Program-made: the position numbers and the translations under genes
The notes under the pieces: generated by a model
Databases searched by the model: none
Seen by the model: the letters and a program-made list of their open reading frames with translations, nothing else
What the model was told of the DNA's origin: nothing
From: Citreicoccus inhibens
GTDB taxonomy: Bacteria > Myxococcota > Myxococcia > Myxococcales > Myxococcaceae
Assembly (NCBI RefSeq): GCF_019039035.1
Contig: NZ_JAHNZT010000001.1
Location: 336,049 to 400,048 of the forward strand
Reading direction: 5' to 3'
DNA length: 64,000 nt
Part shown: positions 1-64,000 of the stretch, in pieces
How the letters are laid out: every line of letters begins with the position of its first letter
How positions within the stretch are numbered: the stretch's first letter is position 1

Positions 1-654
1 CCGCGCGCGCATGGCCAAATCGCGCATGGCCTGACTCAGCGACGTCTCCAGGATGCCTTCCGAGTCCCCACCGAGCTGCGACTCGAGGAGCTTCGCGTGC
101 TCGTGGTCCTGCCGGTGCAGTCGCTCGAAGTTGGCGCGCTGCTCGGCGCTCTGGATGGCGGTGGCCAGCATCTGACCGTACACCTCCACCAGGTCCACCA
201 CCGGCGGCGGGTACGCCACGCACTCGGCGCGATCCAAGGTCAGCACGCCATAGGCGCGCTCCCCCGCGCACAGAGGCACCACCATGCACGAATGGCCCGC
301 GGGCAAATCCAACACGCCGTCGAACGGGTCGCCGTCTCCATGCGCGTGGTCCTCCTCCGTGAAGGCCCGCGCGCGCCGCGACTCCAGCGCGTGCTTCAGG
401 GACGGGAAGTCCGCCAGCTCCAGCACGTGCTGCCGCACCCGCGTGTTCGCCAGGGGGCCGCGCGCCGCCACCGCCTCCAACCGGCCCCCCTTCAGCAAGA
501 AGAGCGTCGCCAGGTCGAACGGCACCACCCGGGTCAACCAGTCCAGTCCTCGACGGAGCAGTTCCCCCACGCCTTCTTCCGTGGTTGCCAGCTCCACCAG
601 CTCCCGAGCATCCTTCGCCACCTCGGCGCGGCCCGCCATCCGTTCATCCGACAT
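1..654 (-). CDS. GAF-domain regulator, N-terminal part of a probable sigma-54 activator (cut by window edge)
   Basis: Only the first 218 codons lie in the window. They start at ATG 654, read leftwards, and are still open at base 1. Residues about 15-185 look like a GAF sensor domain, with typical segments such as VVPFDLATLFLLKGG and SCMVVPLCAGERAYGVLTL. A linker (LLESQLGGDSEGILE) follows, of the kind that precedes the AAA+ domain in NorR-type enhancer-binding proteins. The AAA+ and HTH domains would lie outside the window, so the family assignment is inferred. Support comes from the neighbour: the gene diverges from ahpCD, which carries a near-consensus sigma-54 promoter. The simplest reading is a redox- or peroxide-responsive activator of ahpCD. 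A GAF-only or GAF-kinase protein is the alternative. Confidence 0.7.
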   Translation of the reverse strand, partial: MSDERMAGRAEVAKDARELVELATTEEGVGELLRRGLDWLTRVVPFDLATLFLLKGGRLEAVAARGPLANTRVRQHVLELADFPSLKHALESRRARAFTEEDHAHGDGDPFDGVLDLPAGHSCMVVPLCAGERAYGVLTLDRAECVAYPPPVVDLVEVYGQMLATAIQSAEQRANFERLHRQDHEHAKLLESQLGGDSEGILETSLSQAMRDLAMRAR

Positions 655-673
655 GTCCCTCGGATAATAGCGG

Positions 674-693
674 GCCACCGAAATTGCAGTGGC
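674..693. promoter_or_regulatory. Candidate enhancer (UAS) inverted repeat
   Basis: GCCAC, ten bases, then GTGGC, in the intergenic region between the divergent activator and ahpC. It lies about 95 bp upstream of the -24/-12 promoter, a usual distance for a sigma-54 activator binding site. Only the symmetry is seen; binding is inferred. Confidence 0.3.
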
Positions 694-786
694 GGAAGGC
701 ACCGGTATTTCGTTATTCACCGCCCCAGCGACACTGACCTTTTGGGGTCTGGAGTCAAGTCCCTGGAATCACTGAAGCAGGGGCGT

Positions 787-802
787 TGGCACGGTGTCTG
801 CT
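787..802 (+). promoter_or_regulatory. Sigma-54 (-24/-12) promoter of ahpCD
   Basis: TGGCACGGTGTCTGCT matches the RpoN consensus TGGCACG-N4-TTGCW at every fixed position but one (C for the first T of TTGC). The essential GG (788-789) and GC (800-801) dinucleotides have the required 10-base spacing. Transcription would start near 813, about 56 bases before the ahpC ATG. A GAF-domain activator gene diverges just upstream. Confidence 0.85.
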
Positions 803-868
803 GTAGAGAAAGCGCAATCACACCTGCTGGGCCGTCCCTCCTGGCCGGCCCCCACTCAAGGAGTCGTA

Positions 869-1420
869 ATGCTGACCGTTGGCGACAAGCTTCCCGAGTT
901 CAAGGTCAAGGCCACCGTGAGCCTGGAGAAGGGCAAGGAGTTCAAGGAGATCTCGAACGACACGTACAAGGGCAAGTGGACGGTGCTCTTCGCGTGGCCC
1001 AAGGACTTCACGTTCATCTGCCCGACGGAGATCGCGGAGTTCGGCAAGCACAACAAGGACTTCCAGGACCGCGACGCGCAGGTGCTCGGCCTGAGCACCG
1101 ACAGCGAGTTCGTGCACCACGCGTGGCGCACGCACCACCCGGACCTGAAGAACCTGCCGTTCCCCATGCTGGCGGACGTGAAGCGCGAGCTGAGCGCCGC
1201 GCTGGGCATCCTCCACAAGGAGGAGGGCGTGGCCCTGCGCGCCACGTTCATCGCGGATCCCCAGGGCATCATCCGTCACGTGACGGTGAATGACCTGTCC
1301 GTGGGCCGCAACGTCAAGGAGACCGTCCGCACGCTGGACGCGCTGCAGACGGACGAGCTGTGCCCGTGCAACTGGGAGAAGGGCCAGGAGACCCTGACCC
1401 AGAAGATGAAGGCGGGGTAA
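869..1420 (+). CDS. ahpC: Peroxiredoxin AhpC (alkyl hydroperoxide reductase subunit C)
   Basis: 183 residues. A cytosolic two-Cys peroxiredoxin that reduces alkyl hydroperoxides, H2O2 and probably peroxynitrite. The peroxidatic Cys is residue 51 in FICPTE. The C-terminal CPCNW has Cys165 and Cys167, the paired resolving cysteines of the mycobacterial/actinobacterial AhpC type that is recycled by AhpD. The ATG at 869 was chosen because AAGGAG lies at 858-863 and family alignment begins with MLTVGDKLPEF; an upstream in-frame ATG at 794 falls inside the sigma-54 promoter. ahpD follows after 6 bases. Transcription is expected to need RpoN and an activator. Confidence 0.95.
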   Translation: MLTVGDKLPEFKVKATVSLEKGKEFKEISNDTYKGKWTVLFAWPKDFTFICPTEIAEFGKHNKDFQDRDAQVLGLSTDSEFVHHAWRTHHPDLKNLPFPMLADVKRELSAALGILHKEEGVALRATFIADPQGIIRHVTVNDLSVGRNVKETVRTLDALQTDELCPCNWEKGQETLTQKMKAG

Positions 1421-1426
1421 TCCATC

Positions 1427-1951
1427 ATGGCTTCGCTCGAAGTCGTCCGCGGGGAGCTCGCGGACGCCCACAAGGACACCCGCCTCAACCTCTCCGCGGT
1501 CCTGGAGGGGGGCAGCCTGACGCCCGAGCAGCGCTGGGGCGTGGCCGTCGCATGCGCCTTCGCCGCTCGGAATGAGCGGCTGAAGGAGGCCATGCTCGAA
1601 GAGGCGAAGAAGGCCCTCACGAACCCGGAGCCCGTCATCGAGGATGCGCGCGCCGCGGCCTCGCTGATGGCGATGAACAACGTCTACTACCGGTTCCGCC
1701 ACATGATCGGGAAGGAGTCCTACTCGAGCAAGCGTGCGGGACTGCGGATGAACCGGCTCGCGCAGGTGCTGACGAACAAGGTGGACTTCGAGCTGGTCTG
1801 CCTCGCGGTCAGCGCCATCAACGGCTGCGAGATGTGCATGCGCGCTCACGAGAAGGTCGTGCTGGATGGCGGCCTGACCGAGGACCATGTGCACGACGCG
1901 GTCCGCATCGCGTCCGTCGTCCACGCCGCGGCGGTGGGTCTGGAGTCGTAA
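1427..1951 (+). CDS. ahpD: Alkyl hydroperoxidase AhpD
   Basis: 174 residues, the normal AhpD length. The redox centre NGCEMCMRAHEKVV has Cys134 and Cys137 (CxxC) followed by the conserved His of the AhpD proton relay. In mycobacteria AhpD reduces the disulfide of AhpC using electrons from a lipoyl protein and dihydrolipoamide dehydrogenase, and the CPC-type AhpC just upstream fits that system. It is in an operon with ahpC (6-base gap) and ends before a strong intrinsic terminator. Confidence 0.95.
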   Translation: MASLEVVRGELADAHKDTRLNLSAVLEGGSLTPEQRWGVAVACAFAARNERLKEAMLEEAKKALTNPEPVIEDARAAASLMAMNNVYYRFRHMIGKESYSSKRAGLRMNRLAQVLTNKVDFELVCLAVSAINGCEMCMRAHEKVVLDGGLTEDHVHDAVRIASVVHAAAVGLES

Positions 1952-1984
1952 CGCCAGGCCTCACCTCCTGGTGCGCTGTCCCTG

Positions 1985-2020
1985 GCGCCCTTCGGTGTTC
2001 GCACCGAAGGGCGCTTCCTT
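1985..2020 (+). terminator. Intrinsic terminator of ahpCD
   Basis: A perfect 13-bp stem (GCGCCCTTCGGTG paired with CACCGAAGGGCGC), a TTCG tetraloop, then TTCCTTTT. It lies 33 bases past the ahpD stop and 57 bases before the Dps-like gene, which must therefore have its own promoter. Confidence 0.9.
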
Positions 2021-2076
2021 TTCCGGCCCCGTGCATCCAATCGGGCACATTCACGAAAGCCAAAGGAAACCCCGCC

Positions 2077-2559
2077 ATGTCTCTCTACAAGAGCCCGAGC
2101 CCCCTTCCCGAGCAGGCCCGCACCGCGCTGTCGCAGACCCTCAACGAGCGGCTCGCGGACGGACTGGACCTGCACTCGCAAATCAAGGTCGCCCACTGGA
2201 ACATCAAGGGCCCGCAGTTCGCCGCGCTCCACCCGCTGTTCGAGACGTTCGCGGTGAGCCTGGCCAACCACAATGACTCCATCGCGGAGCGCGCCGTCAC
2301 GCTGGGCGGGCGCGCCTACGGCACCAGCCGCCACGTGGCCAAGGCGAGCCGGCTGGCCGAGTACCCGCAGGAGACCTCGCGAGACCTGGAGCACGTGAAG
2401 CTCCTGGCCGAGCGCATCGAGGTATACCTCTCCGGCCTGAGAGAGAGCCGCAAGCTGGCCGAGGGCCACCTGGACACGGACACGGTGGACCTGTTCACCG
2501 GCATCATCACCGAGTTCGAGAAGCACGCCTGGTTCCTGCGCGCCTCGCTGGAGACCTGA
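2077..2559 (+). CDS. dps: Dps/ferritin-like DNA-protection protein
   Basis: 160 residues, typical for Dps. The N-terminal helix region has the family signature KVAHWNIKGPQF, LHPLFE and the ferroxidase ligand segment HNDSIAERAVTLGG. This supports a ferritin-fold four-helix subunit that assembles into dodecamers, oxidises Fe2+ with H2O2 and shields DNA during stress. The ATG at 2077 is preceded by AAAGGAAA. A longer in-frame reading upstream runs through ahpD and its terminator and was rejected. Proximity to ahpCD makes an oxidative-stress role likely, but the terminator between them means separate transcription. Confidence 0.9.
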   Translation: MSLYKSPSPLPEQARTALSQTLNERLADGLDLHSQIKVAHWNIKGPQFAALHPLFETFAVSLANHNDSIAERAVTLGGRAYGTSRHVAKASRLAEYPQETSRDLEHVKLLAERIEVYLSGLRESRKLAEGHLDTDTVDLFTGIITEFEKHAWFLRASLET

Positions 2560-2665
2560 GTCCCAGGCTCCGAGGTTGAGCGAGGGGGTGGCCCACAGGT
2601 TGGCGGGCCGCCCTCCCCTCGGGGAAGGCCCAGCGGAAGTCACAGCGCCCGGCCCCCAAGTCCGC

Positions 2666-2671
2666 TAGCGT
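2666..2671 (+). promoter_or_regulatory. -10-like hexamer, possible leaderless start
   Basis: TAGCGT ends 8 bases before the GTG start at 2680, with no Shine-Dalgarno in between. Transcription would begin about 2 bases before the start codon. There is no clear -35. Confidence 0.3.
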
Positions 2672-2679
2672 GCGCGGCC

Positions 2680-3960
2680 GTGAGCGACGACGGGACCCTT
2701 CATGCCTTCCGCTCCGTGCCACGCACGGGCGTCATCTATGTCACCGCCGAGGCCAGCCGCCGCGGCTACAAGTCCGGAGACCCGGAGTGGTGCAACCTGG
2801 GGCAGGGACAGCCTGAGACCGGCGACCTGCCTGGTGCCCCGCCCCGCCTCCACACCGTCACCGTGGACGTGGCGGACCAGGAGTACGCCCCCGTGGCGGG
2901 CCTCTGGGAGATTCGCGAGGCCATCGCGTCGCTCTACAACCGGCTCTATCGCCGGGGCTTGCCCAGCCAGTACAGCGCGGAGAACGTGTGCCTGTCCGGC
3001 GGTGGTCGCGCGGCCCTCACCCGCGCCGCGGCGAGCCTGGGCTCGGTGAACCTGGGGCACTTCCTCCCCGACTACACGGCCTATGAAGAGCTGCTGGATG
3101 TCTTCAAGGCCTTCACCGCCATCCCCATCCTGTTGGAGGGCGAGCGCGGCTACGCGTTCACCCACGAGGACCTGCGGCGCGAGGTGCAGGGGCGCGGCCT
3201 GTCCGCCCTGCTCTTCTCCAACCCGTGCAACCCCACCGGCAAGCTGGTGCAGGGCGAGGAGATGGCGCGCTGGGTCGGCGTGGCACGCGAACAGGACTGC
3301 ACGCTCCTCATCGACGAGTTCTATTCGCACTACATCTGGACCGGTCGCCCTGGCCACCTGCCGGTGGAGAGCGCCGCGCGCTACGTGGAGGACGTCAACC
3401 GCGACCCCGTGGTCATCTTCGACGGCCTCACCAAGAACTGGCGATACCCGGGTTGGCGCATGACCTGGACGATTGGCCCCAAACAGGTCATCGAGGCCGT
3501 GTCGAGCGCGGGCAGCTTCCTCGACGGCGGTGGCAGCCGCCCCCTCCAGCGCGCGGCCATTCCCCTGCTCCAGGAAGACACCGTGGTGGCCGAGACGAAC
3601 GCCATCCACAACGCGTTCCGCGAGAAGCGCGACCACTTCCACTCGCGCCTGGAGCGGCTGGGCATCCGCACGGACCGCGCCCCGGATGGGACGTTCTATG
3701 TGTGGGGCAACGTGTCCGGGCTGCCCGCGCCGCTCAATGACGGCATGGGCTTCTTCCGCGCCGCGCTGGAGAAGAAGATCATCGCCGTCCCCGGCGAGTT
3801 CTTCGACGTGAACCCCGGCAAGCGCCGCATGCGGACCTCGCGCTTCCGCAACTACGTGCGGCTGTCCTTCGGGCCGTCCATGGAGACGCTCGACAAGGCG
3901 CTCTCGCGGCTGGAGCAGATGGTGATGCACTACGCCGCGCACCCCACCAAGACGCCCTGA
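2680..3960 (+). CDS. PLP-dependent class I/II aminotransferase
   Basis: 426 residues, fold type I. The cofactor lysine is in DGLTKNWRYPGWR. SNPCNPTGKL and LLIDEFYSHY (Asp contacting the PLP pyridine N) are the other family motifs, and NYVRLSFG carries the conserved substrate-binding Arg. The start is GTG 2680; no ribosome-binding site is visible, so translation may be leaderless. Substrate cannot be read from the sequence: aspartate, alanine and valine/aromatic aminotransferases share these motifs. The gene stands alone, with a Dps gene upstream and a convergent SIMPL gene downstream. Confidence 0.85.
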   Translation: MSDDGTLHAFRSVPRTGVIYVTAEASRRGYKSGDPEWCNLGQGQPETGDLPGAPPRLHTVTVDVADQEYAPVAGLWEIREAIASLYNRLYRRGLPSQYSAENVCLSGGGRAALTRAAASLGSVNLGHFLPDYTAYEELLDVFKAFTAIPILLEGERGYAFTHEDLRREVQGRGLSALLFSNPCNPTGKLVQGEEMARWVGVAREQDCTLLIDEFYSHYIWTGRPGHLPVESAARYVEDVNRDPVVIFDGLTKNWRYPGWRMTWTIGPKQVIEAVSSAGSFLDGGGSRPLQRAAIPLLQEDTVVAETNAIHNAFREKRDHFHSRLERLGIRTDRAPDGTFYVWGNVSGLPAPLNDGMGFFRAALEKKIIAVPGEFFDVNPGKRRMRTSRFRNYVRLSFGPSMETLDKALSRLEQMVMHYAAHPTKTP

Positions 3961-3971
3961 GGCGCGCCCAC

Positions 3972-3999
3972 CCCGCCGCGCCCCTCAGGACGCGGCGGG
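3972..3999. terminator. Possible shared terminator between convergent genes
   Basis: CCCGCCGCG pairs with CGCGGCGGG across a 10-base loop. It sits between the aminotransferase and the SIMPL gene and overlaps the latter's last codons. It lacks a T-run, so efficiency is uncertain. Confidence 0.4.
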
Positions 4000-4647
4000 C
4001 AGCGTGTGGAACTCCACCGTGGCCTCCACCAACATCCGCTTGCGGTGCGCCACGGTGAAGCCCAGGTCCGGGCGCCCCCCGCCGTAGCTCCGGGACTTGA
4101 TGGCGCCAGCGTCGTAGGCGCCGTGAGCGACCGGGGCCTGCACCACCGTCACCTTCTCCGCGAAGCGACTCGTGCCCCCCAGTCGCGCGCCCAGGCCGTC
4201 CGCCACCCGGCGAGCCTGGCGCAGCGCCGCACGGGCCAGCTCCTCCAGCCACGCCTCGCGCGCCTCCGTCTCGCGTGCGTAGCCCCAGCGCAGCTCGCGC
4301 AGCGTGGCCTGCTTCAATCCCGTGAACGCCCCGAGCACGTCCGCCACGCGCTCCAGCGCGTCCAGGCGGATGCGCAGCGTGTACACCGCCGAGGACGAAC
4401 GGGTGAGCAACCCCTCGTTCATCTCCGCGTGCACCGCCTCCAGCGAGAACGCGTCCTTCGAGACGCCCAGCTCCTCCAGCCGGCGCACCAGCGCGAGCAC
4501 CTCCTTCGCGTTGGTCAGCGCCGCGCCTCCCGTGAAGAACGCGGTCGCGCGCACATCCACGATGGCATCCACGTGGTCCGCCTCCAGCTCGTGCTCGGAG
4601 GAGACCGTCACCACGATGTGACCTGCACCAGGAACCGACTCTGCCAT
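3985..4647 (-). CDS. SIMPL-domain (DUF541) protein
   Basis: 220 residues. The region HIVVTVSSEHELEADHVDA through the conserved Leu/Arg-rich middle and the final KRMLVEATVEFHTLP resembles the SIMPL/DUF541 family (the E. coli relative is YggE, linked to oxidative-stress defence). No signal peptide is visible from the chosen start, so it may be cytoplasmic, unlike many relatives. Start ATG 4647 has GGAG 8-9 bases upstream; an upstream ATG at 4713 would overlap the divergent promoter region. It diverges from an AmpG-like transporter gene. Biochemical function is unknown. Confidence 0.7.
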   Translation of the reverse strand: MAESVPGAGHIVVTVSSEHELEADHVDAIVDVRATAFFTGGAALTNAKEVLALVRRLEELGVSKDAFSLEAVHAEMNEGLLTRSSSAVYTLRIRLDALERVADVLGAFTGLKQATLRELRWGYARETEAREAWLEELARAALRQARRVADGLGARLGGTSRFAEKVTVVQAPVAHGAYDAGAIKSRSYGGGRPDLGFTVAHRKRMLVEATVEFHTLPAAS

Positions 4648-4679
4648 GGGGGCTTCTCCGTGCACGGAGGGAACGGCCG

Positions 4680-4711
4680 AGTATAGGCCCCGTACCGCCC
4701 TCCGTACCGCC
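4680..4711. promoter_or_regulatory. Divergent promoter region with direct repeat
   Basis: On the minus strand TATACT (4685-4680) is a good -10 for the SIMPL gene, about 33 bases before its ATG. Beside it CCGTACCGCC occurs twice (4690-4699 and 4702-4711), a 12-base-period direct repeat that could be an operator serving both divergent genes. Inferred from position only. Confidence 0.4.
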
Positions 4712-4730
4712 ATGGGGCGGGAGAGGCTCT

Positions 4731-6011
4731 ATGCTGCGGGGACACATGCGACTTCCCTCGTCCCGCCTGAGGCTGCTGTGCGCGCTGTACTTCGTGCAGG
4801 GCCTGCCCTTCGGCTTCCAGGTCAACGCGTTGCCCACGTACCTGCGCGCGCGAGGAGCCTCGCTGGCCGCCATTGGCTTTCTCGGGCTCCTGGCGTCTCC
4901 GTGGATGGCCAAGGCGCTGTGGGCGCCCCTGGTGGACCGCTACTACTCGGAGCGCATCGGCCGCAGGAAGTCGTGGATCCTCCCCATGCAGGCCCTGCTC
5001 GCGGGCGCTTGCGTGTGCGCGTCGCTGGCCATGAACGTGGGCTCGTTGCCGCTCCTGTTGGGCTGCATCTTCCTCATGAACCTCTTCGCCGCCACGCAGG
5101 ACATCGCGGTGGACGGCTTCGCGGTGGACACGCTCGAGCCGGAGGAACTGGGGCTCGGCAACGCCGCGCAGGTGGTGGGCTACAAGCTGGGGATGATGAC
5201 CGGTGGCGGGCTGCTCGTCTGGGCGAGCGCGCACATCGGCTGGTCCGGCCTCTTCCTCGCCATGGCCGGGTTGTGCCTGGCGGTGTTCGCCTGGGTCGCC
5301 GCCTTCCGCGAGCCACCGCCGAAAAACACGAGCGTGCCCACCGGAACCCAGCGCACCTGGAGCGAGGTGCGCGGCGAAATCGTCCATGCCCTGCGCATGC
5401 CCGGCACCGGCTGGCTCCTGCTCTTCGTCCTCACGTACAAGCTCGGCGAGACGATGTCGGACGTCATCTACAAGTCCTTCCTCATCGACTCGGGCTACGT
5501 GCCCGCGCAGATTGGCCTCCTGGTGGGAACGTGGGGCATCGCGGCGTCGCTCATCGGCTCCGTGGCGGGAGGTCTGCTCGCGTCGCGCGTGCCCTTGCTC
5601 AAGGCGGTGGCCATCACCGGCACGCTGAGGCTCGTGCCGCTCGCGGGGCGCTGGCTGCTGGCCCACTCCGGCGTCACCGGCACGAACGTCATCGCCGTCA
5701 CCCTGGCCGAGGAGTTCTTCGGCGGCGCCCTCACCACCGCGATGTTCGCCTTCATGATGTCTCGCGTGGATCCGCTCATCGGCGCCACGCACTACACGCT
5801 GCTGGCCAGCGTGGAGACCGCGGGCAAGGGCGTGGCCGGCTTCCTCGGAGGCTGGCTCGCGGATGCCCACCACGGCGGCTGGGGCTACGCGAGCGTCTTC
5901 ATGCTCGGGCTCGTGCTCTCCGTGGGCTTCCTCGCCCTGCTGGAGCCCCTGCGCCGCTCCGCGCCACCGGCCCCCACTCCAGCCCCCGCGCCCCAGCCGA
6001 GCAGCGGTTGA
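4731..6011 (+). CDS. AmpG-like MFS transporter
   Basis: 426 residues with about 12 hydrophobic helices. The N-terminus (YFVQGLPFG, then WMAKALWAPLVDR and GRRKSWILPMQ) matches the AmpG branch of the major facilitator superfamily, which imports anhydromuropeptides for cell-wall recycling in Gram-negative bacteria. The family also includes acetyl-CoA transporter-like proteins, so the substrate is inferred. The C-terminus is a Pro/Ala-rich cytoplasmic tail. Start ATG 4731 has GGGAGAGG upstream; ATG 4746 is an alternative. No ampC or ampR gene is nearby. Confidence 0.75.
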   Translation: MLRGHMRLPSSRLRLLCALYFVQGLPFGFQVNALPTYLRARGASLAAIGFLGLLASPWMAKALWAPLVDRYYSERIGRRKSWILPMQALLAGACVCASLAMNVGSLPLLLGCIFLMNLFAATQDIAVDGFAVDTLEPEELGLGNAAQVVGYKLGMMTGGGLLVWASAHIGWSGLFLAMAGLCLAVFAWVAAFREPPPKNTSVPTGTQRTWSEVRGEIVHALRMPGTGWLLLFVLTYKLGETMSDVIYKSFLIDSGYVPAQIGLLVGTWGIAASLIGSVAGGLLASRVPLLKAVAITGTLRLVPLAGRWLLAHSGVTGTNVIAVTLAEEFFGGALTTAMFAFMMSRVDPLIGATHYTLLASVETAGKGVAGFLGGWLADAHHGGWGYASVFMLGLVLSVGFLALLEPLRRSAPPAPTPAPAPQPSSG

Positions 6012-6025
6012 GCCGGCACCAAGTT

Positions 6026-6057
6026 TTGACGGATTTCCCGCAATAATCTCGTGCTAG
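6026..6057 (+). promoter_or_regulatory. Possible promoter of exported-protein gene
   Basis: TTGACG at 6026-6031 is a good -35 element. The best -10-like match, TGCTAG (6052-6057), is 20 bases away, longer than optimal. Weak support. Confidence 0.3.
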
Positions 6058-6119
6058 AGCTTGGGGTGGATTACCACCCTCCCGGGCTCTTCTGGGCTCG
6101 GCAAGCACGAGGTCCTGAC

Positions 6120-6893
6120 ATGAAGCGCCAGACTTTGAGTTCTCTCGTCGCCAGCGCGGTGCTGCTGGCCTCTCCGGTGGCCATGGCGGGTGTTAGCGTG
6201 TCCGTGCCGGCCTTCGAGGCGCAGGTCGCCACGGCTCGCACCGCGGCCAGCCCGGGCGGCACCTCCATCACCCGCGCCGAGATGACGGCGGCGCTGAGCG
6301 CGTTCCAGAGCGATGACCACGTGGTGGATGCCGCCGAGCACACCTACCTGGGCACGAAGCTGGCGGACTCCGTGTGGAAGACGGGCATCAACGGCCCGGC
6401 CATCAAGTACCTCGGGGACTTCTACGAGCTGTACGACGCGGGCCCGGTGGCGCCGCAGGGCGTGACGCTCGTCACCACGAGCACCGCGACGCTGTACGGC
6501 TCGTCGGGGCCGCTGGCGGGCGCCTCGCGCATCGCGGAGGGCTACATCCCCAACGGCCAGGGCGTGGCCAACAACGAGACGCTCAAGGACGCGTACTTCG
6601 CCGTGGCGTATCCGCGCGCCCACGAGCAGTCGGACGACTTCTATCCGATTACCCTCGCGGACCTGGTCACCACGCTGCGTGGGCAGGTGCTGTTCCAGCA
6701 GATGCCCACCGCGGACGACGTGGACGGGGCCGTGGCGTACATCACGCAGATCTCCCGCAACAGCAACCGCCTCTACATCTCCAGCTTCGTGTCCGAGTTG
6801 GACGGCGGCTGGGCCGCGGGCTACGTCATCGCGGCGGTCAGCACGGACCGGCGCTACATCCGCTTCGTGCGCGTGACGACGGCCTCCGACTGA
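6120..6893 (+). CDS. Exported protein of unknown function
   Basis: 257 residues; no family recognised. MKRQTL plus a hydrophobic core ending AMA gives a clear signal peptide, cleaved about residue 23, so it is secreted or periplasmic. The mature part is soluble, has no cysteines and is mixed alpha/beta in character. Start ATG 6120 was chosen for the signal peptide; the frame is open further upstream to 6051 but that would bury it. The gene is monocistronic, with a convergent alkA-like gene 9 bases downstream. Confidence 0.65.
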   Translation: MKRQTLSSLVASAVLLASPVAMAGVSVSVPAFEAQVATARTAASPGGTSITRAEMTAALSAFQSDDHVVDAAEHTYLGTKLADSVWKTGINGPAIKYLGDFYELYDAGPVAPQGVTLVTTSTATLYGSSGPLAGASRIAEGYIPNGQGVANNETLKDAYFAVAYPRAHEQSDDFYPITLADLVTTLRGQVLFQQMPTADDVDGAVAYITQISRNSNRLYISSFVSELDGGWAAGYVIAAVSTDRRYIRFVRVTTASD

Positions 6894-6902
6894 GCCCTCG
6901 CC

Positions 6903-7577
6903 TCACTTGAAGGACTCCGGAGGCAGCTCCGTGGCGCGCCAGAGGTACCAGCTCGCCACGGTGCGCCACGGACGCCACCGCTCGCCGAACTCCAGCAGGG
7001 CCTTGGGACGCGGCATCTCGTCCTGCTGGTACGCGAGCATGAAGCCCTTGCGCACGCCGTAGTCATCCACCGGCAGCACGTCCGGGCGGCCCAGCCGGAA
7101 GATGAGCAGCATCTCCACCGTCCACGGGCCAATGCCGCGCACCTGGGTGAAGTGGTCCACGAGGTCCGCGTCGGGCATGCGCCGCACGCGGGCCAGGGGC
7201 GGCACCGTGCCGTCCTCGGTCTTGCGCGCCAGGTCCAACAGCGCGGCCAGCTTGTTGGCGGACAAGCCCGCCTCGCGCAGCGCGGTCTCCGGCGTGGCCA
7301 GCACCTTCGCGGGCGTGAAGGCCTTGCCGTGGCCCACGCGCTCGCAGACGCGACCGAAGATGGTGGACGCGGCGCGAGCATGGAGCTGCTGGTAGACGAT
7401 GGCGCGCGCGAGCGCCTCGAAGGGGCTGTGCAGCGGCGTGAGCTCCAACCGCAGCGGGCCCACCTTCTTCATCAAGGCCCCCATCACAGGATCCGCCTTC
7501 ACGAGCGCGCGGCGAGCGGCGGGAGACCAGGCATCGGGGAGGAGCGGGACGGAAGACGACTTCGCAGGACGAGGCAT
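6903..7577 (-). CDS. alkA: AlkA-type DNA-3-methyladenine glycosylase II
   Basis: 224 residues, HhH-GPD superfamily. The helix-hairpin-helix is [13 protein letters not shown], followed by [11 protein letters not shown], whose second Asp matches the catalytic residue of Alk[15 protein letters not shown] is the usual N-terminal helix contact. The enzyme removes alkylated purines from DNA to start base excision repair. It has no [4Fe-4S] cysteine motif, which argues against MutY/Nth. It is compact, lacking the N-terminal TBP-like domain of E. coli AlkA and resembling the shorter bacterial form. ATG 7577 is the likely start; ATG 7607 would add ten residues. Confidence 0.88.
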
Positions 7578-7789
7578 GGACACCCCATGCTGCCCTCGCC
7601 TCGACATGGGGCCAATGAAATCCCGTCCACGCGCGGCGCGCCGGGCGTGTGCGAGAGCCAACAGTGGCGAGCCCACGGTGTTCGCAAGTCGCGGCAGGCG
7701 CACGGGCCGCTCTGGGGCGGCGGAGTCCCTCGCGCTAGAAGAGTGACGGGCCGGGTCCGCGCCCCCCGGGAGCCCAGGAGCGCACACGG

Positions 7790-7996
7790 ATGGCCGTGGA
7801 ACGAACCACCGGAAGCGCCAGCCTCGTTGACGTGCTGGATCGCGTGCTGGACCGGGGGCTGCGGCTCGACCCGGGAGCCTCGTGGGAGCCCACCTCCACC
7901 GCGCGCGCCGAGGAAGCGCCGTGCGACAAGGCGCGCCACACGACCGCCGCTGACGTTCGAGGCCCCCCCCCGCTCGACCCGGTCCCCGGAGCGTAA
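7790..7996 (+). pseudogene. Degraded gas-vesicle structural gene (gvpA/gvpJ-like)
   Basis: 68 codons. The first 27 residues ([18 protein letters not shown] then VLDRGLRLD) match the conserved N-terminus of GvpA/GvpJ proteins. The rest does not. In a different frame the bases at 7873-7884 encode SLVG, exactly the residues that follow in GvpA (normally D-A-W-V-R-V-S-L-V-G). This looks like a short internal deletion of about 10 bases that shifted the frame. The open frame stops 4 bases before the kinase GTG start, so translation may still couple. It could instead be a short real gene. An intact GvpL/F-family gene lies 2.5 kb downstream in the same direction. Confidence 0.6.
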
Positions 7997-8000
7997 GGCC

Positions 8001-10118
8001 GTGGCCGCCACCGCCCCTCTGCCCTCCGCCGCACCTCCGGACGCCCCGGCGCGGCTGTCGCTCGCCGAGCGGCTGTTGACGTGCGATGGCGCGCAGGCGT
8101 GCGCCGAGGCGTCGGTGGAGTGGCTCGTCCATCAGGCCCACCTGTCCCCCGTGGCCTGTCTGTCGCTCGACTCTCCGGACGGCGGTCCGCTGTGCCTCGC
8201 CTCACATGGCCTGCCGCCCGCGCAGCAGGACGCGCTCGTGCATGCCCTGGCGCACAGCGCGTTCGCGCTCAGCGTCCCCATGGGTCCCGCCGCCACGCGG
8301 GGCCTGGCGCCTGGACTCCAGGCCCTGTTGCCGACCTCGCAGGGCGGCTTCTTCACCGTGCCCCTGCTGGCGCGCGCGGGTGGGCACAGCGTGGGGCTGC
8401 TCGTGGTGGCCTCGCCTACGGAGCTGCTGCCGCCCGACGTGCCGTGGTTGGCGTCATGCCTGGGGCCGCAGCTCGCGCGCCAGCTCCATGGCGGCGGGCC
8501 GCCCGCGCGGTTGTGGGAGCCGGACGGGCTCTTGCGCCGCATCATCGACTCGGTGGCGGACCCCATCCTCCTCACGGACCTGGAGGGCCAGCCACATCTG
8601 GCCAACGCCCGCGCCGAGATGCTGCTCGTGGTGGCGCCCGACTCGCGCCCCGGTCGCCGCCGCGCCGTGCAGCTCAACCAGCGCGTGTTCGCCGCGGCGC
8701 TGGTGGCGGGCGCGGGCGCGGACGCGGTGCGCCGCCGCGAGGTGCCCTTGGTGGATCCCGTGGAGGGCACGGACCTGCACTTCGAGTTGGTCAGCACCCC
8801 CGTGCGCGGTCCGGACGGCCGCGAGGCGATGGTGAGCGTGCTGCGCAACGTGACGGACCTGGGGCGCGCCACGCAGGCGCTCGGCGAGAGCTACCGCCGC
8901 CTGCGCGCCACCGAGCGCGAGGCCCGCAGCGAGCGCCATCGGTTGGACCGCGTGCTCGACTCGGTGGCGGACCCCATCATCCTGACGGACCCCGCGGGCG
9001 CCACGGTGATGATGAACGACCCGGCGGAGAAGCTCTTCGCCCTGCCCCCGGACGCGGGCGAGGCAGCCCAGCGACGCGTGCGCGCCAATGACGCGCAGTT
9101 CTCCGCGTTCCTCTCCGGCCTCTTGGGAGGCGGCACCACGCTGCGCTGCCGCGGGCAGCTCATCCTGGTGGACCCCGCCGCGGGCGCCACGCTCCCCATG
9201 GAGGCGGTGGCCAGCAAGGTGCTCGGCGACAGCGGCGAGTTGACCGGCGTGGTCACCCTCTTCCAGGACCGCACCGAGGCGCTGGAGAAGGCGCGCCTCT
9301 TGGAGCGCTTGAAGGACGTCTCCACGCAGTTGGAGGCCCGCGTGCAGGTGGCCACCGCGGAGCTGGCCGAGCAGAACGAGAAGCTGCGCCGGCAGGCCAT
9401 CCAGTTGGAGCAGGCCAGCGCGGCCAAGTCGCAGTTCCTGGCCAACATGTCGCACGAGTTCCGTACGCCCCTCAACGCCATCCTCGGCTACACCAACATG
9501 CTGTTGCAGGGCGTCTCGGGCGACCTGTCCTCCTCCCAGAAGCGCAACCTCACCCGCATCGATTCCAACGGGCGGCACCTGCTGGAGGTCATCAACGAGA
9601 TTCTCGACATCACCCGCATCGAAGCGGGGCGCATGCCACTGCACCTGTCGGACTTCGGCCTCCCCGAGCTTCTGCAGGAAGTGACGGCGGAGATGGACCC
9701 CATCATCGCGCGCAGTCACCTGACGGTGGGCACGCGCCTGGGCGCGGGCCTGTTGCCGGTGCACAGCGACAGGCAGAAGGTGAAGCAGATTGTCCTCAAC
9801 CTGCTGTCCAACGCGCTGAAGTTCACGCACGAGGGCTCGGTGCAAGTCACGGCCGAATACACCGCGCAGGTGGACGCGTTCTCCATCGCCGTGGTGGACA
9901 CGGGGATTGGAATCGACCCTGCGTACCAGGAGAAGATATTCGAGGACTTTCAGCAGGTGGACAGCTCGCCCACGCGCGCCTACGGAGGCACGGGGCTGGG
10001 GCTGTCCATCTGTCGGCGCCTGGCCACCATGCTGGGAGGGCGCGTCACCCTCCAGAGCGCTCCGGGCCACGGCTCGACCTTCACCCTGCACTTCCCCCGA
10101 CGTGCGAGACGGACATGA
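8001..10118 (+). CDS. Sensor histidine kinase (GAF-PAS-PAS-HisKA-HATPase)
   Basis: 705 residues, no membrane segments, so cytoplasmic. An N-terminal GAF-like region spans about 30-170. Two PAS domains follow (about 178-300 and 318-430), each opening with a near-identical DSVADPI(L/I)LTD motif, suggesting internal duplication. A coiled coil lies at about 440-475. HisKA carries the phospho-acceptor His485 in [15 protein letters not shown]. The ATPase has the N box (NLLSNALKF), the G1 box (DTGIGI) and the G2 box (GGTGLGLSI). GTG 8001, preceded by GGAG, was chosen; the frame is open much further upstream but runs antisense through alkA. It overlaps the response regulator by 4 bases, so the pair is cognate. 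The signal is unknown. Confidence 0.85.
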
Positions 10119-10525
10119 CCCTCCCCACCGCTCCCCCCAAACCCCTCGTGCTGGTCGTCGACGACTACGAGGACGCGCGCGAGATGTACGCCGAGTACCT
10201 CGAGTACTCCGGGTTCCGCGTGGCCGAGGCGAAGAACGGTCAGGAGGCGCTGGACAAGGCGTTCGAGCTGCTCCCGGACGTCATCCTCATGGACCTGTCG
10301 CTGCCCATCATCGACGGCTGGGAGGCCACTCGGCGACTGAAGCAAGACACGCGCACCCAGACCATTCCCGTGGTGGCGCTCACCGGCCACGCCATGACGG
10401 GCCAGTCCGATGAGGCACGCGGCGCGGGGTGTGATGCCTTCGTCACCAAGCCCTGTCTGCCGGACGCGCTGGTGGACGAGGTCCGGCGAGTGCTGGCCAC
10501 CCGGGCCCGCGTGCAAGTCGGCTGA
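10115..10525 (+). CDS. Single-domain response regulator
   Basis: 136 residues, one receiver domain and no output domain. The acidic pair is in LVVDDYEDA, the phosphorylated residue is Asp60 in ILMDLSLP, the conserved Thr is in VALTGHA and Lys112 is in VTKPC. The ATGA overlap with the kinase stop shows translational coupling. Such CheY-like proteins act by protein-protein contact, so the target must be another protein, possibly a further kinase in a phosphorelay. A GvpL/F-like gene follows after 14 bases. Confidence 0.9.
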
Positions 10526-10539
10526 GCCACGAGCGCCGC

Positions 10540-11292
10540 ATGGGAATCGACCCCGCAAGCGAGGAGGATGCCGCCCAGGGAGAGTGCCCGCAGTACGTCT
10601 ACGGCATCCTGCGCGCCAGCGCCCCGCTCGACCTGGGGCGCATCGGGCTGGGCGCGCCTCCGGCCTTGGTGCGCACCGTGCACGAAGCGGGCATGGCGGC
10701 GCTGGTGTCCGAGTCACCGGGCCCGCGCGTCGCGCCCACGCGCACGCACTTGCTCGTGCACCAGCGGGTCACCGAGGCCGTGCTGAGGGAGCACTCCCTC
10801 TTGCCCGTGGCCTTCGGCACCGTGTTGCCTTCGCTCGCGCGCGTGCGGGAGGTGCTGCGCGCGGCACGTGAGCCCCTGTCGCGCGCCTTGGAGATGATCC
10901 ACGGCCGGCTGGAGCTGGGCCTCAAGGTGCGATGTCATCGCGAGCACCTCGCCCGTCAGTTGGAGGTGGAGGCGCCGGCGCTCGCGCGCCACCCCGCCGA
11001 GCCCGAGGGCGCGCACGCGCACCGCCTCGACGCCGCGGTGTCCGAGCGCGCCACGCGTGACATGGCCACGGTGCTCACGGACCTGCGGCCCCTGGCCGCG
11101 TCCCTGCGCGAGGACCCGCCGCTCGGCGAGCACATGCTCCTCAACGCGTCGTTCCTGGTGGACCGCGACGAGGTGGCCAACTTCGAGGCCCGCGTGCGCG
11201 CGCTGGCCCTGCGCACGGAGGCCTATGCGTTCCGCCTCACGGGCCCCTGGCCACCCTACAGCTTCGTGCAGCGGCGGCTCGGCGAGGACTGA
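10540..11292 (+). CDS. GvpL/GvpF family gas vesicle protein
   Basis: 250 residues. Family hallmarks are QYVYGIL at the N-terminus, VHEAGMAALVS, HSLLPVAFGTVLP, GRLELGLKV and the C-terminal LTGPWPPYSFV. GvpF and GvpL are accessory proteins needed to nucleate or assemble gas vesicles in bacteria and archaea. It lies in one transcription unit with the kinase and regulator. No gvpN, gvpK, gvpO or gvpG is visible here and the gvpA-like gene is degraded, so a working vesicle cannot be made from these genes alone. The protein is either a relic or has another job. The frame is intact, which favours retained function. Confidence 0.85.
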   Translation: MGIDPASEEDAAQGECPQYVYGILRASAPLDLGRIGLGAPPALVRTVHEAGMAALVSESPGPRVAPTRTHLLVHQRVTEAVLREHSLLPVAFGTVLPSLARVREVLRAAREPLSRALEMIHGRLELGLKVRCHREHLARQLEVEAPALARHPAEPEGAHAHRLDAAVSERATRDMATVLTDLRPLAASLREDPPLGEHMLLNASFLVDRDEVANFEARVRALALRTEAYAFRLTGPWPPYSFVQRRLGED

Positions 11293-11301
11293 GGCGCAAG
11301 C

Positions 11302-12327
11302 TCAGTGGACGCCCGCCGCGCTCACCTTCGCGGCCTCTTCCACCCAGGGCTCGATGCCTGCTTGCAGACGGGCCCAGCCCTGCGCGTGCTCGGTCCGCGC
11401 GTAGTAGGTGCCATCCGTGGCGCGCGCCACCGTCAGCTCGCCCAGGATTCGCTCGCCGCGCTGATACGTCACCTGGAACTGTGGCTGCGGCGCTCCGTTC
11501 GTCGGAGTCTCGCCGCGTCCCAGGAAGTCCAAGGGCACCAGGCGCCACACGCGGTCATGCCAGTTGCGCGCGAACTCGTCGGGCGTGTCCGGCGTCTCCA
11601 CCGGCGCCAACCGCACCGTCCCGCCCGCCATCCCCGAGGCCTGGTAGGCGCGCGACACGCCGCCCGTGGTGACGACGACGCGATCGAACTCGCCCGCCTC
11701 GAACGTGTGCAGCCGCCGATCCACCAACCGGCTGGCCGCCGCGTCCAGGTCCGGCAACAGGGAAGGGCCGAGCAGGAACACGCGGCCATCCGATTCACGG
11801 CGCAAATACGGCGTGCCCCAGCCCCCCGTGGGCGAGGCGAGCGCGAAGACCTCCGGCTTGCCTCCCAGGGTCAGCGTCAGCCTGCGCTCGCTGTGCGCCA
11901 GCCCGACCTCCTCCAACTTCTTCGCGTCCAGGTCTCCGAGCGAACGCTGCGCGTGCAAGGGCGCGAACCGAGAGAACAGCTTCACCGCCACGTCGTTGGC
12001 CCGCAGCTCGCGCGGCGGCGGCACCGGCTCCGACGGCTGGGGCGGAGTCGCCGCCACACCGCCGTCCGCCGCGGCGGGGCCCGCGATGGGCTTGGCAGGC
12101 TTGGTGCCCAGGCGCAGCCAGAACGCGTCCCGGTCGGTCGCGTCGCGGTACAGCTCCACGAAGCGAACCTCGTCCTCGTAGCGGAGCCGTTCGAGCGAGC
12201 GCGCGGGCACGTCCAGCACCGTCACTTCACCGGGCGACCCCTCCGGCTCGCGCTGCCACACGAAGAAGGCGGCCACGAGCGCCACGACCGCCAGGGCCCC
12301 TTGCAGGGCCACGCCCGCTGCCTTCAT
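11302..12327 (-). CDS. DUF4340-family protein of ABC-2 transport operon
   Basis: 341 residues. One N-terminal membrane anchor (residues about 5-22) precedes a large extracytoplasmic part with repeated beta-rich segments such as WGTPYLRRESDGRVFLLG, characteristic of DUF4340 proteins encoded beside GldG-like genes. A Pro/Ala-rich linker lies at about residues 75-105. The function is unknown; it probably works with the permease and the GldG-like protein. ATG 12327 overlaps the gldG-like stop by 4 bases. Last gene of the operon, convergent with the gvpL/F-like gene. Confidence 0.75.
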   Translation of the reverse strand: MKAAGVALQGALAVVALVAAFFVWQREPEGSPGEVTVLDVPARSLERLRYEDEVRFVELYRDATDRDAFWLRLGTKPAKPIAGPAAADGGVAATPPQPSEPVPPPRELRANDVAVKLFSRFAPLHAQRSLGDLDAKKLEEVGLAHSERRLTLTLGGKPEVFALASPTGGWGTPYLRRESDGRVFLLGPSLLPDLDAAASRLVDRRLHTFEAGEFDRVVVTTGGVSRAYQASGMAGGTVRLAPVETPDTPDEFARNWHDRVWRLVPLDFLGRGETPTNGAPQPQFQVTYQRGERILGELTVARATDGTYYARTEHAQGWARLQAGIEPWVEEAAKVSAAGVH

Positions 12328-14198
12328 CGCGCACCTCCGGCCGAGGTCCCGGTCGCGCGCGGGGCACGCCGCCCTCGACGTCGCGTCACCCCGAACCCCA
12401 CCGCCATCACCACCGCGGGCACCAGGAAGACCGTCACATAGAACCACGCCACGTCCTGGTCCCGCGTGTGCTGCAACGGCAAGTCTTCCTCGGAGGACGT
12501 CGCGCCGGAGAGGGCCTCCTCGCCCGTGAGCCAGCGCAGCGTGTCCACCGCGAGGTACGCATTGCCACGGTTGGCCAGCACGCCGTCGACCAGCGCGTCC
12601 GCGTCCGCCATCACCACGGCGCGCGCCGCCTCCTTCACCGCGCCCGAGGCGGGCTTCTCCACCGCCACCACCAACGGCCACGCACGCCGCGCCTCACCCG
12701 GATCCGGGAGGAAGTCTCCGTTGGTGTCCGCGAAGGTGGCGCTGTGCGCGCGCACGCTCACGTCGACCCGGAGCCCAGCGGGCAGCGGCGACAGGAGGTC
12801 CAGAACGCCCGCGCCCATCATCGCCACCGGCGCCTGCCCCCCCAAGGCGGACAGCGACGACACCGAGGGATGCGACGAGAAGGTCGCCGTGCCCAGGTTG
12901 CCCCGGTCACTCACCTGCTGCGCGGTGCGGAAGTACACCTGTTCATTCGCCAGCTGCGTGCGCTCGGACTTCAGCCCCAGCACCGCCAGCAGCGGCTGGA
13001 AGTCCGCCCCATCGGGCTCCAGGGCCAACCAGAGCCGACCGCCGCGCTCCCAGTAGTCGCGCAGGGCCTTCAGCTCCTCGGGCATGAAGTCCTTCGCCGC
13101 GCCCATCACCGCCACCACCGAGGCGTCGCGCGGAACCTCCGAGCCCAGCCCCTCCACCACCGACAGCGGGCGCACGTCCACGTTCTGCGCGCGCAGCACT
13201 TCCTTGAGCTGCGACACGGAGGGACGCGGCGTCTCCCCTTGCACCGGGCGTGAGTCGGCGCGCTCGCCGTGGCCCGCCGTGAAGTAGGCCACGCGACGCG
13301 GGCGCGCCACCGCGAGCAATCGCCGCTGGACCTCCTGATCCAACCTCTGGAGCTGGCCCCGCGCGCGCTCCAGCTCCAGCCCCAACGTCAAGGCCTCGCG
13401 CCGGTCGCCTCGCGCCAGCACCACGGTGCCGTTGCTGAAGACGCCCAGCGCCTTCGCCTTCGCCGGGTCCACGGCCTGATCCAGACGCTCCAGTTGAAGC
13501 TGCGGGCTCTCTGGCGCCAGGTCGCGGAAGTACTGCCGCACCGCCTCGCCCACATCGTTCGCGGGTGGGAAGAACAGCGTCACCTGGAGGGGTTCATTGA
13601 GGCCGCGCACCAGTTTGCGCGTGGCCTCGCCCGGGCGCGCGGTGCGGAAGTACGACAGGTCCCAGGTGACGTCCGCCTGCGTCGCCACGTACATGGCGGC
13701 AAAGGCAAACACGAGCACGAAGGACAACCCCAGGCCGGAGAACAGGGCGCCGCGCACGCGGCCCGTCTCCGGCACCGGCGCACGCACCAGCGCCGCCGCG
13801 GCCACCTCCACCAGCGCCAGCGGCACCAAGGCGCAGACCCCCAGCGCGGGATGGAGCGCGGCCAGCACCACGGCCAGACGCGGCGCGTGACGCGAGAGCG
13901 GCTCCCCCAAGAGCAAGCCCCCCGCATCGGACTGGAGGAAGTAGAGCACCAGCGCCAGGAGCCCCACGCCATACAAGCCCAGCACCCAGCCTTCGAGGGT
14001 GCGCCGCTCCCCCTGGGCGGCGCGCAGCCGCGCGAAGCGCCACGCTCCGGCGCCCAGCGCCAGCGCGGCCCCCACGCCAGAGAGCGCCCACCGCGCGGAG
14101 CCCGCGCCCACGATGCGCTCGCCCACGAAGACGAGCAGCAGCCCCGCCACATACGCCCACGTCACGGGCAGACCCGAGGATGGCGTGCGCGCGCTCAT
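12324..14198 (-). CDS. GldG-like ABC-2 transport auxiliary protein
   Basis: 624 residues. Four or five N-terminal hydrophobic helices (to about residue 185) precede a large periplasmic part. That part opens with DLSYFRTARPGEATRKLV and includes YFTAGHGE and LRDYWERGGRLWLALEP, typical of the GldG / ABC-type uncharacterized transport family. A C-terminal helix (about 590-610) ends in an Arg-rich tail. In Flavobacterium, GldA-F-G form an ABC system needed for gliding; in other phyla, including this one, the role is unestablished. ATG 14198 gives an ATGA overlap with the permease; ATG 14204 is the alternative. Confidence 0.78.
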   Translation of the reverse strand: MSARTPSSGLPVTWAYVAGLLLVFVGERIVGAGSARWALSGVGAALALGAGAWRFARLRAAQGERRTLEGWVLGLYGVGLLALVLYFLQSDAGGLLLGEPLSRHAPRLAVVLAALHPALGVCALVPLALVEVAAAALVRAPVPETGRVRGALFSGLGLSFVLVFAFAAMYVATQADVTWDLSYFRTARPGEATRKLVRGLNEPLQVTLFFPPANDVGEAVRQYFRDLAPESPQLQLERLDQAVDPAKAKALGVFSNGTVVLARGDRREALTLGLELERARGQLQRLDQEVQRRLLAVARPRRVAYFTAGHGERADSRPVQGETPRPSVSQLKEVLRAQNVDVRPLSVVEGLGSEVPRDASVVAVMGAAKDFMPEELKALRDYWERGGRLWLALEPDGADFQPLLAVLGLKSERTQLANEQVYFRTAQQVSDRGNLGTATFSSHPSVSSLSALGGQAPVAMMGAGVLDLLSPLPAGLRVDVSVRAHSATFADTNGDFLPDPGEARRAWPLVVAVEKPASGAVKEAARAVVMADADALVDGVLANRGNAYLAVDTLRWLTGEEALSGATSSEEDLPLQHTRDQDVAWFYVTVFLVPAVVMAVGFGVTRRRGRRAPRATGTSAGGAR

Positions 14199-14917
14199 CG
14201 CCACCTCCGCGCCTCGACCACCCGCGTGGCCGCGAACAACGCCACGTAGGTGACGACCAGGTAGTAGGCCACGTCACGGGTGTGGATGAGCCCGGACTGG
14301 AACGGGGGGAAGTGCTGATTCCAGAGCGACAAGGCGCTGAAGACCTCCGACAGCGGCTGCTCGGTGATGCGCGCCACCAGCCAGCAGAGGATGAGCGCCA
14401 CCAGCATCACCGCGGACGTGATGGCCGCCATGAGCTGGTTGCGAGACAGCGCGGAGCCAAACGTCCCCACCGCGAGCGACGCGCTGCCCAGCAACAGCAG
14501 GCCCAGATAGCCGGCGGACACGTGCCCCAGCGACACCTTGCCGTTCACGAGGATGAGCAGCGGCATGTACGCGGTGCAGAGGATGTAGAGCGCCAGGAAG
14601 GCGAGCCCCGCGAGGAACTTGCCCAGCACGATGTCTCGGTCCTTCACCGGCGATGAGTACAGGAGCAGCAGCGTCCCCATCTGTCGCTCCTCGGCCAACA
14701 GGCGCATGGAGATGAAGAGCGCGGCCACGACGGTGAAGCCGCTGGAGTAATAGAAGAACCCCGAGAGCACCTCGGCGGAGCGCTTGCTCGCGCCCCCCAA
14801 GGCGTACGCGTTGAAGAACAGCCCGTTCAACGCGAGGATGACCGCGAGGATGATGTAGCCACTCCACGTGCGCAGGTAGCCCGCGAGCTCGCGGCGCGCA
14901 ATCAACCAGGCCTTCAC
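14195..14917 (-). CDS. ABC-2 type transporter permease (GldF-like)
   Basis: 240 residues with six hydrophobic helices. It begins MKAWLIARRELAGYLRTW, the usual amphipathic N-terminus of ABC-2 permeases, and contains EERQMGTLLLLYSSPV, the cytoplasmic coupling-helix signature of the GldF/NosY branch. It overlaps both the ATPase gene (4 bases) and the GldG-like gene (4 bases). Confidence 0.85.
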   Translation of the reverse strand: MKAWLIARRELAGYLRTWSGYIILAVILALNGLFFNAYALGGASKRSAEVLSGFFYYSSGFTVVAALFISMRLLAEERQMGTLLLLYSSPVKDRDIVLGKFLAGLAFLALYILCTAYMPLLILVNGKVSLGHVSAGYLGLLLLGSASLAVGTFGSALSRNQLMAAITSAVMLVALILCWLVARITEQPLSEVFSALSLWNQHFPPFQSGLIHTRDVAYYLVVTYVALFAATRVVEARRWR

Positions 14918-15843
14918 GCCCGCGCCTCCTGACCGTGCGTCAGTCCCAGGAAGATGGACTCCAGCTGGCCCGCGCCCTGGTCCAGGCGCAGCAGCTCGAG
15001 CCCCGCTCCCACCAACGCCTGGGCCACGCGCGGACGCAGGTCCGGAGAGGCCCGCAGCTTCAGCGCCACCATGTCCTCGCTGGCGCGCTCCACCTCCACC
15101 GCGCCGAACTCTTGAAGCACCGCCACGGCGCGCGCGCGGTCGCCGCGCAGCTCCACCTCGATGCTCCCGCCGCCGCCCATGCGCCGGGCCAACTCATCCT
15201 CGGTCCCCTGCGCCACCAGCGTGCCCTGGTGGATGATGAGCAGCCGGTCACACGTCTGGGAAATCTCGGGGAGGATGTGGCTGGACACCAGCACCGTGTG
15301 CTCGCCGCGCAGGCCGCGGATGACTCGGCGCATCTCCACGATCTGCCGCGGATCCAACCCGCTCGTCGGCTCGTCGAGGATGAGCAGCGCGGGCTTGTGC
15401 ACCAGGGCCTGCGCCACGCCCACGCGCTGGCGGAAGCCATGGCTCAGCGTGGAGATGAGCTCGCCATGCACGTCGCGCAGGTCTGTCTTCTCCTCTGCCT
15501 CCGCCACGCGCGCGGAGGTGGCCTTCGCCGCCACGCCGCGAAGCTGCGCGACATAGGACAGGTACTCGCCCACCGTCATCTCGTCGTAGAGCGGCGGCAC
15601 GTCCGGCAAGTAGCCCATGCGCTGGCGGACCTCGTGCGGATTGCCCACCACGTCATGCCCGTCGATGACCACGCGGCCCGACGTGGGCAACAACACACAG
15701 CCCAGGACCTTCAGCGTCGTCGACTTGCCCGCGCCATTCAGCCCCAGGAAACCAATGACCTCACCCTGTCCGATGGTGAAGGCCAGGTCCCGGATGGCCG
15801 CGTGCTCACCGTAGTACTTGGTCAGCCCTTCGACCTGGATCAT
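14914..15843 (-). CDS. ABC transporter ATP-binding protein (GldA-like)
   Basis: 309 residues. Walker A GLNGAGKST, signature LSHGFRQRVG, Walker B LLILDEPTSGLD and the H-loop SSHIL are all intact. A C-terminal extension of about 90 residues resembles that of the DrrA/GldA group, where it regulates or docks the permease. First gene of a four-gene coupled operon (ATPase, permease, GldG-like, DUF4340). The start ATG 15843 is preceded by a GGAC/GAGG-like ribosome site. Substrate is unknown. Confidence 0.88.
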   Translation of the reverse strand: MIQVEGLTKYYGEHAAIRDLAFTIGQGEVIGFLGLNGAGKSTTLKVLGCVLLPTSGRVVIDGHDVVGNPHEVRQRMGYLPDVPPLYDEMTVGEYLSYVAQLRGVAAKATSARVAEAEEKTDLRDVHGELISTLSHGFRQRVGVAQALVHKPALLILDEPTSGLDPRQIVEMRRVIRGLRGEHTVLVSSHILPEISQTCDRLLIIHQGTLVAQGTEDELARRMGGGGSIEVELRGDRARAVAVLQEFGAVEVERASEDMVALKLRASPDLRPRVAQALVGAGLELLRLDQGAGQLESIFLGLTHGQEARA

Positions 15844-15947
15844 CAGGAGTCCTCGCACTGAGGGGGAAAGCGGCGTTTTTCTGGCGCCCCGGCTGAAGAC
15901 TGTCAAGCCGACGGACCGCCCCCGTCCGAGCGCCGCCCGCCAACCCC

Positions 15948-17366
15948 TCAGGAGTGCGGGTATTCCGGCCCCGCGCGCGTCCGGCCGAGCGTGAAACGCA
16001 GGGCCCCCTCCAGCTCCGGAAAGGTGAAGGCGTACCCATGGCGCAGCGCGGCCTCGGGGACGGCGTGGGCTCCGGACAGGAGCGCCTCCTCGCCCATCTG
16101 CCCGAAGAGGGTCCGGATGACCGCGGCGGGCATGGGCAGGAAGGCCGGGCGATGAAGCACCCGCCCCAGCGTCCGCGCCAGCTCCGCCTGCCGCACCGCG
16201 CCCGGCGACACGACATGGAGGGCGCCTCGCACGTCCGGCGTCATCATCGCGAAGTGGAGCAGCCCGAGGACGTCCTCCAGGGACACCCAGCTCATCCACT
16301 GGCGCCCCGAGCCCATGGGGCCTCCGCCCCCCGCGAGGAACGCGGGGAGCATCTTCGCGAGCGCTCCCTCGCGAGCGTCCAGCACCACGCCCAAGCGCGC
16401 GTGCACCACGCGGATGCCGGCGTCCTCGGCGGGCGCGGTGGCTGCCTCCCACTCGCGGCACACCTGGGACAGGAAGCCCGTGCCGGCCCCGGAGGCTTCG
16501 GTGAGCACCTCGTCGCCTCGGTCACCGAAGTAGCCAATGGCCGAGGCACTCACCACCACGCGCGGCTTGCGCTCCAGCTTCGCCAGCGCCTCGCAGAGCA
16601 CGCGCGTGCCCTCGGTGCGGCTCTTGAGGATGAGGTCCCGATACTCCGGCGTCCAGCGGTGCCCCGCGACGTTCGCGCCCGCCAGGTGCACCACGGCGTC
16701 CACGCCCTCCAGCGCCCGAGCATCCAGCTCCCCACGCTGCGGTGCCCAGGAAATCTCCCCGCGCAAGGCATCCGCCGGACCGCGCACCAGCCGCTTCACG
16801 CGGTGCCCACCCGTGGTGAGGAACGGTCCGAGCGCCGAGCCCACGAGCCCCGACGCCCCCGAGATGGCCACCGTGAGCGGCCCCCTCGCGGCGAACGCGG
16901 CATGGCGCTTCAGGTCCGCGAAGGTGACCGCGTGGCGATACGCGAACGTGTGCTCCAGCCGCCGCCGCACGGGCGCGCCCGCCACGGCGCTTCCCAAGGC
17001 ACCGAGGGGCAGCTCGTACTCCACCTCGTCCTCCAGGACGGAGGAGCCCGAGGAGGGACCGGGGCGCATGTGGTGCGTGTGGACCCAGCGGCGGAACGGC
17101 CCGGACCGCTGCGTGTCCTGGAACAGCACGCCCTCTTCGTAGGCGGTGTGCTCGGCGGAGAGCCGGGAGCGCAGCGGTCCCACGCGCAGCGCGATGGCGA
17201 GGCGGGCGCCGGTCTGGATGCCCTCGCCCGAGCGCTCCACGACCTGGACCGGGTCCCAGGGAGGGACCAGCCGCTCGAAGGCCCCCTCCCGAGCGTGCCA
17301 GCGGAACAGGTCGGACGCTGGAACCGGCATCGGGCTGCGCGCCCTGAAGACGTGCGACTTGCCCAT
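15948..17366 (-). CDS. TIGR01777-family SDR with N-terminal SRPBCC domain
   Basis: 472 residues in two parts. Residues 1-155 resemble an SRPBCC/polyketide-cyclase lipid-binding fold (FRARSPMPVPASDLFRWHAR onwards). From about 165, an NAD(P)-binding epimerase-type domain begins with VAISGASGLVGSALG and contains VDAVVHLAGANVAG and SASAIGYFGDRG. TIGR01777 proteins (E. coli YfcH, plant SulA/GC1) have a role linked to cell or plastid division in some organisms but no settled reaction. The fused SRPBCC half is a known variant. The divergent Sua5 gene starts 31 bases away, so the promoters must overlap. Confidence 0.82.
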   Translation of the reverse strand: MGKSHVFRARSPMPVPASDLFRWHAREGAFERLVPPWDPVQVVERSGEGIQTGARLAIALRVGPLRSRLSAEHTAYEEGVLFQDTQRSGPFRRWVHTHHMRPGPSSGSSVLEDEVEYELPLGALGSAVAGAPVRRRLEHTFAYRHAVTFADLKRHAAFAARGPLTVAISGASGLVGSALGPFLTTGGHRVKRLVRGPADALRGEISWAPQRGELDARALEGVDAVVHLAGANVAGHRWTPEYRDLILKSRTEGTRVLCEALAKLERKPRVVVSASAIGYFGDRGDEVLTEASGAGTGFLSQVCREWEAATAPAEDAGIRVVHARLGVVLDAREGALAKMLPAFLAGGGGPMGSGRQWMSWVSLEDVLGLLHFAMMTPDVRGALHVVSPGAVRQAELARTLGRVLHRPAFLPMPAAVIRTLFGQMGEEALLSGAHAVPEAALRHGYAFTFPELEGALRFTLGRTRAGPEYPHS

Positions 17367-17397
17367 GTGCCCTCCCGAGGCGAGATTGCGACCGCGA

Positions 17398-18375
17398 ATG
17401 CTTAATCCGGATCAGCTCGACCGTGCAGTGGAATTGCTGCGAGGCGGCGGGGTCATCGCCCTGCCAACAGAGACCGTGTACGGCCTGGCGGCCAACGCCG
17501 AGGACGAGCTGGCCGTGCGCCGCGTCTTCGCCATCAAAGGCCGGCCCGCCACGCACCCCCTCATCGTCCACCTCGCGGGCGCGGAGCACCTCGAAGCCTG
17601 GGCCCGCGAAGTGCCCGCCGAGGCGCGACGACTGGCCGAGGCCTTCTGGCCCGGACCGTTGACGTTGGTGCTGCGGCGGACAACGCGAGCCACAGATGCC
17701 GTCACGGGAGGGCAGGACACGGTGGCGCTGCGCGTGCCTGGGCACCCCGTGGCGCTGGAGGTGCTGCGTCGGCTCGGGGGTGGACTGGCCGCGCCGAGCG
17801 CCAATCGCTTCGGCAAGGTGAGCCCCACCACGGCCGAGCATGTCCGCCAGGACCTGGGGAGCGACGTGGACCTCGTGCTCGACGGAGGTCCGAGCACGGT
17901 GGGCGTGGAGTCCACCATCGTCGACCTGAGCACCGGAGCCCCTGCCATCTTGAGGCCGGGCGGACTGGCCACGGAGGACGTGGAGCGGGTGCTCGGAAGA
18001 GAAGTCCCGGTGCGCACATCGTCGACAGTCCGCGTGTCCGGTTCGTTGGCTTCACACTACGCGCCGCGCGCGGGCGTGGTGTTGGCGGAGCCAGCCGAGG
18101 CCGCCGAGCGCGTGCGCGAGCTGCGAGCGCGCGGCTTGAACGTGGGCGTCCTGGGCCCCGCGCACCTCGTGTTGCCGCCCGAGGTCGCGCGCTTCGACGT
18201 GCCCCAGGACGCAGGCGACGCGGCGCGCGTGCTCTATGCGCGTCTGCGCGAGGCCGATGCGCAGGGGCACGACGTGTTGGTCGCGTGTCTGCCTCAGGCG
18301 CAAGGCCTGGGGCTCGCGGTCAGAGACCGGCTCGCCCGGGCCGCCGCGCCGCGAGACCCGACGCCCTCGCACTGA
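17398..18375 (+). CDS. sua5: L-threonylcarbamoyladenylate synthase (Sua5/YwlC type)
   Basis: 325 residues: an N-terminal YrdC domain (about 1-195) with ALPTETVYGLAANA, KGRPATHPLIVHL, FWPGPLTLVLRR and SANRFGKVSPT, then the C-terminal Sua5 domain joined by a linker with GSLASHYAPRA. It makes threonylcarbamoyl-AMP from Thr, bicarbonate and ATP, the first step of t6A37 tRNA modification. The length and the HYAP motif mark the Sua5 type rather than the shorter TsaC. ATG 17398 was chosen because the alignment starts there; the longer frame overlaps the divergent gene. It is essential in most bacteria. Confidence 0.93.
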   Translation: MLNPDQLDRAVELLRGGGVIALPTETVYGLAANAEDELAVRRVFAIKGRPATHPLIVHLAGAEHLEAWAREVPAEARRLAEAFWPGPLTLVLRRTTRATDAVTGGQDTVALRVPGHPVALEVLRRLGGGLAAPSANRFGKVSPTTAEHVRQDLGSDVDLVLDGGPSTVGVESTIVDLSTGAPAILRPGGLATEDVERVLGREVPVRTSSTVRVSGSLASHYAPRAGVVLAEPAEAAERVRELRARGLNVGVLGPAHLVLPPEVARFDVPQDAGDAARVLYARLREADAQGHDVLVACLPQAQGLGLAVRDRLARAAAPRDPTPSH

Positions 18376-18384
18376 AGCGCCCGC

Positions 18385-18700
18385 TCAGGAGCGCAGGCGG
18401 AACCGCGCGCCCATGAAGAACCAGAAATGGAACGCGCGGGCGCGGATGGACTCCGTACCCAAGCCCTTGCCGAGCCGCACCTGAAGCGTGTCGTAGCGCC
18501 CCATGGCGAGCGTGCTGAACAACCCGCCCCACAGCGCGCCCACGAGGTGGCGATCGAACCCACCCTGCAAGACATACCCATCGGGTTCCTTGAGCCCCTG
18601 CGGTAAGTCCAACCACGAGCGCGTAGGACGGACGCACACCCACGCGGAGATCAGAGGGAGACACCGCGTCTTCGGCCTGTGTGGGGCTGCAAGACAGACA
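18385..18700 (-). pseudogene. Outer-membrane beta-barrel protein relic
   Basis: The last 35 codons before the stop (YDTLQVRLGKGLGT then RAFHFWFFMGARFRL) read like the final strands of an outer-membrane beta-barrel, with alternating aromatic/hydrophobic residues and a terminal aromatic strand. The preceding sense, about 18605-18680, is in another frame and reads DLRVGVRPSYALVVGL, again strand-like. No single frame gives a start, signal peptide and barrel, and only about 110 residues remain. I read this as a truncated, frameshifted relic. The right boundary is approximate. It could also be a short real barrel domain with a sequencing error. Confidence 0.45.
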
Positions 18701-18801
18701 ACAAGCACCCGCGGAGAAACCCGAGAATGAAGGTGTTGCCGCGTATGGCGCTGCACTATGACGGGGCTTCTCCCGCCCCATCGAACCGAGGATCTCCCTT
18801 C

Positions 18802-20049
18802 ATGACGACTCCCCTCTCGACCCGCTGGCTCTGGGGTCTCGTTGTGTTCTCTCTCGTGGTGGTCGGAGGCTGTGGCCACGTTGACGAGGGCGCCTGTGCC
18901 GACTTCGCCTGCTCCGTCGGGCGCTGTGTGAGCAATGCAGGACTGGCCACCTGCGAATGCGGCGCCGATGACCAGGCCGCGGGGCTGGACTGCACGCATG
19001 CCGAGTTGATGCCCAAGGGAGACGTTGGCGGAACGCCGTCGACCGCGACGCCGTTGGCTGTCGGTGGCGCACATTCCGGTGACTTCGATTCCAGCCAGGG
19101 CATTGACGTGGATGTCTATTCCATCGTCACCGAATCCCAGCATGTCTATCGATTCTCGTGCAGCGGCCCCGGCACGGCGACCTGCGCCATCCGACTGCTC
19201 AACAGCGCGGGCGAACAGCAGGCGGACAACATGGCCAGCGGAGCGGCCCTGACTTTCAAGGTGGCTCCGGGCCGCTGGTTCCTGGAAGCGAAGCCGGGGC
19301 CCTCACAGCCCCCCGCGGGCGCGTATTCCTATCGCTTGGAAGACGTGGGCATCGACGACCATGGCGACACCCCAGCGACCGCCACGGTCATCCAGTCCGA
19401 CTCGACCCCGGTCTCCGTGAGCGCACTGGAGCTGGGCGATGTGGATGTCCTGCTCATCCACGCGATCGCGGGGCACGGATACATTCTCAGCTGCACCACG
19501 CCCGCGGATCATTTCAGAGGAGGCGTGGAGCTGAGGGGGACATCCGAGGTCGCCTATGACTGGACGACCGTCAACATGGGCATCCCCACCCAGGTCTCCT
19601 TCCTGGCCAAGAGCAACGCGGACTATCTCGTGTCCATCAGCGGCTTGACGCCGGGCCCCGGGCTCTCGTGTCAGCTCCGGGATGTCGCGGACGACCACGG
19701 CGACTCCATCGCGACCGCGACGCCCGTGAGCGTGGGCACCCCTGCCTCGTTCCGAATGGACACCCACGGTGACCAGGATTTCTTCGCCTTCAGCGCGCTC
19801 GCGGGTCACTTCTATTCCATGCGCGGAACTGAAGGCACGGGCGTCATCAACGCGGTCCTGTTGGACGCCGCGAGCACTCCCGTGGCGGAGGGTTCCGTGG
19901 AGAGCGGCGTATTCAAACCGGGCGTCGGAATGGAGCTGACCTATCTGTGCAAGAGCTCCGGCACCTACTACCTCCGCATCTGGCCTCTGAGCCAGACCAC
20001 GCGAGACGCGCCTTGGAAGCTCATCGTGGAGGACCAGGGCCTCCGCTGA
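18802..20049 (+). CDS. Lipoprotein with EGF-like region and pre-peptidase (PPC) type repeats
   Basis: 415 residues. The signal peptide ends VVGG|C, a lipobox, so it is a lipoprotein. Six closely spaced cysteines follow (residues about 30-65), EGF-like. Three repeats of about 110-120 residues come next, each preceded by a D-x-G-(D/T)-x-x-(S/T)-A-T block (two are DDHGDTPATAT and DDHGDSIATAT), the usual opening of PPC domains in secreted proteins. These bind surfaces or assist secretion, and no catalytic domain is present. ATG 18802 fits the signal peptide. It is probably surface-exposed; the ligand is unknown. Confidence 0.7.
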   Translation: MTTPLSTRWLWGLVVFSLVVVGGCGHVDEGACADFACSVGRCVSNAGLATCECGADDQAAGLDCTHAELMPKGDVGGTPSTATPLAVGGAHSGDFDSSQGIDVDVYSIVTESQHVYRFSCSGPGTATCAIRLLNSAGEQQADNMASGAALTFKVAPGRWFLEAKPGPSQPPAGAYSYRLEDVGIDDHGDTPATATVIQSDSTPVSVSALELGDVDVLLIHAIAGHGYILSCTTPADHFRGGVELRGTSEVAYDWTTVNMGIPTQVSFLAKSNADYLVSISGLTPGPGLSCQLRDVADDHGDSIATATPVSVGTPASFRMDTHGDQDFFAFSALAGHFYSMRGTEGTGVINAVLLDAASTPVAEGSVESGVFKPGVGMELTYLCKSSGTYYLRIWPLSQTTRDAPWKLIVEDQGLR

Positions 20050-20128
20050 CGCGGGCGACGACGTCGCCACCGCGACTCCTGCGCGGCTCGACGCGACCGT
20101 GACCGGCTTGGATTCGTTCACACCAGGA

Positions 20129-20158
20129 CAGGCGCCGCGCGGTGACACGCGGCGCCTG
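20129..20158. terminator. Bidirectional terminator between convergent genes
   Basis: A perfect 11-bp stem CAGGCGCCGCG / CGCGGCGCCTG with an 8-base loop, in the 129-base gap between the lipoprotein and glycine-rich genes. There is no T-run on either side, as is common at this GC content. Confidence 0.6.
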
Positions 20159-20178
20159 CCCAAGCAATGCCAGGCGAT

Positions 20179-21825
20179 TTAGACGGGCTGGAGATAGGAG
20201 ATCGTCACCACGCCGTTGCCGGTCCCCTGATCCGCCTGATTGTTCGGACTGCTGCCCGCGTTGTACGAGCCGCCACCACCACCACCGCCGCAGTTGCTGG
20301 ACGCGCCACCAGCGCCACCACCGCTGTAGCCACCCGCGCCGCCGGCCGCGCCAGCCGCGCCGCCACCGCCGCCATAACCACCGTTGCCATTGAGCGTGCC
20401 CGTGCCACCGCTACCGCCCGAGCTGATGGCGAGGCCACCGCCGCCACCGCCCGAGCCCGCGCCACCGGCGCCCGTCCCGCCCGACTGAGTCAGGCCGGCG
20501 CCGCCACCACCACCGCCGTGGAAGCCCGCCGCACCACCCGAGCCACCACCCGCGTTGGCGCCACCCGCCGCTCCCGGGCTGCCATTACCCGCGTTCCCCG
20601 TAGTGCTCAGCGCGGCGCCCCAGCCATTGAAGCCATTGCAGCCCGCGCCACCGCCACCGCCCGCCGCCACCATCAGCGACGACACCGTCGCAGAGCCCGT
20701 CCCGCGCCATACGAACGAACCACCACCACCACCACCGTTCGTGCCGTCCGCGCCGCGTCCACCCACCACGATGCTCAGCGCGTCACCCGGCGTCACGTTG
20801 AACGTGCCAGACAGCAGCGCTCCCGCGCCTGCGCCCGCGTTGTTGTAGGCATTGCCGCCGCGCGCCCCCACGGCCTTCACGTTCACCGCGTAGACGTTCG
20901 CGGGCACCGTGAAGCTCTGGAGCCCACCCGTGTAGTTGAACGTCTGGGTGATGGGCATCATCTGAACATAGGTGAGCACCACCACGCCGTTGCCCGTGCC
21001 CTGGTCGGCTTGATTGTTCGGACTGCTGCCCGCGTTGTACGAGCCGCCACCACCACCACCGCCGCAGTTGCTGGACGCGCCACCAGCGCCACCACCGCTG
21101 TAGCCACCCGCACCGCCGGCCGCGCCAGCCGCGCCGCCACCGCCGCCATAACCACCGTTGCCATTGAGCGTGCCCGTGCCACCGCTACCGCCCGAGCTGA
21201 TGGCGAGGCCACCGCCGCCACCGCCCGAGCCCGCGCCACCGGCGCCCGTCCCGCCCGACTGAGTCAGGCCCGCGCCGCCGCCGCCGCCGCCGTGGAAGCC
21301 CGCCGCACCACCCGAGCCACCGCCCGCGTTGGCGCCACCCGCCGCTCCCGGGCTGCCATTACCCGCGTTCCCCGTGGTGCTCAGCGCGGCGCCCCAGCCA
21401 TTGAAGCCATTGCAGCCCGCGCCACCGCCACCGCCCGCCGCCACCATCAGCGACGACACCGTCGCAGAGCCCGTCCCGCGCCATACGAACGAACCACCAC
21501 CACCACCACCGTTCGTGCCGTCCGCGCCGCGTCCACCCACCACGATGCTCAGCGCGTCACCCGGCGTCACGTTGAACGTGCCAGACAGCAGCGCTCCCGC
21601 GCCTGCGCCCGCGTTGTTGTAGGCATTGCCGCCGCGAGCGCCCACGGCCTTCACGTTCACCGCGTAGACGTTCGCGGGCACCGTGAAGCTCTGGAGCCCA
21701 CCCGTGTAGTTGAACGTCTGGGTTGTCTGCGCATGCGCGGGACCTGACAGCAATCCCGTGGTGAGCACCGCCGATACCGCGAGGAACTTCGATATTCCGA
21801 GCCGGACTGAATGCGTCTTGGACAT
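20179..21825 (-). CDS. Exported glycine-rich protein with two near-identical 258-residue repeats
   Basis: 548 residues. The signal peptide ends GPAHA|Q (about residue 32). The mature protein is two copies of one unit. Each begins QTFNYTGGLQSFTVPANVYA (a beta-sandwich-like start of the bacterial glycine-rich domain family), then runs about 170 residues of Gly-rich sequence broken by single Cys, Asn and Ala, and ends in a short beta strand (VVVLTYVQ or VVTISYLQ). Each unit has two cysteines. Start ATG 21825; the frame is open upstream to 21897 but that would spoil the signal peptide. Function is unknown; an extracellular structural or matrix role is a guess from composition. Confidence 0.75.
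   Translation of the reverse strand: MSKTHSVRLGISKFLAVSAVLTTGLLSGPAHAQTTQTFNYTGGLQSFTVPANVYAVNVKAVGARGGNAYNNAGAGAGALLSGTFNVTPGDALSIVVGGRGADGTNGGGGGGSFVWRGTGSATVSSLMVAAGGGGGAGCNGFNGWGAALSTTGNAGNGSPGAAGGANAGGGSGGAAGFHGGGGGGAGLTQSGGTGAGGAGSGGGGGGLAISSGGSGGTGTLNGNGGYGGGGGAAGAAGGAGGYSGGGAGGASSNCGGGGGGGSYNAGSSPNNQADQGTGNGVVVLTYVQMMPITQTFNYTGGLQSFTVPANVYAVNVKAVGARGGNAYNNAGAGAGALLSGTFNVTPGDALSIVVGGRGADGTNGGGGGGSFVWRGTGSATVSSLMVAAGGGGGAGCNGFNGWGAALSTTGNAGNGSPGAAGGANAGGGSGGAAGFHGGGGGGAGLTQSGGTGAGGAGSGGGGGGLAISSGGSGGTGTLNGNGGYGGGGGAAGAAGGAGGYSGGGAGGASSNCGGGGGGGSYNAGSSPNNQADQGTGNGVVTISYLQPV
20182..20949 (-). repeat. 774-bp tandem duplication, copy 2 (C-terminal half)
   Basis: Period is 774 bases; boundaries are approximate. 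It differs from copy 1 at few places, e.g. the CCACCACCACC run near 20507 is CCGCCGCCGCC in copy 1, and the last 8 codons diverge. Confidence 0.9.
20956..21723 (-). repeat. 774-bp tandem duplication, copy 1 (N-terminal half)
   Basis: Same unit as 20182-20949, shifted by 774 bases (258 codons exactly, keeping frame). Near identity at synonymous sites points to a recent duplication or ongoing gene conversion. Confidence 0.9.
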
Positions 21826-22104
21826 CGCGACCACTCCTGCCATGCGGGTTGTCGTGGCCGAGACCGGCCACCGCGCAAGCCCTGGAGCAAGAGACACGCC
21901 ACCATTTGTCCAGAAGACAACACAGACCCCGCGCCCAAGCCCTGAACCCAGGAGTCGCCCCGCTTGCGTCTCAATGGGACACAGGTGCGTCCTGCCAGGA
22001 AGCTGCCGGCGCGCGGAAGACCCAGTCCAACCCGACCCAATGCCTGACGCGCCGGGAGGAGGCGGGACCGAAACATGGCCCCGCCCCCGATGCCCCGCGG
22101 AGCG

Positions 22105-22941
22105 TCAGGAGACCACGGCCTCGGCGGTAGGCTCGATTTGAGCCTCCGTGTTGGTCCACACGAAAGGAATGCCCGGCTGACGGTAATGCGTGGCGGGGAT
22201 GTCCTTCTCGAGCTGCGCGTGCAACTCCGGGAGCTGCGACCAGTGCAGGCCATGCTTCGCATGGTGCGCGGTGTGATAGCCCAGGTTGCCTGTCAGCAGG
22301 TTGTAGCCCTTGTGCAGGATGTTGAAGGACGCCTGCGTGTGCTCGGTCGCCTCCAGGCCCGTGTGATGGAAATACGTGGCCCACACCGTGACAAACAGAG
22401 ACGCGCACATGGGCAGCAGGAACACCCAGAGCGCGTTGTACCAGTCATGCCAGAACAGCGCGCCCAGCAGCACCACCTGCAACACGGCCATGCCCGTGAA
22501 GGTGCGCAGGATGCGCGGGTGCTCCAGGCCCACCTTGAAGGCGCGCGGATACGCGACCAGCGCCGTGATGAACGAGTACTCCAGCTCACCCATCGTGGTG
22601 CCGTCCTTGCGCTTCCAGCGGGACTCGTCCTTCTCCTGGTCCAGGTAGTTGCGGTGGTGGCCCAGCACGTGGTGCAGGAACCACGCGTGGGACGTCACCC
22701 CGGTCTGAAAGGCAAACACCACCTCCAGGACCCGATTCGGCAGCGTGTGCCGGAACATCGGGACGTGCTGGTGGTGGTGGTTCCACGCGCTGATCCACCC
22801 CTTCGGAATCACCCACAGGGCGAGCCACAGGATGGGGAACCACCAGCTCCGCGACTGGAGATAGACGGTCACGTCCAACGCGAAGGCACAGAAGAACAGC
22901 AGGACAGGGATGCGGTCTCGGGGATGCCGGAACAGGGTCAT
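22105..22941 (-). CDS. Membrane fatty acid desaturase/hydroxylase
   Basis: 278 residues with about four hydrophobic segments. The three di-iron histidine clusters are NHHHQH (residues about 54-59), HHVLGHH (about 90-96) and HTAHH (about 228-232), the membrane desaturase pattern. The enzyme would insert a double bond or hydroxyl into a lipid-bound acyl chain. It overlaps the P450 gene by 4 bases and is the last gene of the lipoxygenase-P450-desaturase operon, which suggests it makes polyunsaturated acyl substrate for the lipoxygenase. Regiospecificity cannot be read from the sequence; a carotenoid or sterol hydroxylase is less likely. Confidence 0.8.
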   Translation of the reverse strand: MTLFRHPRDRIPVLLFFCAFALDVTVYLQSRSWWFPILWLALWVIPKGWISAWNHHHQHVPMFRHTLPNRVLEVVFAFQTGVTSHAWFLHHVLGHHRNYLDQEKDESRWKRKDGTTMGELEYSFITALVAYPRAFKVGLEHPRILRTFTGMAVLQVVLLGALFWHDWYNALWVFLLPMCASLFVTVWATYFHHTGLEATEHTQASFNILHKGYNLLTGNLGYHTAHHAKHGLHWSQLPELHAQLEKDIPATHYRQPGIPFVWTNTEAQIEPTAEAVVS

Positions 22942-24362
22942 GCGGATTCCACTGCGGGGGTGTCGCCAGGGGGTTGGAGGGACTGCGGGGGCCGCGCCTG
23001 CAGTCTACCGATGACGCCCTTGGGAAGAACGACCCCGAAGAAGAATCCCTCCTCGAAGGGCGCCGTGGAGTCCACTTGCACCCTCGCCCGCGCCGCGATG
23101 GTCGCCAGCGCCGTCTGGAGATACACCACGGCGAAGGCCCCTCCCACGCATGCGCGAGGACCCCGCCCGAAGGGGAAGAAGTAGCCGCTCCCCAGCGGGT
23201 CCCTCGCCACGCCGCCGCCGAGCCACCGCTCGGGGACGAACTCCTCGGCGCGGACCCAATGCGTCGGGTCTCGGTGCAGGTGCTGGTTGGAGATCATGAT
23301 CATCGCGCCCGCCGGCAGCGTCACGCCCGCCAGCTTCGCGTCCGCCGCGGGCGTGCGCGTGAAGACCCGGACCGCGGGCAACAGGCGCATGGACTCGTAC
23401 GCCACCGCCTCCGCCCAGGGCGCCTGCCGGAGCGACTCGAAGGTCCACGGGCCCTCCCCCAGTGCGGCGGCTTCGGCCGCGAGGCGAGCCTCCGCGTCAG
23501 GGAACCTCTGGAGCTGGTGGAACGCGCCCACCAGGGTCGTGCTCGAGGAGAACACGCCCCCGTAGAAGAACGTCCCCAAGAGGTGCGCCAGCCGCTGCTC
23601 GGGCAGGTCCGGCATCTGGCGCAGCGTCCACGACAACAGGTCCACCCCGTGGGGGTTGGGCTTCGCCCGCGCGGCGCGGACCTTCTGCGCGAACAGGCCA
23701 TAGAACCGCTCACGCGCCCGCTCGAAGCCCTTGGGCAGGGAGACGAACCGCAAGGGCAGCTTCGCCTGGATGCGCGCGTCCGCCCCCTTCGCCATCAACA
23801 TGAAGTCGTCATAGGCCGAGTCGGGCAGCGCCTCGCCCACCACGACGGTCGCGAAGGTGTCGAACGTCAGTCGCCGCAGCACGGGCGTCAGGTCCACGGG
23901 GCCCGCCGCGAACAGGTGCTCCACGGCCTGCGCGACCGTGGCCTGCATGGGCCCCACCTGCGCCGCCAGCCACTCGGGAGACCACGGCTGCTCCAGCGGG
24001 TCGCCCCGGCGCTTCTCGGCCCAGTCCTCGCTCTGCTTCGCGATGAACACCGTGTCGTCCGTCACGGTCGGGCGGACCTGATCGCTGATGGCGCCCTTCT
24101 CGAACTCCAGCCGGCGCGTCTCCATCACCTCTTCGATGAGCGAGGGGTCGTTGAGCACCACGCCTGGGCTGGCGCCCATCCAGATGAGCGTGACGCCGCC
24201 ATACTCCCGGCCGTAGCGCGCGCAGACATCCCAAGGCGTGGCGCCGAGGAAATCCCCCAGCGTGCCGAGCACACCGGGCGCGGGGCCGGGCAACGAAGCG
24301 AAGGCCTTGCGACGAGCGCCGAAGAACAGGTTGAACACGCCACGAGAGAACAGGTTCGGCAA
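22938..24362 (-). CDS. Cytochrome P450 with atypical I-helix
   Basis: 474 residues. Heme loop FFPFGRGPRACVGG has the thiolate Cys405. The ExxR motif is ESMR in the K-helix and PERW is in the meander, so the fold is complete. In the I-helix, where monooxygenases have (A/G)Gx(D/E)T(T/S), this protein has GGVFSSS at residues 268-274: the acid is Phe and the Thr is Ser. Loss of this pair is typical of P450s that rearrange peroxides instead of activating O2 (CYP74, CYP5, CYP8). It lies 17 bases after a lipoxygenase gene and overlaps the desaturase gene. I infer a fatty acid hydroperoxide-using enzyme (allene oxide synthase, lyase or epoxyalcohol synthase type). No redox partner gene is nearby. Confidence 0.85.
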   Translation of the reverse strand: MPNLFSRGVFNLFFGARRKAFASLPGPAPGVLGTLGDFLGATPWDVCARYGREYGGVTLIWMGASPGVVLNDPSLIEEVMETRRLEFEKGAISDQVRPTVTDDTVFIAKQSEDWAEKRRGDPLEQPWSPEWLAAQVGPMQATVAQAVEHLFAAGPVDLTPVLRRLTFDTFATVVVGEALPDSAYDDFMLMAKGADARIQAKLPLRFVSLPKGFERARERFYGLFAQKVRAARAKPNPHGVDLLSWTLRQMPDLPEQRLAHLLGTFFYGGVFSSSTTLVGAFHQLQRFPDAEARLAAEAAALGEGPWTFESLRQAPWAEAVAYESMRLLPAVRVFTRTPAADAKLAGVTLPAGAMIMISNQHLHRDPTHWVRAEEFVPERWLGGGVARDPLGSGYFFPFGRGPRACVGGAFAVVYLQTALATIAARARVQVDSTAPFEEGFFFGVVLPKGVIGRLQARPPQSLQPPGDTPAVESA

Positions 24363-24379
24363 GGCGCCTCCAGGGCGTC

Positions 24380-26407
24380 TCAGACGGTGATGCCGCAGGG
24401 AATCCGGTCGGGTTGCAGGACGGTGTACGGCACGTCGCGCTGGGCGTTGCGCGCCTTCAACGACTCGAGCTGAGCGGCCAGACGCGCATGGAAGCGCTCG
24501 CGAATGGCGTGCAGCGCGGGCTCGTGGAAGTACTCCTCGTGCCAGCCCCCGGTGTGGAGCAGGTACTCCTCGTCATCCCCGAAGCTGGAGAGCGCCCGGC
24601 CAATGGCCACCTGCCACAGCGTCTGGGATTTGGTCGGAATCATCGCGGCGATGTCCGCCGGCCCCAGCTTCCCCTTCTCGCGAGGCGGCGCGCGGCGCAG
24701 GCACAGCGGAGCGTTGGGCACGAAGGCGTAGTGCTCGTACTGGAGATAGTTCACCGCGGCGTGCTGCACGCTCACCGAGAACAGGACGGTGGTGAGAATC
24801 TCCACCAGGTCGTCCACGCGGCGCAGCGTTACACAGGGCAACTTGTCCACGGGGAGGCCATGCGTGGTGAGGTCCTCCCACCAGTGCTGCATCTCCCCAT
24901 CAGCCACGAGGTCCGCGTCGGTCGCGTAGAAGTGCCGCAGGACTCCGCCCACGTACTCCTCCAGCGCATCCCACAGGGGGAGCGCCTCGTCGCGATAGGG
25001 ATAGTCCGGCAGCACCGAGGGGTCCAACACCCCGCGCCGGGCCAGGTCGCGTCGCGGCTGGTTGTCCCGCAGGGTCCAGCGCGCGAAGCCCTTCTTGCCC
25101 AACTGGAGGTGTCCCTTGTCCGGGCCGCCCGTGGCGATGAAGTCGTCGAACACCGCGCCCTCGGCCAGCAGGCCCTTGCGCGCGCCGTCGTTGATGGCGA
25201 GCGTGTAGCGGAAGTGCCGACGCAACAATTTGTAGACGGGATGCGGGTCCGGCAGGTTGCGCATCGTCGCCAGGACGAAGGGCTCGGCGATGAAGTGGGT
25301 CCGCAGCGCGTGCGACACCATCTGGTGCGTGTTGCCCTCGCTGCATCGCACGTAGATTTTCGCGGCCAGCCAGTCGTACTCCCCATCGTTCGGGGTGAAG
25401 ACCGGGTCCTGTGCCGCGTCGCGCCCCAACTGGATGGCGAGGGGCCGCAATCGCTGGCTGTCGTCCAAGAACAACAGACACCGAGCAGCAGGCGCCCAGC
25501 GGCGCTCCTCCTCGCCCCCCTTCCCCACCTTCCGGAACATCGGAATGTCCTCGAGGATCTCGAAGTCGATCAAGAAGACGCGCTGGGCCTCGAACGCACC
25601 CGCCAGCGTCAGCCCCGGGGACAAGAGCCCTCGGAGGTCCGCGTCCGTCAGCGGCATCCCCTCGGGCAACGCACGCACGAGCGTGACATGGATGGGATTG
25701 ATGCCCTGGACGGCCTGCCGCGCGAACTCGTGGTCGTCCTTCCAGCGGTGCGACAGCTGAGGCAATTCGATTCCCTTGAAGAAATCGAAGATGTCCACCA
25801 GCCCATTCCACGCGCTCGCCAGCATGGGCAGATGCAACTGGATGGCCGCCAGCGTCTTGGCGATGACCACCTCGTAGCTGCCATCACGCAGGCCCCGGTA
25901 GAGCTCATCCTTCGGCAGCGGCCTCGCCTCGCCGAGGTCGAGCGCGCCGGGCAACCCCTGCGTGGCCTCGGGCGAACGCCAGCCATACATCCGGTGCCGG
26001 ACCTGGAGCTGCTCCAACCGCGCGGACGCCTCGCGCTCGCTGCGCGCGTGCTGCGGGAGCCTCGCCGTTCCCTCCAGCACCTCCGCGTGGGTGCCGCTGA
26101 GAATCCAGCGGAAGAAGGGGAAGTGCCATCGCCGCTCCCCCGAGGACACCTGGACCGTGTCGAGCAGCCAGTCTCCCGCCACGCCTCCCGAGTTGCTCAA
26201 CCGCAGCAGCAGCAACTCCCCCACGTCACGGTCCGAGACCGAATAGACCTCCTCCGAACCCGCCTCGAAGTCATTGTGAAAGCGCCGGTCCAGGACGTGC
26301 GACGCGCTCTCTCCCCCTGTCCCCACCAGGACCACGCAGATGGTCCCGTCCGTCCCCGCCCCCCACCGTGTGCTCGTCCGAATCGTGAGCTTGTACTCGA
26401 CAGTCAT
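24380..26407 (-). CDS. Lipoxygenase (PLAT plus catalytic domain)
   Basis: 675 residues. The N-terminal PLAT/C2-like domain (about 1-115) is followed by the helical catalytic domain. Iron ligands visible are His361 and His366 in HQMVSH, His549 and Asn553 in QHAAVN, and the C-terminal carboxylate. The last residue is Val675 (GITV), not the near-universal Ile. Ala409 in INDGARKG sits at the Coffa-Brash position, where Ala goes with S- and Gly with R-hydroperoxides, so an S product is predicted. It has no signal peptide, unlike secreted Pseudomonas LoxA. Start ATG 26407; the longer frame has no matching domain. First gene of the three-gene operon. It dioxygenates polyunsaturated fatty acids. Confidence 0.92.
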   Translation of the reverse strand: MTVEYKLTIRTSTRWGAGTDGTICVVLVGTGGESASHVLDRRFHNDFEAGSEEVYSVSDRDVGELLLLRLSNSGGVAGDWLLDTVQVSSGERRWHFPFFRWILSGTHAEVLEGTARLPQHARSEREASARLEQLQVRHRMYGWRSPEATQGLPGALDLGEARPLPKDELYRGLRDGSYEVVIAKTLAAIQLHLPMLASAWNGLVDIFDFFKGIELPQLSHRWKDDHEFARQAVQGINPIHVTLVRALPEGMPLTDADLRGLLSPGLTLAGAFEAQRVFLIDFEILEDIPMFRKVGKGGEEERRWAPAARCLLFLDDSQRLRPLAIQLGRDAAQDPVFTPNDGEYDWLAAKIYVRCSEGNTHQMVSHALRTHFIAEPFVLATMRNLPDPHPVYKLLRRHFRYTLAINDGARKGLLAEGAVFDDFIATGGPDKGHLQLGKKGFARWTLRDNQPRRDLARRGVLDPSVLPDYPYRDEALPLWDALEEYVGGVLRHFYATDADLVADGEMQHWWEDLTTHGLPVDKLPCVTLRRVDDLVEILTTVLFSVSVQHAAVNYLQYEHYAFVPNAPLCLRRAPPREKGKLGPADIAAMIPTKSQTLWQVAIGRALSSFGDDEEYLLHTGGWHEEYFHEPALHAIRERFHARLAAQLESLKARNAQRDVPYTVLQPDRIPCGITV

Positions 26408-26423
26408 GATCCTCTCGGCTTTC

Positions 26424-26458
26424 GCGGGCAGACCGTAGGACGCGACAAAAGTGCCCGC
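26424..26458. promoter_or_regulatory. Inverted repeat upstream of lipoxygenase operon
   Basis: GCGGGCA (26424-26430) and TGCCCGC (26452-26458), 21 bases apart and 17 bases upstream of the lipoxygenase ATG. It could be an operator or a 5'-UTR hairpin. The rest of the 268-base gap to the divergent lipoprotein gene shows no gene and no clear promoter. Confidence 0.25.
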
Positions 26459-26675
26459 AAATGAAGTCCCCCGCCCTCTGGAATGCCTTGAAAGTATTGA
26501 AGTACACGCTCGCTTCGGCCTGCCGGGATGAGCCGCAAGAGGGCAACGCTTGGAGCCCGAACCATCGCACGAAACGGCCGCGTCGCCCCGCGTCAATGCA
26601 TGACACGGCCACTCGCCGGCTTGAACTCCCGTGGGGCCCTCGATATCCCGCGCCGGTGCTCAGGAGCGTCCCCAC

Positions 26676-27683
26676 GTGAAGCGAAGCTTGTCTGGATTGG
26701 TCGTCGCCCTCGCGCTCACCGCCTGCAAGGAAGAGCCTCGCGGGAAGATGGAGCCGATTGCCCATCCCCCCACGCCCGCGGGCGCCACGGCCGCTCCCGC
26801 GGCGAAGCCCGCAGCAGCGGAGGTCGTCCCCGCCGAGGGCGCCGTGCTGCTGCGCTGGAAGCTGGCCAAGGGCGAGCCCCGAGCCTTCCGCCTGTCGTTC
26901 ACGCCGGAGGCCGCCGCCCCCGCCTCCGAGCCCGCCGCGCCGCCCTCGCGCGCCGACAAGAAGAAGGGCCGCGACCCCAAGGCCAAGGCCGAGGCCCCCG
27001 AGCCCGCGCCGCTGATGACGCCCACCGAGCTGACCTATCTGCTGGAGCGCACGAGCAGCGGAGACGCGCTGCTGCGCATCACGCCCGCGAGCGGCGCGCC
27101 GGATGAGGCCAGCCTGAGCGACCGCGGCTTCGTGCTGGAGGGGCTCCAGGGCGCCACGCGCAACACCGCGACGCTGCTGCTGGAGCTGCCGCGCGACGCG
27201 GTCCGCGTGGGCGACACGTGGTCGCTGGCCACCGAGCTGGTGGTCCCCGACGTCTTCGGCCGCGACTTCCACCGCAGCGCGGGCGAGCGCCACAACCGCG
27301 TGAAGCTGACCGCGCTGACGCCCGCGGAGAACGGCGAGCAGGTGGCCGTCATCGAGTACGACCTGGGCGAGCAGCTCTCCGGCATCGTCCCGCCCGGGTA
27401 CAAGCCCCCCGACGCACGCCCCGGCTCCGACGAGGGCAAGAAGACCGCGGGCTCACAGGACGTGGCGGTGGACGTGAAGGTCACCGCCCGTGGCGAGTTC
27501 CTGGTGAAGGCGGGGCACTGGCGCACGTGGGAGGGCACCTTCGCCACCGTGACGAAGGGCCCCGCGCGCGCCGCCGCGCAGCTCCCGGCGGGCACGCAGA
27601 AGGTGCGCCTCACCGCGCTGGACGCCGCGCCGGCCGCTCCTGCTACCCCGCCGCCAGCGGCGGCTCAACCGGCCGCGCCGTAG
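26676..27683 (+). CDS. Lipoprotein of unknown function
   Basis: 335 residues. MKRSLSGLVVALALTAC is a lipoprotein signal with lipobox LTAC (Cys17). The region to about residue 110 is Pro/Ala/Lys-rich and probably disordered; the rest is a soluble beta-rich domain, including ELPRDAVRVGDTWSLATELV, a motif seen in many myxobacterial DUF6263-like lipoproteins. It ends in a Pro/Ala tail. Start GTG 26676 is chosen for the signal peptide. Its last 41 bases overlap the 3' end of the convergent hemH. No function can be assigned. Confidence 0.7.
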   Translation: MKRSLSGLVVALALTACKEEPRGKMEPIAHPPTPAGATAAPAAKPAAAEVVPAEGAVLLRWKLAKGEPRAFRLSFTPEAAAPASEPAAPPSRADKKKGRDPKAKAEAPEPAPLMTPTELTYLLERTSSGDALLRITPASGAPDEASLSDRGFVLEGLQGATRNTATLLLELPRDAVRVGDTWSLATELVVPDVFGRDFHRSAGERHNRVKLTALTPAENGEQVAVIEYDLGEQLSGIVPPGYKPPDARPGSDEGKKTAGSQDVAVDVKVTARGEFLVKAGHWRTWEGTFATVTKGPARAAAQLPAGTQKVRLTALDAAPAAPATPPPAAAQPAAP

Positions 27684-28719
27684 CGCCGTCCGACTCACGC
27701 ACCAGTTGCACCACCGCGTCCACCCAGGCGGGGTGGGCGTTGAGGGAGGGGACGAGCGTCAGCGACTCTCCTCCCGCCGCGACGAACTGCTCGCGCGCGC
27801 GCAGGCCCACTTCCTCCAGCGTCTCCAGGCAGTCCGCCACGAACGCCGGGCACATCACCGCGAGCCGCTTCACGCCGCGCCCGGCCAGCTCTGGCAGCAC
27901 CTCGTCCGTGTAGGGCTTCACCCACGGCGTCCGCCCCAGCCGCGACTGGAACGACACGGTGTAGCCCTCCGGCTTCAGCCCCAGCCGCTCGGCCAACATG
28001 CGCGCCGTCGCGTAGCACTGCGCGCGGTAGCAGTGGCGGTTCACGTCGGTGAGCGTGTCGCAGCACCCCGACGAAGCCAGGCAGTGGCTCCCGGAGGGAT
28101 CGCTCTTGCGCATGTGCCGCTCGGGCAGCCCGTGGAAGCTGAACAGCACATGGTCCGCGCGGGCCTCGGAGATGACCGGCCGCGCCACCGTGGCGAACGC
28201 ATCGAGGAAGCCCGGCGCGTCGTAGAACGCGGGCACCGCGCGCACGTTGGGGACGTCCCAGCCCTCGGTCATCACCTCGTAGAGGCGCGCCAGCGAGGAC
28301 GAAGACGACGACGTGGCCTCCTGCGGGTACAGCGGCAGCACCGTGAAGTCCGTCACCCCGCGCTCGCGCAGCGCCGCCACCGCGTCCGGCAGCGAGGGAT
28401 TGCCATAGCGCATGGCGAGCGCCACCTCGTACTCGCCCTTCAGCTGCTCGGCCACCGCGGCGGTCAGCGCCTTGCTGTGCACGAGCAGCGGCGAGCCCTC
28501 GGGCATCCACACCTTGCGATAGGCCTCCGCGCTCCTGGCGGGGCGGAACGGCAGGATGAAGAGATTGAGGAGCAACCAGCGTCCCACCGGGTGGATGTCC
28601 ACCACGCGCGGGTCGCTCAAGAACTCGCGCAGGTAGCGCCGCACCGGCCCGGACTCGGGCGCGTCAGGCGTCCCCAGGTTGATGAGCAGGAGGCCCCGCT
28701 TCGCGCTTGGCATGGCCAT
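27643..28719 (-). CDS. hemH: Ferrochelatase with internal cysteine cluster
   Basis: 358 residues. It inserts Fe2+ into protoporphyrin IX (or coproporphyrin III) in heme synthesis. The N-terminus is LLLINLGTPDAP, the active-site His is in LFSFHGLPERH, and the Glu-bearing segment CLETLEEVG is present. Cys213, Cys219, Cys220, Cys230 and Cys235 lie within 23 residues. This matches the internal [2Fe-2S] class described for Myxococcus and Bdellovibrio ferrochelatases, as opposed to the C-terminal cysteines of the animal enzyme. It is 12 bases downstream of apaG and probably in one operon. The C-terminal Pro/Ala tail codes antisense to the neighbouring lipoprotein tail. Confidence 0.95.
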   Translation of the reverse strand: MAMPSAKRGLLLINLGTPDAPESGPVRRYLREFLSDPRVVDIHPVGRWLLLNLFILPFRPARSAEAYRKVWMPEGSPLLVHSKALTAAVAEQLKGEYEVALAMRYGNPSLPDAVAALRERGVTDFTVLPLYPQEATSSSSSSLARLYEVMTEGWDVPNVRAVPAFYDAPGFLDAFATVARPVISEARADHVLFSFHGLPERHMRKSDPSGSHCLASSGCCDTLTDVNRHCYRAQCYATARMLAERLGLKPEGYTVSFQSRLGRTPWVKPYTDEVLPELAGRGVKRLAVMCPAFVADCLETLEEVGLRAREQFVAAGGESLTLVPSLNAHPAWVDAVVQLVRESDGATARPVEPPLAAG

Positions 28720-28731
28720 GGGGCGCGGGCC

Positions 28732-29118
28732 TCAGTGCAGCGCGTTGGGCAGCGTGAGAGCGAACTCCGCGATGCGCGCGTCGAAGTGCGTGCCGTCCGG
28801 ACGCACCATCGCGTAGGTGCCGCGCATGGTGCCGAACGGCGTGCGCAGCATGGCCCAGCTCGTGTACTCGAAGCGCTCGCCCGGCCCCAGCTTCGGCTGG
28901 CGCCCCACCACTCCCTCGCCCTTCACCTCTTCGACCCGCCCCTCCGAATCCGTGATGACCCAGTGGCGGCTCTGGAGCTGCGCGGGCGCCTCGCCCTCGT
29001 TCATGATCTCCACCTTGTAGGTGAAGGCGAACTGGCCGGACTCGGGCGCGCTGCGCTCGGGCCAGAAGGCTGGCCGCACGGTGATGCGAATGCCGTCAGT
29101 GGTGGCGGAGGAAGACAT
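28732..29118 (-). CDS. apaG: ApaG domain protein
   Basis: 128 residues, the usual ApaG length. Signature segments are FAFTYKVEIMNEGEAPAQL, SRHWVITDSEG and GTMRGTYAMVRPDG, forming the fibronectin-III-like ApaG fold. In enterobacteria it affects Co2+ resistance and Mg2+ efflux, and the same domain occurs in F-box proteins; its molecular partner is unsettled. ATG 29118 is chosen because the family alignment starts at MSSSAT. It lies between terC and hemH on the same strand. Confidence 0.9.
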   Translation of the reverse strand: MSSSATTDGIRITVRPAFWPERSAPESGQFAFTYKVEIMNEGEAPAQLQSRHWVITDSEGRVEEVKGEGVVGRQPKLGPGERFEYTSWAMLRTPFGTMRGTYAMVRPDGTHFDARIAEFALTLPNALH

Positions 29119-29175
29119 GTCTCCACATTTGGCCGGCGCGCCGCCGAGACGCAAGGAAAAGACCGGCCCGGGGGC

Positions 29176-30168
29176 CTAGCTCTTCGCGCGCTTCCGTTCC
29201 TGCTCGGCTTCCGTCGAAGACGTGGACTCCGGTGACGTGGACTCTGGCTCGGGAGGACGCGGCCAGATGAAGGACGCCCCGATGGCCAGCGCCAGCGTCC
29301 CCGCGATGACGCCCAGGGAGAGGCCGGTGGAGACGTGGATGTCGAAGAACTCGATGAGCATCTTCACGCCCACGAAGGCGAGGATGACGCTCAGCGCCAG
29401 CTTCAGGTAGTGGAACTTGTCCATCAAGCTGGAGACCACGAAGAACAGCGAGCGCAGGCCCAGGATGGCGCAGACGTTGGACGAGTAGGCGATGAAGGCG
29501 TTGCCGCTCAAGCCCAGCACCGCGGGGATGGAGTCCACCGCGAAGAGCAGGTCGGTGGCCTCCACCACCAGCAGCACGATGAACAGCGGCGTCACCTTGC
29601 GGCGGCCATCCTCGATGAGGAAGAAGCGACTGCCCTGCCCCTGGCTCGCCACGGGCAGCACGCGCCGCGCCACGCGCACCACCATCCCCGCCTCGGGGTC
29701 CGCCTCGTCGTCGTCATCCGAGACGAGCATCTTCACCGCGGTGAAGACCAGGAACGCGCCGAAGAGGTAGAGGATCCAGTGGAAGCGCCGCACCAGCTCC
29801 GTGCCCGCGATGATGAGGCAGGCGCGCATCACGAAGGCGCCGAGGATGCCCCAGAACAGCACGCGGTGCTGATGCTCGGGCGCCACGCGGAAGTAGCTGA
29901 AGACGAGCAGGAAGACGAAGAGGTTGTCGACGCTGAGCGCGTACTCGACCACGTAGGCCGTCAGCCACTGCGTGGCGTGGGTGCTCCCGGAGAAGTGCCA
30001 GATGCCGCCGGCGAACGCGAGGCTGAGCGACACCCAGACGAGTGTCCAGACCCCCGCCTCCTTGGGGGTCACCACGTGCTCCTTGCGATGGAACAGCCCC
30101 AGGTCCAGGGCGAGCATCGCCAGGACGAAGACGTTGAAGCCCACCCAGATGGACAAAGGCGTATGCAC
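29176..30168 (-). CDS. TerC/Alx family membrane protein
   Basis: 330 residues with about nine hydrophobic helices. The family motifs with intramembrane acidic residues are EYALSVDNLFVFLLVF and EATDLLFAVDSIPAVLG. TerC/Alx/MeeY proteins export Mn2+ and support secreted metalloenzymes; tellurite resistance is a historical label. A Lys/Arg/Glu/Ser-rich tail is cytoplasmic. The 93-base upstream gap is too short for a yybP-ykoY manganese riboswitch, which often controls this family; none is seen. Confidence 0.9.
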   Translation of the reverse strand: MHTPLSIWVGFNVFVLAMLALDLGLFHRKEHVVTPKEAGVWTLVWVSLSLAFAGGIWHFSGSTHATQWLTAYVVEYALSVDNLFVFLLVFSYFRVAPEHQHRVLFWGILGAFVMRACLIIAGTELVRRFHWILYLFGAFLVFTAVKMLVSDDDDEADPEAGMVVRVARRVLPVASQGQGSRFFLIEDGRRKVTPLFIVLLVVEATDLLFAVDSIPAVLGLSGNAFIAYSSNVCAILGLRSLFFVVSSLMDKFHYLKLALSVILAFVGVKMLIEFFDIHVSTGLSLGVIAGTLALAIGASFIWPRPPEPESTSPESTSSTEAEQERKRAKS

Positions 30169-30261
30169 GTGCGTTTCCTGGCCCTGAACGAACCGGAGCG
30201 CACCCTAGTGGCGGGCGGCCCCCGGCGTCGACCCCTCCGTAACGCAGCGCGTGCCGGGTGG

Positions 30262-32406
30262 CTACTCCCATTCCGTGGCGGGGCGCCGGAGCACCAGCAC
30301 GGAGCGCCCCCCCACCTGCACCCGGCCACCCGCGGGAGTGTGCGTGCGCTGTGACTCGCCGCATGCGGCGGTGTCCACCACCAGCTCCCAGTCCGCGCCC
30401 CACTCGAGCGCGGGCAACAGGAAGGTGATGGGCTCATGGTGCGCGTTCATCAGCACCAGCAGCGTGTCACCGACGATGCGGTTGCCCTCGTCATCCGGCG
30501 TGGCGATGGCGTCTCCGCCCAGCAGGAATCCCAGGGAGCGCACGTAGGGCTTCTCCCAGTCGTCCTTGCGCATCTCCTTGCCGTCGGGCCGGAACCACGC
30601 GAGGTCCTTCAGCTCGCTGTCCCAGATGTGCGCGCCGCGGAAGAAGCGGCGCTTGCTGAGCACCGGCTGCTCGCGCCGCAGCTTCGCCATCCGCACGGTG
30701 AAGTCGAGCAGCTGCCGCTGGGTGTCGTTCAAATCCCAGTTCACCCACGCCAGCTCATTGTCCTGGCAGTAGGCGTTGTTGTTGCCGTGCTGGGTGCGGC
30801 CCATCTCGTCCCCGGCCACCAGCATGGGAACGCCCTGGGACAGGAAGAGCGTGGCGAGGAAGTTGCGCTTCTGCTGCTCGCGCAGGGCGTTCACCTTCGG
30901 GTCGCTCGTCTCGCCCTCCACCCCGCAGTTCCAGGAGTGGTTGTCATTGGCGCCGTCCCGGTTGTCCTCGCCGTTCGCCTCGTTGTGTTTGTCGTTGTAG
31001 GTGACCAGGTCGTGCAGCGTGAAGCCGTCGTGCGCGGTGACGAAGTTCACGCTCGCGGTGGGCTTGCGCCCGGACAACGCATACAGGTCCGAGCTGCCCG
31101 TGAGCCGGTAGCCAATCTCCGCCGCCTGCCGGTCATCGCCCTTCCAGTAGCGGCGAATGGTGTCGCGGTACTTGCCGTTCCACTCGCTCCACAGCACCGG
31201 GAAGTTGCCCACCTGGTAGCCGTAGTCGCCCACGTCCCACGGCTCCGCGATGAGCTTCACCCGGCTGAGCACCGGGTCCTGGTGGAGAATCTGGAAGAAG
31301 GCCGCGCGCGTGTCATAGCCCTGCCGGTCCCGGCCCAGCGTCGTGGCCAGGTCGAAGCGGAACCCGTCCACATGCATGACCTCCACCCAGTAGCGCAGCG
31401 AGTCCGCCACCAGTTGCAAGGCGTTGGGGCTCGTGGCGTTCCACGAGTTCCCGCACCCGGTGAAGTCCATGTAGTAGCGAGGGTCCTTCTCCGCGAGCCG
31501 GTAGTACGCGGCGTTGTCCAGGCCCTTGAAGGACAGCGTGGGCCCCAGGTGATTGCCCTCGCACGTGTGGTTGTAGACGACGTCGAGGATGACCTCGAGC
31601 CCCGCGCGGTGCAGCAGCTTCACCATCCCCTTGAACTCGGCGACCTGCTCGCCGCGCGAGCCCGAGGCGCTGTAGCGCGCGTCCGGAGAGAAGAAGTTGA
31701 GGGTGTTGTAGCCCCAGTAGTTGGTGCGCCCCTTCTGCGACAGGAAGGGCTCGTCCATGAAGGCGTGGATGGGCAACAGCTCCACGGCGGTGACGCCCAG
31801 GCGCTTGAGGTGCTCGATGGCGGCTGGGTGCGCCAGCCCCGCGTAGGTGCCGCGCAGTTGCTCGGGCACGCGCGGGTGCAGCTTCGTGAAGCCCTTGACG
31901 TGCAGCTCGTAGAGGACCGTCTTGTGCCACGGCGTCTCCAGGCGCCGGTCCCCGTCCCAGTCGAAGTCGTCCGTCAGCACCACGCCCTTGGGCACGCCCC
32001 ACGCGTCGTCGCGCAGGTCCGGCTCCAGGTCCTCGGCGCGAGGCGACGGGGCATAGCCATACAGCGGGGCGGTGGGGTCCACGCGGCCGTGGAGCGCGCG
32101 CGCATACGGATCCACCAGGAGCTTGTGCGGGTTGAAGCGCAGGCCCTTCTTCGGCTCGTAGGGGCCATGCACGCGCAAGCCATACAGCGCGCCGGGGCGC
32201 ACGTCCGGCACGTAGCCGTGCCACACGTGGTGCGTCATCTCCAGCAAGGGGAAGCGGCGCAGCTCCCGCGCCGGATTCGCGGGGTCGAAGAGGCAGACCT
32301 CCACCTTCCGGGCGTGCTCGCTGCAAACGGCGAAGTTGACCCCGTTCCCGTCATACGTGGCGCCCAGGGGGTACGGTCTCCCTGGAAGCACCTCGGCCCT
32401 CCTCAT
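30262..32406 (-). CDS. glgX: Glycogen debranching enzyme GlgX (isoamylase type)
   Basis: 714 residues. An N-terminal CBM48 domain (about 10-110) is followed by a GH13 barrel. The nucleophile Asp is in GFRFDLA, the acid/base Glu in IAEPWD and the third carboxylate in VTAHDG. The long GEDNRDGANDNHSWNCGVEG segment is specific to GlgX/TreX. It hydrolyses alpha-1,6 branches of glycogen, releasing maltooligosaccharides. ATG 32406 overlaps the treY stop by 4 bases, so the two are co-translated. Confidence 0.95.
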   Translation of the reverse strand: MRRAEVLPGRPYPLGATYDGNGVNFAVCSEHARKVEVCLFDPANPARELRRFPLLEMTHHVWHGYVPDVRPGALYGLRVHGPYEPKKGLRFNPHKLLVDPYARALHGRVDPTAPLYGYAPSPRAEDLEPDLRDDAWGVPKGVVLTDDFDWDGDRRLETPWHKTVLYELHVKGFTKLHPRVPEQLRGTYAGLAHPAAIEHLKRLGVTAVELLPIHAFMDEPFLSQKGRTNYWGYNTLNFFSPDARYSASGSRGEQVAEFKGMVKLLHRAGLEVILDVVYNHTCEGNHLGPTLSFKGLDNAAYYRLAEKDPRYYMDFTGCGNSWNATSPNALQLVADSLRYWVEVMHVDGFRFDLATTLGRDRQGYDTRAAFFQILHQDPVLSRVKLIAEPWDVGDYGYQVGNFPVLWSEWNGKYRDTIRRYWKGDDRQAAEIGYRLTGSSDLYALSGRKPTASVNFVTAHDGFTLHDLVTYNDKHNEANGEDNRDGANDNHSWNCGVEGETSDPKVNALREQQKRNFLATLFLSQGVPMLVAGDEMGRTQHGNNNAYCQDNELAWVNWDLNDTQRQLLDFTVRMAKLRREQPVLSKRRFFRGAHIWDSELKDLAWFRPDGKEMRKDDWEKPYVRSLGFLLGGDAIATPDDEGNRIVGDTLLVLMNAHHEPITFLLPALEWGADWELVVDTAACGESQRTHTPAGGRVQVGGRSVLVLRRPATEWE

Positions 32407-35400
32407 CCCGCGCTCCTCTCCGGCTCCAGCAGCACCACCGGGAACTCCGCGAGCAGCGGCGCGAGGGGCAGCACGCCGCCACCCGACCCACGCTCGGGCC
32501 GCACCCGCCGCCCCGTGAAGACATTGCGGAACATCATGCCCGCATATGCCTCGGGAAGGTCCAGGAACGTGCCGTCGTGGGCTCCCGCCAGCCCGCCCGG
32601 CGACTCCAGCGCGGAGAGCGTGAAGCGCGGCGCACAGGCCACCACCACGCCCGCCGCGTGCTCGCGAGCGAAGGCCACGCTGGCCTGAGCCCGGGGACCA
32701 GCCAGGTCCAACGCGCGATAGCTCCCCGCGCGAAAGAGCGCGGGCCACCGCTGTCGCAAGCGCAGGCCCTCGGCCAGGAGGTAGAGCTTCGCCCGGCCGT
32801 CATCCAGGTCCCGCGTGAGCTGAGCGCACAACCCGGGGCGGTCCGCCTCCGCGGCGGCATCCAGGTCCGCGAGCAGCCGCGCCCGCACCGCGAAGTCCAC
32901 GGGTCGCCGGTTGTCGGGATCCACCAGGGACAGGTCCCACAGCTCGGAGCCCTGATAGGTGTCCGCCACGCCGGGCGAAGCCAGCTTGAGCACGAGCTGG
33001 CCCAGCGCGTTGTGCTGCCCCGCCCGCTCGATGCGGCGCTTGAAGGCCTCCACGTCCTCCAGGAAGGCCGTGCCCCGTCGAGGGTCGAAGCAGCCGTCCA
33101 CGAAGTGCGCCATGGCGTCGTCGTAGGCGCTGTCGGGGTTGGTCCACGAAGTGCGAGCCTTGGCCTCCTTGATGGCCTTGCCCATGTACTCGCGCACGCG
33201 GCGCTGGAAGTCGTCTCGCTCCGGGCCCGCGAGCACCGGCCCCATGGGCCAGGCGCCCACGAGCGTCTGGAAGAAGAGGTACACGTCGTTGGGACCCGGC
33301 GCGGGGCCCGAGGGCAGCTCCACGACGAAGCGCGCGGTGAGCCGGGCCCAGCGACGCACGCGCTTGCGCCACTCCTCGGGCAGCTCGGTGAGCACGTGGA
33401 TGCGGGCGCGCACGTCCTCGCTGCGCTTGGTGTCGTGCGTGCTGGTGGTGAGCATGCTCGCCGGCCAGCGCTCCGCGCGCTCCTGATTGCGCAGGTGGAA
33501 GGTGGTGGCCCGCACGCCGAAGCGCTCCGGCTCGCCGCCCACCTCGTTGAGGCTCACCAGTCGGTTGTAGAGATAGAAGACCGTGTCCTCCAGCCCCTTG
33601 GCCATCACCGGCCCGGTGAGTTGTTGCAACTTCATGGCGAAACGCAGCATGCCCGCGCGCTCCGGCTCGGCCACGTGCTCCGGGTAGCGGCGCAGGAGGA
33701 TGTCGCGCAGGAAGTCGAAGATGGAGGCGTTGGTGGTGGCGTTGCGCTCCTTGGCCCGCTGAATCGTCCACTCGATGTACTGCACGTCGCGCGCGTCCAG
33801 CTCGGGGCGCCAGCCGTCCACATAGGTGCGGTAGACGGGGAACAGCGCGATGAACTCGATGAGCGCGCGGCGCAGGCTGTTGAGCGTGAAGTCGCGCGTG
33901 CGGCGGTTCAGCTCCGAGATGCGGTTGAGTTCGTGCGCCAGCACGTTGATCTCACTCGACATGGAGTCGCGCATGATGAGCCGCTTCTTCTCGTACACCA
34001 GCTCGGGGAAGTCCTGCCGCCCGCCGATGAAGCGCTCATAGGTCTCCGTCAGGTGCGACTCCGCCGCGGGGTGGACGAAGAGGCCGCTCACCGCGTTGGC
34101 GAAGCGGTAGCCCGTGGTGCCGTGCACGGCCCAGGACTCGGGGATGCGCTCGCGGCCGCCTTGAATCTTCTCCACCGCGACGAACAGCGACTTGCGCAGC
34201 GGACTGTCGGGCCGCGCGGACACCTCGGCTCGCCACAGCTCGCGCAGCCGCGCCTCCACCGCGGGCCAGCGCGCCTCGTCGTCGCTGCCCCGCGCCGAGA
34301 AGAGCGCGCGCGCCTTCTCCACGAAGAAGCCCTCTTGCAGGTCCAGGAAGTACGCGGTCGGGTCGAACAGGCCATCCGGATGGTCGATGCGCAGCCCGGT
34401 GACGCGGTCCTCGCCCAGCCACTGGAAGATTCTCTGGTGCGCCTCCAGGAAGACGTCCGGGTCCTCCACCCGAATGGCCGCCAGCCCGTTGATGTCGAAA
34501 AAGCGACGGTAGTTGATCTCCTCTCCGGCCACGCGCCAGTGGGCGAGCCGGTAGCTGCACCGCGCGAGCACCGCGTCCAGCAGGTCGAACGAGCGCGGGT
34601 TGCCCGGGCTCCCGTTGAACACGCGGACGTTCTCCTCCACGTACGCCGCCAACTCGGGGCTGGCGGTCACCACCGCGGCCAGCCGCCGCTTGATGACCTC
34701 CTTCTCGCGGTGCCGCTCGATGACCTTGGCGCGCTCCAGCTCGGTGCGCGGCGGGAGGTGCTCGATGGCGGTGAGGATGGAGAGCAGCTCCACGAGCGGA
34801 GGAGCGTCCGCGCCCAGCCGCGCCTCCAGCCGCTCCAGGCCCTGCCGGAGGATGCGCCCATACTGGCGCGGAGCCACCGGCAGGAGGTGGTCGTAGTAGT
34901 GGAGGAAGAACGCTCCGTCGCGGAAGGACAGGTGCAGCTCACCGCGCTCCAGGACGATGCCGTACTGGTCTCCGAGGATGGGCAGCAGCACCTTGTCGCG
35001 CAGTTCGTCCTTCACCGGCCGCCAGTCGATGTCGAACGTCCGCGCGTAGAGCGATGCCGGTCCGTTCTCCAGCACGTCGAACCACAGGCGGTTGTCCCGC
35101 TCGATGCCCATGTGATTGGGCACCACGTCCAGCACCTGCCCCATCCCGTGCTGGCGCAGCGTGGCGCCGAGCGCGGCGTGGTCCTCGGAGGTGCCCACCT
35201 CCGGGTTGAGCTGCTGGTGGTCCACACAGTCGTACCCGTGGGGGCTGCCCGGTGTCGCCTTCAAGTAGGGCGACGCATACAGGTCACTGACGCCCAGCCG
35301 CGCCAGGTACGGCACCACCGCGCGGGCGTGCTCGAAGGTGAACCCCTGATGGAACTGCACGCGGTACGTGGACAGGGGCGGCGCGCGGCGTGACGCCAGC

Positions 35401-35510
35401 ACCTCCTGGACCCGTGCGTAGAGCCCTCTGGCCAAGGCCTCCCCCGCCTCGGCGTGGCGCGCGCCTGTGGCGGATGGGGGCCCCTCCTCTTCCAGCCCGT
35501 CGAGCAACAT
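32403..35510 (-). CDS. treY: Maltooligosyltrehalose synthase TreY
   Basis: About 1035 residues, GH13. It converts the reducing-end alpha-1,4 link of maltooligosaccharides to alpha,alpha-1,1, the first step of trehalose release by TreY/TreZ. Motifs: TYRVQFHQGFTFEHA at the start of the barrel, DVVPNHMG, GLRIDHPDGLFDP with the nucleophile Asp, and TSTHDTKRSEDVRAR. The start is uncertain: ATG 35510 lacks a strong ribosome site, and the domain begins about 50 residues later, so GTG/TTG starts further in are possible. It is coupled to glgX; treZ is not in the window. Confidence 0.93.
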   Translation of the reverse strand: MLLDGLEEEGPPSATGARHAEAGEALARGLYARVQEVLASRRAPPLSTYRVQFHQGFTFEHARAVVPYLARLGVSDLYASPYLKATPGSPHGYDCVDHQQLNPEVGTSEDHAALGATLRQHGMGQVLDVVPNHMGIERDNRLWFDVLENGPASLYARTFDIDWRPVKDELRDKVLLPILGDQYGIVLERGELHLSFRDGAFFLHYYDHLLPVAPRQYGRILRQGLERLEARLGADAPPLVELLSILTAIEHLPPRTELERAKVIERHREKEVIKRRLAAVVTASPELAAYVEENVRVFNGSPGNPRSFDLLDAVLARCSYRLAHWRVAGEEINYRRFFDINGLAAIRVEDPDVFLEAHQRIFQWLGEDRVTGLRIDHPDGLFDPTAYFLDLQEGFFVEKARALFSARGSDDEARWPAVEARLRELWRAEVSARPDSPLRKSLFVAVEKIQGGRERIPESWAVHGTTGYRFANAVSGLFVHPAAESHLTETYERFIGGRQDFPELVYEKKRLIMRDSMSSEINVLAHELNRISELNRRTRDFTLNSLRRALIEFIALFPVYRTYVDGWRPELDARDVQYIEWTIQRAKERNATTNASIFDFLRDILLRRYPEHVAEPERAGMLRFAMKLQQLTGPVMAKGLEDTVFYLYNRLVSLNEVGGEPERFGVRATTFHLRNQERAERWPASMLTTSTHDTKRSEDVRARIHVLTELPEEWRKRVRRWARLTARFVVELPSGPAPGPNDVYLFFQTLVGAWPMGPVLAGPERDDFQRRVREYMGKAIKEAKARTSWTNPDSAYDDAMAHFVDGCFDPRRGTAFLEDVEAFKRRIERAGQHNALGQLVLKLASPGVADTYQGSELWDLSLVDPDNRRPVDFAVRARLLADLDAAAEADRPGLCAQLTRDLDDGRAKLYLLAEGLRLRQRWPALFRAGSYRALDLAGPRAQASVAFAREHAAGVVVACAPRFTLSALESPGGLAGAHDGTFLDLPEAYAGMMFRNVFTGRRVRPERGSGGGVLPLAPLLAEFPVVLLEPERSAG

Positions 35511-35612
35511 GCGGCTGAGAGGTAGGGCCGCAGCGCCGCGCCCGCCAGCCACGCGGGCGGACTCCGACGTCCAGCCAACGCTCCAGGGGCCCGAGATGAC
35601 TGCCGACAAGCA

Positions 35613-35647
35613 GAGGGCCCGCCACGCATTCACGCGGGCGAGCCCTC
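35613..35647 (-). terminator. Candidate terminator of the SWIB gene
   Basis: On the minus strand, GAGGGCTCGCCCGC pairs with GCGGGCCCTC (one bulge) around an 11-base loop, followed by TGCTTGTC. It lies about 40 bases past the SWIB stop and before treY. Confidence 0.5.
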
Positions 35648-35688
35648 AAGATACAGAAGCCGAGGCGACCCTCGCGGGTCCGGCTAAA

Positions 35689-36009
35689 TCAGCTGAGCTG
35701 CTTGTTCACCAGCGAGGTCATCTCGAACATGGTGACGTTCTTCTTGCCGCCGAAGATGGGCTTGAGCTTGTCGTCGGCGTTGATCTGACGCTTGTTCTTG
35801 GCGTCCTGCAGGCTGTTCTTCTTGATGTACGCCCACAGCTTCTTGACGACCTCGGTGCGAGGCAGCGGCTTGCTTCCGACAATCTCCGCCAGCGCGGCCG
35901 AAGGAGTCATCTCCTTCATGAACGACGCGTTGGGCTTGCGCGCGGCAGGCTTGGCGGGCTTCTTGGCAGCAGCGGTCGTCTTCTTCGCAGCAGCTTTCTT
36001 AGCGGCCAT
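35689..36009 (-). CDS. SWIB/MDM2-domain protein with histone-H1-like tail
   Basis: 106 residues. The first 27 are almost only Ala, Lys, Pro and Thr (MAAKKAAAKKTTAAAKK...), like the C-terminal tail of histone H1 or bacterial H1-like proteins, and should bind DNA nonspecifically. Residues about 30-106 form a SWIB domain (SAALAEIVGSKPLPRTEVVK, then LWAYIKKNSLQD and MFEMTSLVNKQL). SWIB domains occur in eukaryotic chromatin remodellers and in bacteria such as chlamydiae, where one is fused to a topoisomerase. Monocistronic, with its own terminator. A nucleoid-associated role is inferred. Confidence 0.88.
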   Translation of the reverse strand: MAAKKAAAKKTTAAAKKPAKPAARKPNASFMKEMTPSAALAEIVGSKPLPRTEVVKKLWAYIKKNSLQDAKNKRQINADDKLKPIFGGKKNVTMFEMTSLVNKQLS

Positions 36010-36319
36010 TCGTCTTCAGTCTCCTCCCCTCCGAAGGGGACGTTGCACGGCCTGCTTTCCTCATCAAGCGAGAGCCGATGGCGGCGTAGTAACACGGCCG
36101 AGCCCGAAAAACAGCCGTCTTCCGTGCTTTTTCCCTCGGAGAATGCTCGGCGCAACGCATTGCGAGCCGAAAACTCGGCCCGGGAGCGGGTTCTCCGACG
36201 GGATTTTGCCGCCTCGACGCGAGCGGGGCCGCCATTCCGGCCCCAGCGGGCGCGCTCCCTCGGGGAAATGCGCCCGCCTCCCAGTGGACGGGATGTGCTT
36301 TTTCGGATGAAACAGCGCC
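36010..36319. other. Intergenic region between SWIB gene and elb operon
   Basis: 310 bases with no convincing gene. It must hold the divergent promoters for the SWIB gene and the ether-lipid operon. It is locally less GC-rich (e.g. GAAAAACAG near 36107 and GCTTTTTCC near 36127) than the coding DNA. No clear -35/-10 pair, sigma-54 site or long hairpin was found. Confidence 0.5.
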
Positions 36320-37297
36320 ATGAACGCCCTCATCACTGGTGCCGGAGGCTTCCTGGGAACCTGGCTGGCGCGAGCGCTCGCCGCGCGCGGCGACACCGTG
36401 GCCTGTCTGCTGCGGCGCACCACGGACGCCTCGGGCCTGGAAGGAATCCCCTACGCGCGGGTGGAGGGGGACGTGACGGACCCAGCCTCCCTGGCCCGCG
36501 CGGTGGCCGGGCGGGACGTCGTCTTCCACCTGGCTGGCATCCGCCGCGCCGCGACGCGCGATGAGTTCATGCGCGTCAACGCGGACGCCACACGCCTGCT
36601 CTGCGACGCCATGGTGGCCACCGGCACGCGCCCCCGGCTGGTGTTCTGCGGCTCCCTCGCCGCGCACGGCCCCTCCACCTCCAGCCGGCCCCACGTGGAG
36701 GAGGACCCCTTCCAGCCCTATGAGTGGTACGGCGAGAGCAAGGCCGAGGGCGAGCGCATCGCCTTCTCCTACTCGGACCGCCTGCCCGTGACGGCCACGC
36801 GCCCGCCGCGCATCCTGGGCCCCGGTGACAAGGAGAACCTCGCCTTCTTCAAGCTCGTCCAGCGGGGCATCCGGCTGGAGCTGACCGGGGGGCCCCGGCC
36901 GCTCACCATGGTGGACGTGGAGGATGTGGTGGACCAGCTGCTGCTCCTGGGCGAGCGGCCCGAGGCGCTGGGCGAGGCCTTCTTCTGCGCGGGCCCCGAG
37001 GCCCTGTCCCTGGAGAAGGTGGAGGACCTGGGCGCCCAGGCGCTGGGCGTCACGCCGCGGACGGTGCGGATGAGCCCCGCGGTCCTCAAGGCCCTGGCCG
37101 CGGCCGCGGACGGCATCACTCGGGTGACGGGGCGCAAGCTCCCCTTGAACCGCAAGCTGGCGCGCCAGCTCACGGCCCCTGCCTGGACGTGCTCCGGCGC
37201 CAAGGCCGAGCGCCTGCTCGGGTTTCGGCCTCGGCGCGATTTGGCGGACTCCATCCGCCGCAGCGCCGAGTGGTACCGCGCGCAGGGATGGCTGTAG
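36320..37297 (+). CDS. NAD-dependent epimerase/dehydratase-type SDR, first gene of ether-lipid (elb) operon
   Basis: 325 residues, extended SDR. NAD(P) site ITGAGGFLG, VVFHLAGI, and the catalytic YGESK (Tyr-x3-Lys) are present. A C-terminal HPF-like segment ends LLGFRPRRDLADSIRRSAEW. It is 90 bases upstream of the HAD gene and heads a five-gene run ending at 45126. The set SDR, HAD, DUF2088, ElbD, SDR corresponds to the myxobacterial elbA-E cluster for alkyl ether lipids. A ketone or sugar-like intermediate reductase role is inferred; the exact step is not known to me. Confidence 0.8.
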   Translation: MNALITGAGGFLGTWLARALAARGDTVACLLRRTTDASGLEGIPYARVEGDVTDPASLARAVAGRDVVFHLAGIRRAATRDEFMRVNADATRLLCDAMVATGTRPRLVFCGSLAAHGPSTSSRPHVEEDPFQPYEWYGESKAEGERIAFSYSDRLPVTATRPPRILGPGDKENLAFFKLVQRGIRLELTGGPRPLTMVDVEDVVDQLLLLGERPEALGEAFFCAGPEALSLEKVEDLGAQALGVTPRTVRMSPAVLKALAAAADGITRVTGRKLPLNRKLARQLTAPAWTCSGAKAERLLGFRPRRDLADSIRRSAEWYRAQGWL

Positions 37298-37387
37298 TCC
37301 GAGTCGCCGTGGGGCACCACGGGGGCCCGTGCCCTGCCGGCGTCGTTGACCTCACCCCCCCGGGGATGGGAGGAAGCCCGACGCCAC

Positions 37388-38065
37388 ATGCTCGCCAAAG
37401 TGCCCGCCAAAGCAGCTTTCTTCGATGTCGACGGGACGCTCGTCCGGACGAACGTCGTCCATGTCTACGCGTACTACGCGATGAACCGCGGTTCGCTGCG
37501 AGGCATCGCGGGCCGCACCCTGTCGACGGCGCTCAGCGCGCCGCTCTTCGGGGTGATGGACATGGTCAACCGAAAGGCGTTCAACGAGTTCTTCTACCGG
37601 TACTACGCCGGGTTGAGCGAGGACCGCCTGGTCACCATCGCCGAGGACATGTTCGAGGACGTCCTCAAGCCCGCCCTCTTCGAGCAGTCCCAGGACCTCA
37701 TCGACGAGGCGCGTCGCAGCGGCTGCAAGGTGGTGCTCGTCACCGGAGCGCTGGACTTCACCATGCGCCCGTTGGCCCGCCACCTGGGCTGCGATGACGT
37801 CATCGCCAACAAGATGCAGTACGTGGGCGGCAAGGCCACCGGCAAGGTGATTCCGCCCATCATCGAAGGCGCCAACAAGGCCAACGCCATCCGCGCGTAT
37901 TGCGAGCGCGAGGGCCTGGCCCTCAACAAGTGCCATGGCTATTCGGACAGCGCCTCCGATTACGCCATGCTCGCGGTGGTGGGTCGCCCCACCGCGGTGA
38001 ATCCGGACCTGCGGCTGCGCTCGCTCGCGCGCGCCTACAACTGGCCCATCCTGGACCTGAAGTAA
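37388..38065 (+). CDS. HAD-IB family phosphatase in ether-lipid operon
   Basis: 225 residues. The nucleophile motif is FFDVDGTLV, motif II is VLVTGALDF, and motif III/IV is GYSDSASDYAML, the SerB-like HAD-IB arrangement also found in lipid phosphatases. It would remove a phosphate from a glycerol- or lipid-type intermediate. ATG 37388 was chosen since the fold starts here; a TTG at 37346 is open but weaker. It has GGAGG about 14 bases upstream. Lies 25 bases before the DUF2088 gene. Confidence 0.85.
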   Translation: MLAKVPAKAAFFDVDGTLVRTNVVHVYAYYAMNRGSLRGIAGRTLSTALSAPLFGVMDMVNRKAFNEFFYRYYAGLSEDRLVTIAEDMFEDVLKPALFEQSQDLIDEARRSGCKVVLVTGALDFTMRPLARHLGCDDVIANKMQYVGGKATGKVIPPIIEGANKANAIRAYCEREGLALNKCHGYSDSASDYAMLAVVGRPTAVNPDLRLRSLARAYNWPILDLK

Positions 38066-38090
38066 CACCTCCCCCTTTCCCCCTCTTTTC

Positions 38091-39701
38091 ATGCGCCCGC
38101 TCAAGACGCTCCAGAAGCTGTACGACGAGGAAAGCCAGGTGGTCATCACGGAGAAGGGCAGCCCCCCTCGGGCGCTCTTCTACGGCGAAGGCTTCCTCCA
38201 GGAGGATTTGCCCGTGGGAACGCGGGTCATCTTCCCGCGCCCGCCCATGGCCGGCGTGCCCAACGTGAAGGCCGCCATCCGCTGGGCCATCAACCACCCC
38301 GAGGGCATGGAGCCGCTGCACGCGCTGCTCCGCCCGGGCATGCGCCTGACGTGCGTCATCGACGACATCAGCGTCCCCCTGCCCCCCATGGTCACCCCGG
38401 ACGTGCGCCAGTCCATCCTCGAGGTGGTGCTGGAGCTGTGCGCGGACAGCGGCGTGGATGACGTGCACCTGGTCATCGCCAACGCGCTCCATCGCCGGAT
38501 GACCGAGGGCGAGATGAAGCGCATGGTGGGCGAGAAGATCTTCGACGCCTACTACCCGGACCGCTACTACAACCACGACGCCGAGGACCCCGACGGCATC
38601 ACCGAGCTGGAGCGCACGTCGCACGGCGAGGTGGTGGCGGTGAACCGCCGCGTGGCGGAGAGCGACCTCATCGTCTACGTGAACGTGAACTTCGTGCCCA
38701 TGAACGGCGGGCACAAGTCCATGGGCACCGGCGTGACGAACTACGCGTCGCTCCGGCACCACCACAACCCGAAGACCATCCGCGACTCCGACAGCTACAT
38801 GGAGCCGAAGGCCAGCGCGCTGTACACGAAGAACTCGCGCATCGGGACGGTCATCGACCAGACCCTCAAGGTCTTCCACATCGAGACCACGCTGAACAAC
38901 CGCATGTTCGGCGCGCCCACGGACTTCCTCGCCAAGCGCGAGGAGGACTACACCGAGGCGGACCGGCTGAAGTTCCAGGCCCTGCGCTACACGCTGTCCA
39001 AGCTGCCGCGCGCGGCCGCGCGCAAGGTGCTCAACGCCATCCCCGCGCCCTATGACGTCACGGGCGTGTACGCCGGCGCCACCGAGCCCACCCACGCCAA
39101 GACGCTGGAGACGAGCTGGAAGCAGTACGTGGTGCCGGTGGAGGGGCAGAGCGACATCGTCATCTTCCCCATCCCGTTCATCAGCCCGTACAGCGTCAAC
39201 TCGCTGCTCAACCCGCTGCTCGTGCAGGTGATGGGGCTGGGCTACTTCTACAACCTCAACCGCGGCGTGCCCCTCTTGAAGAAGGGCGGCGTGCTCATCC
39301 TCCTGCACCCGGCCTACGACGAGTTCGACCCCGTGCAGCACCCCAGCTACATCGAGTTCTTCCACCGGCTGCTGCCGGAGACGCGGGACTCCATGAAGCT
39401 GGAGCACAAGTACGAGAAGGAGTTCGCGGAGAACCCCAGCTACGTGCACCTGTACCGCAAGGGCAACGCCTACCACGGCGTGCACCCCTTCTACATGTGG
39501 TACTGGGGCGAGAACGGGCGCCAGCAGGCCGGCAAGGTCATCGTCGCGGGCGCGGAGAACAACCACGTCCCTGCCCTCATGGGCATGGACCGCACGGACA
39601 CCCTCGCCGAGGCCATTGAAGAGGCCCGCGGCTTCATGGGTCGCTCGGCCACCATCAGCCTGCTGCGCATCGCGCCCACGGTGATGGTGGACGTGAAGTG
39701 A
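38091..39701 (+). CDS. DUF2088 (LarA N-terminal-like) protein in ether-lipid operon
   Basis: 536 residues. Residues about 25-250 resemble the DUF2088/LarA catalytic-lobe fold of the nickel-pincer lactate racemase family (IDDISVPLPPM, VHLVIANALHRRMTEGEMKRM, NGGHKSMGTG), followed by a long C-terminal part without a match I recognise. In LarA this domain racemises a 2-hydroxy acid. Here a hydride-transfer or epimerisation of a glycerol-derived intermediate is conceivable but unproven; no larB/C/E pincer-synthesis genes are in the window. Its stop overlaps the ElbD GTG start. Confidence 0.75.
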   Translation: MRPLKTLQKLYDEESQVVITEKGSPPRALFYGEGFLQEDLPVGTRVIFPRPPMAGVPNVKAAIRWAINHPEGMEPLHALLRPGMRLTCVIDDISVPLPPMVTPDVRQSILEVVLELCADSGVDDVHLVIANALHRRMTEGEMKRMVGEKIFDAYYPDRYYNHDAEDPDGITELERTSHGEVVAVNRRVAESDLIVYVNVNFVPMNGGHKSMGTGVTNYASLRHHHNPKTIRDSDSYMEPKASALYTKNSRIGTVIDQTLKVFHIETTLNNRMFGAPTDFLAKREEDYTEADRLKFQALRYTLSKLPRAAARKVLNAIPAPYDVTGVYAGATEPTHAKTLETSWKQYVVPVEGQSDIVIFPIPFISPYSVNSLLNPLLVQVMGLGYFYNLNRGVPLLKKGGVLILLHPAYDEFDPVQHPSYIEFFHRLLPETRDSMKLEHKYEKEFAENPSYVHLYRKGNAYHGVHPFYMWYWGENGRQQAGKVIVAGAENNHVPALMGMDRTDTLAEAIEEARGFMGRSATISLLRIAPTVMVDVK

Positions 39702-42700
39702 GGGAGTCGCGCACGGTCATGGGCTCCCCCCTTCCCGAACTCAACGTCACCGAGGCGTTCACCGGCAAGCGGCTGGTGTTCGTGGGCACCACGGGCTTCG
39801 TGGGCAAGGTCACCTTGTCCATGTTGCTGTCCCACTACGGCCAGGTGCTCGACAAGGTCTACGTCCTCGTCCGCAAGGGCAGCGCCGCGTCCGCGGAGCG
39901 CCGCTTCTTCGACAAGGTGGCTCCCAGCGAGCCCTTCCAGCCGCTGCGCGACGCCCTGGGCGACGCGGGCGCGCTGGAGTTCATCCGCGCCAAGTGCGAG
40001 GTCATCGACGGCGACATCACCGACCCCTGGGTCGGCCTCACCGAGACCCAGGTGACGGAGCTGCACGGCAAGGTGCACGCCATCGTCAACTGCGCGGGCC
40101 TGGTGTCCTTCAACCCGTCGCTGGAAGTCGGTCTCAACGTCAACACCCACGGCGTGAAGAACGCGGTGGAGCTGGCGCTCAAGTGGGCGGTGCCGCTCAT
40201 CCACATGTCCACCGCCTTCGTGGCGGGCAACCGCGACGGGCTCGTCTTCGAGGACGAGGAAGTGCGCGGCTACTTCCCCAAGCGGGGCGAGCTGGACGGG
40301 CGCGACTTCAGCCTGGAGCAGGAGCTGGCGGACGCGGAGAAGATCGTCGCGCGGCTGCGCGAGCAGGCCGATGACCGCGCCCTCACGTCCACCTTCCGCA
40401 AGAAGGCGCTGGACCGGCTGGAGCAGGAAGGCCGCGACGCCACCGACGAGAAGACGCTGCGGCTGGCGGTGGGCCGCGAGCGCAAGCTGTGGCTGACGGG
40501 CGAGCTGGTGCGCGCCGGCATGGAGCGCGCGCAGCACTGGGGCTGGCCCAACACGTACACGTACACGAAGTCCCTGGGCGAGCAGGTGATGGCCGGCACT
40601 CCGGGCCTGCGCTACGCCATCGTGCGGCCCTCCATCGTGGAGAGCGCGGCGCACTTCCCCTTCCCCGGGTGGAACGAGGGCTTCACCACCTCCGCGCCGC
40701 TGGCCTTCGCGGGCATCAAGGGCCAGCGCGGCATCCCCGCCGGCGACCACACCATCCTGGACATCATCCCGGTGGATCAGGTGGCGGGCGCCACGTTGGG
40801 CATCACCGCGCACTCGCTCCAGGTTGAGGAGCGGCGCGTGTACCAGCTCGCCTCGGGTGACGTGAACCCGTTCTACGCGAGCCGCTCCGTGGAGCTGGTG
40901 GGCCTGTACCGCCGCCGCTTCTACCGGAACAAGGAGACGGGCAACTCGCTGATGAACGCGCTGCGCGCGCGCATCGAGCCGCAGCCCGTGAGCAAGCAGG
41001 AGTTCCAGCTGCTCAGCGCGCCCATGCTGGCCAAGGGCGCCCGCTTCCTGAAGAAGTCCATCGATGAGCTGCGCCCGACGTGGGGCGCGCCCACGGTGAA
41101 CGCGCTCCTGGACAAGGCGAAGGTCGCCCTGGACGACGTGGAGGAGCAAGCCACCAGCCTCACGGGCCTCATCGACCTGTTCCTCCCCTTCCTGTGGGAG
41201 AACCGGTACGTCTTCCGCTGCGACAACACGCGCTCCGTCTACGAGAACATGGTCGGCGCGGACCGCGCGCGGATTGGCTGGAGCCCGGACCGCATCGACT
41301 GGCGCGAGTACTTCCTGGGCACGCACCTGCCCGGCCTGGAGAAGTGGGTGTTCCCCGGCCTGGAGGACGAGCTGGAGAAGCGCACCGTCATCCACGCCCA
41401 CCGCGACCTCTTGGAGCTGTTCGAGGCCACGGTGCACGCGTACCGCCACCGCGTGGCGTTCCGCATGGCGGCGAACGAGAAGGAGGAGCGCTTCACCTTC
41501 GGCGAGGTGCACCGCTATGCGGCGCGCGTGGGCAGCTACCTGCTGGCCCATGGCGTGAAGCACGGCGACCGCGTGCTCCTGTTGTCCGAGAACCGGCCCG
41601 AGTGGGCCATCAGCTACTTCGGCATCCTGCGCGCCGGCGCCACCGTGGTGCCGGTGGATCCGGCCCTCACGGAGGCCGAGGTCGTCAACATCGCGAAGCG
41701 CGCGCAGGCGAAGCTGTGCCTCGTGTCCGAGCAGACGGCGGAGGACTTCCCCGGCCTGTTCGCGGCGCTGGGGGATGGCGTCGCGGTGGCGAGCCTCGCG
41801 GAGGCCATGACGGGAGATCCGGCGCATCCGGATCGCATCGGGCCGGTGAAGAAGTCCGCGTCCGCGGATGACGTGGCCAGCATCATCTTCACGTCTGGCA
41901 CCACGGGCACGCCCAAGGGCGTGATGCTCACGCACCGCAACTTCGCCTCGCTGGTGGCGAAGCTCGCGGGCCAGTTCAACGTGGGCGTGGGCGACGGCGT
42001 GCTGTCCGTGCTCCCGCTGCACCACACGTTCGAGTTCTCGGCGGGCTTCCTCACGCCGTTCTCGCGCGGCGCCGAAATCACGTACATCGACGAGCTGACG
42101 TCGGACCGGCTGGGCGAGGTGTTCGAGACGGGCCGCGTCACCGCGATGATTGGCGTGCCGGCGCTGTGGCAGCTGTTGCACCGGAAGATTACGCAGGAGA
42201 TGGCCAGCCGCCCGCCCGTGGTGGAGCAGGCGCTCAAGGCGTTGATGGCGGCCAACGGCGAGCTGCGCAACCGCAGCTCGTTGAACCTGGGCAAGCTCTT
42301 GTTCTGGCCGGTGCACCGCAAGTTCGGCGGGCGCATGAAGGTGCTGGTGTCGGGCGGCTCGGCGCTGTCGGAGGAAGTGCACAAGGCCTTCCACGAGCTG
42401 GGCTTCACGATGCGCGAGGGCTATGGCCTCACCGAGGCCGCGCCGGTGCTGTCCGTCTCCGAGCCCGGCAACAAGCGCACGCCCGGGAGCGTGGGCAAGC
42501 CGCTGTCCGGCATCGAGGTGAAGCTGCTCAACCCAGACACCGACGGCATTGGCGAGGTGCTCGCCAAGGGCCCCAACGTGATGGCGGGCTACTTCGGAGA
42601 CCGCGAGGCCACCGAGGCCGTGGTGAAGGAAGGCTGGCTGCACACCGGTGACCTGGGCCGCCTGGATGACGACGGGCGCCTGTACCTGGTGGGCCGCGCC

Positions 42701-44101
42701 AAGGACGTCATCGTCGACGCCAACGGCAAGAACGTCTACCCGGACGAGTTGGAGGACCTGTACCAGGAGCACGCGCACATCAAGGAGCTGTCCATCGTGG
42801 GCCTGCCCGACGAGGCCGGCGGCGAGAAGGTGGCGTGCCTGTGCGTGCCGGACTACGGCGAGCGTCCGCGCGAGGAGGTGCGGCGCGAGCTGGACGAGCA
42901 CTTCCGCAAGGTGAGCGGCGGCATGCCGTTCCACCGCCGCGTGAAGGTGCTGCGCTTCTGGGATGGCGAGCTGCCTCGCACCTCCACGCGCAAGGTGAAG
43001 CGCAAGCTGGTGGTGGAGGAGTTGCAGCGGCTGGACCGCATGGCGGCCAGCGCGGGCAAGGCGCGCGAGAAGGCGCAGGCGGCGACGGGCGGCGTGGCGG
43101 ACTGGCTGTTCCCGCTCATCGCCGAGGTCTGCCACAAGCCGGTGGGCGACGTGCGCCCGGACGCGCAGCTCATGGGCGACCTGGGCTTCGACTCGCTCAT
43201 GCTCACGGAGCTGTCCGTGGCGCTCGAGGGCGCGGGCGTGCCGCTGCCCGCGGTGGAGGACCTCACCCAGGTGCAGACGGTGGAGGACCTGCGCAAGCTC
43301 GTCGTCAGCTCCGGCCGGCGCCCGGCCAAGGAAGTGCGCGCCAAGGACATCCGCCAGGAGAACGAGCGCGCGGAGGACGTGGAGATTCCTGTCCCCGAGG
43401 CCGTGGCCACGGTGGGCCGGCAGCTGCTCTCCTTCGGGCAGAAGGTGCTCTACGGCGGCGTGTTCGACGTGAAGGTGACGGGCAAGCCCTTCATCCCGCA
43501 GAACCGCAACTTCCTCGTCATCGCCAACCACGCCAGCCACCTGGACGCGGGGCTCGTGCGCGTGGTGCTCGGCGAGCAGGGCGAGCGCGTGGTGTCGCTC
43601 GCCGCGCGCGACTACTTCTTCGACACGCCCCTCAAGCGCGCGTGGTTCGAGAACTTCACCAACCTCATCCCCATGGACCGGCAGGGCTCGCTGCGCGAGT
43701 CGCTGCGCGTGGCGGGCGAGGCGCTGCGCCAGGGCTACAACGTCCTCATCTTCCCGGAGGGCACGCGCTCGCCCACCGGTGAGCTGCTCGAGTTCAAGCC
43801 CACCCTGGGCTACCTGGCGCTGACGTACGGCGTGGACGTGCTGCCGCTCTACATCAAGGGCTCGTATGAGGCCCTGCCCAAGGGCTCCATGTTCCCCAAG
43901 GCCAAGGAGCTGGAGGTGCACGTGGGGCCGGCGTTGGATCACGCGGGCCTGAAGGCGCGCACGGTGGGCATGGCGCGCTCGGAGGGCTACCGGTACGTGA
44001 CGCGCATCGCGGAGGAGGCGGTGCGGTCGCTGCGGGATGGCCGCGTGCTGAACCTGGAGCGCGTGGACTCGCGCTCGATGACGGAGGGACAGGACTCGTG
44101 A
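39698..44101 (+). CDS. elbD: ElbD multifunctional ether-lipid enzyme (reductase-ligase-ACP-acyltransferase)
   Basis: 1467 residues, four enzymes in one chain. Residues about 20-400: fatty acyl reductase/thioester-reductase-like SDR with VGTTGFVGK and catalytic YTYTK near 286. About 560-1090: AMP-dependent acyl ligase with FTSGTTGTPKGVMLTH near 730 and YGLTEAAPVLS. About 1120-1190: acyl carrier domain with LGFDSLMLTEL, phosphopantetheine Ser near 1166. About 1230-1440: PlsC-type acyltransferase with NHASHLD near 1278 and FPEGTRSPTG near 1352. This is the architecture of ElbD, shown in Myxococcus xanthus and Stigmatella to be needed for alkyl ether lipids, fruiting and sporulation. Start GTG 39698 gives a GTGA overlap; ATG 39719 is possible. 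Confidence 0.92.
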   Translation: MRESRTVMGSPLPELNVTEAFTGKRLVFVGTTGFVGKVTLSMLLSHYGQVLDKVYVLVRKGSAASAERRFFDKVAPSEPFQPLRDALGDAGALEFIRAKCEVIDGDITDPWVGLTETQVTELHGKVHAIVNCAGLVSFNPSLEVGLNVNTHGVKNAVELALKWAVPLIHMSTAFVAGNRDGLVFEDEEVRGYFPKRGELDGRDFSLEQELADAEKIVARLREQADDRALTSTFRKKALDRLEQEGRDATDEKTLRLAVGRERKLWLTGELVRAGMERAQHWGWPNTYTYTKSLGEQVMAGTPGLRYAIVRPSIVESAAHFPFPGWNEGFTTSAPLAFAGIKGQRGIPAGDHTILDIIPVDQVAGATLGITAHSLQVEERRVYQLASGDVNPFYASRSVELVGLYRRRFYRNKETGNSLMNALRARIEPQPVSKQEFQLLSAPMLAKGARFLKKSIDELRPTWGAPTVNALLDKAKVALDDVEEQATSLTGLIDLFLPFLWENRYVFRCDNTRSVYENMVGADRARIGWSPDRIDWREYFLGTHLPGLEKWVFPGLEDELEKRTVIHAHRDLLELFEATVHAYRHRVAFRMAANEKEERFTFGEVHRYAARVGSYLLAHGVKHGDRVLLLSENRPEWAISYFGILRAGATVVPVDPALTEAEVVNIAKRAQAKLCLVSEQTAEDFPGLFAALGDGVAVASLAEAMTGDPAHPDRIGPVKKSASADDVASIIFTSGTTGTPKGVMLTHRNFASLVAKLAGQFNVGVGDGVLSVLPLHHTFEFSAGFLTPFSRGAEITYIDELTSDRLGEVFETGRVTAMIGVPALWQLLHRKITQEMASRPPVVEQALKALMAANGELRNRSSLNLGKLLFWPVHRKFGGRMKVLVSGGSALSEEVHKAFHELGFTMREGYGLTEAAPVLSVSEPGNKRTPGSVGKPLSGIEVKLLNPDTDGIGEVLAKGPNVMAGYFGDREATEAVVKEGWLHTGDLGRLDDDGRLYLVGRAKDVIVDANGKNVYPDELEDLYQEHAHIKELSIVGLPDEAGGEKVACLCVPDYGERPREEVRRELDEHFRKVSGGMPFHRRVKVLRFWDGELPRTSTRKVKRKLVVEELQRLDRMAASAGKAREKAQAATGGVADWLFPLIAEVCHKPVGDVRPDAQLMGDLGFDSLMLTELSVALEGAGVPLPAVEDLTQVQTVEDLRKLVVSSGRRPAKEVRAKDIRQENERAEDVEIPVPEAVATVGRQLLSFGQKVLYGGVFDVKVTGKPFIPQNRNFLVIANHASHLDAGLVRVVLGEQGERVVSLAARDYFFDTPLKRAWFENFTNLIPMDRQGSLRESLRVAGEALRQGYNVLIFPEGTRSPTGELLEFKPTLGYLALTYGVDVLPLYIKGSYEALPKGSMFPKAKELEVHVGPALDHAGLKARTVGMARSEGYRYVTRIAEEAVRSLRDGRVLNLERVDSRSMTEGQDS

Positions 44102-45126
44102 AGCTGCTGGTAACGGGAGGCACGGGGTTCCTGGGCGTTCACCTGGTGCCCAGGCTGGTGGCCGCGGGGCATCAGGTGCGGCTCATCGGGCGCACGCGGC
44201 CCACGGGCCCGGCGTTCGCGGGCACGGAGTTCGTGCCGGGTGACTTGAAGGACCGCGACGCCGTGCGCCGCGCGCTGGCCGGCGTGGAGGGCGTCTATCA
44301 CCTGGCGGGGCTCGTCTCGTTCCAGGCCAAGGACGCGCGCAAGATGTTCGAGCTGCACGTGGACTGCACGCGCGAGCTGTTGCGCGACGTGCGCGAGGCG
44401 GGCATCCAGCGCGTCATCCTCGGCTCCACCTCCGGCACCATCGCGGTGTCCGAGGACGAGTGCGTGCGCAACGAGGAGGACGACTACCCCATCACCGTGG
44501 TGGCGCGGTGGCCGTACTACCTCTCCAAAATCTACGAGGAGAAGCTGGCGCTGGAGTACTGCCGCAAGCACGCCATCCCCTTGGTGGTGCTCAACCCGAG
44601 CCTGCTGATGGGGCCGGGAGATGACCGGCTGTCCTCCACGTGGACGGTGGTGAAGTTCCTCAACCGCGAGATTCCGGCCATGCCGGGCGGCGGCATCTCC
44701 TTCGTGGATGCGCGCGACGCGGCCGAGGGCTTCGTCGCCGCGCTCACCCAGGGCGAGGTGTACGGCCGCCACCTGATGGGCGTGAACATGACGATGACGG
44801 ACTTCTTCCACCGGCTGGAGCGCCTCACGGGCGTGGCCGCGCCTCGGCTGAAGCTGCCCTCACGCGTCAACGTGCTGGGCGGGCAGCTCCTGGAGCAGTG
44901 GGCGAAGCTGCGCGGCGCGAAGCCCACGTTGGATCCGCAGGAGATCGAGATCGGCGAGCACTGGTTCTACCTGGACGCCGCCAAGGCCGAGCGCGAGCTG
45001 GGCTTCCGCGCGCGCGACACGCACGAGACGCTGCTCGACACCGTCCAGTACATCTACGGGAAGATGCCGCCGCAGAGCCTGCCGGGCACCAAGGGCCGGC
45101 TGGGCGACCTGCGCGACGGCACCTGA
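44098..45126 (+). CDS. Extended SDR (NAD-dependent epimerase type), last gene of elb operon
   Basis: 342 residues. NAD(P) site VTGGTGFLG, GVYHLAGLVSF, and catalytic YYLSK (Tyr-x3-Lys) are intact; SFVDARDAAEGFV is typical of dihydroflavonol reductase-like and sterol dehydrogenase-like SDRs. The GTG 44098 start overlaps the elbD stop by 4 bases, so it is co-translated and probably reduces a product of ElbD. It matches the fifth gene of the myxobacterial elb cluster by order. Confidence 0.85.
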   Translation: MKLLVTGGTGFLGVHLVPRLVAAGHQVRLIGRTRPTGPAFAGTEFVPGDLKDRDAVRRALAGVEGVYHLAGLVSFQAKDARKMFELHVDCTRELLRDVREAGIQRVILGSTSGTIAVSEDECVRNEEDDYPITVVARWPYYLSKIYEEKLALEYCRKHAIPLVVLNPSLLMGPGDDRLSSTWTVVKFLNREIPAMPGGGISFVDARDAAEGFVAALTQGEVYGRHLMGVNMTMTDFFHRLERLTGVAAPRLKLPSRVNVLGGQLLEQWAKLRGAKPTLDPQEIEIGEHWFYLDAAKAERELGFRARDTHETLLDTVQYIYGKMPPQSLPGTKGRLGDLRDGT

Positions 45127-45130
45127 GGCG

Positions 45131-45292
45131 CTACGGCGACCAGCGGCGGGCCGCTTCCACCAGACGGCCCGCCGTGGGGTTGTGCTCGCGCTGGCTCCAG
45201 GCCCACGCGGCGCCCAGGAACACCACGCCCAACACGACGAGCAGGAGCCGCGCCATCACCGAGGGGCCTGCATCCGACGCGGCCACGCTCAC
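45131..45292 (-). CDS. 53-residue membrane protein coupled to the diguanylate cyclase
   Basis: A small gene read from GTG 45292, which overlaps the diguanylate cyclase stop by 4 bases (GTGA). One hydrophobic helix (ARLLLVVLGVVFLGAAWAW, residues about 14-32) is followed by a charged tail ending ARRWSP. No family is recognised. The 4-base overlap, single clear transmembrane helix and proper stop support a real gene; an internal ATG at 45256 would still keep the helix. It could anchor or tune the cyclase at the membrane. Its stop is only 4 bases from the end of the convergent elb operon. Confidence 0.6.
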   Translation of the reverse strand: MSVAASDAGPSVMARLLLVVLGVVFLGAAWAWSQREHNPTAGRLVEAARRWSP

Positions 45293-46167
45293 CCCACCAC
45301 CCGATTGCGGCCCGACTTCTTGGCCTTGTACAGGTTGGTGTCCGCCACCTTGATGAACGGCGTGGGCTCGTTCATGTCACCGGACATCTCCGCGATGCCG
45401 ATGGAGATGGTGACGGGGATCTCCTTGTCCTCGAAGATGAAGACCTTCTCTTCCACGAGGCGGCGGATCTTCTCCGCGAACAGGCGCGCCTTGTCCGGCC
45501 CGTCCTCGGGCATCACCACCGCGAACTCCTCGCCGCCGTAGCGCGCGAAGCACTGCTCGCGACGCACCAGTCGCTTGATGGACTGGGCCATCTCGCGCAG
45601 CACGTAGTCCCCGGCCAGGTGCCCGTGGACGTCGTTGATGCGCTTGAAGTGGTCGATGTCGAACATCATCAACGACAGCGTGCGCTGGTACCGGTGCGAG
45701 CGGCCCATCTCCCGCTCCAGGTACTCCAGGAAGTAGCGCTTGTTGTTGATGCCCGTGAGGCCATCCGCGATGGTCAGCGTGTAGATGGTCTCGTGGTACT
45801 GGGTCTCGATGTTGTCACCATCGAGGAACTTGAAGATGGAGCCCCCCACCTTGATGAGGTCGCCACTGCGCAACGGGTGGGCTTGCAACACCTCCTGGTC
45901 ATTCAGGTAGGTGCCGTTGGTGGAGCCCAGGTCCTCCACGAACATCCGCCCCCCGCGGCCCAGGATGCGGGCGTGGCGGCGGGACACGTTGTCCAGCTCC
46001 ACCACGATGTTGTTCTGTTGGTCTCGGCCAATCGTGAACTCGGCGTCCTCCAGGACGTACTTCTTCCCGAGCTCCGGTCCGTGGATCTGCACGAGGCAGC
46101 TGTCGGTGCGCTCACTGGGAACACCGAGGCTGCTGATCTTGGTGACTCGCGTTTGGTCGCCAGACAT
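45289..46167 (-). CDS. FHA-GGDEF diguanylate cyclase
   Basis: 292 residues. An N-terminal FHA phosphothreonine-binding domain (about 25-115) has IGRDQQNNIVV, SRRHARI and DLGSTNGTYLND. A GGDEF domain follows (about 130-290) with LTGINNKRYF, MMFDIDHFKRIND and the active-site loop RYGGEEF. GGEEF is a functional variant, so c-di-GMP synthesis from two GTP is expected. An RxxD inhibitory site is not evident just before the loop. The FHA domain implies control by a Ser/Thr kinase, of which myxobacteria have many. A small membrane protein gene is coupled downstream. Confidence 0.93.
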   Translation of the reverse strand: MSGDQTRVTKISSLGVPSERTDSCLVQIHGPELGKKYVLEDAEFTIGRDQQNNIVVELDNVSRRHARILGRGGRMFVEDLGSTNGTYLNDQEVLQAHPLRSGDLIKVGGSIFKFLDGDNIETQYHETIYTLTIADGLTGINNKRYFLEYLEREMGRSHRYQRTLSLMMFDIDHFKRINDVHGHLAGDYVLREMAQSIKRLVRREQCFARYGGEEFAVVMPEDGPDKARLFAEKIRRLVEEKVFIFEDKEIPVTISIGIAEMSGDMNEPTPFIKVADTNLYKAKKSGRNRVVG

Positions 46168-46335
46168 CGGCCGGCACGCTACCACGGGTGTGTCCAGGGA
46201 AGCCATGCAAGCCCGGCGCGCCTCCCATGCCTTCCTCCTCCCACATGGGTAGGGCCCACGCAGGGTCGCGGTTGGACACTCAACGAAGGTTTCCAAGGAA
46301 GCGGGCGTGCCTGTTGTCGCCCGAAAGCGCGCGGC

Positions 46336-46341
46336 TAACGT
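46336..46341 (+). promoter_or_regulatory. glgC promoter, near-leaderless
   Basis: TAACGT ends 10 bases before the glgC ATG, with TTGTCG (46314-46319) 16 bases upstream as a plausible -35. No Shine-Dalgarno lies before the start codon, so the transcript would have a leader of about 4 bases. Confidence 0.5.
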
Positions 46342-46351
46342 GCCCGCCCCT

Positions 46352-47581
46352 ATGTCCAAGCAGCTGGCCATGATTCTGGCGGGGGGCGCGGGCACGCGCC
46401 TGGAGCCGCTCACCCGCGAGCGCGCGAAGCCGGCCGTCCCGTTCGGAGGGCGCTACCGCATCATCGACTTCGTCCTCTCCAACTTCGCCAACTCCGGCGT
46501 GTACCGGATGAAGGTGTTGACGCAGTACAAGAGCGACTCGCTCAACAACCACCTGTCACGCGCGTGGCGGATGACGGCCTTCCTCGGGCACTACGTGGAG
46601 GCGGTGCCGGCGCAGATGCGGACGGGGCTGGATTGGTACAAGGGCAGCGCCGACGCCATCTATCAGAATCTCAACATCATCACGGACGAGGAACCGGACG
46701 TCATCTTCGTCTTCGGCGCGGACCATGTGTACCGCATGGACATGCGCCAGATGCTCGACTTCCACCTGGCCAAGAAGGCCGCGTGCACGGTGGCCGCCAT
46801 TCCCGTGCCCATCGAGCAGGGCAGCGAGTTCGGCATCATCGACGTGGGCCCCGACGGCCGCATGCGCCAGTTCCTGGAGAAGCCGCGCACGCCGCCGCCC
46901 ATGCCGGGCAACCCGAAGATGTGCCTGGCCTCCATGGGCAACTACCTCTTCACCACCGAGGTGCTGGTGCAGGAGGTGGTGCGCGACGCCGCGGACGAGA
47001 CGAGCGCGCACGACTTCGGCAAGTCCATCATCAGCGAGCTGTACAAGCGCGCGCCCGTCTACGTGTACGACTTCGCGCAGAACGAGGTGCGGGGCCAGGA
47101 GGCCAAGGAGCGCGGCTACTGGCGCGACGTGGGGAACATCGACGTCTACTTCCAGTCCAACATGGACCTGGTGGAGGTGGACCCCATCTTCAACCTCTAC
47201 AACGACCGCTGGCCCATCCACACGCAGTCCCACAACTATCCGCCCGCGAAGTTCGTGTTCGCGGACCGCGCCAACAAGCGCGTGGGCCACGCGATGGACT
47301 CGCTGGTGGCGGAGGGCTGCATCATCTCGGGCGGCGAGGTGAACCGCTCGGTGCTGTCCCCCAAGGTGCGCGTCAACTCCTACTCGGAGGTGGAGGACAG
47401 CATCCTCTTCGAGAACGTCACCATCGGGCGGCGCTGCCGCATCCGCCGCGCCATCATCGACAAGAACGTGGAGATTCCGCCCGGGATGACCATTGGCTAC
47501 GACCTGGCGGAGGACAAGCGGCGCTTCCACGTCACACCGGGCGGCGTGGTCGTCATCCCCAAGGGCATGAAGGTGGCCTGA
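46352..47581 (+). CDS. glgC: Glucose-1-phosphate adenylyltransferase
   Basis: 409 residues. It makes ADP-glucose from glucose-1-P and ATP, the committed step of bacterial glycogen synthesis. Pyrophosphorylase signature [23 protein letters not shown], then [19 protein letters not shown] and [18 protein letters not shown] and the C-terminal left-handed beta helix ([16 protein letters not shown]) complete the family pattern. Start ATG 46352 fits the family N-terminus; the frame is open to 46307. glgX and treY lie 11 kb upstream, so glycogen and trehalose genes are loosely grouped here. Confidence 0.95.
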
Positions 47582-47595
47582 GGCGCGCCGTGGGC

Positions 47596-48135
47596 ATGTC
47601 GAGGATCCACCTGAGGCTGGCGCGCGAGGAGGACCGGCGCGCGCTGTGGCGCATCCACACCCGAGCCGTGGTGCTGCGATGCTGCGATGCCTACTCCCCA
47701 CGGGAAGTGAGCACGTGGGTGGGGCAGCTCAAGCCCGAGGGCTACCTGCTCCCCGAGGGCCACCGCACGGTGCTGGTGGCGGAGCGAGGCGAACAGCCCG
47801 TGGGCTTCGGTCAGCTCGACGTCGTGTCCGGCGAGTTGGAGGCGCTGTACGTCACCCCGGAGGAATCCGGGCGCGGCGTGGGCACCCTGCTCCTGGGCTC
47901 GCTCGAGCGAACCGCGTGGCTCGCGGGCGTGGCCGAGCTGCGGTTGGACGCGAGCCTCAACGCGGAAGGTTTCTACCAGCACCGCGGCTACACGCCGCTG
48001 TGCGCGGCGCGGCGGATCCTCACGGCCGAGGTGCGGCTGGCGTGCGTGCGCATGCACAAGCCTCGGCCGCGTGCCGCGCTCCCACAGGAGACGCGCGCGA
48101 TGACGCCGCGCGCCCCCGAGACGAGCCTCAGCTGA
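47596..48135 (+). CDS. GNAT family N-acetyltransferase
   Basis: 179 residues. The acetyl-CoA loop is ESGRGVGTLLLGSLE (Q/R-x-x-G-x-G/A pattern) and the following LRLDASLNAEGFYQHRGYTPL is the usual beta5/alpha4 region. ATG 47596 (GTG 47590 possible) is 14 bases after glgC, so the two may be co-transcribed. Substrate is unknown. The last 8 bases overlap the convergent membrane-protein gene. Confidence 0.85.
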   Translation: MSRIHLRLAREEDRRALWRIHTRAVVLRCCDAYSPREVSTWVGQLKPEGYLLPEGHRTVLVAERGEQPVGFGQLDVVSGELEALYVTPEESGRGVGTLLLGSLERTAWLAGVAELRLDASLNAEGFYQHRGYTPLCAARRILTAEVRLACVRMHKPRPRAALPQETRAMTPRAPETSLS

Positions 48136-48586
48136 AACAGGCCTTCACTTCATTCTTGTTGAGCACGACGAGGGCCCAGATGCCCGGGATGAGGCCCAGA
48201 CAGCCGCAGGGCCCGCAGCACGGGACACACGCGAGGATGGCGGACGTCATCGCGAGCCCGTAGCTCTGGAGGTTCTTCATCTTCAGGGCCCCGAAGAAGA
48301 CGAGCCCGTTGAGTCCCGCCCAGAACGCCACCGAGAGCAGCTGGAGCCCTTTTCCCAGCATGGCGCGAAGCACACGCTCGCCCTCCGGCGTCATGTTGGG
48401 CGCGTTCCGGAGGATGTCATCCACCTGTGCGGGGTTCGTGGGGTGCAGCAGCGTCGTCAGTGACCAGAGGATGGTGAGGCCCGAGAGCACCATGAGCAGG
48501 ATGGCGGGGATGGATACCGCGTTGCTCGCATCCAGGCGCGACGGCCCCATCTCAGGCTCCACGGGCGCCCCGAAGTTGTCCGTCAT
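48128..48586 (-). CDS. Small integral membrane protein
   Basis: 152 residues, no function recognised. Three or four hydrophobic segments: about 22-42, a pair around 85-115, and a C-terminal region with the cysteine-rich CVPCCGPCGCLGLIPGIWAL. The last motif (Cys/Gly/Pro loop then GIWALVVLN) recurs at the end of many DUF4190-like bacterial membrane proteins. Start ATG 48586. Monocistronic. Confidence 0.65.
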   Translation of the reverse strand: MTDNFGAPVEPEMGPSRLDASNAVSIPAILLMVLSGLTILWSLTTLLHPTNPAQVDDILRNAPNMTPEGERVLRAMLGKGLQLLSVAFWAGLNGLVFFGALKMKNLQSYGLAMTSAILACVPCCGPCGCLGLIPGIWALVVLNKNEVKACFS

Positions 48587-48702
48587 GCGTCCTCCGCTGC
48601 ATCCAGTGCAGGCGCGCGTCGGACAGGAAGGGTCCGAGCGGCGCACCATTCAAGACCGCGAAGGTGGGGACGCGCCAAGCAAATAGACGCGTCCCCGATG
48701 AC

Positions 48703-50127
48703 TCAGGCCTTGAATGTCAGCAGCGGCCGCAGTCGAGCCACCTCTCCCACGATGTCCGCCTCGACCTGCGAGGCGACCACCGGACCAATGGGCTTGTACG
48801 CAGCGGGGGCCTCCTCCACGCGGCGCTCGGCGCGCAGCGAGATGCAGTCCACGCCCGTGAGGCCCAGCGCCGACTCGCTGTGGTCCGCGCCCCCCCGCGC
48901 CATCTCGAAGCGCGAGCGCGCCCGGCCCGCGCCATGCGACGCGGACTCCAGCGCCGGGGCATTGCCCCGCCCCACCATGAGGTAGGACGTCGCGCCCATG
49001 GAGCCCGGGATGATGACCGGCTGCTCCAGCCCGGCAGGACACGCGCCCTTGCGCGCCAGCCAGCCGCCCTCGTGCGGCAACGTGAGGTTGTGCGGCACGT
49101 CATAGACGAGCGGCGCCTCCACCTCACCGAACAGCTCGCGCAGCGTCTGGCGCAGCAGCTCGGCCAGGAGCAGGCGGTTGAGGAACGCGTAGTTGGCGGC
49201 GGTGGCCTCGGCCGTCAGGTACGCGGCCACCTGCGCCTCGTCCGCGAGCGGGAGGATGCCGCTGTCCGGCAAGGGCACTCCCGTGGGCCACGCGCGGCGC
49301 GCCCGCTCCTGCCACGCGATGCCCACGTGGCGGCCCACGTCCCGGCTGCCCGAGTGGATCATGAACGCGAGCTGTCCCTCGCGCACACCCCACCGCCACG
49401 CGCGCGCTCGGTCCTCCACGGCCTCCACCCGCTGGACCTCCACGAAGTGATTGCCCCCACCCACGGTGGCGAGGCCCGCGTCGCGGACGATGCCCTCACG
49501 GGTGAGCGCATCCGGCGCCCATGCGGGGTCTCCGCGCAGGGCACCGCCCAGGTGGACGCGCGCCAGCTCCTGGTCGAGCTGCGAGAGGTCCGCGCGGCCC
49601 GCGCACCCCAGCGGCGCGTCCAGCGTCTCCACGAGCCAGCCCGGGAGCCCCTCGCGCAGGAGCGCCTCGGAGGCACGCGAGGACATGGCCACGTCCCGCG
49701 TCCCGAAGAAGTAGTGCCCCTTCATGCGCTCCACGAACGCGTCGCGCTCCGCGAGGAAGTCCTCCACGGAGACGTCCGCGACGTGCAGCCGCATGCCGCA
49801 GTTGATGTCGGTACCCACCGCGCCCGGCACCACCAGGCCGCGCGTGTGCAGGACGGAGCCAATGGCCACGCCCGAGTCACCGGGATGGAAGTCCGGCGTG
49901 GCGCGCACGCGCAGCACTTCGCCGCCGCCGGGATGCTTCAGGGCGGCGAGCTGCGCGAGCTGTTTGAAGGCCTTGCCCTCGACGGGCAGGTCCGGAGGAA
50001 GAAGGACCTCGGCGGGAGGCGCGTGCGCGTCGCCGAGAAGACGGACGGAATAGAGGTGGCCGTCATAGGTCACCTCGAGCCCCTCGCGGGCGAGTGCCCG
50101 GAGAAGCCGACGGAGATTCGGCTGCAT
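48703..50127 (-). CDS. rtcB: RNA-splicing ligase RtcB
   Basis: 474 residues. RtcB joins 2',3'-cyclic phosphate or 3'-phosphate RNA ends to 5'-OH ends using GTP and Mn2+. Visible motifs: GTDINCGMR with the metal-binding Asp and Cys, GGGNHFVEVQ, MIHSGSRDVG, and SHGAGRARSR, where the His is guanylylated. Start ATG 50127 fits the family; the longer open frame is rejected. No archease gene and no RtcR regulator are nearby, and no sigma-54 promoter was found upstream, unlike the enterobacterial rtcBA operon. Confidence 0.92.
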   Translation of the reverse strand: MQPNLRRLLRALAREGLEVTYDGHLYSVRLLGDAHAPPAEVLLPPDLPVEGKAFKQLAQLAALKHPGGGEVLRVRATPDFHPGDSGVAIGSVLHTRGLVVPGAVGTDINCGMRLHVADVSVEDFLAERDAFVERMKGHYFFGTRDVAMSSRASEALLREGLPGWLVETLDAPLGCAGRADLSQLDQELARVHLGGALRGDPAWAPDALTREGIVRDAGLATVGGGNHFVEVQRVEAVEDRARAWRWGVREGQLAFMIHSGSRDVGRHVGIAWQERARRAWPTGVPLPDSGILPLADEAQVAAYLTAEATAANYAFLNRLLLAELLRQTLRELFGEVEAPLVYDVPHNLTLPHEGGWLARKGACPAGLEQPVIIPGSMGATSYLMVGRGNAPALESASHGAGRARSRFEMARGGADHSESALGLTGVDCISLRAERRVEEAPAAYKPIGPVVASQVEADIVGEVARLRPLLTFKA

Positions 50128-50261
50128 GACCCTGCTCAGGTTTGACCCCGGCGCCCGCGGACGGGCTTCGGGGGGACGTGGCGAATGAGAAGGAGGACCT
50201 CGGGTCAGCAGCCGCGGTCGCCGGACGGCACGGGGCCGTCGTCGGCGCGCAGGGACGCAGC

Positions 50262-51134
50262 TCAGTCCGGAGTCTGACGCGAAGGCTTCGTCCACGGCGC
50301 GCCGAGCAACTCCCGGTAGGACGGTGGCTGCCCACCCTGGACGTCGGACACGCCATAGCGTCGCCCCAGCTCGGCGCCGATGAGCGTCTGGCCCGAGAGG
50401 GTCATCCGAGCCGGGTCGCGGAACAGCGCGTGGACGACGCGGCCCGTGTACTCAGGCGACTCGGGGCGGAGCTCCGGCGGGAACGCGTGAGGGTTGTCCT
50501 CCACGAGCCGCGTGTAGCGCTCCGTCGCGACGAGCCCCGGCCACAGCGACACGGCCACCACGTCATGCGGGCGCAGCTCGACGGCCATGTCCGCCGCCAT
50601 CTTGTCCAGCCCGGCCTTGCCCGCGCCGTAGGCCGGCCCGTACAGATAATTCACCGAGCCATACGCGGACACATTCACGATGAGCCCGCCGCGTTGGCGA
50701 ACCATGAAGGGCGCGGCCAGCGCACTGGCCACATAGTGAGAGCGCAGCCCCACATCGAGCACCGCCAGGACATCCAGTGGCTTCTGCCAGAAGGGCTCGG
50801 GCGAGAAGAGCGACTCGGGCAGGGCCGTGGCGTTGTTCACCAGGATGTCGAGCCGACCCGACTCCTCCCCCACCCGCGAGAACAGCGCGAGAACCTGGGC
50901 GTCGTCGGAATGATCACACCCCACGGCGATGCCACGCCCACCCGCGGCGGTCACCGCCTCGGCCGTCTCCTGAAGCGCGCCGGGCGGCGCGGCGCCTCCT
51001 GCTTCGCGCGGGCGACCGGTGACGTAGACCGTGGCGCCCACGGCTCCGAGCGCGAGGGCCACGCCCTTCCCGATTCCGCGACTGGCTCCGGTGACGACCG
51101 CGACGAGGGCTTCCGATGTTGCGTGTGCGTTCAT
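50262..51134 (-). CDS. Short-chain dehydrogenase/reductase
   Basis: 290 residues. Cofactor site TGASRGIG, NNAT and catalytic YGAGK with upstream Ser in NVSAYGS, a complete classical SDR. VTGRPREAGG suggests NADP(H) preference (basic Arg after beta2). Close to DHRS1-type SDRs in the YLYGPAYGAGKAGLDKMA segment, by recollection. It diverges from a HxlR regulator gene 58 bases away, so it is a probable regulatory target. Start ATG 51134. Confidence 0.87.
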   Translation of the reverse strand: MNAHATSEALVAVVTGASRGIGKGVALALGAVGATVYVTGRPREAGGAAPPGALQETAEAVTAAGGRGIAVGCDHSDDAQVLALFSRVGEESGRLDILVNNATALPESLFSPEPFWQKPLDVLAVLDVGLRSHYVASALAAPFMVRQRGGLIVNVSAYGSVNYLYGPAYGAGKAGLDKMAADMAVELRPHDVVAVSLWPGLVATERYTRLVEDNPHAFPPELRPESPEYTGRVVHALFRDPARMTLSGQTLIGAELGRRYGVSDVQGGQPPSYRELLGAPWTKPSRQTPD

Positions 51135-51180
51135 CTCCCGGGTGTCGCGCACGCGCGCGGTGCCGGGGAAGCAGGCACGT

Positions 51181-51186
51181 TAAAGT
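51181..51186 (+). promoter_or_regulatory. -10-like hexamer of leaderless hxlR-type gene
   Basis: TAAAGT ends 6 bases before ATG 51193, placing +1 at or next to the start codon. No ribosome-binding site is present. Shared 58-base divergent region with the SDR gene, where a HxlR dimer would be expected to bind. Confidence 0.45.
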
Positions 51187-51192
51187 AACGGC

Positions 51193-51594
51193 ATGCCCGC
51201 GGTGTTCAAGAACCTCGCGCCGCCCGAGCAGGCGTGCCCGGTCAACCTGCTGATGTCGATGCTGGGTGGCCCCTGGACCATGTACATCCTATGGACGCTG
51301 CTCGACGAAGGCCCGCAGCGCTTCGGCGCGCTGAGGCGCCGCGTCTCGGGCATCTCCGCGCGCGTACTGACCGAGCGGCTGCGCATGCTGGAATCCGAAG
51401 GCTTCGTGCATCGCCTCGTGGAGGACGTGGTTCCCCCCGAGGTGACGTACGCCCCCACCGAGCGACTGCACCGACTGCGCGACGCCATCGCCCGCCTGCG
51501 CGAGGTCGCCACCGAGTGGCACGCGGACTCGGGCCGACCGCGCCGCCGCCCGCCCCGAGTCACACCACCGGAGACAGCCCCCCGTCCACGTTGA
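51193..51594 (+). CDS. HxlR-family transcriptional regulator
   Basis: 133 residues. Winged-helix core with CPVNLLMSMLGGPWTMYILW (the conserved Cys near the N-terminus is used as a redox or electrophile sensor in relatives such as HypR/YodB), FGALRRRVSGISARVLTERL and VTYAPTER. An Arg/Pro-rich C-terminal tail overlaps the convergent SDR gene by 35 bases. Likely controls itself and the divergent SDR. Confidence 0.9.
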   Translation: MPAVFKNLAPPEQACPVNLLMSMLGGPWTMYILWTLLDEGPQRFGALRRRVSGISARVLTERLRMLESEGFVHRLVEDVVPPEVTYAPTERLHRLRDAIARLREVATEWHADSGRPRRRPPRVTPPETAPRPR

Positions 51595-52339
51595 GGGCCA
51601 CGCCGCTGATGTAACTGGCTCGCGCGGACAACAGGAACGCGACCACGTCCGCGAACTCCTCCGAGCGCCCGAGTCGTCCCAGCGGCACGCCCGCCTCGCG
51701 CGCCTTCTCCGCTCCGAACACCGCCAGGGGCTGACCCGCCTTCTGCGCGCGTCGCTCCCACTGAGCGCTGGCGATCATCCCCACCAGCACCGCGTTCACG
51801 CGAACGCCCTGCGCGCCCAGCTCCTTGGACAATACCTTGGTCAACGACATGCCCGCCGCGCGCGTGACGGACGACGGCGCGCTGTGCTGGCCGGGCGCCT
51901 TCGCCTTGATGGACAGCACGTTGACGATGGCCCCACCTCCCGCAGCCTGCAGGTGAGGCAGCACCGCGCGCGCGGCGCGGCTCGCCCCGAACAACTTGAG
52001 CTGGAGATCCGCCTCCCACTCGGCGTCGCTGACCGCCACGAAGGGCTTCGCCTCCGCCGTGCCCGCGTTGTTCACCAGCCCATCCACGCGGCCCCAGCGC
52101 GCGTGCGCGGCGTCCACGAAGCGCGCGATGTCCTCGGCGCGCGCCACGTCCGCGGGGACCGCCAGCACCTCTCCGCCCTGGGCTCGCAGCGCGGCGGCCG
52201 TGGCCTCCAGCCGCTCGACCCCTCGGGCACAGAGCGCCACCTTCGCGCCCTCTTGAACGAGCCGGTGGGCCGTCGCCGCGCCCAGCCCATCCGAGCCTCC
52301 CGTCACCAACACGACTCGACCGCTCAGCTCCAGGTCCAT
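51560..52339 (-). CDS. SDR-family protein lacking the catalytic YxxxK
   Basis: 259 residues. The cofactor site TGGSDGLG, NNAGTAEAKP and the C-terminal SGVALNVDGG are those of a FabG-like SDR, and the conserved Ser (NVLSIKAK) is present. Where Tyr-x3-Lys should be, the sequence is APSSVTRAAG: Pro replaces Tyr and Arg replaces Lys. The usual proton-relay chemistry should be lost or changed. It could be a non-catalytic partner or use other residues; a related group of FabG-like proteins with this substitution exists, as far as I recall. Confidence 0.82.
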   Translation of the reverse strand: MDLELSGRVVLVTGGSDGLGAATAHRLVQEGAKVALCARGVERLEATAAALRAQGGEVLAVPADVARAEDIARFVDAAHARWGRVDGLVNNAGTAEAKPFVAVSDAEWEADLQLKLFGASRAARAVLPHLQAAGGGAIVNVLSIKAKAPGQHSAPSSVTRAAGMSLTKVLSKELGAQGVRVNAVLVGMIASAQWERRAQKAGQPLAVFGAEKAREAGVPLGRLGRSEEFADVVAFLLSARASYISGVALNVDGGLSPVV

Positions 52340-52424
52340 CTCGTGTCCCTCCCCATCGGGGCCGGGGTGCGCGCTCCGGAATGAAGCGCCCCACCCGGCC
52401 CGCCTGGACGGACACGCTAGGTCA

Positions 52425-53585
52425 TCACGCCGGCTGCTTCACGGACTTCGGGCGCTTCTCGAAGGCGGCCAACGTCGCGGCAATCTCCTGGTTCACCATG
52501 CGGAGCATGTCCTGCTTCTCTCGGAACGGGAGGAACGCGCTCTTGAAGCCGGAGACGATGATGGTGGCCAGGTCCTCCAGCGACAGGCCCAGCGACTTGT
52601 GCGCGACCCACAGCTCCTTCGTCACGGTGGTGTCGGTGATGAGGCGGTTGTCCGTGTTGATGGTCACCCGCAGGCCGTAGTCGAAATAGAACTTCAGCGG
52701 GTGCGCATCCAGGCTCGGCACGGTGCCGGTCTGCACGTTGGAGGTGGGGCACACCTCCATGGGGATGCGGTGGTCGTTCACATAGTTGAGCAGGTCCCCG
52801 TCCTCACGCAGCCGCGTACCGTGGCCAATGCGGTGCGCGCCCAGCGAGTGGATGGCCTGGGAGATGGACTCGGGCCCGTAGGCCTCGCCCGCGTGCGCCG
52901 TGCAGTTGACGTTGTTCTTGAGGATGAGGCGGAAGGCGTCCAGGTGGTCCTTCGCGGGGAAGCTCGCCTCGGCGCCCGCGAGGTCGAAGCCGATGACGCC
53001 CCGGTTCTTGTACGCCACCGCCAGCTCCGCCAGCCGCATGGACGTCTGCGGATTGATGTGGCGAATGCCGCAGACGATGACGCCGCACTTGATGCCGGTC
53101 TCCTTCTTCGCCTGGCGCAGCCCCTCCAGCACGGAGTCGATGACGGTGGTCATCTTCAGGCCCTTCTGCAGGTGCAGCGCGGGCGAGTAGCGGACCTCCA
53201 ACCAGCGGACGTTCTCCGCCGCCGCGTCCACCGCCAGCTCATAGGCCGCGCGGTAGAGCGCATCGGCCGTCTGGAGCACCGACAGCGTCACGTCGAACGC
53301 GACCAGGTACTCCTCCAGGCTCTTGCAGACCTGGCCCATGTGGATGGCGCGCGCGAGGCTGTCCTCGGTGTCCGCGGGCAGCCGGACCTTCTGCTGCTCG
53401 GCCAGCTCCAGGATGGTCTTCAGGCGCATGGACCCATCGAGGTGGCAGTGCAGGTCCGTCTTGGGCAGCGCGTGCAGCAGCTCCTCGGTCACCGCCAGCG
53501 TGGGGGGCGGGGTGATGTCGGTCCGCCGGGCGGAGGAGGGGATTCCGGTGGCGTTGGGGATGTCGTCGTCGCGAATGGTGGGCAT
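52425..53585 (-). CDS. add: Adenosine deaminase
   Basis: 386 residues, amidohydrolase barrel. Zn ligands in TDLHCHLDG (HxH), the catalytic Glu in TAHAGEAYGP, HRIGHGTRL and the Asp in TINTDN. It deaminates adenosine/deoxyadenosine to inosine. The usual NTDDP is NTDN here, but the metal Asp is kept. The first 35 residues are an extra Thr/Pro-rich N-terminus. ATG 53585 is preceded by AAGGAAGGAA. It diverges from a PQQ-propeller lipoprotein 35 bases away. An adenine deaminase is less likely given the length and motifs. Confidence 0.9.
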   Translation of the reverse strand: MPTIRDDDIPNATGIPSSARRTDITPPPTLAVTEELLHALPKTDLHCHLDGSMRLKTILELAEQQKVRLPADTEDSLARAIHMGQVCKSLEEYLVAFDVTLSVLQTADALYRAAYELAVDAAAENVRWLEVRYSPALHLQKGLKMTTVIDSVLEGLRQAKKETGIKCGVIVCGIRHINPQTSMRLAELAVAYKNRGVIGFDLAGAEASFPAKDHLDAFRLILKNNVNCTAHAGEAYGPESISQAIHSLGAHRIGHGTRLREDGDLLNYVNDHRIPMEVCPTSNVQTGTVPSLDAHPLKFYFDYGLRVTINTDNRLITDTTVTKELWVAHKSLGLSLEDLATIIVSGFKSAFLPFREKQDMLRMVNQEIAATLAAFEKRPKSVKQPA

Positions 53586-53620
53586 GGTCGAAGTTCCTTC
53601 CTTGCGCCATCCTCCAAACC

Positions 53621-54706
53621 ATGTCGCCCCGCGTCTGTCCATGCACACCCCGGCACTTCGCGCTGGCCCTGACGCTGGCCGTCATGGCCTGCCAGCAGCC
53701 CGCGGAGCCGGTCTTTCGGGCCTCCACCGATGCCTCCTCCCGCGCGGGGCTCCTCCCCGTGGAGGACGGCGTCATCGCCGCCAACGAGGCCGGCGCCGTG
53801 GTCCGCCTGGACCGAGCCGGGGCCGTGCGATGGCGGGTGGCCCTGGGTCGGGAGGTGGCAACCCGTCCGGTGCTCGCGCAAGACAGTGTCATCGTGGGAA
53901 CGGTGAGCGGGGACGTGGTGCGGCTGGCCCTCGCGGATGGCGCGGAGCGCTGGCGCCTCACGGGGGAGCCCCCCGTCCTCACCGCCCCGGCAACGGACGA
54001 GGCAGGTAGCACCGTGTATCTCGTCGCCCCGGACGGCGCCGTGCGGGCCTTGGCCGTGGAGACGGGCCAGCTGCGGTGGCGAATCCCCGCGCCCAAGGCC
54101 GAAGAGGCCAGACTGGACCCCACGCGTGGACTTCCCGCCCCAGTGATGGCCGAGGGACGGCTCCTCCTCGCGCTCGGCGATGCGGGCCTCGTGGCCCTGT
54201 CCGCCCAGGATGGCGCGGTCCGCTGGAAGCAACCGCTCACTGGTGTCCTGGGGCTGGAGGTGGAGCCCGGCGGGCTCTACGTGAGCACCCGCGCCGGACA
54301 GGTGGTGGCGCTGTCGCTTCGGGACGGAAGCACGCGCTGGACTCGGCAGGTGGCGGAGTCGCTCACCGGCCCACCCACGCGGCTCTTGAGCACGGTCTGG
54401 GTGGGCGCGGGCCCGGCGCAGCTCGTAGGCATGGCGCCCTCGGACGGGCACGAGGTGGCGCGGGTGGCGCTGCCCGCTCCGCTCGTCACGCAGGTGGGAA
54501 CTGCGTTCGGGACGCTGCTGCTGGTGCCCACGAACGACCGGGAGGGCCGGCTCGTCGTGCTCAAGGCGCCCGCGTGGGACGTGGCGCTCAGCCTCCGCAC
54601 GGACACGGCGCTGCGCACGCGCCCCGTGGTGCAGGGCGCGCAAGTGTTCCAACTCGGACAGGACGGGCGCGTGCTGTCCTGGAAGCTGCGCGTACCCGAG
54701 CCGTGA
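53621..54706 (+). CDS. PQQ-like beta-propeller lipoprotein (BamB-like)
   Basis: 361 residues. A signal sequence ends LAVMAC|QQ, a lipobox, so it is membrane-anchored. The rest is seven or eight repeats of about 40-45 residues with the pattern G-x-V-x-A-L-x-x-x-x-G-x-x-x-W (e.g. LALADGAERWRL, LSLRDGSTRWTR, LSAQDGAVRWKQ), as in BamB and PQQ-dependent enzymes. There are no PQQ or calcium ligands, so it is a scaffold, possibly the BamB of an outer-membrane assembly machine. The start is at 53621, with the lipobox Cys at residue 24. Divergent to add. Confidence 0.82.
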   Translation: MSPRVCPCTPRHFALALTLAVMACQQPAEPVFRASTDASSRAGLLPVEDGVIAANEAGAVVRLDRAGAVRWRVALGREVATRPVLAQDSVIVGTVSGDVVRLALADGAERWRLTGEPPVLTAPATDEAGSTVYLVAPDGAVRALAVETGQLRWRIPAPKAEEARLDPTRGLPAPVMAEGRLLLALGDAGLVALSAQDGAVRWKQPLTGVLGLEVEPGGLYVSTRAGQVVALSLRDGSTRWTRQVAESLTGPPTRLLSTVWVGAGPAQLVGMAPSDGHEVARVALPAPLVTQVGTAFGTLLLVPTNDREGRLVVLKAPAWDVALSLRTDTALRTRPVVQGAQVFQLGQDGRVLSWKLRVPEP

Positions 54707-54758
54707 CCGCGCCTCACCCGTGGGATGGTGCCGGGCACACGCACAAGGGGGCGAGGAC

Positions 54759-55991
54759 ATGACCACCGAGACGACGGAGGCCCGGTGCTGCATCGTGGGT
54801 GGAGGCCCCGCGGGGATGATGCTGGGCCTGCTGCTCGCGCGCGCTGGCGTCGACGTGGTGGTGCTGGAGAAGCACGCGGACTTCCTCCGCGACTTCCGCG
54901 GCGACACCATCCATCCCTCCACGTTGGAGTTGATGCACGAGCTGGGCTGGCTCGAGGAGTTCCTCGCCCTGCCCCACCAACAGGCCACCACCCTGCGATT
55001 CCAGAGTGGTCCGCACGACATCGCGATTGGCGACTTCACGCACCTGCCCACGCACGCGCGCTTCATCGCCTTCATGCCCCAGTGGGACTTCTTGAACTTC
55101 CTCGCGCACAAGGCCGCGGCGTACCCGGGCTTTCACTTGCGCCTGCGAGCGGAAGCCACCGGACTCATGCGCCAGGGTGACGCGGTCGTGGGCGTGCGCG
55201 CCACCACGCCAACAGGTCCGATGGAGGTTCGCGCGGACCTCGTCGTCGCGGCGGATGGCCGGGGCTCCCTGGTGCGCGAAGCGGCGGGCCTTGCCGTGGA
55301 AGAACTGGGCGCGCCCATGGACGTCCTGTGGTTCCGCGTCTCGCGCCGGCCCAGCGACCCCGTCGACCCCGCGGGACGCTTCGAGGGAGGACAGTTCTTC
55401 ATCCTGATCAACCGCACGGACCAATGGCAGTGTGGCCGGGTCATCGCGAAGGGCACGGCCGAGCAGCTTCGCGCACGCGGGCTGGAGCCGTTCCGCGCCG
55501 AGCTCGCGCGGCTCGCGCCCTTTCTCGCGGACCGCGTGGACGAGCTTCGGACCTGGGACGACGTGAAGCTGCTCACGGTCCAGGTGAACCGGCTGTCCAC
55601 GTGGTACCAGCCGGGGCTGCTGTGCATCGGGGACGCGGCCCACGCCATGTCTCCGGTGGGCGGAGTGGGCGTCAACCTCGCGGTGCAGGACGCGGTCGCC
55701 ACCGCGAACCTGCTCGCGACGCCGCTGCGCGACCGCGCCATGCGCGTGGAGCATTTGCGCCAGGTCCAGCTCCGCCGGGAACTCCCCGCGCGGCTCACGC
55801 AACGGGCCCAGGTTCTCATCCAGGACCGAGTCATCGGCCCGGTGCTGAAGGGTGAGGCCACGGGAAGACTCCCCTGGCCTCTGTGGTTGCTGCGTCATAT
55901 TCCTCCCCTGCGGCGTGTCCCCGCCCGGCTCGTCGGCATGGGCATCCGCCCCGAGCACATCCACACGCCCGCCCTGGAGCACCATCCATGA
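54759..55991 (+). CDS. FAD-dependent monooxygenase (PHBH fold)
   Basis: 410 residues. FAD site CIVGGGPAGMMLGLLLARAG, then RGDTIHPSTLELMHELG, VVAADGRGS and LLCIGDAAHAMSPVGGVGVN, the three FAD motifs of class A flavoprotein monooxygenases. It hydroxylates an aromatic or polyketide-like substrate with NAD(P)H and O2. ATG 54759 has GGGCGAGG upstream. The next gene, a double GNAT, starts within its stop (ATGA), and a P450 gene follows 71 bases after that, suggesting a small tailoring group; the substrate is unknown. Confidence 0.85.
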   Translation: MTTETTEARCCIVGGGPAGMMLGLLLARAGVDVVVLEKHADFLRDFRGDTIHPSTLELMHELGWLEEFLALPHQQATTLRFQSGPHDIAIGDFTHLPTHARFIAFMPQWDFLNFLAHKAAAYPGFHLRLRAEATGLMRQGDAVVGVRATTPTGPMEVRADLVVAADGRGSLVREAAGLAVEELGAPMDVLWFRVSRRPSDPVDPAGRFEGGQFFILINRTDQWQCGRVIAKGTAEQLRARGLEPFRAELARLAPFLADRVDELRTWDDVKLLTVQVNRLSTWYQPGLLCIGDAAHAMSPVGGVGVNLAVQDAVATANLLATPLRDRAMRVEHLRQVQLRRELPARLTQRAQVLIQDRVIGPVLKGEATGRLPWPLWLLRHIPPLRRVPARLVGMGIRPEHIHTPALEHHP

Positions 55992-56827
55992 ACGTAACGA
56001 CCCGTGACGCGGGCTCGCTGGCCCTGGCCCCTCTCGCGGCCCTCTTCGAGGCGTCCTTCGAGGGCTACCTCATCCCCATCCGCGTCCCCCCGGCCCAGCT
56101 CGCGACGCGTGTTCGCAGCGAGCAAATCGACCTGGCGCGGAGCCTCATCATGATGCGGGACGGGACGCCGCAAGGACTCTGCCTGTTGGCCCGCCGAGGA
56201 GACACCGCGCGCGTGGCCGCGATGGGCCTCGTGCGCGAGGCTCGCGGCACGGGGATGGGGCGCGCGCTGATGGACGCGGCCATCGTCGCCGCGCGAGCGT
56301 GGGGCGCCGACCGGCTGCGACTGGAGGTCTTCGAGCGCAACGAGGCCGCGCGCCGCCTGTACGAGCGCGCGGGCTTCCAGGTCCTGCGGCGCCTCGCGGG
56401 CTGGGAGCGGACCCCGCGGGCCGCGGAGTCCACGATGGCGCTGACGGCCATGCACGCAGGCCAGCTCGCGCGCGCCTTGAGCGCGGAGCCCGAGCGCGAG
56501 TGGCCCTGGCAACTCACGCCCGAGAGCCTCATCTCCACGAACGAGACCCTGGTGCCGTACGCGCTCGGCACGCCCGCCCAGGCGTGGGCGATGGTGGACG
56601 CGAGCGCACCGGAGACACTGTCCCTGCGCATGCTCTTCGTCAGCCCCGAGGCCCGCCGTCATGGGTGGGGGCGGCGCATGGTGGACGCGCTCCAGGCACT
56701 CCACCCGGGACGACGGCTCTACGTGCCCCCGTTGGTCCCCGAGGACTTCGCCCTCCCGGTCCTCCCGAACCTCGGCTTCACGCGCACGGGGTTGGACCAA
56801 CTGGAGATGGAGCGACGGCTCACATAA
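55988..56827 (+). CDS. Two-domain GNAT acetyltransferase
   Basis: 279 residues with two GNAT-like halves. The N-terminal half has the full acetyl-CoA signature VREARGTGMGRALMDAA and FERNEAARRLYERAGFQVLRR. The C-terminal half (from about 185) has FVSPEARRHGWGRRMVDAL, also plausible. Tandem GNATs include mycothiol synthase and various antibiotic-resistance enzymes. ATGA overlap with the flavin monooxygenase gene. Confidence 0.8.
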   Translation: MNVTTRDAGSLALAPLAALFEASFEGYLIPIRVPPAQLATRVRSEQIDLARSLIMMRDGTPQGLCLLARRGDTARVAAMGLVREARGTGMGRALMDAAIVAARAWGADRLRLEVFERNEAARRLYERAGFQVLRRLAGWERTPRAAESTMALTAMHAGQLARALSAEPEREWPWQLTPESLISTNETLVPYALGTPAQAWAMVDASAPETLSLRMLFVSPEARRHGWGRRMVDALQALHPGRRLYVPPLVPEDFALPVLPNLGFTRTGLDQLEMERRLT

Positions 56828-56898
56828 GCAATCGTGCGGGGGCGCACCGGGTGGCCCTGGCTCCCGGGCAAGCCCGAGGCGGAGGATGGGACTCCTCC

Positions 56899-58317
56899 AT
56901 GTCCACCGCCTCCGCCCACGCTCCCGCCGCGTCCGTTGCTCCCCCTCCGCCCGGGCCCCGCACGGAGCCCCTGCTCGGCAACATGCGCGCGCTGCGGCGA
57001 GCGCCGCTCGACTACTTCCTCGCCCAGGTGCGCGAGCATGGCGATGTGGTGCGCTTCTGGCTGGGCCCCAAGCCCGTCACGCTGGTGGCCCATCCGGACG
57101 GCGTGCGCCACGTCCTCCAAGACAACGTGCGCAACTACAACAAGCAGACGCGAGGCTTCGCCGTGGTGCGCGAGCTGCTCGGCCAGGGCCTGCTGACCAG
57201 CGAGGGGGACTTCTGGCTGCGGCAGCGTCGGCTCGCGCAGCCCGCGTTTCATCGCCAGCGGCTCGCCAGCTTCGCGAGCACCATGGTGGAGGCCGCGGAG
57301 GAGCTGGCCACGCGGCTCGACGCGCGGTGTGCACCAGGAGCCGCCTTCGACGTGGCGGAGGAGTTCAACCACCTGACCTTGAGCGTCACCAGCCGCACGC
57401 TCTTCGGCTCGGACATCGGCGCCTCGGTGTCGCGAGACATCGGCGAGGCGCTCGCGCGGGTGCAGGCGTTCGCCAACGCGCGGCTCACCCAACTCCTGCC
57501 ACTTCCCCGCGCCCTGCCCTTGCCCTCGCACCTGCGCATGCGCCGGGACCTCGACATGCTCGACCGCGTGGTGCGCGAACTCATCGAGCGCCGTCGCGCG
57601 GACACGGGGACGCACCACGACCTGCTCGCCATGCTCATGGAGGCGCGCGACGAAGACACCCAGGAGCGCATGAGCGACACCCAGCTGCGCGACGAAGTCA
57701 TGACCCTGATGGTCGCGGGCCATGAGACGACCGCCAGCGCGCTGTCGTGGACGATGGTGCTGCTGTCTCGCCACCCCGACGTCCGCCGCCGCCTGGAGAC
57801 CGAGCTGGCCCAAGTGCTTCAGGGACGCAGCCCCACGGTGGAGGACCTCCCCAAGCTGGCTCTCACCCGCCGCATCATTGACGAGTCCATGCGGCTGTTT
57901 CCCCCGGCGTGGATCAGCTCGCGCGCGGCCCTCCAAGACGACGTGATTGGCGGCTACCACATCCCGGCGGGCAGCTTCGTGCTCGTCAGCCCGTGGGTGA
58001 CGCACCGGCATCCGCGGCTGTGGGAGAACCCGGAGGGCTTCGACCCGGACCGCTTCCTCCCCGAGTTGGAGCGCGAGCGGTCCCGATTCACCTATTTCCC
58101 GTTCGGCGGTGGACCGCGCCAGTGCATCGGCAACCAGTTCTCGCTGATGGAGATGGTGCTCGTGCTGGCCACGCTGGTGTCGAGGCTGAGGTTGGACCTC
58201 GCCCCCGGCCACCCGTTCGTGCCGGCACCGGCCATCACCCTGCGCCCGAGGCCGGGCGTGTGGATGACGGCCTCACGCCCCCGCGCCGCTACCCCGGCAT
58301 CAGGAACCGGGCAATGA
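56899..58317 (+). CDS. Cytochrome P450, canonical monooxygenase type
   Basis: 472 residues. I-helix AGHETTA (from Ala273) with the acid-alcohol pair intact, K-helix ESMR, heme loop FPFGGGPRQCIGNQ with Cys409. The F/G and N-terminal segments (FWLGPKPVTLVAHPDGVRHVL) resemble fatty-acid or terpene hydroxylases of the CYP102/CYP4-like kind. It has no N-terminal membrane anchor. Start ATG 56899; a preceding TCCTCC is not a ribosome site and the real start is uncertain by a few codons. The 3' end overlaps the convergent helicase gene by 29 bases. Confidence 0.9.
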   Translation: MSTASAHAPAASVAPPPPGPRTEPLLGNMRALRRAPLDYFLAQVREHGDVVRFWLGPKPVTLVAHPDGVRHVLQDNVRNYNKQTRGFAVVRELLGQGLLTSEGDFWLRQRRLAQPAFHRQRLASFASTMVEAAEELATRLDARCAPGAAFDVAEEFNHLTLSVTSRTLFGSDIGASVSRDIGEALARVQAFANARLTQLLPLPRALPLPSHLRMRRDLDMLDRVVRELIERRRADTGTHHDLLAMLMEARDEDTQERMSDTQLRDEVMTLMVAGHETTASALSWTMVLLSRHPDVRRRLETELAQVLQGRSPTVEDLPKLALTRRIIDESMRLFPPAWISSRAALQDDVIGGYHIPAGSFVLVSPWVTHRHPRLWENPEGFDPDRFLPELERERSRFTYFPFGGGPRQCIGNQFSLMEMVLVLATLVSRLRLDLAPGHPFVPAPAITLRPRPGVWMTASRPRAATPASGTGQ

Positions 58318-60622
58318 CGCGCTTGAGGCCCACGCTGCCGCCGAACTCCACGGTGACCTTCGCGTTGGGGCCACTGCCCTCGGCGGACACGATTCGGCCT
58401 GAGCCGAACTGTTCATGGCGCACGCGCATCCCGCGCACGTCGCCCCCAATGCCATCCATGTCCGAGGTCTGCGAGTAGGAGCGATCCACGCGAGGCCCGT
58501 CGTCCTCGTCCCACGAGCGCTTGCGCGGCGCGACCGGCACCGCGCGCGGAGGCTGAGGAATCTCGCGCTCCTCCATGCCGAACAAGGCCTGGGGCACGTC
58601 GCGAAGGAAGCGGCTGGGCGGGTTGTAGCGCAGCTCACCGAAGAGGGAGCGGCACTGCGCCAGGCTCACGAAGAGCCGCTTGCGCGCGCGGGTGAAGCCC
58701 ACGTAGCAGAGCCGCCGCTCCTCGGCCATCTCCTCGCCGGTCTCCGGGTCCTCGCTGTTGAGCGCGCGCGAGTGAGGAAAGACCCCGTCCTCCATGCCGG
58801 TGAGGAACACGGCATCGAACTCCAGGCCCTTCGCCGCATGCAGCGTCATGAGGGCCACGCGCCCTTCGCCCACTTCGGCGTCCGCCTCGCCCACGAGGCT
58901 GATCTGCTCGAGGAAGGCCTGGAGCGCGGGCACGTCCGCGGTCAGCGGGGCCGCGTCCAACTCCGGCGGCACCGGCTGCGCATCCGCGGCCTGAGCCGCC
59001 TCCGCCAGCGCCACCATCGCCGCCGCCCGGTTCAGGTCGAACTCCTGCGCGGCGCCCAGGAACTCGCGGAGGTTCTCCGCTCGGGTCTCGGACTCATCGC
59101 TGCCCTCGGCGACGAGCGTCTCCACGAGCTTCGTCTCCTGGAGCATCTGGTCCACCGCGCTCGCCGCGTCCTTGGCGGTCTGCGCGAAGTGATGGAGCGA
59201 CTCCAACAGCCGGCGCACGCCGGCCAGACGCTTCACCGCGGTGGAGTTCAGCGAAGGAATCTCGGACGGGGTCGCCAGGGCCTCGTAGACGCTCACCCCG
59301 CGGGTGTTCGCCCAGTCCGTCAACCGCTCCACCGTGGTGTCGCCAATGCCGCGCGCCGGCGTGTTGATGATGCGCAGCAGGTCCGCATCCGAGCGCGGGT
59401 TCACCATCAACCGCATGTACGCGGAGGCGTCCCGTACTTCGGCGCGGTCATAGAAGCTGCGTCCGCTCACCAGCGTGTAGGGCACACGCGCCAGCCGCAG
59501 CGCCTCTTCCAGCACGCGGCTCTGCGCGTTGGTCCGGTAGAAGACCGCCATGCTGGAGAACTTGATGAAGCCCTCGCGCTGCACGGCGAGGATGCGGCGC
59601 GCGACCTCCTGCGCCTCCGCGCGCTCGTCCCGGTTGAGCAGCAGCGTCAGCGTCTCGCCCCGAGGCCGCTCGCTCCAGAGCTTCTTGGGCATGCGGCGCT
59701 CGTTCTTCTCGATGACCGAGTGCGCCGCCTCCAGGATGATCTGATCCGAGCGGTAGTTCTGCTCCAGCTTCACCACCCGGGCCCCGGGATACTGCATGGG
59801 GAAGTTCAGGATGTTGTCCACGTTCGCGCCGCGCCAGCGGTAGATGGACTGGTCATCGTCCCCCACCACCACGAGGTTCGCGGACGGAGGGGGCGCCATC
59901 CACTTGAGGAACGCGTACTGCACGGGGTTGGTGTCCTGGAACTCGTCCACCAGCACATGCGTGAAGCGCGTGCGGTAGCGCTCCAACACGTCCGGCCGCG
60001 TCTGGAACAGCTTCACCAGGAGCAGCAGCAGGTCCCCGAAGTCCACCGCGTTCGCGGCGCGGAGCAGACGCTGGTAGGAGTCATAGACCGTCTTGACCAC
60101 CACGCCCCGCACGTCGTCCGCATCGACGTGCATGTCCTCGGGCAGGCGCGCCGCGTTCTTCTCCTGGTCGATGCGGTGCAGGATTTCCCGCGGCTGCATC
60201 ACCGGATCCACCCGCGACTCGCGCATGGCGCGCTTCACGAGCGTGAGCTGGTCCCCATCGTCGTAGATGACGAAGGAGCGCGTCAGCCCCACTGACTCCG
60301 CCTCGCGCCGCAGGATCATCGCGGCCGCCGAGTGGAACGTGCTCACCACGAGTTCGTTCGCCTGAGGGCCCAGCAACTGGGACAAGCGCTCGCGCATCTC
60401 TCGGGCGGCCTTGTTCGTGAAGGTCACCGCCAGGATGCGCCAGGGGAAGACGCGGCGGACCTTCACCAGGTGCGCAACCCGGCGGGTGATGACGCGCGTC
60501 TTGCCGCTGCCGGCACCGGACAGCACGAGCAGGGGGCCGTCGCCATGCAGCACGGCCTCGCTCTGGGGCGGGTTCAGGTCTTCGAGGAGGGCGGATTCGT
60601 GGGGGTTCACGGGTGCGTCCAA
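58289..60622 (-). CDS. pcrA: UvrD/PcrA-type DNA helicase
   Basis: 777 residues, superfamily 1A. Motif I GAGSGKT, Ia AVTFTNKAAREM, II DEFQDTNPVQ, III GDDDQSIYRWRGA, IV QNYRS, V MTLHAAKGLEFD, VI RRLCYVGFTRAR. A 3'-5' helicase for repair and removal of blocks. The C-terminal part (about 690-777) includes an arginine/glycine-poor linker and a Tudor-like end (VRHEQFGSGRIVSAEG) as in PcrA. The start appears to be TTG 60622 with AAGGG 6 bases upstream; GTG 60610 is an alternative. Confidence 0.95.
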   Translation of the reverse strand: MDAPVNPHESALLEDLNPPQSEAVLHGDGPLLVLSGAGSGKTRVITRRVAHLVKVRRVFPWRILAVTFTNKAAREMRERLSQLLGPQANELVVSTFHSAAAMILRREAESVGLTRSFVIYDDGDQLTLVKRAMRESRVDPVMQPREILHRIDQEKNAARLPEDMHVDADDVRGVVVKTVYDSYQRLLRAANAVDFGDLLLLLVKLFQTRPDVLERYRTRFTHVLVDEFQDTNPVQYAFLKWMAPPPSANLVVVGDDDQSIYRWRGANVDNILNFPMQYPGARVVKLEQNYRSDQIILEAAHSVIEKNERRMPKKLWSERPRGETLTLLLNRDERAEAQEVARRILAVQREGFIKFSSMAVFYRTNAQSRVLEEALRLARVPYTLVSGRSFYDRAEVRDASAYMRLMVNPRSDADLLRIINTPARGIGDTTVERLTDWANTRGVSVYEALATPSEIPSLNSTAVKRLAGVRRLLESLHHFAQTAKDAASAVDQMLQETKLVETLVAEGSDESETRAENLREFLGAAQEFDLNRAAAMVALAEAAQAADAQPVPPELDAAPLTADVPALQAFLEQISLVGEADAEVGEGRVALMTLHAAKGLEFDAVFLTGMEDGVFPHSRALNSEDPETGEEMAEERRLCYVGFTRARKRLFVSLAQCRSLFGELRYNPPSRFLRDVPQALFGMEEREIPQPPRAVPVAPRKRSWDEDDGPRVDRSYSQTSDMDGIGGDVRGMRVRHEQFGSGRIVSAEGSGPNAKVTVEFGGSVGLKRVIARFLMPG

Positions 60623-60715
60623 GGGGAGCCCTTGCTTCTAACGTCTTTCCCCGTCGGGTGGGCGGCCTTCCAGCACGGCCCCCCACCTGCCGGGCCGGCA
60701 CGTGCCTGGAACGGC

Positions 60716-60721
60716 TATAAC
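60716..60721 (+). promoter_or_regulatory. -10 element of near-leaderless thioesterase gene
   Basis: TATAAC ends 11 bases before ATG 60733. No -35 consensus is seen, and the spacing implies a 5'-leader of about 5 bases. Confidence 0.45.
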
Positions 60722-60732
60722 GAAACAGGCCC

Positions 60733-61203
60733 ATGTCCGACGCCCCGCCCCGCCCCTCCCAGGCGCAGCTCGACCGCTACGCCGAGTTCTTCAACCAGAG
60801 CGCCACCCTCAATCACTTCGGCGCCACCCTCGCCTTCCCCGAGGGCGCCAAGGTCGTGGTCACGCTCCCGCGCATCCGCCCCGAGCACCGCGGCGGCCTG
60901 GGCGGCAACGCCGTCAACGGCGGCATCCTCGCGGCCCTCTTCGACCTCGCCATCGGCTGCACCCCGGCCCTGAGAGACCCCACCCGGCGCTGCGCCACCC
61001 TGCAGCTCTCCATCAGCTTCGAGCGCCCCGTCCACGGCGACACCCTCCGCGTGGAGGCGACTGTCGACCACGGCAGCCTCTCCACCCTCTTCGCCACGGC
61101 CCGCGTCCTCGACGGCGAGGACCGCGAGTGCGCCCGCTGCCAGGGCATCGTCCGGGTCTCCTCCGCCCCCTGGGCCTCCGGCGAGAGCCCCGCCATCAAC
61201 TGA
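60733..61203 (+). CDS. PaaI-like hotdog-fold thioesterase
   Basis: 156 residues. The hotdog core is GGNAVNGGILAALFDLAIGC (helix with the catalytic-site Asn/Gly) and SISFERPVHGDTLRVEATV, the PaaI/4HBT arrangement. Such enzymes hydrolyse acyl-CoA thioesters, e.g. phenylacetyl-CoA derivatives or medium-chain acyl-CoAs. Stands alone on its strand, divergent to the helicase gene by 110 bases. Confidence 0.85.
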   Translation: MSDAPPRPSQAQLDRYAEFFNQSATLNHFGATLAFPEGAKVVVTLPRIRPEHRGGLGGNAVNGGILAALFDLAIGCTPALRDPTRRCATLQLSISFERPVHGDTLRVEATVDHGSLSTLFATARVLDGEDRECARCQGIVRVSSAPWASGESPAIN

Positions 61204-61326
61204 CACCCACCCACTTCAGACGACATCTCGCACGCCTCCGCCGATATGGCACCCCACGACGCACGTTCAGAGGCCACCGGAGCGCAGGCAGACTCCGGAG
61301 ACCCATCTGACCGACGGGAAGACGGC

Positions 61327-61968
61327 ATGAGTGCAGCCGTGCAGGACCTGCGGATGACGGCGGTTCGTGTGCGCGAGGAAACCGAGGAGTCCGCCGCAGC
61401 GCCGCGTCGGGAAGACGAACTCCTGGCAAAGCGTGCGTTGGCGGGAGAGCGAGCGGCGTGGGATGCGCTCATCGCGCGCCATGACCGGCGGGTCATGGTA
61501 TCGCTGCTGGCCAAGGGCGTCCGGGCGGACCGGGCGCGCGAGCTGGTCCAGGAGACCTGGGCGCGGCTCATCCAGCAACAGCAGCGTGGCCTGCTGACGG
61601 AGCTCCGCCTGCCCAACCTCGCGCTCACCCAAGCCGCCTTCCTGGCCGCGGATGACGCCCGCCGGACGCGGCGCGAGTCGCTCAGCGGCTCGGTGGAGGA
61701 GCTGGCCGAGCGACAGCACCCCGTGGACCCCGCCGCCTCCGCCGAAAAGCGATTGCTGTCCGAAGAGCAATTGTCCCGGGCCCATGAGGCGCTCGCGCAG
61801 ATGTCCCCGAGCGCCCGGAACGTGTTTCTCCTGGCCTGTGATGGCCAGGAACTACCCCATGCCGAAGTCGCGGTGCGCGTCGGGTTGTCGACCCAGCGAG
61901 TGCGGCAGATCCTGTGCGAGGTGCGCAAGCGGTTGCGCGCCGCGCTCGAGGAGGAGACCCATGCTTAA
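61327..61968 (+). CDS. ECF-type RNA polymerase sigma factor
   Basis: 213 residues. Region 2 includes AWDALIARHDRRVMVSLLAKG and ELVQETWARLIQQQQ; region 4 has AEVAVRVGLSTQRVRQILCEVRKRL, a clear helix-turn-helix. No sigma region 3. An N-terminal extension of about 35 residues is polar. ATG 61327 has GGGAAG upstream; the frame is open to 61246. An anti-sigma gene overlaps its last 8 bases, so they form a sigma/anti-sigma pair. The target promoter is unknown. Confidence 0.85.
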   Translation: MSAAVQDLRMTAVRVREETEESAAAPRREDELLAKRALAGERAAWDALIARHDRRVMVSLLAKGVRADRARELVQETWARLIQQQQRGLLTELRLPNLALTQAAFLAADDARRTRRESLSGSVEELAERQHPVDPAASAEKRLLSEEQLSRAHEALAQMSPSARNVFLLACDGQELPHAEVAVRVGLSTQRVRQILCEVRKRLRAALEEETHA

Positions 61969-62515
61969 GGCCCACCTCACCCGCGACGACGCGGAGCAGT
62001 ACATCCTCGGGGCGCTGGCCCCCGAGAAGGCCGCCGCGCTGGAGGCCCACACGGTGGAGTGCGAGCCGTGCGCGCGCCTGCTCCAGGAGGAGGCCCTGCT
62101 GGAGGAGCAGGCCCATGAGGTCGCCGCGACGTTCGCCCCGCGTGAGCACCGGGTCCTCCGCCCCGCGGCATGGGGAGGGCGGCGCGTGGCAGCCGGCGCG
62201 ATGAGCGCGCTGCTGGCGGCGGCGGCGTCCCTGGCGCTCGTGGTGCATCGGGGCGGCACGCCCCCCCCCACGAGCCTTCCGCCCAGCGCCCACGCCAGCG
62301 CGGGCCCGGTGGTGGAGTTCGACGAAGGCGCCGAGGTTCCGCAAGTCGTCATGGTGGCCTGCCCCGACCTGGCAACGGAGGCCGAGTGCACCCAGTCGGC
62401 CGTCGCCCGAGGCCTGCTGGTGCTGTCCCCTGGAGGGGTGGCCGAGGTCCCTCGCTACGAGGGCCACAGTGGCTTCCCCGCTGGCGCGCTCCCTTCGGGG
62501 CCCGCGTCCCTGTGA
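61961..62515 (+). CDS. Zinc-finger anti-sigma factor
   Basis: 184 residues. The N-terminal ZAS/zf-HC2 motif is HTVECEPCARL (His-x3-Cys-x2-Cys), which clamps the sigma factor. One transmembrane helix (ALLAAAASLALVV, about 80-95) follows a basic stretch, then an exported domain of about 85 residues. ATG 61961 overlaps the sigma gene. The exported protein gene starts in its stop (GTGA), suggesting it is part of the same response. Confidence 0.85.
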   Translation: MLKAHLTRDDAEQYILGALAPEKAAALEAHTVECEPCARLLQEEALLEEQAHEVAATFAPREHRVLRPAAWGGRRVAAGAMSALLAAAASLALVVHRGGTPPPTSLPPSAHASAGPVVEFDEGAEVPQVVMVACPDLATEAECTQSAVARGLLVLSPGGVAEVPRYEGHSGFPAGALPSGPASL

Positions 62516-63717
62516 GCGCACTCGTGATGACCTTGCTCAAGCGCTGTCGTCCGCTGCTGCTCGCATTGCTCGCCTCGGCCACCACCGTGGCCAGCGCGGA
62601 GCCGCCCGCGCCCGCGCCTCAGAAGTCCAAGCTCCCGGTGGGCTGGTACGTGACGGAGAGCGCCCCGCAGCACTACGAGGCCAGTGTCGAGACCTCCAGC
62701 CCCTGCGAAGGCTCGCGCAGCGCGGTGCTCCACTCACGCACGAAGAACGCCAACGGCTACGGCACGTTCATGCAGGCCTTCGGCGCGCAGGACTTCCGAG
62801 GCAAGCGCCTGCGCTTCTCCGCCAACATGCGGGTGAGTGACGTGCAGGGCTGGGCGGGCCTGTGGATGCGCGTGGAGGGCGCGGATCCCCGGCTGCCGCT
62901 CGCCTTCGACAACATGCAGTCACGCGCGTTGATGGGCACCACCCGCTGCAAGCGCTTCGACGTGGTGCTGGACGTGCCGCAGGACGCGACCACCATCATG
63001 GCGGGCCTCATCATGAGCGGCACGGGCGAGGCGTGGCTGGACGGCGTGCGCTTCGACACGGTGGACGCCTCGGTGCCCGTGACGGATCTGCTCGCGTCCC
63101 GGCCCGTGCTCCCTCCGGCCCCCAAGGGGCTGGAGGCCGAGCCCGTCGTGTCCAAGAACGACATGGTCGCGCTGGGGCGAGTGGGCGACATCTGGTTCAA
63201 CCATGGCCGCGTCAACGGTCACCCGACCTTCATCCGCCAGGCGACAGGGACGTGGCAGAGCCTCATGGGAGAAGAACTCTTCGAGCACGGCATCGAGGTG
63301 AACGGGACGCTGGAGCAGCGCGACGTCAAGGTGAAGGTCACCTCGGGGGGACCCGTCACCACCATCAAGGGGACCTGGGGCCCGGACGACGTCTTCATCG
63401 AGTTCAGCGCGCAGAAGCTCACCATGCAGTGGGGCATCTACACGCGCGAGTTGGTCCGGGACCTGGAGAATGCGTCCAGCCCGCAGTGCAATCGCTACCA
63501 CATCGTGGAAGGCCCACGAGAGACGGACCAGTTGGAGCTGTGCGGTGCGACGCTGGGGACACGCCCACCCCTGACCCAGTTGGTGGCGGCCTTCCTGGGC
63601 AATGGCTTCCGCGCCACTCCCCGCTTCAACGCGCTGCCCGTCCCCATGCCGCCCATTGACCGGCGAACCAACGTCCAGTCAACCGAGCGGTCCGGCCTTC
63701 AGCGCATGGCGCAGTAG
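62512..63717 (+). CDS. Exported protein with CBM-like DUF and C-terminal unknown domain
   Basis: 401 residues. The signal peptide ends TVASA|EPP. Residues about 40-200 (GWYVTESAPQHYEASVE through AWLDGVRFDTVDASVPVTD) match a jelly-roll-like domain, also found fused to bacterial AraC/MerR effectors and in other proteobacterial exported proteins, including the motif GWAGLWMRV. The remaining half is unrecognised. GTG 62512 gives a GTGA overlap with the anti-sigma stop; ATG 62527 is the alternative. Probably under control of the sigma factor. Confidence 0.72.
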   Translation: MSALVMTLLKRCRPLLLALLASATTVASAEPPAPAPQKSKLPVGWYVTESAPQHYEASVETSSPCEGSRSAVLHSRTKNANGYGTFMQAFGAQDFRGKRLRFSANMRVSDVQGWAGLWMRVEGADPRLPLAFDNMQSRALMGTTRCKRFDVVLDVPQDATTIMAGLIMSGTGEAWLDGVRFDTVDASVPVTDLLASRPVLPPAPKGLEAEPVVSKNDMVALGRVGDIWFNHGRVNGHPTFIRQATGTWQSLMGEELFEHGIEVNGTLEQRDVKVKVTSGGPVTTIKGTWGPDDVFIEFSAQKLTMQWGIYTRELVRDLENASSPQCNRYHIVEGPRETDQLELCGATLGTRPPLTQLVAAFLGNGFRATPRFNALPVPMPPIDRRTNVQSTERSGLQRMAQ

Positions 63718-63721
63718 CGAA

Positions 63722-63745
63722 GGCCCGGAACCTTCATCCCGGGCC
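63722..63745. terminator. Terminator between convergent genes
   Basis: GGCCCGG pairs with CCGGGCC around a 10-base loop, in the 34-base gap between the exported-protein gene and the last, convergent gene. No T-run. Confidence 0.5.
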
Positions 63746-63751
63746 CGGGAG

Positions 63752-64000
63752 CTAGAAAGCGAAGTCCCGCTCCAGCGTCTCGCCCCCCGCCTGCACCGTG
63801 AGGTGAGCGGAGTGGGCACCGGTGGCGGAGGCCGTCGTCAGGTCGAAGGACATGCCCTCGGGTCCCTGCACGGGCTTGAGCGAGGGGCGGCCTGGGGACA
63901 GGAACACCGCGGCCGTCACCGCGCGCGAGCCCAGAGGCTGCACGAGGAGCCGAACCCGCTGACGCTCCCGCACCAGCACCACGCGGAAGTCACGCCGCTC
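63752..64000 (-). CDS. Protein of unknown function, C-terminal end only
   Basis: The last 82 codons of a gene that continues past the right edge. It reads RDFRVVLVRERQRVRLLVQ and ends GGETLERDFAF, stop at 63752. The beta-strand-like alternation suggests a beta-sandwich. No family is recognised from this fragment. Confidence 0.55.
   Translation of the reverse strand, partial: ERRDFRVVLVRERQRVRLLVQPLGSRAVTAAVFLSPGRPSLKPVQGPEGMSFDLTTASATGAHSAHLTVQAGGETLERDFAF

Follow-up and report, generated by a model that had tools for sequence, protein, structure and literature searches.

Oxylipin cascades that lead from a lipoxygenase (LOX) to a cytochrome P450 are a characteristic trait of plants and animals. 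Among bacteria, Myxococcus xanthus fed with arachidonate forms HETEs, hepoxilins and unresolved products, and its lipoxygenases MXAN_1744 and MXAN_1745 have been reported as an 11-LOX and a 12-LOX, respectively (PMC5760719). That work on hepoxilins and trioxilins covered LOX, EH and COX; candidate thromboxane synthases of M. xanthus proved inactive when tested, and the LOXs alone gave hepoxilins in E. coli (PMC5760719). The enzyme MF-LOX1 of Myxococcus fulvus is a 12S-lipoxygenase that prefers C20–C22 polyunsaturated fatty acids (PUFA) and yields 95–97% S products (PMC6612559). A bacterial oxylipin pathway, such as the original prediction proposed for the locus described here, is thus not without precedent as such: both the hepoxilins of M. 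xanthus and an oleate oxylipin operon of Pseudomonas aeruginosa were already known and the LOX1 relatives of M. xanthus and M. fulvus are characterised.

The locus belongs to a stretch of 64,000 nucleotides of the Citreicoccus inhibens genome, referred to below as the window. Genes for a lipoxygenase (LOX1), a cytochrome P450 and a desaturase follow each other on the minus strand; the spacing is 17 bases between LOX1 and P450 and −4 bases between P450 and desaturase. The open reading frames were recovered exactly where they had first been placed (Table 1). All three Pfam matches lie well over the cut-offs. The start codon of the P450, here TTG, appears as ATG, GTG or TTG at the same residue in the orthologues.

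Table 1. Features of the LOX1 locus and other genes recorded in the window
Feature	Position in window	Strand	Description
LOX1 lipoxygenase	24380-26407	−	675 aa; Pfam PLAT + Lipoxygenase (PF00305), E 4.8e-74
Cytochrome P450	22938-24362	−	474 aa, TTG start; PF00067, 1.3e-46
P450 motifs			E323xxR326; Cys405 loop FFPFGRGPRACVG; I-helix FYGGVFSSS
Desaturase	22105-22941	−	278 aa; PF00487 FA_desaturase, 7.2e-28; accessory, outside the conserved core
Glycine-rich ORF	20179-21897	−	Two near-identical halves of ~270 residues; immediately follows the operon downstream
Ferrochelatase (hemH)	27643-28719	−	Slightly upstream of LOX1
Gene between hemH and LOX1		opposite	No Pfam match
Further P450	56947-58221	+	Canonical, I-helix AGHETT

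LOX1 combines a PLAT domain with a catalytic LOX domain, both over the Pfam cut-offs, and presents a complete set of iron ligands of the His-His/His-Asn type (H361, H366, H549 and N553) together with the carboxylate of the C-terminal V675, a position where Ile or Val is expected. The protein is of the animal/coral type, its best solved relative being coral 8R-LOX (E 3e-111), and its Coffa site is occupied by A409, the Ala of S-type enzymes, aligned with the Gly of the coral protein. In length and in all the specificity landmarks checked, LOX1 agrees with MF-LOX1 at an offset of one residue (G358/A409/F423-I424/I602 against G359/A410/F424-I425/I603; landmarks from PMC6612559). The Coffa Ala is nevertheless of little predictive value, because the A410G mutation left the chirality of MF-LOX1 unchanged (PMC6612559), and the S prediction for LOX1 therefore rests on kinship. 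With A409 in place and so strongly S-specific a relative, the S-hydroperoxide foreseen by the original prediction is likely to be the LOX1 product. The M. fulvus work covered the LOX alone, and the likeness of LOX1 to that enzyme is one of length and landmarks. Published regiospecificities of LOX1 relatives disagree, since MXAN_1744 is described as an 11-LOX, the M. fulvus enzyme as 12S and an M. xanthus relative, reportedly, as a linoleate-preferring acidic LOX.

LOX1 and the P450 are strictly inherited together within the family. In our survey of 96 Myxococcaceae genomes, LOX1 occurs in 46, the P450 in 45 and a second, divergent lipoxygenase (LOX2) in 44. LOX1 and P450 were found together in 45 of the 46 genomes, a single LOX1 genome being without the P450, and in all 45 P450-bearing genomes the P450 is the gene immediately 3′ of the orthologous LOX1 and runs in the same direction, an adjacency that exceeds chance. 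LOX2 is located at most 4 kb from LOX1 in 40 of the 44 genomes that carry it, and the pair, mostly with LOX2 nearby, is kept in named species of Myxococcus (including M. xanthus AM003), Corallococcus, Pyxidicoccus and Archangium. Of the synteny that had been proposed for comparison across myxobacterial genomes, this pair is what was kept throughout, whereas the complete LOX1–P450–desaturase order occurs in only 23 of the 45 P450-bearing genomes. In pairwise comparisons, LOX1 identity rises and falls with P450 identity (r = 0.92, to which shared ancestry contributes), and from their co-inheritance we consider it very probable that the two enzymes are functionally coupled.

The module also extends beyond the family. 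Sorangium cellulosum So ce26, which belongs to another order, contains LOX1, P450 and LOX2 with 65–76% identity to the C. inhibens copies, and its copies are as close to those of Archangium as many Myxococcaceae copies are among themselves. This closeness suggests that the three genes may have moved between myxobacterial orders as one unit. LOX2 of C. inhibens itself (685 aa) lies, unlike that of most relatives, on another contig (C31:153603-153947; L002, L144:8653-10710), beside a gene that by eye resembles a geosmin-type terpene synthase. Corallococcus sp. CA053C contains a second copy of the pair (L086:8001-10213) in which the LOX is reduced to its C-terminal third and is followed by a P450 with its first residues in another frame.

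The P450 matches PF00067 with its ExxR motif and FxxGxRxCxG Cys loop, and its fold is supported by an AlphaFold2 model and VIA-align. Its I-helix departs from the usual pattern at the oxygen-activation pair, with F271 in place of the acid and S272 in place of Thr. The orthologues share the motif GG[V/A/T]FS, the Phe-Ser being invariant in the 22 aligned sequences and in 31/31 loci of a first set, and a solitary second P450 copy in one genome (61% identity, with no LOX alongside) reads SGVFS. The classical monooxygenase pair [AG]Gx[DE]T was thus found neither in the aligned orthologues nor in this orphan copy, while [AG]Gx[DE][TS][TS] is carried by 28/28 control P450s from this and related genomes. 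The acid is also missing (FGGMTSI) from a paralogue clade of 35% identity that, in two genomes of a single genus, is found some 5 kb from another LOX. None of the curated P450-specific families of NCBIfam gave a model at cut-off. Membership of CYP74 was rejected, as the protein has neither the I-helix Asn nor the nine-residue insert, its heme loop being the canonical FFPFGRGPRAC (defining features from PMC8124189, PMC10813956).

Thromboxane synthase and several fungal allene oxide synthases are self-sufficient P450s that depart from the usual residues of the distal heme site, including the Thr, and a distal Asn as in CYP74/CYP8A1 is reported not to be required (PMC13049297); such an Asn is absent here. 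Taken with the loss of the motif, these parallels point to hydroperoxide chemistry, and an O2-independent conversion of the hydroperoxide is, by a modest preference, the likeliest mechanism of this P450. The LOX1 hydroperoxide would serve the enzyme both as substrate and as source of oxygen: the ferric heme would split the O–O bond with no need of O2 or a redox partner, and a radical rearrangement would lead to an epoxyalcohol (hepoxilin-type) or an allene-oxide-type product. The lost acid/alcohol pair is what a hydroperoxide-using P450, as originally envisaged, would be expected to show; the CYP74 type is not supported.

A conventional or atypical monooxygenase, dependent on O2 and ferredoxin, that hydroxylates the LOX product (a hydroxy fatty acid) or a related lipid and tolerates the Phe-Ser variant, is unlikely, if the weightiest of the other explanations. 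The ExxR motif and the Cys loop are canonical, Ser272 retains the hydroxyl, and the closest solved structures are monooxygenases, although the best rows were near-ties for a model of moderate confidence (pLDDT 69); the same search with this model brought no hydroperoxide-isomerase P450 to the fore. Altered acid/alcohol pairs are compatible with function in some P450 monooxygenases, and since Ser may replace Thr, loss of the acid is suggestive only. Against a monooxygenase stands the disappearance of the acid from every orthologue, when all the controls keep it. Furthermore, no ferredoxin or reductase gene was found in a scan of seven window genes around the operon, though redox partners could be encoded elsewhere. 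The product of a hydroperoxide-converting P450 may be an epoxyalcohol, an allene oxide or something else: the LOXs of M. xanthus yield hepoxilins on their own, which makes a P450 dispensable for that step, and the P450 may well make something other than a hepoxilin.

The third gene behaves differently. The desaturase shows the His boxes HHHQH, HHVLGHH and HTAHH and matches PF00487 over the cut-off, and no close paralogue of it was found within the C. inhibens genome. Desaturases of M. xanthus are said to have been studied by Ring et al. in 2009. Orthologues of at least 70% identity occur in 52 genomes of the Myxococcaceae set, six of which have no LOX1, and adjoin the P450 in 23; in Corallococcus and others the gene stands alone with no consistent neighbours, and it is unlinked in about half of the LOX1-bearing genomes. 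Dedication to the LOX, or co-inheritance with it, as a desaturase producing PUFA for the pathway should display, was not observed. Given the six LOX1-less genomes and the frequent lack of linkage, the desaturase is more likely a general enzyme than a dedicated step, and its assignment to the pathway as a dedicated part is not supported. A line of three dedicated enzymes, with the desaturase supplying the PUFA, the LOX converting it to a hydroperoxide and the P450 rearranging the latter, is accordingly the most doubtful of the explanations considered, the more so as one desaturation step yields a substrate for the LOX only where a double bond in a suitable position is already there. Several observations do speak for such a line. 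The tight three-gene operon exists in 23 genomes, and several genomes of one genus (g19) that have neither LOX1 nor P450 also have no close desaturase orthologue, a pattern that fits loss of the entire operon there. In an uncultured proteobacterium MAG (L085:80-5056), moreover, a P450, a PF00487 desaturase and a LOX1-like gene (52%) stand in a row on one strand; the P450 there is canonical, and the trio is a second case, separately and independently assembled, of these three enzyme classes.

The origin of the PUFA bears on the same question. No PfaA-type PUFA synthase was found over the cut-off in the C. inhibens genome, TIGR02813 giving only sub-threshold PKS matches, and in the assays of the known LOX1 relatives the PUFA was supplied from outside (PMC5760719, PMC6612559). 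The idea of a complete, self-contained pathway in C. inhibens is not supported by these data. Both facts, together with the predatory lifestyle, could instead favour a detoxification pair with no signalling role, in which PUFA taken from prey would be oxidised by the LOX and the resulting hydroperoxides removed by the P450. This is improbable, to a degree close to that of the dedicated three-enzyme line: that two unlike LOXs are so strictly conserved alongside the P450 speaks more for a defined product than for detoxification in general. On balance we lean, with moderate confidence, towards a two-gene oxylipin module of LOX1 and a hydroperoxide-rearranging P450, usually with the divergent LOX2 alongside. 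LOX1 would dioxygenate a C20/C22, possibly C18, PUFA, giving an S-hydroperoxide close to n-9. A PUFA synthase is the less likely source of this PUFA, which would more probably be taken up from prey or the surroundings. The desaturase would be a more general lipid desaturase, found in the operon only in some lineages, where its co-transcription may tie acyl unsaturation to oxylipin output.

Compared with the M. xanthus system, the arrangement is the same, since strain AM003 has LOX2–LOX1–P450–desaturase, from which gene order we infer that the P450 and the desaturase correspond to MXAN_1743 and MXAN_1742; the P450 candidates tested in that species were others, MXAN_0683 and MXAN_2304 (PMC5760719). 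Our search of a mostly openly accessible literature found no paper on the LOX1-linked myxobacterial P450. As M. xanthus is genetically tractable and carries the pair, the purpose of the myxobacterial LOXs could be tested by single-gene deletion. With the CYP74 clan (AOS, HPL, DES, EAS) the P450 would share the type of reaction, a hydroperoxide entering and no O2 being consumed, but it has neither the I-helix Asn nor the nine-residue insert before the heme Cys (PMC8124189, PMC10813956), and it would have acquired this chemistry separately. The fungal dioxygenase-P450 fusions and CYP5A1/CYP8A1 likewise couple a dioxygenase to a P450 with non-classical oxygen-activation residues (PMC13049297), whereas the myxobacterial proteins are separate, encoded in an operon, and a non-heme LOX takes the place of a dioxygenase of the peroxidase-COX type. 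That this P450 represents a bacterial family separate from CYP74, which independently evolved into a self-sufficient hydroperoxide-rearranging enzyme, bound by operon to a LOX and giving myxobacterial epoxyalcohol or allene-oxide oxylipins, seems to us an evenly balanced proposition. The oleate-diol synthase operon PA2077-PA2078 of P. aeruginosa is also a bacterial two-step oxylipin operon, but its enzymes are di-heme proteins and not a LOX and a P450 (PMC4496055, PMC6377657). If our reading is true, the LOX–P450 pair present in tens of myxobacterial species would represent a bacterial cascade built with a different P450.
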